From positions 37,924,862-37,988,861 of the forward strand of contig CM049307.1 in assembly GCA_026874595.1 (NCBI GenBank): a stretch of DNA of 64,000 bases, read 5' to 3'. Below are positions 1-64,000 of the stretch, one piece after another. Source of the stretch: Sipunculus nudus (Eukaryota > Annelida > Sipuncula > Golfingiida > Sipunculidae). The translations under genes and the position numbers were made by a program. The notes beneath the pieces are model-generated. The model had not been told where the DNA came from. It ran no database searches and saw nothing but the letters and a program-made list of their open reading frames with translations. How positions within the stretch are numbered: the stretch's first letter is position 1; each line of letters starts with the position of its first letter.

Positions 1-1650
1 TGATAAACGGCTGCACTTAAACAGGGGTGAAAAAAAAACACAGCCTTTTGTTCCAGGGGCAGTTGTTATGAACAAAGTACTTGTGTATGGAATGTTTGTA
101 ATTTTTATTGGGAGCTTAAATTAACTCATTAAGTAACACCTGGGTTTCCACACGTCAAGATCTATCTTCCTGGGTGTCATCAGCACGGACCTGTACATGA
201 CTTGGACAGGTTTACTAAACCGTTGTAGCTCTTCCAGTGCAGAGCAACATTGAAGTATATTATATAGTATGTGACAACCTAGACTCTATACCCTTTAATA
301 CATTTTGCTTTTGTTAACTCTGTGTTATTAAAGCCCACTTTGGTATAGCAATGGGTTTGATGAATGAACGAAGTCGAGTGTAAAGTGTACAATAAAAATA
401 ATAATAATATTATAATAATATTACTTAATCTCAATGCTTAAAATAATGATATGCCCAATAATAGGCCTAGTAATAGGTATAATAATGATAATAATAATAA
501 TAATAATAATAATAAGAATAAGAATAAGAATAAGAAACTGCAGTGTTCTGAGTTTTGTCATAAAGTGCATCATGTAAATCATACCATATAAAATATCTTT
601 TTTTTCCATCTTTTTAATGTAGCTTATCCATTTTGTGGCGGATTAATAAATGGTAAACATAAAATGTATTTTGTATGTATATGTAGTATAGGTGAATAAA
701 CAGCTTTTTTTTGCTAACAAAAAAAAAGGGGTTTATATATACATAGGTGCATAAACGATAATCGTACATTAATTAACTTGCTTGGCACATATCTTTGATT
801 TGCGTTTTTTAAATAAGTTTGCATAAACTTACTAGTATATATTCTCTTATGTATATTGGATATTATATATCGTTTGTCATCCTCCTCCCCTCCCACACAC
901 TAACATGAGTTGGTGGCCGTGTGTGTTGGGGGGGGGGGGGCAGTTTACATATTGTGTACAAGTCATTCATCATTCACTTTGACACCTGCGGTACACATAT
1001 ATATATAATTACAAGGCTATATATAAATAGGATTTTAATGTGCCCACCTTGACGCGACCACCCGTGTGCATCTGTAAGCTTCCAGGCGTCTATGTTATAT
1101 ACCAAAGGGGACTTAAATATATATACGCAGAACGATCTTCAATATTATCGTAGCATACGATCTTTGTATGGTCTATAAGCCCTGTCAGGGCTTGAGCAGT
1201 TGTTTCCTTATATGGTTTTTACATACGGCTGAACCTGCTGTGGAGCCTACGATGTCAGTGCCTGATAAATCTGTCAGGGAATCCGAGTGGACCCGGCGTC
1301 ATTTGTCTCTTATCAGTAAACTCTCTTTTGAACAACTATGGATTGAGGGCAATAACAAACATAAATGTCAACACACAGGTCAGACTAATGCCCGTTCGTA
1401 TTATATATCTAATAGGTTTTATATGATGTGACGTACTGACAGTCTGTCACGGATACATACGGAATACTTGTATTACACTATCATAACGGATCATATGCTG
1501 ATAGTCTTATCTATAAGTATATAAACAAACCGTTGCGGGACAAAAAGTTCTCTCTGACTCAATAAAGATTAGGAAAAGTCAACTTTTGTTACATCAGCAA
1601 TGTTTGCATTCCCACTTTGAGCAACCATAACTCTTGTTTTATGATTCTGA
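1..1650. other. AT-rich intergenic DNA, no gene seen
   Basis: I see no convincing exon, RNA gene or mobile-element core here. A trinucleotide (AAT)n tract at about 488-516 grades into an AAGAAT-type run to about 533. Short ORFs have the low-complexity composition expected of AT-rich noncoding DNA. A G-rich homopolymer run lies near 928-941. Confidence 0.6.
488..533. repeat. (AAT)n / (AAGAAT)n microsatellite
   Basis: The sequence shows about ten AAT/ATA triplets followed by several AAGAAT hexamers. It is a compound simple repeat with no coding meaning. Confidence 0.9.
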
Positions 1651-1662
1651 TCGTATATATAT

Positions 1663-1710
<48 letters not shown>

Positions 1711-1879
1711 TATATTAATTAGCGATAATTTTCCCTTTCCTGAATATCGCAAATTTGATACCGCGAAAAAAAGCAAACAAAGAATATAAAAGTTATATAA
1801 CTTGTACTTGGGATTTGAATGAAGAAATTAAAAGGACATTTATATGGGAAATGTTAGGCGTGCCTGCCGGGATTCTTTC

Positions 1880-2710
1880 AGGTCCAAGAATTATTAAATG
1901 CATTACACGCAGTCATAGACTCCGAAGTTACACGGCGTCACTCAAGAACTGCATGTGCCACGTAATATTATCCACGCGCACGTATATATGGATTCCTTCA
2001 CTGTGAGAGTCACAAGGCGTCACTCAAGAGCTATACCTTATGTACCATGTAGTGTCATATATATACATGTGCACGTATATAATTATATGGACTCTGTCAC
2101 TAGGAGAGTCACACGGCGTCACTCAAAAACTGCATGTGCCACGTAATATTATACACGAGCAGGAATATATAGACTCCTTCACTATTAGAGTCACATTGCG
2201 TTTTTCAAGAGCAGTCGCATGTGCCATGTTATAATATACACGTATACACGTATATGTGGAATTCTTCACTTTGAGAGTCACACGGGGTCACTCCTAGAGC
2301 TGCCGCATGTGCCATTATATATTATACACGTTTATATGGACTCCACTGTGAATGTCACACGACGACACCCAAGAGCTGCCGCCTGTGCCATGTAATATTA
2401 TACACGTGCACGTATATGTGAACTCCTTCACTGTGAGAGTCACACGGCGTCACCAAAGGAGCTGCCGCATGTTCCATGTAATATTATACATGTGCACGTA
2501 TATATGGAATCCTTTTCTGTGAGAGTCATACGGCGTCATTCGTGAGGTGCCGTGTGTGCTCTAAAAATGAACTTTTTGACCATGGGAGTTTTACGGCGTC
2601 ACTCAAGGGCTTTTGCATACGCAATGTAAGCCGTGTAATACTACACATGTACATGTCACGTATGGACAGCTAGACTAAGATAGTTACACGGCGTCACTCA
2701 AAACATTGTA
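1880..2710. repeat. Degenerate tandem repeat, ~84-100 bp unit
   Basis: The motif 'gtcacacggcgtcactcaa' recurs near 1929, 2011, 2109, 2280, 2439, 2527, 2590 and 2683, with weaker copies near 2190 and 2355. Each is followed by 'gctgccgcatgtgccatgt', a 'taatattatacacg' block and 'ggactccttcactgtgagag'. About nine or ten diverged copies are visible. The unit is roughly 84 bp in the best-preserved part (2109 to 2193). Short ORFs here are repeat-derived. Confidence 0.85.
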
Positions 2711-3139
2711 CTCGTGTTATAATCGCTCATACATTTAGTATTCGTATAAGGGGTAGATTAAATGTAGAATTTCCACTATACAAAAGTATTCATGGGAATT
2801 AGACTAGATAACGGGGGTACTTAACAATTGTTACAGGTGCGGACAATCGGTGGGGGGGGGGGGGGCCATCAAATAGCGTGTGTGTTTATATATTATATAT
2901 ATCATACAAATAAATATATATATATAATTATGCAAATTAGTTAGAAGCCACTAGTTGCGTTTTGACTTAATCTGTATATATTCATACACTAAGATAAATA
3001 TGCTCAAACATGATAATCAATATTTAATACACAAAATTACAAAACAACAACTCACATTTTAAACGTATACTGAAAATCAGTTGTATATATAGAGAGATTA
3101 CATTTATGTGCGGGCATATAAAATGTAATATATTTCGAG

Positions 3140-3205
<66 letters not shown>

Positions 3206-3672
3206 CAATATACAAAAGTCCGACAATAGTAAGCAGAAGGAAGAAATATAAAAAAAAATAATATAAAGAGAAGATATCGTCAATAGTTGAGATATTTTGA
3301 ACTGAACTTTGCGTGAACCTATGTGTGTATATATGTATATATGGTCGGGTTGTGGGTGGATAACATGCAATGTGAAGAACCGGCAGTGACAGAAAGGAAC
3401 TTGATAAAAAATGAATAAAAAAGTAAAATAGATTCTATGTCTACATAACAGTTGAAGGATTAAATACATGAGTTTTGAATAAACCTATACCCTGAAATGA
3501 CAGCCATTTCAATAGAATAGGTCTCCATAATTTTTTTTAATTAAAAAGAAACAATCAAATATGACAATATTTGATTCTGAAATGTCAGATATCACGCCGA
3601 GATTTTTTATGTGCCAGCCTCAAATATCTATAAACACAGTTAGTGATTGGTCCATTATCTTGCTAAATTCAT

Positions 3673-3734
<62 letters not shown>

Positions 3735-3958
3735 GCTGCCTGCAAAATGAGCAACATGCATGGTATACTTTGAACCCAGTAATCTTAAGTATTGAAGGTC
3801 TGCCTGCATGGTGCATGTTATGATCTTTTGGGTTCATTTTTTTATCCGAAATTAAATGCTAAGTTTTAATATGCATAGCATGCATGTCGGTGGTGTATAT
3901 ATTTATATATATATATATATATATATACATATATGTAGTTATATATACATACATATAC

Positions 3959-4095
3959 ACAGTGAAACCTGTGCATTTAATAAGACCGTCCGTCGGGCCG
4001 ACCAAAAGTGGTCTTAATTCACAGGTGGTTGTATTAGACAGGTGATCTTATTTGACAGGTGGTCTTTCAGACAGGTTCCATTGTACTTGTCTGCT
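3959..4095 (+). repeat. Dispersed 'acagtgaaacct' repeat, copy 1
   Basis: This segment begins 'acagtgaaacctgtgcattt' and contains 'gtggtcttaattcacaggtgg' and related GGTCTTA/ACAGGTGG motifs. It resembles 41846-41995 ('acagtgaaacctaatgttat', 'gtggtcttaattcacaggtg'). It is a short dispersed repeat of the kind common in mollusc genomes. I cannot place it in a named family. Confidence 0.6.
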
Positions 4096-4096
4096 T

Positions 4097-4159
<63 letters not shown>

Positions 4160-4300
4160 TATAATCTCTCTATATATATATTTATATACCTAACACACGG
4201 TATTCTGTGACGTAACAGCCATGCATAATAGGGCACACTTTTTTATAAGCAACATATGATGTAGGCAACAAAGGGATTCACCATATTCCTCATATATATG

Positions 4301-4360
<60 letters not shown>

Positions 4361-4679
4361 TACGTAAATAAATACGCATGCCTGTGTATATGGAGTGTAT
4401 ACGGCGTGTGTGTGTTTTCTTCACTGCATATGTAAATGCATATACATTTATTTTATACATATATTTATTTACATTATACACATATTCCGCAAAGGATGGT
4501 GGGTCATGCATGCAAGATGTGAACAATTCTTTGGAAAACGAAATCTTAAAATATATCAGCTGCAATATAAGCATATGTTATATTCATAATAAGGCAATTT
4601 ATCAAAATTACATACGTTAACACCCAGTAATTACCTTCTATAGTTGTTTGTATAAACATATCACTATATTATAAGTATA

Positions 4680-5045
4680 AATATGTCGGCGCGGCGTGGT
4701 GCTGTACAAGTGAGAGCTTGGGGCCTGCGTTAACATTAACTGTGACGGACGAGGCCACGTTCTGAGCGTGTCAATCGATCACAATACAGAGAGACAGGCT
4801 GACTGTGACGGGGATAAACCCCCTGATTACCGGTATTATACCGCGCTGATGATAATGATTGGTATAAATATATCGTGGCCCTCATTTTCATCGACGGATA
4901 ACACTGACGTGTCAATGCGGGTGAAACAGATGAGATGGATACACACCCATTTAATATTGTCCACGAAACCCGTCGGACAATTTGTTCCTTTATCCCTGTT
5001 ATATATACGCCACTGTTCTGTTTATTTATGCATGTATGAAACATA
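4680..5045. other. GC-richer island between TA tracts, function unknown
   Basis: This ~365 bp block has mixed composition and many CpGs (for example 'tatgtcggcgcggcgtggtg' at 4682), between (TA)n-dominated flanks. ORFs on both strands (92 and 102 aa) show no recognisable domain, and the overlap argues against either being real. It could be a conserved noncoding element, an undetected exon, or unique DNA that stands out only because of its flanks. Confidence 0.25.
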
Positions 5046-5217
5046 ACGATTTATACCCCTACATTTTTATTTGTGTGTGTTATGAAAGGCATAAAACAAA
5101 ACAAAAGATCTGAACATTCTTTTTTTATATGCATACCCTATAAATCTGTATATGATAAATATATATATATATATATATATATACAAAATATTATTATATT
5201 TAATATATTATATATAT

Positions 5218-5263
<46 letters not shown>

Positions 5264-5270
<7 letters not shown>

Positions 5271-8200
5271 AAATGTGTTCATGCAGTATAATAAAATATT
5301 AGTTTATTCTGGTTTAAAATGTCCTAAAAAAAAAAACAGGAACACGTGATCATAAACCCGAATAAATTATAATTAGTTAACAATTTGTAAACATTCGCTG
5401 CACGAATCTTCCAATTATAGATTATGTAAATACACATATAATGATACATATAATGCATATATATATATAATACATATACATAAATACATATTATATATAA
5501 TGTATATATAATAAATACATAGATTTATATATACACACACATGTTTGTGTTCTCCCACAGTACAGGCCTGTAAACCGGCTTTCTTACACAACAGATGTAT
5601 AGTGTTTATAGAGAAAATGTAAATATAATAATATCCGATATAAAATTTTAATTATCTTCATGTGTGAGCGTCAGGTATATAGTGAAGTGCGTGTACATAT
5701 GGGTTTACCTTGGCCCGGCCAGCCTCTGGATTTACGACGATGGAGAGATACATCCAGGTGCTGAACGAATGAACGGCCTCAGGTAAAAGTCGTCAATATG
5801 AAAAGATTTGTAGCACAAGCCTTATACAAGAAGCCAGCGGGAGATGCGACTGTCGTGTGCATCCCGTCAATATGTTTGGTAACTGAATCTGTATTGTAAA
5901 ATTCAATGGAGCTCGTCTGTAGACAATACATACAGGAAAGCAATACATCGCTATTTGTAATGCTATCTCAAATTGTATCGCCGTGCAAGGTAAATCGTGT
6001 ATCGGTTGTACCAGGATAATTTGTCTTTTTAAACATTTAAACAAATGTTAATGGTTGAAATTAATATTGCATACGTGAAATTAATTAGTTATTGCCATTC
6101 TGTTTGTTCCCATTGAGAGAGAGAGATAAAGAGGGAAGAAAGAGAGAGAGACAGACAGACGGACAGATAGAGAGACAGACTAAATTGAGACATTTTCTGG
6201 AAAGTGGCATAGCACTTGTAAAAATGTACATGTGTTATTATTATTTTTTTTCAAATCATAATTTCAGTTATTAACCATGGTTGGAATAAAATATATTTGT
6301 GGAGTTTTGCAAAGAGAAAATTTTTAACAGTTCAAACGGAAAAAGATATGGGTTTCTCTTTTTTCACGCTAGGAAAATGTATTGGTTAGGTCTACACGGA
6401 AATTTCTTTTTTGAGAGCATATTAATATTAACGATATAAATCTGAATGTTGAAAACCTTTACAGCATTCCAATTACCAACAATCAATCATTACATTACGA
6501 GATTTAGATAAGCATTGCCTTGGTATGTAACATCATTGGCGCGAACACTGTGGACACGAGCTTTCCGGCAGTTAAGGATTCACTGGAGCGTCACCTGGCG
6601 TTATAAATGTGAATCATAGTACCTTCGGCCTTCTCATACCCCTTTGATGCAAAATTAATTTACTCTCTGTACAAAATAAAACCCAACTGCAAAGTCCCGG
6701 TGGTTTGAAGTACATAATAAAATTAAATTTGGTGGGAGCTTTTTTGGGAGGTCAGATAAATGATGTATGAGTGGTAATTAGCCATTCCTGGTCTTTCTGT
6801 TTCAAGTTCCTTCACCACTTGTGGGTTCTCTAACTTATGAATATTTATGAGCTTCCATTCGGTCATAAAGGTACAAGGAGATTTGGCGATACCTCTTTAT
6901 AACATTAATTAATAGCCAAAATTCTCTCCAGGAGCTGACATACAGGCGAACGAATAACGTGGTCAAGAATTATTAAGGTAAAATAAAAATTGGTTGAAAA
7001 TATATGCAAGAATAGCTATATGACTCAACAATTTTGAAATAAATTAGTTAATATTAATACAGTTTTTCTATTTATAGTTTATATTTATAACTGATATTAA
7101 TTTTATCACCACAGCAGAAGATTTATTTGTGAAGTTATAAGTGAAACTTCAAAACTTCATGTTCACGAGTAATGCATGGTATCGTGGATTGTTCTGAAAT
7201 ATTATATGAAGTGCTCCGGTTGTAATTCTTATCCGAAGGGGTGTCTAGATAGGTTGCCACGTTTAGCATTAATTAGTAATTCTGCATATAGGAAATCATG
7301 CAGGAATACCCCTGTTTTCCGGAACAGAAAGCCTATAGTTTTTTTATCGTTAAACCTGACCTATAAAACAAATGATTATTTTGGTATTTTTTAATATCCA
7401 ACATATTTCAATACATTTTAAATGAATAGCCTAGTATGTGGAAAGCAGACGGAGTAGGCCTATAAAGAGTTCGGTATACCGAAGGAAATGTTCGGTTGGT
7501 TCGGGATACAATTGATTTGTTTTTATTTTGCAAGTAAACATAACCTTAATGACATGGTTTTCTTTCTTGATCAAGAAAAAGGGAAATTAAGAAACTGAAG
7601 AGCAAAATGTCTATTCAAATGGAATAAAAATGTAAAATATTAGGGAATATATATATATGCCAGCCACTAGTACGTGAATGTTTCCTGTAATTAAGGTGAT
7701 TCTGAAACGGCATTTTAATATAACTGAATGTTAAGATTACAAGAAAAAGCTAAATGGATATTATATATAAAATAAATTGATATGGGAAATTAAAATTATA
7801 GTTATCTAAGAACACAATACAAACACCTATATATACACCCCCCTCCCTCCCACCTCCCCCCCACCCCACCCCACTACAACGCACACGCCCACATACTATA
7901 TACGTGTGTATCTGCAAGGAAACGGCAAGATAAAATAACATTATAAAACAATTTACGAAATAAATTAAACTTAAAAAAATAATTACCAACTTTATAATGT
8001 TCTAATGATATATATATAACGTTATTTCAATGGCACATTCTAATTCGGTCGTCATTTAGAATGAAAAGAATACATGTACAGAACTTGATCAAAACGGCTT
8101 CCTCTTTCCGTGCATAAAATACTGATCACTGGACAAAAATGTCTTTATTGGAGAAATTGTACCTAGACCTTTTGAAATTTCAATCAACGAACTCAGTTCG

Positions 8201-10127
8201 AATACGTAATTCAACATTCCCTATAAAGTTCAAATGCTGTGTTGTCTATTCCACGCTGACAAGCATTTGTTCTGCTTTACTTTGAAAAAGTTCACAGGGT
8301 TTTTAGATGCCCTGTGGTACACGTTTATAGCGATGGAAGAAATATCAACTGCGACATGTCATATATAGCTGCGGAGACAATGGTACATACAGTTGAGCAA
8401 ATGTCATGTAATTGTTCACAAAATTTATTTTGCATTGTCTAAAAATATGTTTCAAAGGTACAAAGGCAATTAAAATGTACAGGGTCGGGAGGAGATTAAC
8501 ATATATATATATATATATATATAAGTGTTCGGCAATTGATTTAGGCGCCCTGGAGCTTCCTCAGCTTTATAAAACTTATACCCCTTTAATATTTAGGTCT
8601 ACAGTCAGTTTAATACAAGACGTATTATATAAATTGTAATCCGTATAAAATTCAATTAATGGAAAGCGTTAATCTTGTATACACCGTATAAAATAAACAA
8701 TGGATGGCTGACCTTTGCTCTTCGTCATTTTAAAACCAAGCTTTATTTTTTTTAATGAAAACTGATGTAAATGTCCGGTGATACATCACTGATGTTCCCT
8801 ATATCCTTCGCATGCTATATAAAATGAAATGGAATAAAACAACGGTGAAATAATATATTAGATTTCATTCAATTTATTTCAACTAAAACTACAATATAAA
8901 CATTTGATTTTGTATTATTTTATCATTCCTTTTCAAATTGATTCTTTCATCAAACGAGACCGGGTGCTAACAGAAGCATAGGATGCTTGGCTGCACGTTG
9001 GCTCTTCACGTATATAAACAAATGGAATATGAATGGTCTTTGACGCTCAGCTGTATCTATTAGTACTTAATGCCATACCACGTAAATGTATATATAGGTT
9101 ATAAGTAACCTAATCTTGGATCTGAAAGGGGAGATTGCAAAAATTGGTCCCCATATTGATTTTTAACATCTTAATTCTAATGGTTACGATTTGTGCCCTG
9201 CTATATAAGTATAGCTCACTGACAGCCTGCATGGTCTGTCAGTCTGAATGTGAGACCAAACGGTCTTACTTTCAAAGCTGTAAACACTAGCGGGTTACCA
9301 TGAAAATATACAGTGAAGCTGCAAAGGTTTTATACAAACGGGTTTTAGGGGTGCCACCTACAGCTTAAATCTGCAAAATTTCAGAAAGAAAATGAAATAT
9401 ACAATTAAGGTCTAATAAATAGATTAAAGTAAGTGACGCCACCTGTAGGTTACCTATATGCACACTAGGCACATGATCAATATTTTGAAAAGAGAATACA
9501 CATGAAATATATAGTAATCAAATACTTCAAATTAGAGAAGAAGTTAAAAGCTAGTTTTGAGTCACAGAAAATAAGTCAACATCAGGGGCACAACATGTAG
9601 CTGACGCTGAAATACCAGTCATAATATGAATATGCTTAATATATTTCATATACAGACATAAAGCTCATTTAGCAAGTATACTGTTCAATACGGTCCTGCA
9701 ATATATTAAAACATGAGATACAATAGGTAAAATTGACATGAACACTTGAGTAACATAAAGAGACATAGTTGACATTCCAACTCTGTTGTCACACAATTAT
9801 TAAAGCTTATATTGTAAGTCTTAAGGTTAAGGTTATTACCTACTTATGTTTAGACAAAGACCGTAGACTGCAAAATTAGAAAGATTTTAAGTGGAGCCAC
9901 CAGTCTGCTGCAATAGTTAAAATTCTGAAAGATAGATAAGCCTACGGGCATCCCTTGTGTCCAGCTAACAGACAGACGCGGGTAGCTTCTTATGGCTTCT
10001 ATATTCGCTCCGTAAGTTAGAGAATATAGGTCATATGACCTACTTTTTGGTTGCCACCTTAGACCTTTCTAGACCTGCCAGCATTTCAAATTTGGATTTC
10101 TGCATGGTTAAATTATGTACCCTGTTA
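5264..10127. other. Gene-free AT-rich stretch
   Basis: No exon or RNA gene could be supported. The contents are short simple repeats, a GA-rich run near 6114-6165, a C-rich block near 7838-7873 and a (TA)n run at about 8501-8522. Near 9340-9460 are loose matches ('gccacctacagctt', 'gacgccacctgtagg') to the GGTGGCGCCACC motif of the arrays at 38-39 kb and 50.5-52 kb. Confidence 0.5.
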
Positions 10128-10839
10128 ACAACGGATTACGCTCTTTACACAGCGCTTTACCTATAGGGCTACTACCTATATCGTAAGGCGCTGTTTGTTA
10201 TGACCTCGTAGCCTGAATTGCTACACCAGAGGGGAGCACTGTATTTTTGTCCAATCAGATGAGACCTTGTGCTGGAAGACAAAGCCAAGCGAGGAATACA
10301 CGGAGCCAATCACGTTTATTTCGTTTTGAGTGACAGCTAATCCCCCCCCCCCCCCCAACCGTCTGGACAGGACACAGGCTCAGAGAGAATTGCCCCTGAC
10401 GTGGTTTGCTTAGGGCCTTGGGTACATAGGATGCTCGGCCGGTGAGCTGTAATTCAAACGAAACGTAACAACAAAGGCTGCGTGCACACCTCACTGGCTT
10501 GTTTCAGTTCTGCAAACAACAGTTACATGGCTACGCTTACACAGTCATAATGTCATAATCGAATCGGTCGATGATGCGAGAATGCAAAGGGAGCAATTTA
10601 AATTCGACCGGAAACTCATCAAGCGGCACTTGAAGCGCAGCAATGGGCGGAGCCAGGATGCCTGTCGAGTGTTTGTTTATTGGCATCTGATTGGCTGCAT
10701 ACGCATGTTTATTTCAGCGGACAACGAACCGCCATCTGGTGTCTAAATATATCATAAACGGTCAAAGCTGGCAGCGTGAAAATCAGTTGCTTCTTTAGAA
10801 GCGCAAGATTTCCGCTGCCTCAGGAGCGTAAAAACGGAT
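10128..10839 (+). mobile_element. MULE-like non-autonomous DNA transposon, copy 1
   Basis: The element spans 10137-10830 (694 bp). Its terminal inverted repeats start TACGCTC and match at 14 of 18 positions. It is flanked by a 9-bp direct repeat with one mismatch: acaacggat (10128-10136) and aaaacggat (10831-10839). An inverted copy lies at 22923-23571. No transposase ORF is present. A 9-bp duplication is typical of Mutator-like elements, so I infer a MULE-type MITE. A C-homopolymer at about 10342-10357 is specific to this copy. The 79-aa minus-strand ORF inside it is not a gene. Confidence 0.8.
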
Positions 10840-11129
10840 AAAGGCGTCTGCGGTTTTCGCTCTTTGTATGACTGGGAGAATTTAAATCTCAGTGTCCTAC
10901 TTCAGTCTCCACCGAGGACTTGTCTGGACCAGTTATCATGTGAATTTTGAGTTTCCCGTGTTTTATGGTTAAGATCTGTTAACATATGGACAGAGTGTTT
11001 CTTAACTTTTCGCTAAAAAAATAAGAAAATATAAGTCATATACTTCTTGGCTTCCTAAAAAGATATGTCGGCCTGCATGTGAAGTCTGACTTTCCTGGAC
11101 CTTACGGTTAGGAATTGTGCCTTGTTAAC

Positions 11130-11206
11130 GGACGGACGGAAAAACGTGCGACAGGCGAAAGGCCATATCTATAGCTCAGATGAGTCACAGTCAGCTTAAC
11201 TAAAAA
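11130..11206. repeat. Terminal fragment of the hairpin-ended dispersed repeat
   Basis: The stretch 'tatagctcagatgagtcaca' followed by 'gtcagct' and 'ctaaaa' matches the end of the 40268-40899 element and the inverted start of the 20354-20980 copy. It also has the preceding GGACGGACGG run. Only the end of the element is present. Confidence 0.5.
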
Positions 11207-11924
11207 ATGATTTAGTCCTGACATGATTTAACACGTATTTTTTTATGTACGGAAAAGCGCATTCTGTTCAAGGAGTTATCAAGACCAGCAGATCATCTTT
11301 ATATACATTTTCTATACATTTGACAAACACGCTGTATATAGATTCTCCCGTCAGGTAGCTAATATTTAAACTGATTCAGTGTATATACTAAGACATATAG
11401 ATTGAGCTCCACATAGTAAACTGCACTTTTCTCCTTATATAGTCATGTATTTGTAAAAATATTTAATAAAAAAAATATATATATTACTGGGCTTAAGCAG
11501 TTGGATGCGTGTAGTATAATAAAGATAAGTTGAAATTAGAACTCATAGCAAGAGAAATGAAACTGGCTGTATTTTACTCAGAAAGTTCTGGAGAAGATAA
11601 AGTTTCATTGGGAAAGACATTTCATTTAATTTTACGACTGTAATTGGCTTATTAACGATAAAGTTTTACTTGACTTTTCTGTTTATTGTCATGCTTAGCC
11701 TGGTCAATAACCCTATGAACGACCACTCATATATATTAACCCCTCTTAATTGCCTGTCAGTTGATTCTGACCAAGATGGAAATTTTACCAATAATAACTA
11801 TTTTTCAAGTACATTGGTCAGGGTTTGCCCGCATATCCATGGTGATTGGAATATCGTCAAAAACAACTTGCCACATATAGTATTACAGTTACTCGCCGCA
11901 CCAGGGTACATCATACCATATATA

Positions 11925-14900
11925 CTTAATACAATACAATCCAAGAGACATAATACAATCCAATTGACATAACATTCAATTGAAATAATACAATCAAGGG
12001 GACATGCAATCCAAGGGACACAATAAAATCCAAGAGAAATACAATCCAAGGGACAAAATACAATACAAGAGACATATAATCCAAAGGACAAAAAATAAAT
12101 CAAAGAACTTGATACAATCCAAGGACATTTTATAATCAAAGAATATAATACGATCAAAAAGGACATAATACAATCAAAGGACATAATACAATCCAAGGAA
12201 CCTAATACAATCCAAGGACATAAACAATCCAAACCAAAATACAATCCAAGGACATAAACAATCCAAACCAAAGGACATAATAAAATCAACGGTTATAATA
12301 CAATCAAGGGAACATAAATAAATCAAAGGACCTAATACAATCCAAGGACATAATATATTCCAAGGACTTAATGCAATCCAAAGACATTAAGTAATCCAAG
12401 GGCAAAATATAATCCAAGGACGTAATACAGTCCAAGGACATAATACAATCCAAGAAGCATAATACAAGATAAGGGAAATAAAGTAATCCAAGGACATAAT
12501 ACAATCTAGGGGCATAAAACAATCCGAGGAACATAATACAATTCAAGGACATAATATTATCCAATGAAAACAATACAACCCAAGAAACATAATCAAACAA
12601 AGACACATAAGACAATCCAGGGACATGAAGCCATCTAAGGGCATAATTTTATCCAAGAACTTGATACAATCCAAGACATAATATAATCAAAGAATATAAT
12701 ACGATTAAAGGGACATAATACAATCAAAGGACATAATACAATCCAAGGAACATAATACAATCCATGGACATAAACAATCCAAGAAGATAATTCCACCCAA
12801 GGGAATAATATAATCCAAGAACTTGATACAATCCAAGGACATAATATAATCAAAGAATATAATAAAATCAAAGGTTACAATACAATCAATGGTACATAAA
12901 TCAATCAAAAGGCCCAATACAATCCGAAGACATAATATAATCCAAGAACATTAAATAATCCAAGAGCAAAATATAATCCAAGAACGTAATACAGTCCAAG
13001 GACATAATACAATCCAAGAAACATAATACAATCCAAGGGAAATAAAGTAATCCAAGGACATAATACAATCCAAGGACATTAAGTAACAAAGGCAAAATAT
13101 AATCCAAGAACGTAATACAGTCCAAGGACATAATACAATCCAAGAAACATAATACAATCCAAGGGAAATAAAGTAATCCAAGGACAAAATACAATCCAAG
13201 GATATAATTTGATTCAAGGACATAATACAATCCAAGGACATAATCCAATCCAAGAACAAAATACAATCCTAGAACATAATAAAATCGAAGAACATATTAC
13301 AATCCAGGGACAAAATACAATCCAAGGGCATAATACAACCCAAGAACATAATATCATCAAAGGCCCAATATACAATCTAAAGAATATAGTACAATTCACG
13401 GATATAATACAATCCAACGAACATAATACAACCAAAAAATCAGTCAAATACAGTCAAAGGGACATAATACAATCAAAGGACATTATACAATCCAACGAAC
13501 ATAATACAATCCGAGGACATAATCAATCCAAGAATTTAATTCCACCCAAGGACATAACATAATCAAAGGTTATAATACAATCAAGGGTACATAATGCCAT
13601 CAAAGGACCTAATACGCTCCAAGGACATAATACAATCCAAGGACATTGTATATTCCAAGGAAGACAAAACAATCCAAGGGATACAATATAATCAAAAGGC
13701 CATTATACAAAGGCCAATAATCAAACAAACATAATACAACCCAAGGTACATAATACAATCAAAGGCACATAGTACAATTTAAGGACATAATACAATTCAA
13801 GGACATGATACAATCCAAGGACATAATTTAATCCAAGAACTTAATACAATCAAAGGGACATAACACAATCCAAGGACATAATTTAATCGAAGTATATAAT
13901 CCAATAAAAAGGACATGATGCAATCCAAAGAACATTATACAATCCAAGGATTTCATACGATCCAAGGACATAAAGTAATCCAAGGGCAAAATATAATCCA
14001 ATGACATAATACAATCGAAGAAAATTAATACAATCCAAGGGACATAAAGTAATCCAAAGACATAATTAAATCCAAGGACATAATCGGATTCATGGACATA
14101 ATACAATCCAAGGAACATAATAAAATCGAGGAACATTTTATAATCCAGGGACAAAATACAATCTAAGGGAAATAATACAATCCAACGAACATAATACAAC
14201 CCAAGGAACATAATACAATACAAGGACGTAAAGCAATCGAAGGGCGAATATAATCCGAGAACTTAATATAAACAAAGGTTATAAATCAAACCAAGGACAT
14301 AAAACAATCCAAGGACATATACCAATCCAAGGAAAAAACATTACACATGAACTTAGTACAATCCAAGGACATGATTCAATTAAAGGTATAATATAATCCA
14401 AGCAACATTATAAAATCGAAAAACATATTATAATCCAAGGACAAAATACAACCCAAGGACATAATACAATCCAAGAACATAATATCATTCAAGGAACAAT
14501 ATACAATCCAAAGAATATCGTACGATCCAAGAACATAATACAATCCAAAGAACACAATACAATCCAAGGACATAAAACAATCCAAGGGAAATAATACAGT
14601 CCAACGAACATAATACAACCCAAGGAACATAATACAATACAAGGACATAAAGCAGTCGAAGGGCGAATATAATCCGAGAACTTAATATAAACAAAGGTTA
14701 TAAAACAAACCAAGGACATAAAACAATCCAAGGACATATACCAATCCAAGGAAAAACATTACACATGAACTTAATACAATCCAAGGACATGATTCAATTA
14801 AAGGTATAATATAATCCAAGCAACATAATAAAATCGAAAAACATATTATAATCCAAGGACAAAATACAACCCAAGGACATAATACAATCCAAGAACATAA

Positions 14901-16685
14901 TATCATTCAAGGAACAATATACAATCCAAAGAATATCGTACGATCCAAGAACATAATACAATCCAAAGAACACAATACAATCCAAGGACATAAAACAATC
15001 CAAGGGAAATAATACAGTCCAACAAACATAATACAACCCAAGGAACATAATACAATACAAGGACATAAAGCAATCCAAGGGCAAATATAACCCGAGAACT
15101 TAATATAAACAAAGGTTATAAAACAAACCAAGGACATAAAACAATCCAAGGACATATACCAATCCAAGGAAAAACATTACACAAGAACTTAATACAATCC
15201 AAGGACATGATTCAATTAAAGGTATAATATAATCCAAGCAACATAATAAAATCGAAAAACATATTATAATCCAAGGACAAAATACAACCCAATGACATAA
15301 TACAATCCAAGAACATAATATCATTCAAGGAACAATATACAATCCAAAGAATATCGTACGATCCAAGAACATAATACAATCCAAAGAACACAATACAATC
15401 CAAGGACATAAAACAATCCAAGGGAAATAATACAGTCCAACGAACATAATACAACCCAAGGAACATAATACAATACAAGGACATAAAGCAATCCAAGGGC
15501 AAATATAACCCGAGAACTTAATATAAACCAAGGACATAAAACAATTCAAGGACATAACACAATCCAAGGACATATACCAATCCAAGGAAAAAACATTACA
15601 CAAGAACTTAATACAATCCAAGGGATATAATAACATCAAAGAGATATAATACAATCCAAGGAACATAATACATTCTACGGACAATATAATCAAAGGATAT
15701 AATAAAATCATAGGGGCACAATGCAATCAAGGGAACATAATACAATCCGAGGATTTAATACAATCCAAGACATTATACAACCCAGGGACACAATAAATTT
15801 CAAGGACGTAGTACACTCCAACGAACATAATACAATCCAAGGACATAAAGCAATACAAAGGCATAATATAATAAAAGGAATATAATACAATCCAAGGACT
15901 TCAAGCGATTCAAGGTCACAACATAATCCAGGATCTCAATACAATCCAAGGACATAATACATTCCAAGTAATATACATGTAATATAATTAAAGAGACATA
16001 ATACAATCCAACGAACACAATACAACCCAAGAAACATAATACAATCTAAGGGACATACATTCCAAAGAATATAGTACCATCTAAGGACATAATACAATCC
16101 AAAGACATAATACAATCCGAAGGATATAATACCATTCAAGGAAATAATACAATCCTACGAACACTATAAAGTTAAAGGGACATAATACAATCCAAGGGAC
16201 ATTAATCAATCCACGGACATGATACAATCCAAAGTATTCAAGAAATTCCAAGGGACATAATACGATCAAGGAGACGTAATACAATCCGAGCATAATACAT
16301 TCCACGGACAATATAATCAAAGGATATAATAAAATCAAAGGGACATAGTGCAATCCAAGGAACATAATACAAGCCGAGGATTTAATACAATCCAAGGACA
16401 TAATACGACCCGAGGAACATAAAACAATCCAAGGACATGATACAATCCAAAAGACAAAAGACAGTCCAAGGACACAATAAATTCCAAGGACGTAATACAA
16501 TCCAAAGAAAACAATAAAATCCAAGGACATAAAGCAATCCAAAGGCATAATATAATCTTAGAAACACAAAACAGTCCAAGGACATAAAGCAATCCAAAGT
16601 CATAATATAATCCAAGAACTTAATACAATCCAAGGACATAATACAATCCAAGGAACATAATATAATTAAAGAGACATGATACGAT
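11925..16685. repeat. 18-bp satellite array with 418-bp higher-order repeat
   Basis: About 4.7 kb is built from variants of AATACAATCCAAGGACAT, with length variants around 18-20 bp and frequent 'aagg(g/a)acataatacaatc' joins. Between 14223 and about 15610 the array has a higher-order period of 418 bp. Near-identical blocks start at 14223, 14641, 15059 and 15477, giving three full copies and a partial fourth. On the minus strand the unit reads ATG TCC TTG GAT TGT ATT (MSLDCI), which explains the many 60-163 aa ORFs. These repeat in register and are by-products of an 18-bp (3n) unit, not genes. Edge copies are more degenerate. Confidence 0.95.
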
Positions 16686-16689
16686 CATT

Positions 16690-19600
16690 TTTCCGCAGAT
16701 CCTTGATTTAAAATAATAACTGAAGCCGATGACAGTATACCGCTGACTGATTTCACGATTACGATATATGATACATGAGCTGACATATTTTTATTAGATG
16801 TTCAATATGACTTGAGTCTGTTTAATAAATTAAATATGTGGTTTAGCAAAGTACCTGGGACCTATAAGCCTACTCATATTAAATATTAGGTCGAATTTTG
16901 CTCCCTCTGAATTTTCGCTTCAAAATCGATGAAGTTTATACGCCGAAAGAAGTGGGCCTAAATACAGTTGTTACAATTAACCATAACGGTTACCATAGTA
17001 ACAAATAGATAATCCTGTGCTATGTCGCCTAGCTGACTCATGTCACCTTATTGCAACAGACCCCTGGAGATCTATATATATATATACATTCAACAAATTA
17101 ATTTTATTGCAAAAGGCTTAGTAAGATCTTTCAGCTGTGAAATGTCACAGCTGATCAAGTATTTAGGCATATCATTTTGCACGGTTACTTTATTGATCAA
17201 TCAGAAAATAGACAATCAACATAGATATATAGTATACCTAAATTTTGCTAATATATGCTCAAATACATTTAATGTGGAAATGTGGTATAATTTATTTCAA
17301 ACAATGTACGTTAATACTTCGTAACATCTGCTATTTGTGAGTTATTGAAAAAAATAAGTGTTAATCCTATTACAGTAATTAGTTAGTTAATTAACAATTA
17401 TCTCTTGGGATGTTTTAGAATTTCATCTCTAGACCTTTGTTACAAGAAAACCATTTCTGTTGCAATTTGTTCCGGGTTTGGCTTAAAAATCAAGTAAAAT
17501 GACTTGACTTATATGAGCCAGATACAGGAGACCTATTTCACTAGGAAGCAATATAAAATGTATACCTATCTACACAATTTAAAATATACTTTAAGTGAGC
17601 AAATTTGCCGACACAGTTTCCTTCAGACATTATACCGATGGACAAGTTGTGGCATTCCTGAATTTGTGTAAATAGTTTGCACAATAATCACTAGATGTCG
17701 CTAAAGCACGGGCGGAGTAGAAATGTGTTATCACGAACAATCCTTCTGTATTCCTCAGATTTCTTTAAACACAATATGCCCAATCTGGTCATTCTGCCAA
17801 TACACAAATTGCCCACATTTTAATATTTTAAGAACAAGAGTAAGATTTTCACACAAAAATATCACTTGAATGTTGTTCAGCTTAAAGGTATTGCAGAACA
17901 CCACAGAAGAAAAATAAGCCTGTAGCCTATATACTTATGTCGCTGATACAATTACTCCGGTTTCTATAATTATCAGCTTTAGTTCCAATATTTTTGCATT
18001 GGTGGTTACGGTTTAGGTTGAATTATGCTTTTTAAAAGATTTTATAGAGGTAATCCATTGTTTTAATTCCGACTGCACTAATTCTTAGCGGAAGCATGTG
18101 TAGCCCTATTTGTAGCTCCATCTCAGTTTGGGAGTACCTGATAAGGCAGTAACACTCGCTTCCTGCATTTCGTTATATATCTTGGTGTAAGGCTGGTGTC
18201 ATCCAGGCCCGGTGTCTTCCGAACCTGCTTTTATTCCGTTTGTAATCAATCCCATATCAAGTATAAGTTTCCGGCACCTGGCAAAACGGCACACTGAACT
18301 GGCAGTACCAATTAATGCCGTGTAGTCTGCCGGAAATCACGGGAAAATGAAGGTGTAAACCTAAAATTGCAGTTTCTGATGATTCACCAATTATGATGAT
18401 ATTATGGTGGTATTATGATAGGTAGACTTCAGCAAGTTATGGATATTCTCCTGTAGAAACTCCTGTACTGTGACTGCGATCTCAATTTAAGTTCCTTTTA
18501 ATATTTTAAAGGGGAGTGTTCTTTTTTTGCGCATATCTGCTTTGTGGGCTCCCAGTACCCGGGCGGAATGTGACTATCCGTCCGAACAGCAAAGTCCGAA
18601 TATTCATTTAACCGATTTTACACCCAGGCCACACAGAAAAGCCTTCGTTGATATGTTGCAATAACTGGTACCTCCCCTTGCCTCGAACATTAAAAGAATA
18701 TACCATAAAAGCTATCACTGGAAGTAGAAAAAACTTTGTGTTGTTCAGATGCACCATTTCAAACCAAGTATAATCTTTGTGTCCTTCCTGCAATCTGACA
18801 AATATCAATTAATTATTATCTCAGTTGTCTGGACTGGTAGATAAAAATATAAATTCGCCCTTTTCCCCAGTATTTCTTCGTACATTTTTTTTCAGTGTTC
18901 TAAGGTACACTGAATTATACATGATTCTGGTATAAAATGGTTTAATTCTTCTATTTTGATATTTAAGTGATACATTTTGAAGTTATTTTGTGTAATTCCA
19001 TTTTAATTCATTCAAATGCTGTCATATTTCATCTTCAACAAATTCCCACGCCGCGCCATTACCAGTCATGTCTGTCAATGTCGGCAGATGGCGCTTTGAA
19101 CCATGAGGCCGAATGGATCGTTAACTCCGCTCGGTACTCTTTACATCAAAACAATATTTAATATTCGGGCAAATAAAAGTGAGTGCATGTAAACGGAAGT
19201 ACACGAAGACATGACTGATGCCTGATGGTGTTGTTAGAAGACTGTTGATGTGAATGTAATTTTGAGCAATAACCAGGTGAGATCAGGGTCCTGGCCGCTT
19301 ATGTTCTTAAAAACTCAGAAGCGCTGCCTGTTAACATCGGTTAGGATTTGGTTTGAGTGATGGACGCGGTCACATTAATGCGTTACTGTACTAACATGAC
19401 AACACTGTTCAGCAAATTTAAAACTGCTGGCAGTCCTGTTTTGTTAAATTACAAACCACATTTGTGCTTTAGTCAAAGAGTAACCATGGTAACCATTGTG
19501 ATGTCATGAGCTTGTTCAGTGATGATCCTGTGACTTTCAGTATTACTACTAATAATTTGAAATTAATTCTTTAACTAACGTTAGATATCTGCATTTCAAG

Positions 19601-20350
19601 GACTACAAGCCTCCCCCATGTTTGCATTCACTAATTTAGCCCATATATATTATATGCCCAGGTTCATTCTTGCATTATTAATTGAACATTTTGTGAATAT
19701 TCATTGATGACATTCCTGAAACCATTCCATGTGCTGGATCCACACAATTCTTAAACCTTCTGCATTGACTCATTCTGGAAATGCCCTGAACATTTCATAA
19801 GATACCATTGATGATTGCATGAATGATAATGTGAACAAACATATAGACGGGGAAGATACATACCCTCCAGGTGTTAATGATTGTTGCTTGTGGATGGTCT
19901 GTTCCTGCAGTAAAATACTTCTGAGTGTGTTCAGAATCTGGTCTAGGTTTATGGATGTGCAAAATTTAAGACACCATCTCTGCTTTTTCTTCATGTTGAC
20001 TTCCCTGCTATCATACCATTTATGAATGAATATCAAGAATCATCTAATTAATCAAACCAGCAGCCTCATATTCTAACCATCAAGTAACTCAGCTATGGGA
20101 GAGGAAATACTGAATGGGGTGATTTATTTTTTATCTTTAGTTGTTCAGTGCTGTCCACTGAGTAACCACAGAACTATTTCATTGTTTTTACATTAATTTA
20201 ACATGTAACACAAGGTAGGGGCTACTGTCCCAACATACTTGCTCTTTCAGGTAATCCAGGTTCCTGAGCTAAATTGTCCATGAAATGACCAGGTATAAGT
20301 ATTGGGAGAAACAAAATGCCCTTCCAATCAATGTGCTGAATTTAATAGTT
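16690..20350. other. Intergenic DNA, no confident gene
   Basis: I see no exon with supporting homology. The sequence is moderately AT-rich. A GC-richer segment at about 19040-19140 lies upstream of the Josephin gene and is listed separately as a possible leader. Confidence 0.45.
19030..19280 (+). promoter_or_regulatory. Possible JOSD promoter/first untranslated exon
   Basis: The JOSD coding exon begins with untranslated sequence after an acceptor (ttattccag, ending 22326), so a separate upstream leader exon is needed. This segment is GC-richer than its surroundings and contains 'ggcagatggcgctttg', which resembles a YY1-type AAGATGGCG core. It ends at a good donor, 'aataaccag|gtgagat', near 19280. 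The link to JOSD is inferred from position and splice-site quality only. Confidence 0.25.
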
Positions 20351-20353
20351 TTC

Positions 20354-20980
20354 AGCTCAGCTGACTAAAAGTCATCTGAGCTATAGGCGTGGTCTATTGT
20401 TTGTCGTTCGTCCGTCTGTCTGTCTGTCCGTAGATGTGGCATGTTTTGAAACCGTAAGACCTAGGAATCCAAAATTCGGCTTAATGTTAGATGTCCCCAA
20501 GATATCCTACCAAGCCGAAAACTGGGTCTTTGCGACTTTGTTCCTTTGAAAAATTAAGGAAAAACCTCAATTTTTTTAAAAACCTATTTTCACACTTCAG
20601 GACTGCCTAATATCAAAACCACTCATCTGTTTTCCTCATATTTACAATAAATATTCCTCTATATAGTTCTTATGTACATGCCAGAAGTTAAGTCTGTTAA
20701 GTATAATTTCTATAAGTTATGGGCCCAAACATAATGGACTTTGTAAAAAATCAGGAAAAATATTTACTCACTTAACATGAAAAATTTTGAAACTAGAGTC
20801 TATTTTCCCAAGTATATAATTATGTTTAATTAAGATTCAATTGTTTACCCAAAATTAGATCTGAATTTTGTAAATTTTTTAAGTTAAGTTAAAGTTTTAT
20901 TAGCATAAAAATAAATCAGTCCCTTTAATTTTGCCCAACTTTGACCATGGCATGTTTTTTTCTTGTAAGTACCATTGATT
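20354..20980 (+). repeat. Dispersed repeat with terminal hairpin, inverted copy 1
   Basis: The start folds as an imperfect palindrome: AGCTCAGCTGACT, a short A-rich loop, then AGTCATCTGAGCT. The whole segment is the reverse complement, with divergence, of 40268-40899. Shared landmarks include 'ttatgggcccaaacataatg', 'aggactgcctaatatcaaaa' and 'aactttgaccatggcatg'. No coding capacity or conventional terminal inverted repeats are seen. The class is uncertain. Confidence 0.75.
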
Positions 20981-22176
20981 TAATTTTCACAGCATGTAAA
21001 CATTTAATTTGTTTAAATCTGAAATTTGAAAATAAAAGCTTGAAAATGAGGCTAGTTATTGATTTTTTTCTTGAGGCTCTATTGTAGTCATTTGCTTTGA
21101 TTACAGATTACAGATGCAGGGTCCCACTCCAGGTCACTGGAAGTCAGCTATGCCAGGGTTTCTGATTTGTTACAGTCACTTGGGGAGATCCCCTGCTGCG
21201 ACAGGTGTACAGTTATTCTCATATCACCACACCGATCCCCACACCCCATCCCACCAAGTGTTATGCAGTAATTGTTATTTTTGTTTTCACTGTGTCTCCT
21301 TAATTGTAATGCTGTTTCCACTCCAATATACAAAAACTTTCCTTGTAAAAGTAATTCAAGGTGTAATCCAGAAGATGCCATGTTGTGTTAATGTAGCACT
21401 TTTAAAGGAATCAATTTTCTTTTAAATGATTTTAACAAATATAATTAAACCCATCAGTATGCTTAAATTTATAAATTATGAAGCACATGATGGATAAATC
21501 AAGACAATTTAAAATTGTGAATTCTAAATCAAGTATAATTTTTAGAGATTTATTGTTTTGCAGATTTAAAAGATATATGTTTGTGGTAAAAAATAAACAT
21601 TTGTATGCATGATGTGGAGTTATCTGACAAGATTGAGATTTATGATGATGCAATTGATAATTATGAATCAACTTTAATATTCAGATATATATGTTATATT
21701 GGAAATGTATAGAAATATAAACTTATAAAAAAAAATTGATGTGATAAAAAAACGAGGATCTAATACAAACATTTGTTCAATATTTTCCTGCCTCAGCAGA
21801 ATTGGAGATCAGGCTTTGTTTGCCCTGTATGTATGTTGTTACTTAGTTATATTTCAACTGTATACATTTCATAAAATAAAAAAAAATGATATATGTAATA
21901 ATATATATTATACAAAAAAATAGATTCAATTGAAAAAATGTGTAAACTACTGAAATGTCAACAGTTAATCAAAAAGCCAACTAATGATCATGGTAATAGT
22001 ACAGATCATTTGTTCATAAACTGCTCAAATGCTTCAGTTTCAACATTAGGAAACACATGGTCAGGTCATCAATACAAACCAATCATATAAACCAACCATG
22101 GCCTATATTTACTCTTCCTCTTACACGTTATCTCTAATTTGATATTATTTTAGATTTTTCCCTTCAAGGTCAACTT

Positions 22177-22215
22177 CAGCTGAGCACAGTGACCCATGGG
22201 TCCCTTGTTTGGTAG
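22177..22215 (-). repeat. Short repeat with GACCCATGGGTC palindrome
   Basis: 'cagctgagcacagtgaccca' followed by 'tgggtcccttgtttggtag' matches segments near 35708, 60545 and 63880. It looks like the end of a dispersed element and lies about 110 bp upstream of the JOSD leader-exon acceptor. Confidence 0.55.
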
Positions 22216-22326
22216 TATTATCAAGGAAACAGAAATGTATATGACACCCATTTAGCATGTTTTAAAAGTAGACTGGAGTCTGAACATGTATCTTTGGCTT
22301 ATATCATAGTTGTCGTTTTATTCCAG

Positions 22327-22707
22327 ACGTGGAGGTCTGTAGAAATCAGGACTACAACAAGCGTATGGTTGTTCTGATGTGACAGTGCCTGTCATCTTTC
22401 TTCAGTGTATTGTGGACAAGCAAAACAAAAGAAGCAGAGAGCAAGAGACTTTAACACCAGCTTGTGTCACTCTGGCTGCTGATGCGATGGAGTGAATGGG
22501 ATAAGAGAGGATGAAGCCACGAGTTGCACTAAATGATCATCAAACCATGTCATGTATGAAGACGGAGAGCCACACAGTGGGTACAGAGGTGGAGGGGTTG
22601 TACCACGAGAAACAAGTCAAGGAGCTTTGTGCCCTGCATGCACTTAATAACCTGTTCCAACAGAAACAGGCTTTCACCAAAAAGGATTTTGATGCAATAT
22701 GTCTCAG
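22327..22707 (+). CDS. JOSD1: JOSD exon with 5' leader and first coding segment (CDS 22511-22707)
   Basis: The acceptor 'gttttattccag' ends at 22326 and the donor 'ctcag|gtaggc' follows 22707. The first 184 nt are untranslated. Coding begins at ATG 22511 and yields 65 codons plus two bases, including the catalytic cysteine. Met13 and Met16 offer alternative starts, and the residues before the Josephin core are not expected to be conserved. Confidence 0.85.
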
Positions 22708-25330
22708 GTAGGCTGCTTCTGGTCAGCTTTATCCATCTGTCTGTCTGTGAATGTTTTCATATGCAAAGAAATATCTTAATATCCCCGATGGTTTTCATTT
22801 CTAATCAACCTGGACTATTTTTTTATATATGCTTACCTAACTTGTTTTGTTCTTACTTGATTTTCTTTATTGATTACTTTTAAAATTTTATAAACTTTAA
22901 CGTTCATGTACACAGGTATTCATACGCTCCCGAGGCAGCGGAAATCTTGTGCTTCTAAAGAAGCAACCGATTTTCATGCTGCTAGCTTTGAACATTTATG
23001 ATATATTTAGACACCAGGTGGCGGTTTGTTGTCCGCTGAAAAAAACGTGCGTATGATGTGACAAGCCCATAGCTGCGCTTCAAGCGCCGTTTGATGACAG
23101 TTTACAGTCGAATTTTAATTGCTCCCTCTGCATTCTCGTATCATCGATGGATTCGATTCTGACAGTATGACTGTGTTAGCGTTGCCATGCATCTGTTGTC
23201 TGCAGAACTGAAACCAGCTAGCGAGGTGTGCATGCAGCCTTTGTTGTTGGGTTTCGTTTGAATTACAGCTCACCGGCCGGGCATCCTATGTGCCCAAGGC
23301 CCTATGCAAACCGTGTCTGGGGCAATTCTCTCTGAGCCTGTGGCCTGTTCAGACGTTTACCGGGGCTATGAGCTGTCACTCAAAATGAAATTAACATGAT
23401 TGGCTCCGTGTATTCCTCGCTTGGCTGTGTCTTCCAGCACAAGGTCTCATCTGATTGGGCAAAAATACAGTGCTCCCCTCTGGTGTAGCAATCCAGGATA
23501 TTAGGTCATAAAAAACAGCGCTTACCATATAGGTAGTAGGCCTATAGTTAAAGCGCTGTGTTAAGAGCATAAGGTATTCATAGTTTTGTGTTGTTTTACC
23601 TACACACATTTTTAAGTTTTAAATGAAATTTAAAATTTTGTATTGACTCAAAATTCAGTTTTATGCAAAATAGAAAAATGGTAGAGGAAAGACAAAAAAA
23701 TGGTTTTTAGATATTGTAATTTAGTTTGATATCAGCCCAGAAAACAATGGTTTCCTGTTACTGGGTGCTTAAAATAGTTATTACCAATAAAATAAGAATA
23801 AAAACATTATTTTAAATGTCAAATGAAAATTAATGATTTAAAAAAAAAATAATACCTTCAGAAAAGAAACACTGTACCAGGTTTAAAATGATGTATAGTA
23901 TATACAGTCTAATATGAATTTTAAATGTTTTGAATGATATTAGATGCACAGATGTTTGCCATGAATGGTACATGCATGATACTCATATGGCCAACAAGGT
24001 TTAAAAATGTATTTGTCACAGTGTGATAATTAAGTTACATGCATGTTGTTTACAAACACATTTTTAACCTTTACATCTGGGAAGTTTATCAGAAAAAAAA
24101 AATCAAATGTAAATTGAAACTTTGCATGTTAGTGTGCATTATGCCATTGTATAAACTATTAACAGTTTTATATATAACAGGAAAGTTAACATTTCAGGTT
24201 GTCTCCAAACAAGTTTTTGAATCCACATCGCAGTATCCTGGGTCTGGGGAACTATGACGTCAATGTGATAATGGCAGCTCTACAAGACAAGCAATGTGAT
24301 ACCATCTGGTTCGACAAGAGAAAGTATGACACTGTTTAAACAATGATTTTAACCAAACCTCTGGTGTATATATATTAAAAAATATGTTTCAAAAATTTCC
24401 AGAAATGTCCAGAGCATATATAAATTCACTTATATTTGGAAAATTTATGTATTTAGAATGGGTCAAAATGTTTTTGGATAATAAATTTGAGAGAGTAATT
24501 AATCGTTTTTATGATAATGGTGAATTGTTTGACTGGCACCACCCAAAGTGTGATGTGGCTCCATTTCAAATTAAATGTCTAGGAATTTTAAATGTAATAT
24601 TCTCTATAGCACAAGATTCTTAACTGTGTGTGAGACTCCATCCAATCAGATCTGTGTTGTCAAATATATGCACTTATCCAGCAACATACAAATGTGTTGT
24701 AAAATTTTATTTTAATTGATACCATTAGAGACAGAGTTTGAAATAGGAATACAATTGTGGGAAAAAGCAGGTTAGTCCAAAATCTTGCAAAAGAATTCTT
24801 ATCAGTTTTGATATAAAGACCCCTGAATTTAACAGAAATAATATAGATGGTATACCTTAAGAAATACATTTAATTTTCAGTTTTTGGGAGAGATTTTTAT
24901 ATATATCATATAGATTGGGTCTGTCTAATCCTTTTTATTAACATTAGTGTATGTGACATGTAAAATACATGTATTGTTAAATGTCTTTTTATTTCAAACT
25001 TAATTCAGTGTGTGATATTTTACTTTCAGAGACCTCAAGTCCCTTGTGCTTGAGAACATTAAAGGTTTCATCTTGAACATCCCATCGGAAATGAGATTTG
25101 GGGTTGTGAGGTTACCAATTCCACGAAAGCACTGGATATGTATCCGCTGTATAAACGGGCAATATTACAATTTTGATTCCAAGCTTGACTCTCCAGAGCT
25201 CATTGGGAAACCAGCTGATGTTATAAGTTACCTCCAGAGGGAGCTGCAGTCAAAAGAGAAGGAACTCTTATTGGTTGTTGATAAGGCGGTGTCTGATGCA
25301 GCGTCATGGCAACAAGATGCAACAAAATAG
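22511..25330 (+). CDS. JOSD1: Josephin-domain deubiquitinase, JOSD1/2-like (gene span, 3 coding exons)
   Basis: A cysteine protease of the Josephin family, which removes ubiquitin from substrates. The coding exons 22511-22707, 24198-24323 and 25030-25330 join in phase to give 207 aa; human JOSD1 is about 202 and JOSD2 about 188. The domain fills nearly the whole protein. The catalytic Cys40 sits in [11 protein letters not shown] with the oxyanion Gln35 before it. His142 is in KHWI and the third catalytic residue Asp157 in NFDSKL, and [12 protein letters not shown] is a family hallmark. 'YHEKQ' before the Cys is more like JOSD1 than JOSD2. Met13 (MSC..., as in vertebrate JOSD1) is an alternative start. 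There is no ataxin-3-type tail with ubiquitin-interacting motifs, so it is not ATXN3. Intron 1 holds a MULE-like insertion. The gene converges with the SNX29 homologue. Confidence 0.93.
22914..23580 (-). mobile_element. MULE-like non-autonomous DNA transposon, copy 2 (JOSD intron 1)
   Basis: The element spans 22923-23571 (649 bp) and is flanked by a perfect 9-bp target duplication, aggtattca (22914-22922 and 23572-23580). It begins TACGCTCC and ends GAGCATA, matching the ends of the 10137-10830 copy in inverted orientation. Across much of its length it is closely similar to copy 1; an 83-bp segment around 'gtgagctgtaattcaaacga' differs at about six positions. It lacks a transposase. Confidence 0.88.
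24198..24323 (+). CDS. JOSD1: JOSD coding exon 2
   Basis: The exon runs from acceptor 'aacatttcag' to donor 'gaaa|gtatga' (126 nt, enters after two bases of an Arg codon, leaves two bases). It encodes the segment with [20 protein letters not shown] and WFDKRK, diagnostic of the JOSD1/JOSD2 branch of Josephin proteins. Confidence 0.93.
25030..25330 (+). CDS. JOSD1: JOSD last coding exon
   Basis: The exon follows acceptor 'ttttactttcag' and runs 100 codons to a TAG at 25328-25330. It carries the catalytic His (KHWICIRC) and Asp (NFDSKL), and the LLLVVDKAV strand near the C-terminus. The terminal SWQQDATK ends about where JOSD proteins end. Confidence 0.93.
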
Positions 25331-25509
25331 TGTGATAAAGCATGCTGTGAGGTACTATCATGTGGTCATGTATTTGACTTGATTGAAAATATATTTTGTC
25401 CAGACAGACAGTGTATATTTTGTCTATTAGACCTCGTTGTCCTTAATAGATTAAGTCTGTCTTTGAGATATGACAGTCTATACATGTTGTAACAGTCCAT
25501 TGACCTTTT

Positions 25510-26190
25510 TTATACCCCCATCAATAACGGGACATATTATGGTACACCCACCGTCCGACCGTTAACTTTTAGTGTCACCACGATAACTTACTAGGGCTTT
25601 GATGGATATCCACGAAACTCACCATAACTACTTATTTATAGATTATCTCACACGAGTTTGATTATGGGTTAAATCCACGCATATTTAATAAGATCAGAGT
25701 TGTATAGGCTACTTTGTGGTGTCGCTGCGATAACTCATGAGGAATATGAGGGATTTTGATCAAACTCAACAGAAATGTTAATCAATAAAATATCTCGCCA
25801 TGGTTTCATTTCCAGCAAAATCCACACATATTTAATGAGGTCAGAAGTCGCCACATTTTAGAGGCACCAGGGTGACTTACCAAAAATCCTAATGATTTTC
25901 ATGAAACACGTTACTGGTATACATATTTACCAATTGAGTTTATCACCTCAATTAAATTTGCAGCAAAATTCATGCATATTTAATGAGGTCAGAGGTCACC
26001 ACACTTTGGTGCCACCATCCAGACTTGACACAAATATGATGGATTTTCATATAACTCGAGGAGTATTAACCAATACATCTTCTCACCTGATTAACATTCT
26101 CAGCAAATTCACACATATTAAATGGGGTCAGAGGTCACAAAATATAGGACGGGCGTATTATGCACCATTTGCGGTGCTCTTGTTTATCTA
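25510..26190 (+). mobile_element. Pearl/BIV160-like element with ~140-155 bp core repeats
   Basis: The element begins around 'tatacccccatcaataacgg' and ends 'cgggcgtattatgcaccatt' plus 'tgcggtgctcttg'. Between are four diverged units anchored on 'cacatatttaatgaggtcag', near 25675, 25829, 25969 and 26109 (spacing about 154, 140 and 140 bp). Unique ends around a short tandem core match the architecture of bivalve pearl/BIV160 elements; naming the family is inference. It starts about 180 bp past the JOSD stop codon and may lie in its 3' UTR. Confidence 0.65.
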
Positions 26191-26199
26191 GTTGACCAT

Positions 26200-29100
26200 C
26201 TTTCTTCATTCTGTGTTTAGGGGGTGTTATATTGTTCATGGAGAAACCATAAGGCAGAGAATGATTAATTTAAATATCATAGGTTTAAGAAACACCTGTT
26301 CTGCTAAGGCACTTGACAGTTGTAACCTATCTACACCTGGATAAACAGTTTTAAGTGTCTATAGGGGTTTGTTTAAAAAAAAGTACAAATACTACTGGTT
26401 GTTCAGTCAAAACATAGTGTCTGTCTTCATGTAGTTCCACATGTTTAATGTGTTATTTTATACTGTAGGTTTACACCATGTTGAAGGACTTACGTGACCA
26501 CTATTTTGTTAACAAGAAACTACAACCTTCCAGTTATGAAGCGTGATGGGACCTATATCTTTGCTCAAAATATAGAGGCATCAGAAAGCATACTGACCCA
26601 CTGGTCTGCTGTACATGGAACCCTCCAGAGTGTCAGTAGTGACACAGTAGTGGTGAGCTGCTTGTTATAGAGAGGTGACCTGAACTTTGAAACCATTTTG
26701 AGTTCATTGCATTACCCAAAACATTTTGAAACCAACATGTATGTGAAAAGGTTAGTACATTGGTAAAAGAAAATTAAGATTTATGGTCAGGTATTATTCG
26801 CAACACCATTGTAATATGACTGGATTTTGATAAACCTGTTTGCTTCAAAAGGGAGATATAAAGTAATTGCAATTTATTTATAAATAAAGTGCCCTTTAAT
26901 TATTAACAATTTTAATAAACATTTATTTACAAGCGAAGACCTGATGTAAAAATTACAAATATTTTTTCTGTACACAGTTAAGGCTGATAAAGCCAGAAAA
27001 ATATGATGTCATATAAGAAAGGATAAACTTGTTGTGAATATTAATATTTGTAAAATATTGATCATGGGCTTTAAATTAAATTAATTAATTAAAATAATTA
27101 AAATACTAGATAATCTTTTCTTAATGTAGAGGTTTTCATCCATGTACAAACAAAATTTTGTTGACAATTCTGTGTACTTTTAAGAATAACAGATATACAA
27201 ATGTGTTGTTTTGTATGTTTATATAAATCTGTACCTTTTATGTACGTTTACATGATTAGAAAGCTTGACCAGTGTTTAATGTGGAGTGATTTCTCTAGTC
27301 AAGTTAAGCTACATGATTTTGTAATGCTGAATATCAGAATCTCAAAATGACCCACCTAAGAACTAGAGAAATTTGTTTGCATTAGGTGGGCAGAGTCATG
27401 TGACCAGATGGCCAGTCATGTGACCAAATGTTGTCAATTTCTGTGTACTTTATATAATTAAGACTGCTTTTCTGTGAATTCTGGGAATGTAGGGGTCTGG
27501 TCTGTGATAGGTGTTAGATTTATCTGGCCCTGGAACTTTTAGGTATGAGCAGCTGAAATGTACACACACTTAGCAAAATAGAATGCACATCAATATAATA
27601 TGCAGTCACATATATGTACCGGTAGTCACTTGTTATGTGTAGTAATATAAGTTAGTGAGAGCCTTGTTTGTTCTAAAAACTGAGCCTGGACTGTCACCTG
27701 CCTGAATTGTTTTGGTTATAGTTATACCCTTGCTCAAAGTTGTTCACAAATTATGTTTAAAAATTAGTTATTTTTATCAAGACTAAATGTTTGAATCTTT
27801 TACAACACAGATAAGTGTAAAATGATAATGTATGATGGTATTGATATCTTCTTCTCATCAGTGTGAGAGTCTCAAGCCTTCAAATTACCTGGCTTCTTTT
27901 TATAAATACATGTATTAGCTTTTCCCTTCTAGAAATTATGCACACACAAGACCACAGAACTGACAGGAGGAAGGGTCAAATTGTAACTTGGGGCCTTATT
28001 AACATGTTTTCATGAGTGTTGTATAGCAAAGTTTGCCTTAATAGAAAGATGGTTATGCAAGGTTGTCTTTTATATTACAATGTCTGTATTCAGAGGGTTC
28101 ATATGTTAATATATAACAAGTTCAGAAACACCTTTTAGAAAACCTGAAAAATATTAATGTAATTTGATTTGTGACATTTGGATACAAACAACATTTTTGC
28201 AAGTATAAAAGTCTATTTTTTGTCATTTTCAAAATTCCTAAATTTTCTCATGTCATTTGTGGTCTAAAATAAATTGCAAATGCAGCCAAATATCGAATAC
28301 ATTTATTAAGATTATGTAGACAATATTTGAAATATTAAATAAGATTATAAGAGTATTTAAACAGTCATGAAATTTTGATTTCCCGGCAGTGGATGGATCA
28401 AGCATTGTATGGCCATACAGTTAGAGCTACAAGTATGATAAACTGTAACCTTTCCACAAAGACCAGGTTTTTTTGTGAGTTTGTTCTCTTGATTTATTAA
28501 TTTGGATGAACAGATAAAATGCAACCTCAGATATTATTGATTATCATCATCCTCGATTGGTCGTTTGTTTGTATTGCTAATACAGTGGAAGATCGAGCAC
28601 ATTTAGTTGTAACCATTTTTCTGTTGCTAGGTTTCATATGTACATTTCATGTATATTCCATATGTATATTTCATGCAGTTGTATTTCATCATTCCTGATG
28701 CAAAGATCTGTTTGCTATAGTTGTTATCACACCCTGTTCCATTAATTCTGTTCTGTACATAAGTTTACGGGTGTCCAAAGCTCAGGATTATTTCCCAGTC
28801 TCTGACTGGTACTATTTAGGCATTATAATTGTAATGGTAAGAGAGGGCATAGTTGAGTTTTTATAGTGTATGCACGTCTTTTTTTGCCAGTGACTGTTAT
28901 CATTAGTTATTAATAAGTAATCATCCAGTTATTAACAAGTAATCATCCAGTAACAACTGCAAGATACATATAGATGTCCTAAAATAATTTTTTCTGTGTC
29001 TTGACTTTTAAATTCTTTATTTGTTAATTTACTAAAATTATTTTTATCATAAAAGCAAGAACATGGGAGATTGAAGAAATTGGGGTTTTCAGCTGCATTA

Positions 29101-31000
29101 TTTTTATGGCGGTAGTATTAATAAGAAATTTTTTAATGGATTTTAAATTTTAAAATTTTTGCTCTCCAGAACAGTGGATTGCCATGTAAGTTTATGTAAT
29201 AGTTGAAATGAGATGTTTATTGTCTAATCACTTCATACACTGTATCTGAATAAGGAAGATGTCTTTCTACCAGAACTTTTTCCATCATTGACCATATTAA
29301 AAAAGTAGTATCATGTTCTTAGTGAGACATCTGTTGGGAGAAGTCTTCATTTAGTCACCAGACCAGTAAGAAAATAAAATTGACTGATCTTATCTGGCCA
29401 AAGATGACTCTCCTTTAACATAACAGGAACAGTGAGTTCCAAATATGAAAAATAGATGAGCCACTGGTCTGATCTGATGAATGCAGACTGATAGATACTG
29501 GGATAGTGATTCTTATTTCTGTTGTTCCAAAATGATTAGTCCATTTGTGGCATACATATATGTTTGATTAAGGAAAGTGTTTGAAAATCACTATTTATTT
29601 TGTTATCCCACCATTGACCTTCATTTATTCTTCAAATGTTTGGATACCAACTTTTTCAGTTCAAGTGAAAAAAACTGTAGCTATCAGTCGCAGATAAACA
29701 CCGACAGTCTTTGACCAGTCACAGACAAAATTCAAAGCAAAATCACTAGTGGGCAGTAGGCTTTAGGAAACAAACTTTAAACCAGGCCTTTTTATTCTGC
29801 CCCTTTATAAACCTTTGTTATATAACTAAATCATATAGCTTATTTGTTGTTGTTTGATTCTTTGATAATAAGAAAAATATTTAGCATTTCAGATGTGTTT
29901 GTACTGAATTTATAATCACTACTTTGTTCAGTCACAGTATTTCTGTTTACCTTATCTATGAATGCTTAAATCCAGGCATAAATAGAAAATTATGATTATA
30001 CAGAAAGTTTACATCTTTGTAAAAGAGGCTTAAAGTGGATATTTTTAATACAAGTATAATTATCATTGTGTAATTTGTGCTCCTGTGGGCATGTGTTTTC
30101 AATGTCTCTCTTGAATCAAGAGAAGGTAACATCAGTGTTTCAATAAATTATATTGTTACCATGTCTGGATTGTGCGTTTCATTCAGGACTTTCAGGAACG
30201 AGGGGTTAAGCGTCTGTGATGCTCGAAATCTCTTACGGATGCTCTGTTCTGAGGGTCCCAGCATCCGATGAGATGCGCAAATTGTGACTTTGATCAGCTA
30301 GGTTGTCTGACATCAGCGAGGCCATAAGTACGCTTCACCTGTATTGGTAGCACCTGTCATCGCAAGGTGCTGAATTCTGATTTTTTTTTCAGTCAATTTT
30401 TGACAGCGTCATTCATCAAGTCTATTGTCCATATGTGAACCCATATAATCTGAGTAGCAGGAGCTAGCATCATCAAATTTTATGCAAATGTTGGTCTTAT
30501 GTGGGAATTAGGCTTTTGTGATGCCATCTGCAATGGCTTTCATTTTGTGGGGAAACTTAGTAAACCTAAAACGTTCTACAAAACCGTCAAGCCATATTTA
30601 ATATTTCACAGAAAGGCCCATTAAATTAGCTTCTCATGTTTTTTAGAAGGGTTCCAGCTTAGTCATAATTGTGCGGAGTTATGGGAAGAAATTTTATGTG
30701 TTGCTTTGGCATATTGCCAAAATTCTTCTAGGCTTGGTAATGGGCCAAGAATTTGCGAGTGCCTATAAAAAGCTTTAGAATAATGAAACATTACATGTTT
30801 GTCAACGGGCCTAGATTTTGTCTATAAATAGCTTAAGCATAATGCTAGGATCAGATGAGGAACATGTGCTGCTACAGAACAGAAAGTCTTGCATTTTCAT
30901 GATAAGTTCAGTATGTTAGTGGTTTTGCCTGGAATTTTGCGTATCCATACATCTTTGATACCTATCTCATATGCAAGAATGAAGCATAACTTTGAGACAC
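26200..31000. other. Intergenic/3'-flanking DNA between convergent genes
   Basis: No confident exon is visible. The start may be 3' UTR of JOSD; an AATAAA occurs near 26884 but I cannot tell whether it is used. A GC-richer block at about 30110-30380 contains a 64-aa ORF (30077-30271) without a recognisable domain. Confidence 0.4.
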
Positions 31001-34000
31001 ATTTTTAGGAAAATCTTTATTTTTATTTGATAACAATGACATGACAGTACAAATGTGTAAAGGTGTCAAACCTACAAGTATTTCCTGTGTGGATATTCAC
31101 ATATAAAACATGCAAACCATCTGTACCCATTCACCTGTAGTAAAAATATACATAATCACTGGCCTATGGTAGGTACATGCATAACACCTAACACATAAAA
31201 GTCACAAGTAACAACTGTGCTGTTTAGCACTCTAAATACCAATGGATGCACACAGTGTCCAGCCTGGCATGCTATTCTAGGTCATATGATTGAAAGTTTG
31301 AAGGTCCCACTGGCAACCTGCCTAGTATAAGCATTTGTTGAAGACAATTAGTTGCTTATTTTGGAAGTGTAGTGCATTCTATAAGCCAACACCATGCTTG
31401 ACCTGTTCTCTCACCTAAACTTGAGTTGTGCCTGGTGTGAGTATTGATGGAACATTTATTAATACACAAAAACACCACATATGGGATACTGGATCAACAT
31501 ATCATGGATGACAGTCCCAAATTAAAATGGCTATGTCTGTTAGGTTGGGGGTTCTGTTTGTGTATGAGGATAATCACTGACAAGTTCCCTCTGTTTAGTC
31601 ATAAGAGATACAACACTGCTCTCTTAGTGGTTAGTCCATGGGCACGTCAGAGGGATCTTGAAGCCAATGAGGTCCAACCTGAAACTTTCAGCTTGACTCC
31701 AGTGCATTCTGAATGAAAGGTTCACTAAAATCTATATGTATTGTTTCTTAATGCTAGAATTTAAGGACAGCCATTATCCTTTTACAAACATTACTTTATT
31801 CCTGGCCCGGACATTATCAACATATTGATATTAAATGGTTTTCATTAATGCTTTATGATAAAATATCATTTGATCAGGCATTTTCTATCTCTTATTCTAA
31901 TTTTATAATTAAATATATCTGCAGATATTTATTGGACATGTTAATTATACAAGTGACAAAAAAAATAAATACATTGCAGGTGGCACTACCTGACATATGC
32001 ACTTGGACAAAATTTTCTGAGAATATGTTCAGCTACTGCTAAAAATTTGCTCACAGACAGACAAACACGGTGTCATGGCCATAGTTCATAAGGGAGTTTG
32101 TAAAAAAAAGCCTCCTAGATACTATTGCTGTAATAATACACTGTCTCATGATACTATCATACTAACACTAAACTTTGCTCACTATACGATACACATATGA
32201 TATAGTAATTTAGATTCAATGCTGAATTTTCCAATGTATACAGAAATGTGAGCTCATTTTGCTAAGATTAATTTCCAAACCATTAATCAAATTGATCTCC
32301 TTTTTCACCTAAGATGCTGTTAATGGTTCTGAGAGATTATTTATAAATGTCAGACATAGCTGTCCAACTGACGATCAAATATCTTCAGTGTATTGATACA
32401 GGGACCTGAGACGATACTGGTACAATATTTGACTTTATTTCTTGATGTGTCTGGCCACAGGGGAATCCTTCCAATGGTACTAGATACCACACACAGGTAT
32501 GCTGATTCACATACTCTGGCCAAGAAGCTTTGTTTTAACGCAGAACCATACCTGGCGTTATTTACATACAGGTCTCTGTTCCAAATAATTAAGTGAATAA
32601 CACCCTAATATTTTATGTTATCATTATATAATCTTCAGCTTTATAAAAGTAAAACCTCACCTCATGACTACCTCAGTTTAGCTACCACCTAAAAAAAAAA
32701 ACACGTTTTTTTACCCTTTTTTTCTTTATATAAGACCTTGCTCAGATGTTCACCTTGAGTATGTGACCACTTTTTTGAGGTCCCCTTGGGGGTCGTTATT
32801 GTGGGGTTTCATTGTACTTACAAAGGAATATACAACTATAAAATACACACATGATGAGACGTGATCACATTCAGCTATTGTAAAAGGCAAGCCGACAGGC
32901 ACTTCCACAGTACACCAATAAGGCAGATTTGTCATCTAGACCAATAGGGTACAGACAAAAAGCACAGCAAAAACACACAATCTTGTAACTGTCAATCTTG
33001 TACATGTATTAAATTAAGACCCATTATATAAGAGAAGAGGCAATCTTTAATCACTGTAACATAACAATAGGTTTAGCTATTATATACATATTGCATCATA
33101 TGTTAAAATCTCTTATATGAGAATCTTTTGTCAGTCTCACTTGAAGAACCAAAGGGTCACTGCAATGCAGCTTGATGTGATTATTACATTTGCACAGGTT
33201 TGCTTATAATGTGTTCGTATGAAAATGTTTACAGCATTCATTCACAGCTCCTATGTCCACACTCCCACACTTTAAAATGTACATTTATATACATTAAAAT
33301 TATATACAATCTTTATATATTGCACATGATAAATGAACATTTGGGCTCACAGAAGATGTCTGTGTGTCGGTGCTTTCTGCAATCTGCATGAACAGCAGAT
33401 AATTCAAGTTATAAACAAAATACAGGAAAATAGGAGCATTTTGCAGGCATGAAACATTTCATCTGGGAAATCTACAAGCTAATTAAATGTCAGAAAAATT
33501 TATTAAATTTTTCCCTCCAGACAATTCATGAAAACTACATACTAGTACAAACATCTCTCAGTTTCACAAACGTTATTTGCAGCAAAATGTTTTTAATTTG
33601 CAGTACTAATATAAAATGAACAGCCCTGACATGATCTTTTAGTGACCTTTACATACCTATATACTAACTGTGGCTGATTTTTGAAAATATGACATTTCAA
33701 TAGGACTGCAAATAAAATGCAGCATTATATCACTGATCATAGTGTGTTGTATAAAATACTACTGGTACCTGATGCTAAAAAATTGAGTTTCAACACCAGA
33801 ACACCAGTTAAACATGAAATGTAATGTAGAATATGGTACACCTGTTAGCTAAACACATCCAGAAATTTCAACAGATGAAGGCAGACCAATAAATAATATA
33901 GATTAACAGTACCTATGATAAAATAATATACTCAGTCAACAAATCTGGACAACCTAACCTTGGCACACTGAAGTGACCTCTAACAACTAAAAGCATCACC

Positions 34001-34258
34001 TACCAACATTTACCTGCAGTAAGATATATCATATTTAAGCATGTGATCATACTTGAGACTCGTACTGAACAAAATGAGCATTAAACCTTTTTCCTTTCAC
34101 TGCTCATTCTCCTAATGAAGCCACAGTGTACACACTGAATGCACATTTGTCTGAATCACTATACTGTACTAGGTTCAACTGTAAAAGCTACACTTCCATG
34201 TTCTCCTGTACATCCACGTTGACTCAATATTTTGAATTTCTTAGACAACCTATCCCAT
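31000..34258 (-). other. SNX29: Probable long 3' UTR of the SNX29 homologue
   Basis: Downstream of the stop codon (34259-34261 on the minus strand) there are about 3.2 kb with few of the repeats that fill the introns. Two AATAAA signals on the minus strand (31022-31027 and 31016-31021) close the stretch. No competing gene is seen. The boundary is inferred from polyadenylation signals only. Confidence 0.4.
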
Positions 34259-34334
34259 CTACGTGGTTGGAACTTGTTGTTGTCTAGCACGATCCTTCTT
34301 CTTTTGTTTCTTTTTCGATTTGACCTGGATTTCC
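34259..34334 (-). CDS. SNX29: SNX29 exon 21 (C-terminus and stop)
   Basis: The acceptor TTCACAG precedes GGAAATCC. After completing a Gly codon from exon 20 the frame gives 24 residues, very Lys-rich (KSKKKQKKKDRARQQQ), then TAG at 34259-34261. The basic tail is not a recognised domain. The alternative frame is excluded by the exon 20 phase. The intron before it is 7.3 kb. Confidence 0.8.
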
Positions 34335-37300
34335 CTGTGAATAAAAATACATCTAAACATCATACAGATAATAGTTACATACTGAAATAAAATATTACAT
34401 TATTTTTATTCTTTTATAACCTGCATTATGAATCCAGTATTTAAGGAATGAGGTCAGCCAACCATTTTTAGCTGGAATTTTGAGTGAATATTTCTTAACA
34501 CAGTACAGGAGGAGAGCTGGGGTAGGGCACATTGAGAAGGTGAGAGTTATCTGTCACTGACAATCTGTCAGACTACCAAGTACCAATTCACAGCAGTAGA
34601 AAAGCAGCAAAGATAGGTTACAGCATTTGTAACCTTTGAATGGTACAAATATTCTTGCACGCAAGCTCATCTGGCCAAACAGTGATAAATCCATCAATTA
34701 TTTATGATTAATTCGAGAACACTTGTCTGGTTACACTAGCTCACATTTGAGTAATATCAAAATAACCAGCCAAGAAATGTTTTACAGTGAATTCTAGCTA
34801 ACATGAGAACCTGTGTGAGAATTTCACTAAATATACATTTAGAAATGATGGCCGTCTACAATCTTCAGATATTTGATCAAGTGATTGTCACTTTGATCAT
34901 ATAATTTTGATGCCTGAATATAATAGGTTTTCATTTCAGATGTTGCATACCACATGTCAATATATCAACTAAACCATGCAAAAAGAAGCCATGCTACCTC
35001 TAAATGTGTTTCAGGGCTCAAAATTAAAAGTTAACTGCTTACCGGGGGCAAGCTAAAGTACCAGACAATGGTGGTAGGGCAACTATAAGTGGCCTCCTAC
35101 TTGCCCGACTTGGCAAGTGGGTGCAACATAAACCTTTACACAAAGCCCTGAATCTTAACTTATCTTAAGTCAGCCATTTTCTTTTAAGGAAAAGTGAAAT
35201 CACATTATAATACTTCTATCTTAAATAATGAAAGCTAAAGAGAAATAATATTAACAAAAAAATATTTAAACATTGTTCCAAAAAAATCATGTGGATCACA
35301 TTTTTGTGGCCATGATTTCTGATTTTCCTGTAGGACAAGTAAAAATTCATGTACGGCAAGTAAAAGTTAGTTGTTCCTTGCCTCACTGAGCAAGAACTTT
35401 AAAAGTTAATGTCAAGCCCTGTGTGTGCATGTGTCTGTGTGTGTAGTCATTAAAGTTGGGGATATGTTACATGAATAGTACCTTGGGGATACATTTTGTT
35501 AGCATGATTGGGAATAAGTTGTTATAATGACTTTATGGGAGTTTCACTAAATGGGGAAAAGATAGGTTTTCATCCATTTTGCGGGGGTCATGCTATCAGG
35601 AAAACATGTATTTTCCTGTAACGCCTTTTCCAATGTTAGTTAGGGTACTAGTTTTGTTTGTATGACTTTAGGAGATTTCAGGGGAGATGGTATTTCATCA
35701 GGACTAGAAACAAGGGACCTATGGGTCACGGCGCTCAGCTGTTATATATGATAAAAAATATGATTTGGGAAAGAGGCACATGCTTGTTTTGTGTGGTAAT
35801 ATATATAAGCTTTATTATGAGTTGTTGGTGTTTAGCTTATGTATGATTTTGATAGTATCTTTGGAGACAGGGAAGAGGATTGATTTAATTTATTTTATTA
35901 ACAAATGGAGTGCCACTGTCACACAGATTTTGACTTGGCCATATAAATTATAAGCAGCACATATTATAGAAGAGTTTAACTATTTATTAAAACTTAATAA
36001 CAAATATTGTGCCAATATAATTTTTATTAAAAAAAAATAAGAAAATCATATGATTTTTAAAAATAAAATATAACTGAAATGATTATTGAAATAATATTAT
36101 AGAATATATTCATGAATGCATTCATGAATACATTTTGAAAGTATCTGCACTGGTATTCAAATACTTTCATTTTTACCTGAATTCCCATTCTTATGCAATA
36201 TAATTTTATAATGCAGTACATATTCATATTTGTATTCAAATACATTTGCAAAGCATTCACACCATGTCTGGTATTTATTCAGTTTTAGCCAAACAAAGAT
36301 GTTGAGAACCCAGAATATACAAAATTCACAAATTTAAATAATGATCATAAGTACCTGGTTTTATGGCTTTTATTTATATTAAAAAAAATAAATGTAATAT
36401 ATTCACTTTGGACTACTTTCACATCAATCTACACACTAGACACAGTAGGAATCTAGATTAATATTATCAACTGCATCTTTGTCTATCATTAATTTCCTTC
36501 ATATGATCCCTAATGATTAGTAATGAATAATATGATTTATTTTTTATCATTAAAATTTCACTGAAAAATACCATAGGTGACTGCATGGTGTTATTTGGAA
36601 TGACATTGACATTCTATCCATCCATACAAGATTCTTACATCATCAGTAACTGCAAGTTAATTTTCTGTTACTCATCAACTAACAAATTCCTTTTCTATTA
36701 ATTTTTCTTTAATTTGTTATAAAAAACTAATACAAAATTATTAATTTATTGTTTATTGTTGTGTTGTTTTTCAAAACAACTACTAGATGAGTTGGGTTGG
36801 ACACCTGGATCAACTGTGGCTGGGCATTAGCTGCCTGGCTGCCCCAGTGTATGCTTCGCTCAAGCATGCATAATCTGATGAAAGGTCAACAAGGTCAACA
36901 TACAGGTGACTGAAGAGGGGCTGGATTAAGCCTGGGTTTGACATGGTCTCATATTAACATTAATAAAAGCTACAATATTTGGCCAATTTCTTTCAGCTTG
37001 AAAGATGAAATCCTTATGTGTGCATGATGAAAATTATATCAACAGTGCTCTCAGGAAACAAACGTGCCATGGTCAAAGTTGGGCAAAATTTAAGGTACTA
37101 ATTTTTTATTTATACTAATAACTTATAAAATTTGAAAAATTCAGAACTAATTTTGGTATTCAATTGACTCTTGATTAAACTAGACATTTCTTGGCACCGC
37201 AGATGCCAGAGTATCCCCAGACATAGTAGGCCCCCCCCCCCCCCACCCTTTAAGAATAGGCCCCCATTTTTTTTAGCAGCATATACTGACACTTGGCAAG

Positions 37301-40300
37301 CAATTATTGTTTCGTCCATCTATCAATCCACAATCTTTTTGAAGATGTTGGTCCTGTGACCTTGACCTTTGACCTCATGACCCCAAAATCAATTCGGGTC
37401 TTGCTTTTCCAAAGGGACATATACAAGTCAAGTTTGAAATCTATACATCAATAAAAGCAGGAATTATCCAGAAACTAATTTTTGGACAGATGGCTCCTGT
37501 GACCTTCACCTTTGACCTTGTGACCTCAAAACTGATAGGGTTCTTCCTCTCTTGGCAGGTGAACTATATGTGCAAGATGAAAGGTCTGAGATGAAATGTT
37601 TGGCTGAAAATGCATCCATATCTTTTTAAATAGTATCCTGTGACCTTGACCTTTTACCTCATGACCCCAAAATCAATTTGGGACTTGCTTTTCCAATGGG
37701 ACATATACAAGTCAAGTTTGAAATCCATATGGCTATCAACACTGGAGATATCATAAGAGGTGTGTGGTTTTCACCAAATATGGACACATTAAAGGTCAAG
37801 GCCACTCTCATGGTAAAGGTCATGACCCAAATGGAAATAGACCTCATCCCATAACCCATCTCTCTACATCTAATATGAAAGAAATCTGTCCATTAGTTTT
37901 TGACTTATAATGCTTACAGTACTGTCAAGTGGCAATTATGGGGGTATTAAAAGGCGTAAAAACAAGAAAAGGATAAAAGGTGGCACCACCAGTTTCCGGT
38001 ATATCGCAAGGCTATCCAAGATCTTTGGTCTCCTTGATTTTTGGACCAGTCCATGCAAGCTTACTTGAGATATTTAAGAATTTGTGTTATTTTCAGCAAA
38101 AATGGACCTAATCAAGGTCAAGGTCACTCTCCTAGCATAGGTCATGACCCCATTTTAAATAGGCTTCGTCCCCTTACCTATATCTATACAAATGTAAAGT
38201 TTGAAAAAGATCAGTGAAATATTTTTTGAGTTATCCCGCTCACAAGTTTTTTCTGCGGCGGCAGGAGGGACCGTCGTGAAACCATAGTATCCCGACTTTG
38301 TCTGGGGATACAATAAACATCATCCAATAACCCATATCTATGTATATGCATAATATGAAAGAAATCTGTCCATCAGTTTTTGACTTATAATTTGCTCAGA
38401 GTACTGTAAAGTGACAATGATGGGGTATTAAACGGCACGAAAACAAGTAAAAGAATAACAGGTGGCACCACCTGTTTCCCGTACATGACAATAGTATCCA
38501 AGATCTTTGATCAAGTTGATTTTTGGACCAATCCATGCATCCCTTATTGAGATATTAATGATTTTGTGTAATTTTCACCATATATGGCAATATTAAAGGT
38601 CAAAGCCACTCTCATAGGAAAGGTCATGACCCCATTTATATATACATCATCCCATAACCCATGTCTATGTATATGCATAATATGGAAGAAATCTGTCTGA
38701 TAGTTTTTGACTTATAATGCTCATAGCACTGTTAAGTGGCAATGATGGGGGTATTAAACGGCACAAAAACAAGTAAAAGAATTACAGGTGGCGCCACCTG
38801 TTTCCGGTACATGACATTACTATCCAAGATCTTCTGTTAAGTTGATTTTTGGACCAATCCATGCATTCCTTATTGAGATATTAATGATTTTGTGTGATTT
38901 TCACCATATATGGCAATATTCAAGGTCAAGGCCACTCTCATAGGAAAGGTCATGACCCCAATTTGAAAAAATATCATCCCATAACCCATATCTATGTATA
39001 TGCATAATATAAAAGAAATCTGTCCATTAGTTTTTGACTTATAATGCTCACAGTACTGTAAAGTGGCAATTTTGGGGTATTAAACGGCACGAAAACAAGA
39101 ATAATAGGTGGCGCCACCAGTTTCTGAAACACGACAATCCTATCCATGATCTTCCATCAACTTGATTTTGGGATCAATCCATGCAAGATTTTTTTGAGAT
39201 ATTTAAGAATTTGTGTGATTTTCCCCCCAATTGGACCTAATCAAGGTCAAGGACACTCTCCTAGTAAAGGTCATGACCTCATTTAAATAGGCGTTGTCCT
39301 CTCACCCATATCTATACATATACCATGTTTGGTAAAGATCCGTGAAATATTTTTTGAGTTATCATGCCAACAAGATTTATATGCGGTGGCGGCGGCGGCG
39401 GGACCGGTATGAAAACATAGTATCCCCCAACTTTGTCTGGGGATACAATAATATTATTTATTTATAATAATCAATTTGTGTGATTTTCCCCCCAATTGGA
39501 CTTAATCAAGGTCAAGGACACTCTCCTAGTAAAGGTCATGACCTCATTTAAATAGGCGTTGTCCTCTCACCCATATCTATACATATACCATGTTTGGTAA
39601 AGATCCGTGAAATATTTTTTGAGTTATCATGCCAACAAGATTTATATGCGGTGGCGGCGGCATCGGGACCGGTATGAAAACATAGTATCCCCCAACTTTG
39701 TCTGGGGATACAATAATGTTACATCCCTGACAAAAAATCTCTAGCTTCAGCAATCCTCTTGTTAAGGGAGTAAATATATTTCTTGATTTTTTTAAAAAGT
39801 GCATTATGTTTGGGCCCATAACTTAAAACAATTACGCAATACTGACATCATTTCTGGCATGTGCATAGCGAATGTATAGAAAAATATGTATATTATATAT
39901 GATCAAAGTCAGATCAGTGGTTTTGATATTAGGCAATCTTACAGTGTAACAATGGGTTTTTAATGGAAAAAATGAAGTTTTTCATTAATATTTCGAAGGA
40001 ATTAAGTCCTAGTGATCGAATTCTCGGCATGGTAGGGGATTTTGGAGACATCTTACTGTATGCTAAATTTAAGGAACTTAGAGCTGAACTTTAGAGCATA
40101 ACTTTAAGCTGGGAAGCTGAGCTTTAGCAAACTGCATAACACTAGCTTGATGTAAACTTGATGTGACATGGTGCTTGAAAACTTGAATAAAATCTACAGT
40201 TTTTGGTTTCAAATTTTTGGTGTTAACAGACAAAATGCTAACAAAAACATGCTGTGTAAACTAAACCCATGGTACTTACAGGAAAAAAACGTGCCATGGT

Positions 40301-43300
40301 CAAACTTGGGCAAAATTTAAGGTACCAATTTTATATTTTTGCCAATATTTAAAGATATTTAACAGATTTTGATCTAATTTTTGGTTTACAATTAAATTTT
40401 GATCAATTCAAGTTGTATTACTGAAAAAAAGTCCCTACCTTTAACACTTTTGAACTTAAGTGACCAAATATCTTTCCTGATTTTTTTACAAAGTCCATTA
40501 TATTTGGGCCCATAACTTTTTTAAATTTAATAATACTGACTTAATTTCTGGCATGTACATAGGAACTATATAGAGGAATATTTATGGTAAATATGAAGAA
40601 AACCAGATGAGTGGTCTTGATATTAGGCAGTCCTGAAGTGTGAAAATAGATTTCTAATAAAAAATTGAGGTTTTTCCTTAATATCTCGAAGGAACGAAGT
40701 CCTATTGACCCAATTTTTGGCATGGTAGGAGATTTTTGGGACATCTAACTGTATGGCAAAATTCAGATTCGTAGGTCCAATGGTGTCGAAACGTGCCAGT
40801 CTTACGGACGGACATCCGGACAGACAGATGGACGGACAGACAGCTAGACTGACAATGGACCATGACTATAGCTCAGATGACTTATAGTCAGCTGAGCTAA
40901 AAACAGAACTTAGGTTACAGGACAATAGGGATAGGTTTTGTTATGAAGACTTTAAGGGCAAGTAGGTTTTGGTAAAAGTAGTCTGGCCAACAGGATTGGG
41001 TATTGTAATATGATGAGCTTAAGACGTTCAAATCATGTTAATAGGATTTTTTTGAGAAAAAAATTCATGCTGTTTGGTTGATATTTAAATGTTAGGTTAT
41101 TACAACTCTAGGGCAGCATACATGCTAAAATGTTAAATCTCATTTAGTGGATATGCTTACACATAGAAGAGGTCTTATTAATGTCTCCTCAATTTCCAGC
41201 TTGCTCTGAAAATGGTCAGTGTAACATGTAAGTGTTATCAAACTAATTCATTATTTCAGAAAACCCTTGTGTGTCTAGTGGCACAACCCATATAATAATG
41301 TACAATTTCATTTATAATAAAACTATTTATAACAAATAAAACAAATAATATATCTAAACAGGTGTTATTGCACTACTTTAAAATACACCCAGGGTTAAGA
41401 AAAATATGTATAATAGCTGAGGGCACATTTAAACATATGTTTTTCAAACATATTGACCCTACACTTTATGCCATCAGATCTTTTATTATTTTGATTAAGT
41501 GTCACAACAGATACAATAAATTCACAGAGCAAGGTCAAATGACTGATCATGTGACCACCCATCAGGGATCATGTGACAGGAACAGGAAGCAGTAACTTAC
41601 CCAAGGAATGGTATAAGCTGCACGAGGTTAGCCTTGTCCAGCACCTGTTCAATGTCTGCCTGTAACAGCAGACTTATAGCTTGCCTCAGGTACCTCTCCA
41701 GCTGCTTTCTTCTCTCTTCGACAAACTTCGGATCCTACAGAATAAAAATAATGATTTTATAAAATTTTAAATGAATGTCTCAATGATCCTATTCATTTGA
41801 TAAGGGAGCACACAAATACACACACATTATATAAGATTGCTTTACAGTGAAACCTAATGTTATGAGACCACCTATGGGACTGACCAAAGTGGTCTTAATT
41901 CACAGGTGGTCTTAAAAGTTAGGTAAGTTACAATCAATTTGAATGCTTTCTGTTTACCTAAGGGTGGTCTGATCAGACAATTGTCTTTCAACATTAGTGT
42001 ATTCAACTTATAAGTCCTGTAAATCAGTCTTCAACAAATTCATCCCTAAGGACCACAGCTACAGTATTTTGAAAATTCTGTAGAACAGGACATACCTTTG
42101 ATCCAAGAGTCTTCTTCGGTGGGAAAGGCACACGTTTTAGTGATAAGTTTCTTTTCTTGTGGTTTGTATGGAAGGACAGGAAGTCGGTGTACCTCCTGTA
42201 GACATTCCACTCCTCGTCCCGGATCCTGACAAAAATCTGCAAATAAATCAAGTAAAATCAGGAATTCCTCCAGTTGATCTCAGGCATATCATGTTGTATG
42301 CACATATAAAACCTCCAGGTATTAGTTTTTGGTATAAGTTTGGTAATGTCATTCTTCATTTGTAATCAATGATGCATTTCCATTATTATCTGAGAATGTT
42401 TCTTATTGCTTACATCCACAAAGAAAGCTTTAAGCTACACCATAACATATAGCTACAAGTTAAAAATCTTAAATGAATTGACTATATCTGACTCCTTAAC
42501 CTTAACTGGATTTGTCTGAGGAAGAGAGTCAGTTCTGCACATATAACAAACACAGATTATGTGTCCCATGTGATTTCTGGTAAAATATCCTTGTTGAAGA
42601 AACTGCAAATTGTGAACTCAGGTTTTGCATGATTAACCCAATTCTTTTACCAAAACTAACCTGATAAACATGGAATGCATCATATCCAGATCCTTTCAGG
42701 AATGCAGAAGGTATCCAAATGTTCACTAATGGTCGAGTAACACTAGAACTGAAAATACAAGAGGTCATCCTTATCACATTATGAGAGTGTTTATTTAAAC
42801 ACTGGAACTGAACTGTTCACATGAATTACTGTGGTTGCCTTTTTGTTCGCGAGGGTTTTAATTTCGCGATATTCGCGAATGGGAAATAATCGCAAAAATG
42901 AAACCCTCGGGAATAATTGGCCAATGGATTACGTCCTTCTTATTTAATGTAGCCAATATTTGTATGGGAATAGATTAGAACAATGAGAATTGTTATAATA
43001 AGTTACATCCATGCAGGTATAGGGAAAACGTTCCCCTTAATTTGAACTTAACTACCTGTGCTTTGTGTTTGGGCCCATCGTTATATGAGAAAAATATCAC
43101 AAACTCATGACTTATGCTCAATTTATAACACACATAGGTATGGCTTTACCAAATATTTGGGTTCTGGTGAGATCGCGAAAATGAAACCCTCGCGAAACAT
43201 TAAAAATTGAAAAATCGCGAAATTTCAGCCTCGCAAATATGAAGCCAACCACAGTATCTAATATAAACATGGTTCATATATCCTGGTACATGTGAGCATA

Positions 43301-46300
43301 CATAATATATCCAATCATCATACAGAGGTTACTGTTTACTGTTTACATACATGCAAATTCTTATATGTAAAATACATATATGCTTGAGCTTAAAGACCTA
43401 CCTGTCACCGTCTGTGTTCAGACTGCTAGCATCCATGTCATGTAAGTCTTCAGGTAACTGCAAATGAAAATGTATCAGCATTCAAGCATTACATCTAGCT
43501 AAAACAAGTATTAAACTGTACTCTAAATAAACAGGAAACCACAAATCAACCTGGGACTTAATATACTGGTTCCATAATCAACTAATATCTAAAGATGTAA
43601 CCATGATGGCATGATGAAAAGTTCATTCCTTTTTTTTAAATGATTTAATTAACTACTAATGAAGATGTATTACAGGTTGTAATCTGGTATAGTGTTGACT
43701 TACCACGCCTCTGAAGTGTGTCAGCTGTGAGGACCTGAGACTCAGTAGTCTTGTGATTTAGAGGTCAACTTGAACAGAAGTTTATTCATTAAGAGAATAC
43801 TTACTGGTCCTCTGAGGTGAGTCAGTTCATCCCGAAGCCTGCGGACCTGAACCTCCTTGAGTGTTAGCTGACGTCGGATCATTTCATTGAACTCCATCAA
43901 CTCTCCATGCATCTCTGCCACCTGAAATTATAACAGGTAATAAGTCCCATATCACACGGTGAGCAAACATTCTAAATCAACCTGTACAAACAAATAGCAT
44001 ATCAAATACCACATCTGATCATGTGTCTGATGAAATCTTGTCAATAATTTTTATCCTGCATGAAAATACCTAAAATACTTGACTCCTTGCAAGCAGGTTG
44101 AATTCCAATCTTAATATTGTGATATTAATAGTGTTTCTGTCAACTGACAACAAACACATTTTAAAATGTGTTAAAAAGGACACTACAATTGTTTTATTTA
44201 TCTTTAACATTGGCTGCCCACTGAAAAATGATACATTGAAAGCTTATGTATGAAATGATGAAAAAGAAAGTAAACATTGTAAATACAAAATATAGCTTGA
44301 GAGAATATGATTTGACACCCTAAGAAATTTTTTCAAGTTAACATGGTTAAAAAAGTCCAAAGCATCAGAAAATGTAATAAATACCATGGCTGAATGGTCT
44401 CACCTGAACTAACTTCTTTTCATATTCACTTGCTTCATAACTATAATCAATGCTTGGCTTAGGAGGAGGAATCGCTGGTTGTATCTCCTCCAGGTGTATA
44501 CCATCTATATCTATAAAATGTTACAAACAGGCTATCATTAATCAAGAAAATACTTACAAAAACATGTCTGATAATGAAAATGCTTGAAAAAGAGATCTCT
44601 TAATGACTATGATGAAGGGATCCTTAAAAATAATTTCGCACAAACTGAAAAAAAAGTCACCTGGTAGTACAAAAACAGACACAGATATCTGTTGATTAAT
44701 TCAAAATCCAAAGATTGCAGTTATGAAAGGGAACCATCATTATATGCAGTTATTATGATACAGTGTACTACTATTCCATATGGATGAGCTGAATTTATCT
44801 TCAACTGATCCCCTTGATTTCTTGATAAAATTTGTTGATGATGGAGCTCATGGCCATGTAATTGTACATACCTTTATCAATACAACTGCCACTTTATAGA
44901 CATAAGATGGTCATGATTAGATGGATTTGAAAACTGACAGGTTTAAAAATAAATTCTGAATGTAATTAATACCAATCGTAAAACAATTATTTAATGCCAC
45001 CAGCTTTAAATTATATGACAAATGCTGATTTATCTTCACTCATATCCAAATACAATGACTACTTACCTTCTACCTTAGCACCTTGTCTCCTCAGCATCTG
45101 TACAGCACTGACATACTTCTTCAACTGATGCTTCAGCACATCATTCTCCCTGCATTAACATGTATCACTTTAACAATTTACCTTACAGGTGATCTAATTA
45201 AAAATCTCAAAGTGATTTTATCAGTTCAACTTGAAATACATATTACTTCTAAGTATGATTTTATCAATTTAGTTTCTGAGTAATTTAAATTAACCAGGTA
45301 TGATTTAATCTTAATGAAAACTTATTTATTATCCAGGTATGCTATTATATGTATAAACTGTGCTTGATCTGATTAATTATCTACAAGTTTCATCTTTAAG
45401 TGATAAAATTAATTAACAGATGATAAATTATCTAAGTGGGATTTTATCCATTTAAATTAACTATCCAGGTGTGACCTCATCAACTTACCTGGTGAGTGAC
45501 CTAATTCTGTCTTGGTCCTCCTCCTGTCGTGCCATGTGTTTTTCCTTAAGCTCGTCGATCTCCACTCGTAATGCTGCAGACATTTCCTGTTCTTGTTCTA
45601 CCATCATCTTTAACAGGCTGTAATAAGCATGACAGGAATGAGTAATGTCCAGCTATTACTGCTTTGCTAGAAAGTAATGCTATATCCATAGATTTTCACT
45701 AAGATTCTTTAAGTGCACTTCTTGTATTTCCAAGAAATATTCATTTAAGGAAACTCTAGACTGAAATGTGATCGGGAAACTCTAGACTGAAATGTTATTG
45801 AGAGACTCAAGACAAAAAATGTTATTGGGAAAACCTGTGATAATTTGGGGGCTGTTGGATGAGCACTTATGTGAACACTGACTATGAATGTTACATTTAA
45901 TAATAACGTTAACGTACAAACGAGGATGCTGGATACTGGACAACGCCACACCATTGCATAAGCTCACAGGTTCGCTAACAAACGTGACTGAACATGACTT
46001 ACCTGTTCTGGTCCTCTACTTCATCCTTTCTAAGCATCATTGCTACTACAGCTTGTCTCAGTTCTCCTGTGACACAGAACAATGTGAAGTTTTGCAAATT
46101 AAAGTCAGTATATCACAATGAACACATCAACATATGGTAGTGGCTCCCTCTACTCAGAAGGCAGCTGAAGGTTGTTTTCTACCAAGAAAGCAAAGGATTA
46201 TGTTTTCAGCCATATTTGTTAGTCTGTTCTGTGTTAGATTTGCCTGCAGCCAACAGATAATGATAAGCACTGATATGATAATTATAAAATAAATTTTGAT

Positions 46301-49300
46301 GATAAAGTATACAATTCATGAACAAGTCAATAACACTATAAACTAAGGCATATATTTGAAGACATGATGACCATGGACTACATTGAAAACCAAGCTATAT
46401 AGTACACAGTACCTCTGTCATTTAGTCTCTGCTGCCAGTGACATAAAAAAAACTTTTTTTCTTAAGTTTTTTAATATCAAGGTTACGTACTTACCTGTTG
46501 ACATGGTTTCATGGGGAGGACTTGATGGGGGTTTGGGGTCTATACCGCCGTCTCCTTGGGTCCTCATTCCTTCACTGTAACTGGAAGACGAAATACACCT
46601 TCAAGGAACAGGTCTTTACCTTTAGTGACCAACTACTTAACTGAGGTTGGACTGCTGACTTACATTGTAATCAATCAATGGAGTGTTATGTAACCACTAA
46701 TAGGAAGTCTCATTCCATGGTACCTGTTATGGCTTGTTTAATGTTCACTGCTAATTAACCTAATTAACTTAACACCTTTAACTAGGGCAAGACTACGGAG
46801 TCAAACTGTCAATAATCAACTGCACCCCATCCACTAGATTTACCTCATCTAAACAATATATGGGTATGAAACCACAACTATATATTCAATTAAAATTTGA
46901 TGGAACCATCCAAACAGAAAACCTTTACAATTTCAGTATGAGTAGCCCACCTGTGTATATTTGACCTTCACTATGACAGGAGAAGGCTAAGTATGACTGG
47001 ATAAGCAATCTGTTACTACCTATTTCATGATACATTTACAGGCATCTGGTAATTATATATAATAATTTTTGTAAGCTATGAGACACCATGAACATATTCA
47101 CTGCTTATCGCTCTGACCTTTTTGCACAATACTTAACTATCTGGAACTGATGTGGCTTCCATTATGAGAGGAAGGCTATCAGTGCAATAAAACCTAAGGT
47201 CATTGAGATGTTATATGGCAAATATTTGTTAATACCTGGATGCTAGTCCTTTCTGAGCTATCTGCAGGGCAAATGCAGCATTTTCTGTAGCAGCACCATA
47301 TGCAGGGATTTCTTCTTCTACCACTGAAATATAGGAATAAAATAAATAAATTCTATAATGTGCTTTCCATTTCTATGACATTTATGCCATGCTGCTTCTG
47401 TTTCTAAGAGTTCTGCAGTCTCTTTCAATGACATAATTTATTTTCATGCATTGTGTCTGTTATATCAATTATCATTTTTCCTGGGAAATAGTTCATCTTT
47501 TTAATACTTTGACTCTTACAAAACTGGTAAAACATCCAATTTATAATTATAGATACTTTGTTATCAAAAGTGAATAAGTTTAAATGTGACAAATGTAACA
47601 TTTAAATTAGTGCCTTCCCAGAGTATATTTCCACTGTGGGACAGTAACTTATAAGATTATATTTCCCCTGTGTGACAGTACCTTCCATTATATATTTCCC
47701 CTGTGGAGGAGTCCTTTACTGGAGTATATTTCCAGTTGGAAAGTATTTTACCTAAGTATATTTCCCTTGTAGGAGAGTACTTTACCTGAGTATTTATACC
47801 CCGTGAGAGAGTACTTTAACCGCGTACATTTTCCATGTAGGAAAGTACTTTACCTGAGTATATTTCCCCTGTGGGACAGTACCAGAGTACATTTCCCCTG
47901 TGGGAGAGTTCTTTACCTGAGTATATTTCCCCTGTGGGACAGTACCTGAGTATATTTCCCCTGTGGGAGAGTACCTGGGTATATTCCCCCTGTGGCAGAG
48001 TACTTTACCTGAGTATATTTCCCCTGTGGGAGAGTACTTTACCGGAGTATATTCCCCTGTGGCAGAGTATTTTACCTGAGTATATTTCCCCTGTTGGAGA
48101 GTACTTTACCTGAGTATATTTCCCCTGTGGGAGAGTACCTGAGTATATTTCCCCTGTGGGAAAGTACCTGAGTATATTCCCCCTGTGGCAGAGTACTCTA
48201 CCTGAGTATATTTCCCCTGTGGGAAAGTACCTGAGTATATTCCCCCTGTGGCAGAGTACTCTACCTGAGTATGTTTCCCCTGTGGGAGAGTACTCTACCT
48301 GAGTATATTCCCCCTGTGGGAGAGTATTCTACCTGAGTATATTTCCCCTGTTGGACAGCACTTTACCTGAGTATATTCCCCCTGTGGCAGAGTACTTTAC
48401 CTGAGTATATTTCCCCTGTGGGAGAGTAAATGGACTCAAAAGGACCTTCTGTAGAGCCAAAGTCACGGCCAACAGGGGTTAAGTTTGATGTTATAAAATC
48501 TGCAGGTACTTCACTGTAATTGAATTGATATAAAGAATATTAGACCTACACTGATAAACCTGAATCAGTGAAATGCTAAATCAGCAAAGTTAAAGATTTA
48601 ATTTAAATAAAAAATTTAAGCATTATCATTTGTAATTTGTAATATTTCAAAGGTAAAGTTCATAAAATATATAGACATAAATGTCTTTTTCTTATGTTTT
48701 CTGTATTAAACATATATTTATTAATATTATGAAAAGTCTGTATGTCAAATATCATGACGGTTACAGGCAATTAGATGTAACATTTACAGCTGGAAAACGT
48801 GGATGCAAAGAATGGCTGTTTTGTCAAAATGATTACCAGCAGTGAGGAATATGAAATGAATTACGACACAGGTTTATAAGGGCAAGCCAGGTAAGCACAG
48901 CCTCAGGTAACCATAACTGATACAGTGACTCACCTGGCCGATAAATCTGCTGAGCCCATTGAGCTTACATCTTCCTGCAAAGACTGTGAGTGCATCCTGA
49001 CAAGGGACCCCTGGGAGCTTATTCGTGGGATTCCCGATGATACCACCTGACCTGATCCTACAGATCCTGTGTCATCGGATGTGGGATCAAAGTCCATCGA
49101 TCCCTCCTTAAGACTACTCCCATCTGGGGATTGTTTTGCAGGTAAACTGGATGTGTCATTGTTGTATAACGCCTCTGCAGAGAAGTCAAGTGATGAAGTC
49201 TTTATGTTAGTATTCATGTCCATTGCATTAGTGTTTCTGTGTTCTTGAGTATCATCAAGCCTATTATTGTTATCACTTAGAGAACCTGGTCTGTTCACAG

Positions 49301-52300
49301 TACTGCTTTCTAAAGGGCTATCTGTTGTGTTACTTATATTTTGTATTTCACTCATATCATTCAATGACTCCCTAACATCCAAGTTCTTTCCTGCATCATT
49401 AACAAACATTGATGCAGGTTCAGAGTTCCGTCTTGTTTGAGTATTATGTCGATACGTGGAGTCAATCTTACTGTCTTGGACCATTGTAGTTGCTTGAACA
49501 CACTGAGCCACCTGGGGCTGTCTTGTGCTGCCCCCTGGTGACACATGGACAGACTCCAGGCTGGCCTGACTAGAGTTTGGCAGGGTGGGGCTGGTGATGG
49601 CAGAGCTTGGAGATGAACTGTAACAACTGATGCTGTCCTCATCAAATGACACCAACTTTGGGAGTTTCTTCTTTCTTTTCTTCTTCTCTTTCTTCAGGTC
49701 TGTCAATCAGATAAAAAATAAACATGTGATTGATACTGCAAATTGTACACTGTCTTTTCTAGTATAACCTCAGTTCCTTTACCAATAACGTCTACAGCAC
49801 ATACTAGTGACTCTAATGGCGATGGTTTTCCTTGAATATTCCTGTCTATATCCCTTTAAAACAATACATTAAATACAGATGATGACAGTAAGCTTTATAA
49901 AGGCTCAAACAGTAATATACAAGTCAGATGTAAAAACAAAAGGTTTAAAACCATAAACAGATTCCAAGAATGATCACCAGATGGCACTGACGGGCAGTTG
50001 AGGTATTACTGTAAATAAAATACAGTAAAATCTCACTAACATAACAACATGCGAAATCAGCCAAAGTGTAGGTGTTGGTGGGGTGGTTGTGTTAGAAGGG
50101 GGTTTTGTGATAATTAACTCTTAGTCTGAGACAAAAAAGTGGTCTGTTTGGTGGGGTGGTTGTATAAGTGGGGGGTTTCAGTGATAATTTACTTTAGGCT
50201 GGGACAAAAAAAAGTAGTCTGTTTGTGGGTTGGTTGTGACAGCGGGGTGGTCATCAGGTGAAATTTCACTGTTCATGTTTGCTGCGATTTTGAAGTACCC
50301 GTAAAACCACTGGACCACCCCTGTATTAAATTGCAAAAATGAACAGAAGCAAGTGAATATGAAGTTTCATCATCACAAAGTTACACAATATTATTTTTTA
50401 AATAATTTAAAAAAAACACCAACAACAACAAAACTCCTCTATGCTTTCAAATTTATGAAGATATTTCAATATTTTTGGGCATAAATCTTTATCCAAAACT
50501 ATTGCAACTAGAATACGGGTAGTCGACAAGCGACTTCGTGTATCTGCCAAAATCAGAGTGGAAGTGGGGGAAGTGAGGCATGGATTGAGTGGCAAGGGGA
50601 AATAGAGTGAGGTGTGTTGCATATAAGCATGGATGTCTGGCCCCTACCCTGATGTCTGCAGCTGAAATGTGTATGTAGGTTGCGCCACCTACCACAAAAT
50701 CCAGAAAGCTGTCCAAGTTGTATACATATGCAAAATTTTAGGCAGATAAGTCAAACAACTACATGTATATGAGTGATTTTATCTCACAGCAGACAAACAG
50801 AAGGACTTGTGCAAAAATGGTGGCAGGTGGCGCCACCAATTTTGTGTATGATTAAGAACTATGTGAGATCTATACACATGCAGAAGTTTCGGGGGGATAT
50901 GTCTAATCAGTCCAGAGATATAAGCCTGAATGTCTACAGCATTAACATAAATGTAGGTGGCGCCACCTGCAAAAAAATCGAGAAATCTATACAAGATGTA
51001 TAAACACCCAAAATTTAGGCAGATAAGTCAAACCACTACTGAGATATGAGTGATTTGAGCCCACTGCAGACAAATAGACGGATGCTGTGCAAAAATGGTT
51101 GCAGGTGGTCCCTCCAGTTTTGTGTATGATAAAGAGCTATGTGAAACCTATACACATGCAAAATTTTTGGCCCATTCGGTCAAACGGTTCCCGAGATATG
51201 AGCTTGGATGTCTGCAGCATAAACTGGAATGTAGGTAGTGCCACCTGTCATAAAATCAAGAAAGCTGTTCAGGTTGTATAAACCTAAAAAATTTTAGGCA
51301 GATATGTCAAACCACTGCTGAGATATGAGTGAAGTTATCCCAAGGCAGACAAAAAGAAAGACGCTGTGCAAAAATGGTGGCAGGTGGGACCACCAGTTTT
51401 GCTTATGATAAAGAGCTATGTAAGATCTAAACACATGCAAAATTGTGGCCCAATTGGTCAAACTGTTCCTGAGATATAAGCATGGATGTCTGCAGCGTGA
51501 ACGTGGATGTAGGTGGCGCCACCTGTCATAAAATCAATAAAGCTATCCAGGATGCATACACATGCCGAATTTCGGGTGAATTAGTCAAACCACTGCAGAG
51601 ATATAAGTGATTTTAACCCAAGGCAGACAAACAGATGGACACTGTGCAAACATGGTTGCAGGTGGCGCCACCATTTTTTGTGTATGTTATAAAGCTATCC
51701 AAGGGCTACATTTGTACAAATTTTTTTTCCTTGTGGGTCTAACGGTTCCCGAGATATGTGGGTTTTTGTGTGGAAACAGACACACAAATGGACGCTGGGC
51801 AGAGAGGAAAGGTCAGAGGTCAACGCAAATTTGTTAGGCACCAGTTCACGTGACCTGATAATTGGTGTAAGTTTTGGAAAAATCAGTCCAGTAGTCTCAG
51901 AGGAGTTCTCCGGAAACGAATGCGGCAGTGAAACCCGGTCAATAACATAGTATCTGCAAAACTTTGTTTTGGCTGATACAATGAATGAATATTCTTCTGG
52001 TATCTGACACTCTACATTAATATTGTTTTTTTTTTCCCCAACAAATAGTACAAACAATAAAGTACATTGTACATAAAGACAATATGTAGACAAAAACAAT
52101 TTGAAAGTCATACATACAAAACAGATACAAATAACAAAGGTACATTACAGAGATAAAACTGTTGTTCTTATTCAAATGCGGGTTACATGGGTTTTTTAAT
52201 CTTTATGTTGTTTTATTTGTTTTCTATATATATGTTTTGAAAGTTCTTCCACTTTTGTTTATGTTTCTCTATTTTACCCTTCGCACTCACAATTTGTTTT

Positions 52301-55300
52301 TCCATTTTATAAATCTGTGTGACATAATTTTTATACACAAAAAATGCTGGTAATTTCTCTCTACATTTGCAGGTATATATATAATATTTTAATAATAGTA
52401 ATAAAGTATCCAGTAGGCTGTCAACTGAGATGTTTAATATTAATACTGTTTCTGTTACATTGCCTAAGTTTAAAGATTGTTCCAGGGCGTTTGACCAATT
52501 TTCAAAAGCTATTAACAATTTATTGGTTACTTCACTGTGATAAAATATATGTAGATAAGTTTCCTTTTGTTTTTTACAGAATGAACAGAGCTCAGTTTCG
52601 CTTTTCTTCATTTTATATAAAAAAGGATTGAGTGGTAAATTCTATGTAATAATTTAAATTGGAAAATTCTTAATTTCTCTGAAATAGTAATTTTGACAAT
52701 ATTCTTGAATGCTTTAAATATTTTTCCTTTATTTTGTAGCCTTAGTTCACCAATCCATTTCTCTATTTGATGTTCTGGTTTAGAAGAGACAGAATTAATA
52801 ATATTTAAGTATACAAACTGTGTTGTATTTTTCATATTTATTATTTTGTCCACCATATATTCTTGTACTTCTAAACAAGGATTATTCTTTAACTCTCTTT
52901 TCCAACAAGTTGGGATTGCATCCACTAAACCTACATATTTTATAAAATTTATATTAACCTTGTATTTGTTAGTGAATTCTTTAAATGGCAAAAATGTTAG
53001 ATGGTTTCCTTATTTTTTGGTTATGTCAGAAAGCGTTTTTATGCCTGCCATATTTAATTTCTTATAAAAAACTACTGTACCTTTAACCTTTATATGAGAA
53101 TTATACCATAAGGTTTGTAATTGAATTTCATGTGTTTTGACGGTCTTATTAAAACTGTATTTGCACCAATGATGTAACACATCTTTCCAGAACGGGTCGC
53201 ATGAGTCACTGAAATTGTGTATATCGTGTTCTTTTAAATTGCATTTAAAAATATATGAACCCAGGTTTTTAAATTGTACATTAATAATCTGTCTCCAGCT
53301 ATTTTCTAGAGGTCCATTGAGGAACCGTTTAACCCATGAAATTTTTAAAGATTGTATCTTAGATGGAAGATGAATCATATTCAGCTCTCCTTTATTTTTT
53401 GGTGCAATCATTGTAGATCTTTTAACTTTATCTGGTTGGTTGTTCCAAATAAATTTAAATATTAATTTTTCAATTTCTTTGATATAATTATTTGGTGGAC
53501 TTGGTAGTACTAAGAATAAATAAGTTAGCTGAGAAATTATGCAGGTTTTTACAATAGTTATTCTGCCTGCAAGAGACATTATTCTGTTGCTCCAGGTATT
53601 AATAATAACTTTAATCTTACTCAGGATTTCTTTATAGTTGATCTTTATAATTTTTTTTCCATTCCGGATGAATGGAGACGCCTAAGATTTTTACAGGATT
53701 GGTGCACCATTGTAAGCCTAGAGATTTTAATGTATAATGATTATGTGTGTTAGCAGTTATTGGCATTATTATTGTTTTTCTATATTTACTTGGAGTCCCG
53801 ATATTTGTTCAAAATCTGAGAATACTATTAAGGTTTCTTGCACTGACCGAGGCCCCCCTGTTAATGTTAAAACTGTATCATCAGCATATTGTATAATTTT
53901 GTGTTCTTTCTGATCTATTATTACTCCATTTATGTTACTATTGTTCCTGATTTCGGTTGCTAAAGTTTCTGCTGCCAGAATAAATAAATAGGGAGAAAGA
54001 GGGCAGCCCTGCCTTACACCTCTAGTTACTGGAAAGAATTCTGTAGCCCAGCCATTATTTAATACACAACTGTGAATATTGCTGTATAATAACTTTATCC
54101 ACTTCCTGAATTCAGTTCCAAAGTTAAGTATTTTAAGAGTATCTTGAATACATGGCCGTTCTAATTGATCGAAAGCTTTTTCAAAGTCCACTGATAACAA
54201 GTAACCACATTTATTAGTTGCTCTTAAATAGGAGATTATGCCAGTAATTTTAATAATATTTTCTCCAATATACCTATTTTTCATGAATCCAGTTTGATCA
54301 GTGTATTAAAGAGGGTAAAACTAGTTTAAGTTTATTTGCTTATGTTTTTGCTAATATCTTGTAGTCTGTATTTAGAAGTGAAAGGGGGCGCCAGTTCTTC
54401 AAATATAAATGGTCTTTTTCTTTCTTTGGAATGAGGCATATAATTCCTTGACGCATAGTTATTGGAAGGCAATCCGTATTGAAGGAATAGTTAATAGCAC
54501 TTACAAAATGTTCTTTTAAATCCCCCCAAAATGTTTTATAGAACTCAACTGGGAATGTGTCAGGACCTGGCGATTTATTAAGAGACATTGATTCAATTGT
54601 AGATTTTAATTCCTCCTCTTTAAATTCTTCCTCACATAATTCCTTTTCATCTTCATCAAGAATTTTAAGATGTTCTGTTGAAAGAAAATTTCTATTTGGG
54701 CATTTGAGATAATCTCTGGCTGTATATAAATTTTTATAAAATTGTAATTCTTCTTTTAAAATATCTTTGTGTTCTGAAATAATTTTCCCATGTTGATCTT
54801 AGTTTTAGTATAGATTTTTTATTGTAATTTCTTTTCTCCAAATTGAGAAAGTATTTGGTCGATTTATCTCCCTCTGAGTACCATTTGGTTCTACATCTCA
54901 CTATTGCACCTCTGTTTTTTTCTTCAATAAGTTGTCTGTGTTTGTTAACTGCTTCCTCCCAGCTTTCTCAGTCTTTAATTTCACCTGTTGTATTAAATAT
55001 ATTATGTAGGTCATAATTTTTTTTCTAAAAGTTTTATATTTTGTGTTTTCAATTTTTTCCTTTATACTGCATAAGCTATGGTTTCTTCTCTTATTTGGCA
55101 TTTTATGGTGTCCCATAATAATGTTGGGTTTGTTTCTTTATTATTAAGGACTGTTGTTTTTATACATTCTTTTACTGTGGTTATGTAACTTTCTTCGTTT
55201 AACAGTGAACAGTTTAATTTCCAGAAGCCTGGTCCATGTTTATGTTCTGTTTTTATAATACTGATAGTAATTAATGAATGGTTGCTTTTATATCTTGCTT

Positions 55301-56155
55301 TAATTTCTGACTGACTGATACTATTAATTAGGCTATCGTTAATTAGAAATTAATTTAATCTGCAAAACACTGGATCAGGTAGATATCTATGCCATATATA
55401 TTCCAAACTATTAGGGTGTTGTAGTCTCCAAATGTCCAACAGCTGTTCTAATTCTATCAAGTGATTTATTACTTGTCTAGATTTATCATGACTGTTAGAA
55501 TTTCCTCCTTTTTTATCTAATGCCGGATTTAAAGTTAGATTGAAGTCTCCTCCTATTATTAAACTGCCTGTAGCATGGTGATTCTCAGAGTTAATCAAAT
55601 CTTCATAGAACCTAGGATCATCCCTATTAGGTGCATAGATGTTTACTGAGGTGAGGTCGTGTTCACATATTGTTATATTAATAATTAAATATCTTCCAAA
55701 ATTATCATTAATTACCTCTTTAACCTGAATTCCTGATCTGTTTTTAATTAGTGTGCAAACCTTTTGCTTGGCTAGTGCCCTGGCTAAAATATATCTCATA
55801 ACCCCATTCTGTTTTCCACCTATTTTCGCAATCTATTGTACTGTTGGTCTCTTGTAAAAATATGACAGAACTTTTCTTTCTATTCAACCAATAAAAAACT
55901 TCTATCCTTTTTGAGTAACTTGCTAGACCTCTAGCATTAAGTGATGTTATCTGACAAATATTGGTCATAATTGGTTATATTGATTAGTTTTTCTGAATTG
56001 GCAGAAATGCCAATATATATGAATATTCCTGCATCTGTTAATGTACCTACAATACATACAACATATACAGTAGACATGTAGAAATACATAAATACCTTAA
56101 ATAATATAAACATTGACATAAACATGAGATAATAAGCTTACCAGTTCAATAAAAA

Positions 56156-56187
<32 letters not shown>

Positions 56188-59100
56188 GCTTACCAGTTAT
56201 GACATGCAATAAGTTCTGCTACATGAGTACCAGAAAGAGTGCCTGTCGAGTGCTGACTGCTAATTAGTGGAGCTCTCTACATTATTATTGAAAGCTTTGA
56301 ATTTAATAGCAATAATAGACTGTGATTCACAATATATTCCAAATCATATTATAAATTACTGGCAGACTGAAACTCTGTATAGAGGATGGCCATGAAAAAG
56401 GTTGTTATCAAAGACTTACTTGAGGCGGTCATTTTGAGTACATTAATGCCTCGTAGCAGACATGCCAGTTATATAAAAAAAAACAGAATATAAAGGATTA
56501 ACAAGTTTGCATTTACATTCATAGATGTAATGCCTCATTTAATGAAAATCTAAAGTCCCGTATCTACATTAATATTGTACTTTCTGTGAAATTATCAAAA
56601 TAAATTATTAAGGATATATGTAACTGACCGGTCTGAACAGGACTTGGTTCCCCTGCTATCACTGGCTGAAGCTGCTCGTCTATTCTGTCTGGTTTGGCCC
56701 TGACTGGCTGTGGGGTTCTGATTAGTGTATCTAAACCTGATGCAGGCTTAATAGAGTTCAGTTCCCCATTGTCTATATTTATGGCAAACAATATGGACCC
56801 TAAACCTGTAAGAAAAGAAAATATAACAGATTGATAAACACTGCTCCTTTTACTCCTTGGTATCTACCAACATATTACTGAAAACATTTTACTGTTAAAC
56901 TTGATATGCTAATTTCTAATGATCTTTTTTTTTATGAAATAGATCTACTTCAATAGGTCAAAAAGTGATGAATCATTTACATGCATAAAGCAATAAAGGA
57001 TTCAACAGTTTACCAAAAAACAATGTATAACATGACAGGATTATTCAATTGTGAATTTATGTGAGGGAAACAATGGAGTGTCCTTTTACTCAACATTGTT
57101 TATCTCTGGATTTTTATTTTCCACATGTGGAACAGCATTTGGGGGGTTTCTTGTATGTAGATTCGTGCATGTGTGCCAAGGTTGTTTCAAACCAAATGAA
57201 CCTCCGCTCCCCCACTTATCATGGCACTTCATTAAGCAGCATAATCAATGATGTCATCCTCAACGCTCACCATGACATGATTACTATATTGTGGTATGTT
57301 GTCAAGGATTCTGATGCAGTCTCGCAGTAATCAAACATATCAGAGGAGCAGTACCTAGTTACTCACAGAATCCCATGGTGGCTCTACTTGAGCCCCTCAG
57401 CGGGTGCCTGGGCAATCCCTGGTGCCAGCAGCCATGCTAGTTGGGTTTCACACCTATGTGTGAGGTTCTTATCAGATTTTGATAACACTGGACTGCTATA
57501 AACGGTGCAGTATGCACTTCTTTTCATTAAAACGTCTCGGTTAAATCAACAGTAAATAATTCCACTATATTACCTGCTGCCATCATGGTCAGCATGCTGC
57601 TTCTTTCTTGGTCCCGCAGGAATGCCCAGTCTTCATAGTGCTGTCTGCAGTGAAAAACGGTATGTCAGCTTATAGACTTAGTGATATACTAGAAACCTTG
57701 TAAAACATCTGTAATGGGATTAATAACATTTTCATTTTGTTGTTAAATACAGCATTCCTGGCTTCTACTTTTCTGACAATCACAAGTTCTCTTATCTAGA
57801 AAGGAGACAAATTTCATTTTCTTACACTTTTTCATTTCCTTGGCCTTAAATCTCAACTATCAAATAAGGTGATTAATCCCTTGATGAATTATGTCTATGA
57901 GAATTACATTGCTAATCATACACACATTCCTCTGACCATTTGACAATCATAAGATAAGGTTAAAAGCACTGCATCTTCAGCTTTGTATATATTTCAATAA
58001 CACAAACAAAAATTAAAAGATATAGATATTTAATACCAATCTGAGCAACCTCAACAGAGAAAACTGTGGCACAGCAACTCTTGTCATTATATACACCTGA
58101 CATATTTGTACAGATTCAAGTTACAATGATAAGAATGGATACACTTTTAAACAAATTAGTTAAGCAACTAATTTCAGAGTTATTGTTTCAACTGCAGCAA
58201 AAAGATCATTTGTGGACTAATCTGAGCAGGTTTCATATGACCTACATATAAGAAGATCTCTTGTTTTAAGAAAATATCTTAAAAAGATACTTTCTTAGAC
58301 CTTGTGGAACAGTCTAAAAACAGTTGTCATCAAAGAGGGATTGTGTTCAGACATAAAAAAATATGTTGTTCATGTAAACAGGTGCAAACTGCAGAGAAAT
58401 TCATTCATGCTTATGCATATCAATGGCATACATAATATGTGTCATTGATAAAATGCAGCATATAATGAACTTCCTCTGCAGTATGCGATGATATGGAAAC
58501 ATGGGTTCTATTACACTTGATTCCTAGGGTTCCAACAACTTATGTAAAATTTCTCCTTTACAGGACTTACTTGAGAAGGCTCTCATTCTCTAGAAGCATG
58601 TGCAGGTATTTTTCAAGGGAATGTTCATTGAATGTGGATCTCAGCCATGCACGCCCCCTGCCTGCGTCTGTGTTGATGCTTTTCAGGCTTGTGTATCGCT
58701 GAACCTCATGTTTGCTTAAATATTCTCTCACATAATGCCAAAACACTGCAATAGTCACAGAATTTATATATCATTATCCACATATATGATAATATGATTA
58801 AATATAATAAATGACCCTATGAATGATTTTTCTATATTTCAAAATTGTAAAAAAAAACATGAAAAAGAATTTCCACAAATTTTAACACCTTCACTTGTGT
58901 CACTTTCAGTGACTCTTGTTGGTGTCATCAGAACCACTCTTTGAAATAATGTAGTTCTTATGATTTGTCAAGTTTAAAATACTAAAACTATGTGTGTTTG
59001 CTACATAAAATCTATTCACATGCATGACTATATATGCCTGAACAGACCTGGCTCAGTTTCCATGTTCTTTATGTCTGTGATCAGACCAATGCTGGACACT

Positions 59101-61395
59101 TTTGTCAGACCTGTCATCTCTGTCATCTGCCTGTAAAACAAGACAAGAAAAAGAAAGTAAAGAGTGATTATACCACAGCCTACACAAACACTACATTCAA
59201 TGTGATACACAATGTTAATTTAAAGGGCCCAGGCACCTATAAAGCATGTTGAATTATCACGAAAAATAGCTTCTTCCCTTTAAAATAAACTTGTACCTGC
59301 CAAAATATTGCCTTTTAACCATTTGCTTACTCCTGTAAACAAGTGTTAAAAACAGATGACCAGGCGCGATCACAGGTGTCAACATTACAACAGCGTGTGG
59401 AACTTGGTGCATCGCAAAACACCTGCCAATCATGAGACGCCCTGACTTACTTGGCCCAAAAAATGTAATACATGTTACCGCTGGCTGAAACATTGCGTGC
59501 TGTGGCTCACAATCAGACCTTTGGTCATGCAGTCTTTTTATGGTAAACAAACACACATGAACTGTGTTTACAAACATACAGAGCCATTTATAACAGGTTA
59601 TTAAACAGCCATTTGCAAGGTACTGAGACTATGTGTTGGGATGGTTTTGCGGGGGGAAACTTTTGTATAAAGCAAAACTTAACTGATAGTGTGAAAGAAC
59701 AGGCATAATATTGCGCCTGATTATGTCCCTATACCAGGCTTATACCACAGTCAGCCAGCCTTAAAACATAACTGGGACCTTATTGGACATCTTGATTCCC
59801 TTAAAAAATCAATTTTATAAGCTCTGTCTTACAGTTAGTCAAACAGGAACATGATTCCATTGATTATTAAAAATTGTTTCATATCATGCTGGGTCAGAAC
59901 CAGCTTTTCTGTTTGCACATTTATTATTACAGATAATGAATCTGGTGGTAACAGAAATCTGCCTGGCTGCTTAATACTTACTTGAGTGTTGACAAGGCTT
60001 TGTTTGTATGCTTCATGCCATGTTGTAAAACATTCTCCCAGCATGAACACAGACAGGACACCCTGAGGAAAGAAAAATAAACATTATGACTGATGTAGAC
60101 AGAGATATTAATTTGTATAACCTAACTTCTTAAGAGCATTTGAAAGTGTTGTGGTCTAATGGAACTGTGGTTCTGAAATTCTAGTTATTTATCTCAAATC
60201 TTTAAGTATTCATACTGAATGCAACAACAAAAATTGAAAACACAAGACATAACTATTAACATGTAAATTTCATTTTGTTACTCTTTGTGTATTTTATTAA
60301 GAACCCAGTCTCTCATGTGTTTATATGATAACTTTTTATAACTGTAAAGTTATGATGATGGACAGCTCTGGAAAGTTTACCTGTTCAATTAGACTTGGTT
60401 TAGGCAAGTACATAACCTGTAAATCTGTGTAACAGACAGGCTTCACTTTTATTTAAAGAAAGAAGACTAAATAAAGTAGAACAGCTTACCTGCTATCCAT
60501 GTCAGTAGCTAGTTCACTTTTCCCACCAAATCTGACTTGGCACTACAATAAACAAATGACCCATGGGTCATGACACTCAGCTGACTAGTATGACATTATA
60601 GCCTAACATTCACAACAGGAATATCATCATCTGAAAACCAAATTGAGATTAACTTCAGATGTGGTCTTGACATTCGACCTTCTAACACAAAAGTCGAGAG
60701 GATGTTTCCTTAAGTGACTGACTCATACATATGTGAAGACTGAATCCATTCATGACTGGTCTACACAAGGTGGACAAAGGAAGAATAAAGTTTCTGAAGA
60801 ACTCTAGTGATAATCTTTGTTACATTTTGCATCCTAACTGGGATATATATGTTTACTAGAATGCCTTTTCTTGCATGAACATGCAGATGTCTACCAATGG
60901 AAGGGTTGGCAGTTTTATAAAATTGGCATCTGTGTTGATTTGATTATAATTTAAAAGGCGAGTCTCAGTTTGATAATGTTTGATCTAATTTAATTCAGAT
61001 AAAACTGGATTAAACCAGACTAAACCCTGTTTTTATCCATTGTCCTGGATTAAACAGGTTTCAACTGGATAAATCTAAAGACCTCCCACGGGCTCCAATC
61101 CATTAAACTGATCAGAAAATACATTATTTCTGCACACTTGAACTTGACGGTAAAGGTATTTGGCTCATCTGAAAACCAACAAACTTGTAACTAAAAGGTT
61201 TTAAAGTGTAGAAGCGTCAAACCTGACAATATAAATCAACCTATTACAGAATCTTGATAACCTGATCATGTTGTATTGACCATTGTTTATGCTGGTGTCT
61301 CACCTGTTTGACAGCATCCAGCAGGTGGTTCAGCGCAGTCTGCTTCTCGTACTGGTGATGGTCCTGGCTCTTCCCACCAGGGGGCACTGCTGGAT
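34259..61395 (-). CDS. SNX29: Sorting nexin 29 homologue (RUN + coiled coil + PX), 21 coding exons
   Basis: SNX29 (RUNDC2A) pairs an N-terminal RUN domain, a small-GTPase effector fold, with a C-terminal PX domain that binds phosphoinositides; members act in endosomal trafficking. Reading the minus strand, I joined 21 exons whose phases agree at every junction: 925 codons, versus 813 aa in human. In visible residues, RUN is about 45-205 (CQVRFGGKSELATDMDS, GRGRAWLRSTFNEHSLEKYLHMLLE, MAAGLGSILFAINID). A basic/serine-rich linker covers about 240-500, a coiled coil about 590-765 (VAEMHGELMEFNE, LKKYVSAVQML) and PX about 795-900 (AFHVYQ, EEWNVYRRYTDF, FPPKKTLGSK, FVEERRKQLERYL). The extra length is mostly in exon 8. 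The first visible exon needs one base from an upstream exon, so the start codon is not in the model. Confidence 0.93.
35012..35421. mobile_element. Possible hAT-like MITE in SNX29 intron 20
   Basis: The left end CAGGGCTCAAAATTAA and the inverted right end CAGGGCTTGACATTAA agree at 13 of 16 positions. CAGGG-type ends are common in hAT elements. I could not find a clean 8-bp target duplication, so the exact termini and class are uncertain. The interior repeats 'ttgcc/ggcaagt' motifs. Confidence 0.45.
35708..35742 (+). repeat. Short repeat with GACCCATGGGTC-like palindrome
   Basis: 'acaagggacctatgggtcac' followed by 'ggcgctcagctg' is the same end-motif seen at 22177-22215, 60545-60583 and 63880-63910, here with one change in the palindrome. 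Confidence 0.5.
37052..37170 (+). repeat. Left part of a hairpin-family repeat split by an insertion
   Basis: This matches 40285-40400 ('cgtgccatggtcaaagttgg', then 'gcaaaatttaaggtac'). The family sequence resumes after the array at about 39750 with 'ttatgtttgggcccataact'. The intervening 2.5 kb element is therefore inserted in it. Confidence 0.6.
37211..39716 (+). mobile_element. Helentron/pearl-like nested array with tandem core units (SNX29 intron 20)
   Basis: The left end is GTATCCCCAGACATAGT (37211-37227). The inverted form ACTTTGTCTGGGGATAC closes a block at 38295-38311, with closely related ends at 39450 and 39716. The last ~27 bases of each end fold as a GTATCCCC...GGGGATAC hairpin. 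The interior has three 141-bp units starting 'ctgtgacctt(g/c)accttt' near 37356, 37497 and 37638. It also has ~320-330 bp units anchored on 'ggtcaaggccactctc' near 37792, 38114, 38593, 38922 and 39241, several carrying GGTGGCGCCACC. No Rep/helicase ORF is present. The structure fits non-autonomous Helentron-type or pearl elements; class is inference. Confidence 0.65.
39720..40090 (+). repeat. Right part of the split hairpin-family repeat
   Basis: This aligns with 40440-40760 ('gggcccataact', 'tgatattaggca', 'tcgaaggaa', 'ggcatggtagg(g/a)gattt'). Together with 37052-37170 it forms one older element interrupted by the 37211-39716 array. Confidence 0.6.
40268..40899 (-). repeat. Dispersed repeat with terminal hairpin, inverted copy 2
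   Basis: This is the reverse-complement partner of 20354-20980. It ends in the imperfect palindrome AGCTCAGATGACT...AGTCAGCTGAGCT and has a GGACGGACAG-type run just inside that end. It lies about 19 kb from its partner, in opposite orientation. Confidence 0.75.
41601..41734 (-). CDS. SNX29: SNX29 exon 20 (end of PX domain)
   Basis: The 134-nt exon follows acceptor TTCTGTAG and ends CTTGG|GTAAGT. It encodes DPKFVEERRKQLERYLRQAI and a leucine-rich helix ending LVQLIPFLG, matching the C-terminal helices of the SNX29 PX domain (human NKDAKFVEERRKQLQNYLR). Confidence 0.95.
41846..41995 (+). repeat. Dispersed 'acagtgaaacct' repeat, copy 2
   Basis: This is similar to 3959-4095, sharing 'acagtgaaacct' and 'gtggtcttaattcacaggtg'. 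It lies in SNX29 intron 19. Confidence 0.6.
42096..42236 (-). CDS. SNX29: SNX29 exon 19 (PX domain core)
   Basis: Exactly 47 codons between acceptor TTTGCAG and donor TCAAAG|GTATG. It encodes the PX signature RIRDEEWNVYRRYTDF, with the RRY motif that contacts the phosphoinositide 3-phosphate in PX domains, and FPPKKTLGSK, the proline/lysine membrane-binding loop. The phosphoinositide-binding function follows from the family; only the motif is seen here. Confidence 0.96.
42661..42748 (-). CDS. SNX29: SNX29 exon 18 (start of PX domain)
   Basis: 88 nt between acceptor TTTTCAG and donor TATCAG|GTTAG. It encodes VTRPLVNIWIPSAFLKGS and AFHVYQ, closely matching the IWIPSVFLRG...AFHVYQ stretch that opens the human PX domain. 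Confidence 0.95.
42827..43256. mobile_element. Tc1/mariner-type MITE in SNX29 intron 17
   Basis: The termini CTGTGGTTG...CAACCACAG are inverted repeats extending about 40 bp with gaps (CTGTGGTTG, then TTCGCGAGG and AATTTCGCGA on each arm). They are bounded by TA dinucleotides at 42827-42828 and 43255-43256, the expected TA target duplication. The interior is rich in TTCGCGAA-like palindromes. There is no transposase. Confidence 0.8.
43402..43457 (-). CDS. SNX29: SNX29 exon 17 (linker before PX)
   Basis: 56 nt between acceptor TTTGCAG and donor GACAG|GTAGGT, encoding LPEDLHDMDASSLNTDGD. It takes the place of the human PVPGDLSQTSEDQSLSDF linker between coiled coil and PX, and its phase joins exons 16 and 18 exactly. 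Confidence 0.9.
43704..43749 (-). pseudogene. Decayed partial duplicate of SNX29 exon 16
   Basis: On the minus strand, 46 nt between an AAG acceptor-like site and GCGTG|GTAAGT resemble the 3' half of exon 16. CAGGTCC(G/T)CA, CTGAC(T/A)CAC(C/T)TCAGAGG and the donor are shared, with roughly 13 nt missing from the middle. The length is not a multiple of three, and inclusion would reach TGA shortly after joining exon 17. It is either a dead duplicate or a potential poison exon. Confidence 0.55.
43805..43921 (-). CDS. SNX29: SNX29 exon 16 (coiled coil)
   Basis: 117 nt, phase 0 at both ends, between acceptor TTTCAG and donor GGACCA|GTAAGT. It encodes VAEMHGELMEFNEMIRRQLT and ELTHLRGP, nearly co-linear with human VAEMHGELIEFNERLHRAL...ELIDLRGP. 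Heptad spacing supports a coiled coil. Confidence 0.96.
44404..44510 (-). CDS. SNX29: SNX29 exon 15
   Basis: 107 nt between acceptor TTTTATAG and donor GTTCAG|GTGAGA. It encodes a Pro-rich stretch (PAIPPPKPSIDYSYEASEYE) leading into KKLVQ and the coiled coil of exon 16. It corresponds to the human ELASSYERKLIE region. Confidence 0.88.
45067..45149 (-). CDS. SNX29: SNX29 exon 14 (coiled coil)
   Basis: 83 nt between acceptor TAATGCAG and donor GTAGAAG|GTAAGT. It encodes ENDVLKHQLKKYVSAVQMLR, directly comparable to human ENEVLKVQLKKYVGAVQMLK. This is a highly conserved landmark of the protein. Confidence 0.96.
45150..45488. repeat. Degenerate ~43-bp tandem motif in SNX29 intron 13
   Basis: On the minus strand the motif GATAAAATCAYACYTRGATA, followed by AT-rich sequence, appears in about seven diverged forms across the intron. 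The intron is almost entirely composed of them. Confidence 0.4.
45489..45617 (-). CDS. SNX29: SNX29 exon 13 (coiled coil)
   Basis: 129 nt between acceptor TATTACAG and donor CACCAG|GTAAGT. It encodes a charged helix, LLKMMVEQEQEMSAALRVEI then DELKEKHMARQEEDQDRIRS, matching the human GEMEHSAALRQEVDTLKRK...EEQE segment. Confidence 0.94.
46003..46066 (-). CDS. SNX29: SNX29 exon 12
   Basis: 64 nt between acceptor TGTCACAG and donor GAACAG|GTAAGT. It encodes ELRQAVVAMMLRKDEVEDQN, comparable to human ELRQATVAMMNRKDELEEEN, which marks the start of the coiled-coil region. Confidence 0.95.
46495..46580 (-). CDS. SNX29: SNX29 exon 11 (linker)
   Basis: 86 nt between acceptor CTTCCAG and donor CAACAG|GTAAGT. 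It encodes a low-complexity linker with PKPPSSPPHETMSTG just before the conserved ELRQA block. Phase agrees with both neighbours. Confidence 0.87.
47236..47323 (-). CDS. SNX29: SNX29 exon 10 (linker)
   Basis: 88 nt between acceptor ATTTCAG and donor CATCCAG|GTATTA. It encodes VEEEIPAYGAATENAAFALQ and IAQKGLASS. It is weakly conserved. Assignment rests on splice sites and on a phase (needs one base, leaves two) that joins exons 9 and 11. Confidence 0.85.
47605..48428 (-). repeat. Minisatellite containing an exon end and 5' splice site (~25 units of 29-34 bp)
   Basis: About 25 tandem units, in 34-bp and 29-bp forms plus divergent copies toward the low-coordinate end. On the SNX29 strand the unit reads TACTCTCCCACAG, then GGGAAATATACTCAG, then GTAAAG (or GTAGAG in 'ctcta' variants and GTACTC in short units). 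The last copy (48401-48428) is coding sequence of exon 9. Copies close to the exon are nearly identical and those between 47605 and 47850 are degenerate. The 80-aa plus-strand ORF at 47871-48113 is repeat-derived. Confidence 0.93.
48401..48513 (-). CDS. SNX29: SNX29 exon 9 (ends inside the minisatellite)
   Basis: 113 nt between acceptor TTACAG and the donor ACTCAG|GTAAAG provided by the first repeat unit. It encodes SEVPADFITSNLTPVGRDFG followed by STEGPFESIYSPTGEIYSG. It is needed to reconcile phases: exon 8 leaves two bases and exon 10 needs one. Its last 28 nt are the first copy of the downstream minisatellite. Confidence 0.85.
48934..49699 (-). CDS. SNX29: SNX29 exon 8 (large disordered exon)
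   Basis: 766 nt between acceptor GATTGACAG and donor GGCCAG|GTGAGT. It starts with DLKKEKKKRKKK and LPKLVSFDEDS, the counterpart of human CKKERKKKKKVTNIISFDDEE. Then come over 200 residues rich in Ser, Asn, Asp and Gln, without a fold and with little visible conservation (for example RRNSEPASM and GIPRISSQGSLVRMHSQS, which look like phosphorylation-prone segments). It accounts for much of the extra length over human SNX29. Confidence 0.92.
50640..51975 (+). mobile_element. Tandem-core element with ~278-bp units (SNX29 intron 7)
   Basis: Units anchored on 'tgcaaaaatggtggcaggtg' start near 50811, 51088, 51367 and 51646 (spacing 277-279 bp). Each holds one or two GGTGGCGCCACC-like palindromes and a 'ccgagatatgagc' segment. 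The array ends 'acatagtatctgcaaaactt' then 'tgttttggctgatacaat', which parallels the GTATCCCC...GGGGATACAAT end of the 37211-39716 element. Upstream limits are unclear. It is probably a relative of that family. Confidence 0.6.
52027..56133 (-). mobile_element. Degenerate L1-like non-LTR retrotransposon in SNX29 intron 7
   Basis: Minus-strand pieces run in LINE order. An endonuclease spans 55968-55350 (SLNARGLASYSKR, FLQETN, NIYAPN, IIGGDFN). Reverse transcriptase spans 54588-53769 (NKSPGPDTFPVEFYK, LIPKKEKDHLYLKNWRPLSL, VDFEKAFDQL, RGVRQGCPLSPYLF and the catalytic YADDT). Thumb/connection segments (LAGRITIVKTCIISQLTYL) and a C-terminal cysteine/histidine motif (FCKKQKETYLH...H) reach about 52213. 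The pieces are in several frames with stops between them, so it is dead. A poly-T run at 52027-52036 probably marks the poly(A) end. No ORF1 is seen. The motifs suit an L1/Tx1-type clade. It lies in the sense orientation of the host gene. Confidence 0.9.
56134..56198 (+). mobile_element. Minimal poly(A) retro-insertion with 13-bp target duplication
   Basis: The 13-mer aagcttaccagtt occurs at 56134-56146 and again at 56186-56198. Between them is only CAATAAA followed by an almost pure A run (39 bp). This is what an extremely 5'-truncated target-primed insertion would leave: polyadenylation signal plus tail. Confidence 0.7.
56629..56805 (-). CDS. SNX29: SNX29 exon 7 (end of RUN, linker)
   Basis: 177 nt between acceptor TCTTACAG and donor AGACCG|GTCAGT. 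It encodes LGSILFAINIDNGELNSIKP, comparable to the human GLNSILFAINIDNKDLN end of RUN. A Pro/Gln-rich linker follows, ending SPVQT, and its phase joins exon 8 across the ~6.9 kb intron with the LINE. Confidence 0.95.
57574..57644 (-). CDS. SNX29: SNX29 exon 6 (RUN domain)
   Basis: 71 nt between acceptor TCACTGCAG and donor GCAGCAG|GTAATA. It encodes QHYEDWAFLRDQERSSMLTM and MAAG, matching human FYEDWSFVMDEERSSMLPTMAAG. Confidence 0.96.
58571..58745 (-). CDS. SNX29: SNX29 exon 5 (RUN domain core)
   Basis: 175 nt between acceptor ACTATTGCAG and donor CTCAA|GTAAGT. It encodes VFWHYVREYLSKHEVQRYTS and GRGRAWLRSTFNEHSLEKYL. The GRGRAWLR motif is the RUN-family signature and the match to human SNX29 is close throughout. 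Confidence 0.97.
59048..59130 (-). CDS. SNX29: SNX29 exon 4 (RUN domain)
   Basis: 83 nt between acceptor TTTTACAG and donor GAGCCAG|GTCTGT. It encodes QMTEMTGLTKVSSIGLITDI and KNMETEP, leading into VFW of exon 5 (human TETEPVFWYYV). The middle is more divergent than its neighbours. Confidence 0.92.
59982..60062 (-). CDS. SNX29: SNX29 exon 3 (RUN domain)
   Basis: 81 nt between acceptor TCCTCAG and donor CTCAA|GTAAGT. The correct frame, set by exon 2, encodes RVSCLCSCWENVLQHGMKHT and NKALSTLK (human RVTCLCAQFEAVLQHGLKRS). A longer ORF over the same DNA, starting MFMLGE, is in another frame and is a shadow. Confidence 0.96.
60490..60542 (-). CDS. SNX29: SNX29 exon 2 (start of RUN)
   Basis: 53 nt between acceptor TTATTGTAG and donor AGCAG|GTAAGC. 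It encodes CQVRFGGKSELATDMDS, nearly the human CQIRFGGRKEIASDSDS block. Its acceptor coincides with the edge of a dispersed repeat (60543-60583). Confidence 0.95.
60543..60583 (-). repeat. Dispersed repeat fragment abutting the exon 2 acceptor
   Basis: On the minus strand this reads CTGAGTGTCATGACCCATGG, then GTCATTTGTTTATTGTAG, directly adjoining the exon. It matches 22177-22215 (GACCCATGGGTCCCTTGTTTGGTAG). The acceptor's pyrimidine-rich tract and AG therefore appear to come from the repeat end. Confidence 0.6.
61304..61395 (-). CDS. SNX29: SNX29 exon 1 as visible (N-terminal)
   Basis: 92 nt between a reasonable acceptor (CCTTTGCCCAACAG) and donor AAACAG|GTGAGA. It encodes DPAVPPGGKSQDHHQYEKQT followed by ALNHLLDAVKQ, matching human LLERLLDAVKQ at its end. 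It starts with two bases of a codon, so an upstream exon with the start ATG is expected. I could not identify it in 61.4-64.0 kb. If the acceptor is not real, the open frame extends upstream to Met at 61475-61477. Confidence 0.85.
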
Positions 61396-61399
61396 CTGT

Positions 61400-64000
61400 T
61401 GGGCAAAGGAAGTACACAATGAGGTACATGCTGGCTCTGGAAGATTTCACAGCATAGCCAATTTTTCTTACTGACAAGAACTCATATTAAGCCAGATACA
61501 CTAAATCTACCTGCTCTAAGTTGACAGAGCTGAGAAATTACATATAAACACATAAAATGTAATTATAGGATGGTGATTAACAATTTGTTAACTTTATTGA
61601 AGGGGCCTTTTCTGATATATCTGACATCTACCCTCAGGGTGATCCCTGGAACCTCTTATAGAAATAGACAAAAAGAGTGGCCCACCAAAACAATCCAAAC
61701 ACATTTAAGGCCAAAAAAAATAAAAGGTGTGGTTCTCAGGTACCACCTGCGTCAATTTTTAACCCCCGCATCAAAAATTTAGATTTTGATTTTTATCTTT
61801 CAAGTTGATAAATAATACAATTTATGTAGTGCTTTCACCTGTTTAGCAAAAAATTTGTTATTTTTATGATTTTCACTGATCATATGACATTTTATCGGAG
61901 CATTCAAAAAAAGGTCAAAAATAAAATACTGCGCGCGGCACCGATTTCTTATAAAATTGCCTTAGAACCATACCTTATTTTTTTTGGCCTAACAAGAATA
62001 TCTTGTGGCAGGTTGGACAAAGGGCATTTTGATACTACTGTTAATGACCTTTCAAATTCTGCACATGTGCAACCAATCACCTTAGGTTACATGATATTAT
62101 TTGTTTGTCAACATCACTGAGTTAACTAATAGCTCACACATCTGTCACAGAGGCATCATAAGAATTATTCTTAAAAGGAATTACCTAGTTCATTAATATG
62201 TATGCAGGATAAGCCAGAAATCACATAAATTCCAGGGAAGATGTGGGTGAAAACCTGGCTTTAAATTTTTACAAAGATCCTGATATTATGTCAGGTTAGC
62301 CCAAATTGCTTGTTATGTGATCCTGAAAAAAAAGATTAGAACACAATGAAACAAAGTCTTTAGTTAATTAGATGTATATTGAGGACATACAAAGGTATTA
62401 ATATGTGGACATCAGAAAAAAGGTGGTCAATAATGGTATTGACAGGTACAATAATCATAGCCACATGACAGAGGGCTTCAGTGTTACTTTGCCCACTGAT
62501 ATCTGCAAACTGTCAATATCAGATGTACCATAAGTGATCCAAGCATGGAGATCAATTTACATGCTGGGAATGGTAGCAATGACTCTTAACAGATAGTTCA
62601 CAAGGCATAAGTTATGCACCACAACTGCTGAATGTTGGACATAAACTATCCACCTAGACCTTGAAAATACTTATTGTTAAATCAATACATTTGTTACTCA
62701 CTGAAAGGTTTATCAACTATCAACAGTAAATATTAATAATATTACTAGAAAGACTCAACTTCCCCATCCGATTTTGCCAACCTGCTATGTACCAGTATCA
62801 ATGATTTACAGCCTACTGGTAAAATTGAAAACATCATCAATGCTAAAAACTCTAATCACTGTGACAAAATATTAATAATAATAATATGTACTTGCTGAAT
62901 AATAAGTATAATCTTAATTTAAATGCTTATTTGATATTTACATATTTATTACCTTTCTTAGTCCAATTAAACTAATACGAAAAGTCTTCCTAACTTTTTT
63001 TCCATAATATTTGATCACATCACCAGATTTAATTCTGAGATGTCACAAACCTTCATTTATGCACAAACATAAGAAGCATATACAAAACAGCTGTTTTATT
63101 CATCTGTCTTAAAGAATCCTTTTTTCTGTCGATGTTTGTGAAAAATTGTTGTTTTTAATCACCAGTATCACCAACAAAATAAGTAAATCCACAATACTGA
63201 TCTAAGCTCAGGGTAGCTCAGTTGAGGTTAATATTTGGTAAACAAATATGAAATAGTATGCTAAAATTCCATCTCACCACCATCCTGGTAATACATTATG
63301 CTATGACTTCAACCTTTGTTCAATCATTGTTGAGTGCATGAAATATAGTGTGGCCTTGTCAGTGGTGAGCTAATTCTAGGCAATGAAAGTTGGCATGTAT
63401 ACCAAAATGGAACTGTGGTGAGTTAGAAAACATTCATACATATAATGAAATCATCCATTACCTTTGATAGAAGACTAGTATCCCTGAAAATAAAGTTGAC
63501 TGCCTCCCCCCCCCCCCCCGCCTCTCATATTGTGGGAGACTACAAAGAAAGTTTATAAACAGTGACCCTCTTCATTGTTTTTTCATATCCTGGACAAACT
63601 TTTGCTATATACCAGATTATAGTACACAATTTCAATGAACAGACTTTTGGAATTATCTGTTGCTTTGTTGAGTTATGCAGTCAGTCGCTGTGACTAACTT
63701 TTATATCACTTGCTAAACAGAAAAAAATTACATGATATGAATATCATACTGACAGGATGTGAAAGCCATGAAAGATATGAACACATATACAAGTAATCCA
63801 TATATGGTTCAATACAATAATTCTGTGGGGTCATCCAATAACGTCATGGAATTGCCCACATATAAGCAGAAGTGAGCTGAAGTGACCCACAAGTCATGGT
63901 ACTCAGCTGAATCCAACTTGTGAAACTAACCAAGTTATAATAGCATAACGATAAAATGATATTTATATATATTATAATAATATATTATATAAAAGTAAAA
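61400..64000. other. Presumed first SNX29 intron / 5' flank, no exon recognised
   Basis: No start exon with the required phase could be supported. The contents include a C-homopolymer near 63504-63519, the short palindrome-containing repeat at 63880-63910 and an AT-rich end. Small ORFs have no recognisable domains. Confidence 0.4.
63880..63910 (+). repeat. Short repeat with degenerate GACCCAYRRGTC palindrome
   Basis: 'aagtgacccacaagtcatgg' followed by 'tactcagctga' is another copy of the element end seen at 22177, 35708 and 60543, here with the palindrome decayed. Confidence 0.5.

Follow-up and report, generated by a model that had tools for sequence, protein, structure and literature searches.

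Intron 9 of an SNX29 homologue was found to be largely occupied by a 34-bp minisatellite that, with a probability of roughly 0.78, was seeded by duplication of the adjoining exon-intron junction and is normally removed whole with the intron, its copies being possible decoy donors. According to this reading, a 34-bp stretch lying across the exon 9-intron 9 junction would have been tandemly duplicated and then expanded over about three quarters of the intron, and TACTC direct repeats, of which the unit has two and the following unit another at its start, would be a plausible trigger of the duplication. Every copy would have a donor because the seed straddled the donor. The array repeat by itself far exceeds what chance would produce, which cannot be said of the frame neutrality of its units, the feature that led the preliminary description to regard them as micro-exons.

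The window, that is, the whole stretch of 64,000 nucleotides of Sipunculus nudus DNA that was analysed, carries this gene on its minus strand. As proposed in the preliminary description, the gene is, by sequence comparison, a homologue of SNX29, a sorting nexin with RUN and PX domains. Pfam recognized RUN at 58.6 kb (2e-10) and PX at 42.1 kb (4.1e-07), and 13 of the 18 tblastn rows obtained with a human SNX29 query were collinear on the minus strand; the remaining five were weak (E 1.5-9.9) and placed elsewhere. RUN, a coiled region and PX follow each other in this order, as in SNX29, the coiled region being judged solely from collinearity with the human sequence. The exons surrounding the array are as follows, their numbers serving as labels and not as a full count.

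Positions 49699-48934, minus strand: exon 8, which joins exon 9 in an open frame.
Positions 48401..48513, minus strand: exon 9, 113 nt, which leaves one base and ends in ESIYSPTGEIYS plus G.
Positions 47323-47236, minus strand: exon 10, which joins exon 9 in an open frame.
Positions 47324..48400, minus strand: intron 9, 1077 nt, of which the array takes up 792 nt (74 percent).

Exons 8, 9 and 10 constitute one continuous open frame, which stays open on to exon 14 once an exon 11 with its end at 46495 is included; five starts are possible for exon 11, and 46580 was used in the frame test through exon 14. Two of the possible acceptors of this exon, at 46574-46586 on the minus strand, lie 6 nt apart (ttccag/TTACAG/TGAAGG, slashes marking splice sites here and below) and are both in frame, and the second of them resembles the exon 9 acceptor (ttacag/TGAAGT). 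The splice-site tables used below comprise 16 donors and 16 acceptors annotated in the SNX29 homologue; they leave out the donor belonging to the exon at 56805, the exon 11 acceptor, and any exons that may lie at 45.07-43.92 kb, 43.80-42.75 kb and 56.6-49.7 kb. Another intron of the gene harbors a reverse-transcriptase element on the minus strand (52213-55974), with RVT_1 recognized at 2.8e-24 in the piece 53769-54305; the open pieces in this interval are several and apparently belong to one element.

The array was delimited by two procedures that agreed on the count of about 25 copies given initially. TRF reported positions 47614-48429 with a period of 34, 25.0 copies and a score of 723, and a wraparound alignment resolved 25 units and a 4-nt partial one between 48428 and 47609. 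It was also correct that exon 9 ends inside the first unit, given that unit 1 (48428-48395) overlaps the annotated exon end at 48401. The array is divided as follows.

Positions 47613..48428, minus strand: minisatellite of 25 units with the 34-bp consensus TACTCTCCCACAGGGGAAATATACTCAGGTAAAG, followed by a 4-nt partial unit to 47609.
Positions 48395..48428, minus strand: unit 1, in which the final 28 nt of exon 9 are followed by the initial 6 nt of intron 9.
Positions 47848..48394, minus strand: units 2-18, homogeneous copies with hypothetical 15-nt exonlets (14 nt in unit 12).
Positions 47613..47847, minus strand: units 19-25, decayed, with CAG/GTA in one of seven and [CG]C[CA]ACAG in one of seven.

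All 25 units are in register with the exon end, which favors seeding by the junction. Unit lengths are 34, 29 and a few others, and the six 29-bp units (6, 8, 9, 14, 15 and 17) have lost 5 nt after the donor. The preliminary description had further suggested that copies become more degenerate with distance from the exon and that the array grew from the exon outward. The first idea holds for blocks, since the mean number of mismatches per unit was 2.0 in units 1-9, 1.3 in units 10-18 and 4.6 in the decayed units 19-25, and fails as a slope: divergence and distance from the exon did not correlate within units 1-18 (Spearman -0.15, p 0.54), and the correlation over all 25 units (rho 0.49, p 0.013) was due to the distal seven. 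A gradient of outward growth within units 1-18 was consequently rejected.

The same anatomy bears on the opposite order of events, in which an intronic minisatellite came first and reached the exon, so that exon 9 gained its last residues by adopting the donor of a unit. Unit 1 matches the 34-bp consensus exactly and has the same sequence as units 10 and 13, and such lack of distinction from interior units is what would be expected if the exon end were one more unit. However, nhmmer found no decayed copy on the exon side of the array, whereas the edge away from the exon is decayed, and this order of events is considered distinctly unlikely. In a search of the whole window for stray copies of the unit outside the array, the best nhmmer match (46962-46949, E 1.7) was treated as chance; it lies after exon 10 on the minus strand (AAATATACACAGGTGGGCTACTC) and resembles a unit fragment.

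Searches in other collections were of little weight. An exact 25-mer of the unit had 0 matches in viral_contigs, and the RUN exon gave 69 pattern stretches there, none of which was a confirmed relative, although absence from a virus collection says little; the same applies to the prokaryote collection genome_contigs, in which the exon 9+10 peptide gave 128 pattern stretches, none confirmed. Tandem repeats are abundant in the surrounding region, so that a minisatellite within an intron is less of a surprise. The longest entry of the TRF list for the window is a 4.7-kb array at 11933-16687 with units of ~18/36 bp (AATACAATCCAAGGACAT-like), and arrays of longer period were found at 50651-51698 and 38312-39721 (278 bp x 3.8, 326 bp x 3.0, and 265 bp x 1.9 at 98 percent matches).

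The donor is the part of the splice-site apparatus that was clearly amplified together with the exon end. Two features in the first units are needed to follow its consequences.

Positions 48392..48403, minus strand: exon 9 donor, CAG/GTAAAGTAC, a weak 9-mer whose last exon base is 48401.
Positions 48363..48365, minus strand: TAA in the unit 2 donor (CTC AGG TAA AGT), the first stop for exon 9 extensions to donors 3 to 22.

CAG/GTA is present in 17 of the 25 units, and all but one of these units, like all but one of those with [CG]C[CA]ACAG, fall within units 1-18. Among these 18 proximal units, AG and GT are intact in every one, and AGGT is found at the donor in 16. The complete 9-mer of the exon 9 donor, CAG/GTAAAG, recurs in units 2, 10, 13, 16, 18 and 20. 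It had been claimed that the donor-to-acceptor structure is kept in spite of the alternation of 34-bp and 29-bp units; this is true for GT, but positions +4 to +6 are altered in the six 29-bp units, five of which read CAG/GTACTN and one, unit 17, CTG/GTACTG. An excess of constraint on the splice columns could not be demonstrated: 18 of the 34 columns are invariant in units 1-18, the chance that four particular columns are all among them is ~0.07, and the copies are not independent.

When exon 9 was extended to later donors, 21 of the 22 donors led to truncation, directly or by frameshift, and a frame open through exons 8-14 was obtained with donor 1 only; extension to donor 2 reached a stop in exon 11. 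Since only donor 1 yields the full protein, the first, exon-proximal donor is most likely the one used, judging from the frame, and the whole array would leave with the intron. The strength of this donor points in another direction. It scored 5.52 with the gene's own matrix (15th of 16), 7.61 with a human matrix (13th of 16) and -9.70 as a duplex with the U1 5′ end in duplexfold (9th of 16, with one bulged base). The 9-mer of unit 2 is its equal, and units 6 and 8 (7.37) and 11 (8.07) score above it by the gene's own matrix, which is small. Donor 1 being weak and matched or outscored, the sequence offers no explanation for a preference for the first donor. Outside the annotated sites, GT sites with a human-matrix score of at least 7.6 numbered six in the array vs 14 in the remaining 19,080 bases spanned by the gene, some of the latter possibly being donors of unannotated exons. 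A further duplication in the human CBS gene, 844ins68, for which the available part of the article reports splicing chiefly at the more distal of the duplicated sites (PMC2630376), is a warning against assuming that the first copy wins.

According to the junction-seeding explanation, the copies would thus be decoy donors whose use would produce a longer exon 9 and a truncated protein, and the length of the array could lower the amount of productive SNX29 mRNA and would not diversify the protein. A stronger version assigns a regulatory role to this competition: array donors would compete with donor 1, the longer, stop-bearing exon 9 transcripts would be degraded, and copy number would tune the SNX29 dose. 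The six further donors identical to the real one and the truncation caused by 21 of the 22 donors are consistent with such a poison extension, as is the link between repeat number and activity reported for human CBS in the part of the article available (PMC5188458). A neutral decoy array would, however, look identical in sequence, and the regulatory version is accordingly held to be possible, though rather unlikely.

Weak donors may also receive help from the intron. Intronic G-runs help weak donors, and the array could be an intronic splicing enhancer in which G-runs and many U1-pairing sites downstream of the exon 9 donor raise exon 9 inclusion. The low rank of this donor by the gene's own matrix and the presence of GGGG in 21 of the 25 units would suit this role. 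It is nevertheless judged improbable, since the G-runs merely belong to the copied exon sequence. RNA folding was also evaluated. Three short stretches of the array folded little or no better than shuffled sequences (z -0.29, -0.05 and -1.40), and a 665-nt stretch of exon 9 and the array gave z -3.16 against 20 shuffles, a value probably inflated by repetition. Two small hairpins are possible in unit 13 (48004-48036, minus strand), with ACAG in the loop of one, and UCAG in the loop of the other, whose stem contains the donor GUA; they are not more stable than shuffles (z -0.05).

The acceptor side of the units has a different history. The motif [CG]C[CA]ACAG was found in 19 of the 25 units and the exact CCCACAG in 12, and the full arrangement of acceptor, one of the two 15-mers and GTA in 14, so that the statement that nearly every unit carries both motifs describes units 1-18 well and not all 25, in which CAG/GTA and CCCACAG are limited to 17 and 12 units, respectively. 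In unit 1, CCCACAG is coding sequence, TCT CCC ACA GGG (S-P-T-G), at the end of exon 9, whose peptide closes with IYSPTGEIYS. The copies carry this acceptor-like motif because its bases encode Ser-Pro-Thr-Gly at the exon end, and CCCACAG has become 'acceptor-like' in the intron only via duplication. Its context also departs from that of real acceptors. Units 2-18 have three to five T at positions -20 to -4 vs 6-12 in the 16 annotated acceptors, all 17 units being below every one of the latter, and the previous AG lies 11-13 nt upstream in 15 of the 17 units (17 and 27 nt in units 12 and 18) vs 16-75 nt in the annotated sites. Other measures do not separate the two sets: total pyrimidines overlap (7-11 in units 2-18 vs 7-15 in annotated acceptors), and with the gene's own 23-position acceptor matrix 20 of the 21 array sites scored in units 2-25 reached 1.5 to 6.8, within the leave-one-out range of the real acceptors (-1.8 to 11.7), the exception being unit 21 (-5.3). 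The claim that splice sites were amplified along with the exon end therefore stands for the donor; for the acceptor, which is a coding CCCACAG whose copies have a T-poor context and mostly a close upstream AG, it is not supported.

These observations weigh on the proposal that the units are alternative micro-exons, by which variable numbers of GEIYS or GGIYS pentapeptides are spliced into SNX29. The frame arithmetic behind it was correct: exon 9 leaves one base, and a 15-nt insert between exons 9 and 10 keeps the frame in 16 of the 17 units 2-18. AG and GT in the proximal units and acceptor scores mostly within the real range also agree with it, and alternative splicing of symmetrical micro-exons is described for schistosome micro-exon genes (MEGs) in the accessible part of one report (PMC4015677). 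Yet it was an overstatement that any number of units could be inserted. Unit 12, with its 14-mer, would shift the frame, and the hypothetical introns would measure 14 or 19 nt between neighbouring units, so that joint use of two adjacent units is hardly to be expected; between units two apart the introns would be 43-53 nt long, which is more favorable to the proposal. The scarcity of T, the upstream AG, the tolerated 5-nt deletions that alter six donors and the lack of demonstrable excess constraint on splice columns all speak against micro-exons.

Frame neutrality itself adds little. In seven of the 16 exons examined, exon 9 included, the last 40 nt contained a YAG whose distance from the donor was divisible by three. 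In the six other exons (6/15), this YAG was placed 3 nt from the donor in three and at 12 nt or more in three. Being this common, frame neutrality needs no function, and it was rejected as a sign of function. Altogether, micro-exon use of the units is regarded as very improbable, and even further from probable is a working, expandable micro-exon bank, in which spaced units would be spliced as 15-nt exons adding GEIYS or GGIYS in some tissue or in some individuals. Were such a bank real, minisatellite mutation would change the repertoire between individuals, and an exonic codon run would have been made an acceptor by duplication. If the array is ordinary, it offers a caution, as duplicated junctions can create frame-neutral pseudo-exons that seem designed.

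Known systems, considered here through the parts of the publications that were available, place the array in a familiar setting. Schistosome MEGs resemble what the preliminary description proposed in that their short symmetrical exons can be skipped with no change of frame, and the 16 of 17 units with a 15-nt exonlet likewise follow their multiples-of-three rule. MEG micro-exons are, however, seen in transcripts and can make up as much as 75 percent of the coding sequence according to the excerpt (PMC4015677), unlike the 15-nt pieces of the SNX29 homologue, which are hypothetical, lie in one intron and are 14-19 nt apart. Within the literature surveyed, in the parts available, no description was found of minisatellite copies acting as frame-neutral micro-exons. 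SNX29 appeared in no title or abstract beginning of that literature, although it was no query term, and no claim is made that the locus is unpublished.

Repeats that influence splicing or sit at junctions are better known. For the human MIR137 VNTR, repeat length is reported to correlate with the use of alternative donors; these donors lie in the pre-miR-137 sequence and outside the repeat, in contrast with those of the present array (PMC6692358, as excerpted). In human paralogues, variable internal tandem repeats at exon-intron boundaries are described as giving rise to novel introns or to transcripts that retain the repeat (PMC2812944, available text). The position at the boundary is shared with the SNX29 homologue; the human repeats, as described there, belong to recent segmental duplications and have transcript support. 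Introns made of tandem repeats in fission yeast (PMC3629103) and a duplication crossing an intron-exon junction in potato (PMC4974935), both from partial texts, provide a further likeness, since in intron-creating tandem duplications proto-splice sites are present in the units, and duplicated exon-like units make up the intron. These duplications yield a new intron, whereas the junction copied here already possessed a donor.

The closest precedent for the array is, by analogy, the human CBS 31-bp VNTR at the exon 13-intron 13 boundary. Its name, c.1444_1467+7(16_21), describes a unit of 24 nt of exon and 7 nt of intron (PMC2630376, in part), so that each copy would contain the exon end, the first intron bases and a donor, and the unit of the SNX29 homologue is built in the same way (28 + 6 nt). 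Both arrays also show single-base differences between units, and the 16-21 copies of CBS can be likened to the number found here. The CBS units are described as having a constant length of 31 bp, in contrast with the 34, 29 and few other lengths of the SNX29-homologue array; CBS copy number varies and is associated with activity, more repeats reportedly going with lower CBS activity (PMC5188458, PMC1395315, both as available), while the present array was read from one haplotype only. One review, in the portion available, calls the CBS repeat non-coding. The array is ordinary in kind, with an attractive geometry and human precedents, and its nucleotides give no convincing indication of a use of the copies as additional exons. 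As a counterpart of the human CBS exon-end VNTR, it places seven identical donors (the real one plus six copies) behind a single acceptor, and such a donor ladder would allow donor choice, decoy-donor load and minisatellite-driven variation in expression to be measured in one locus.
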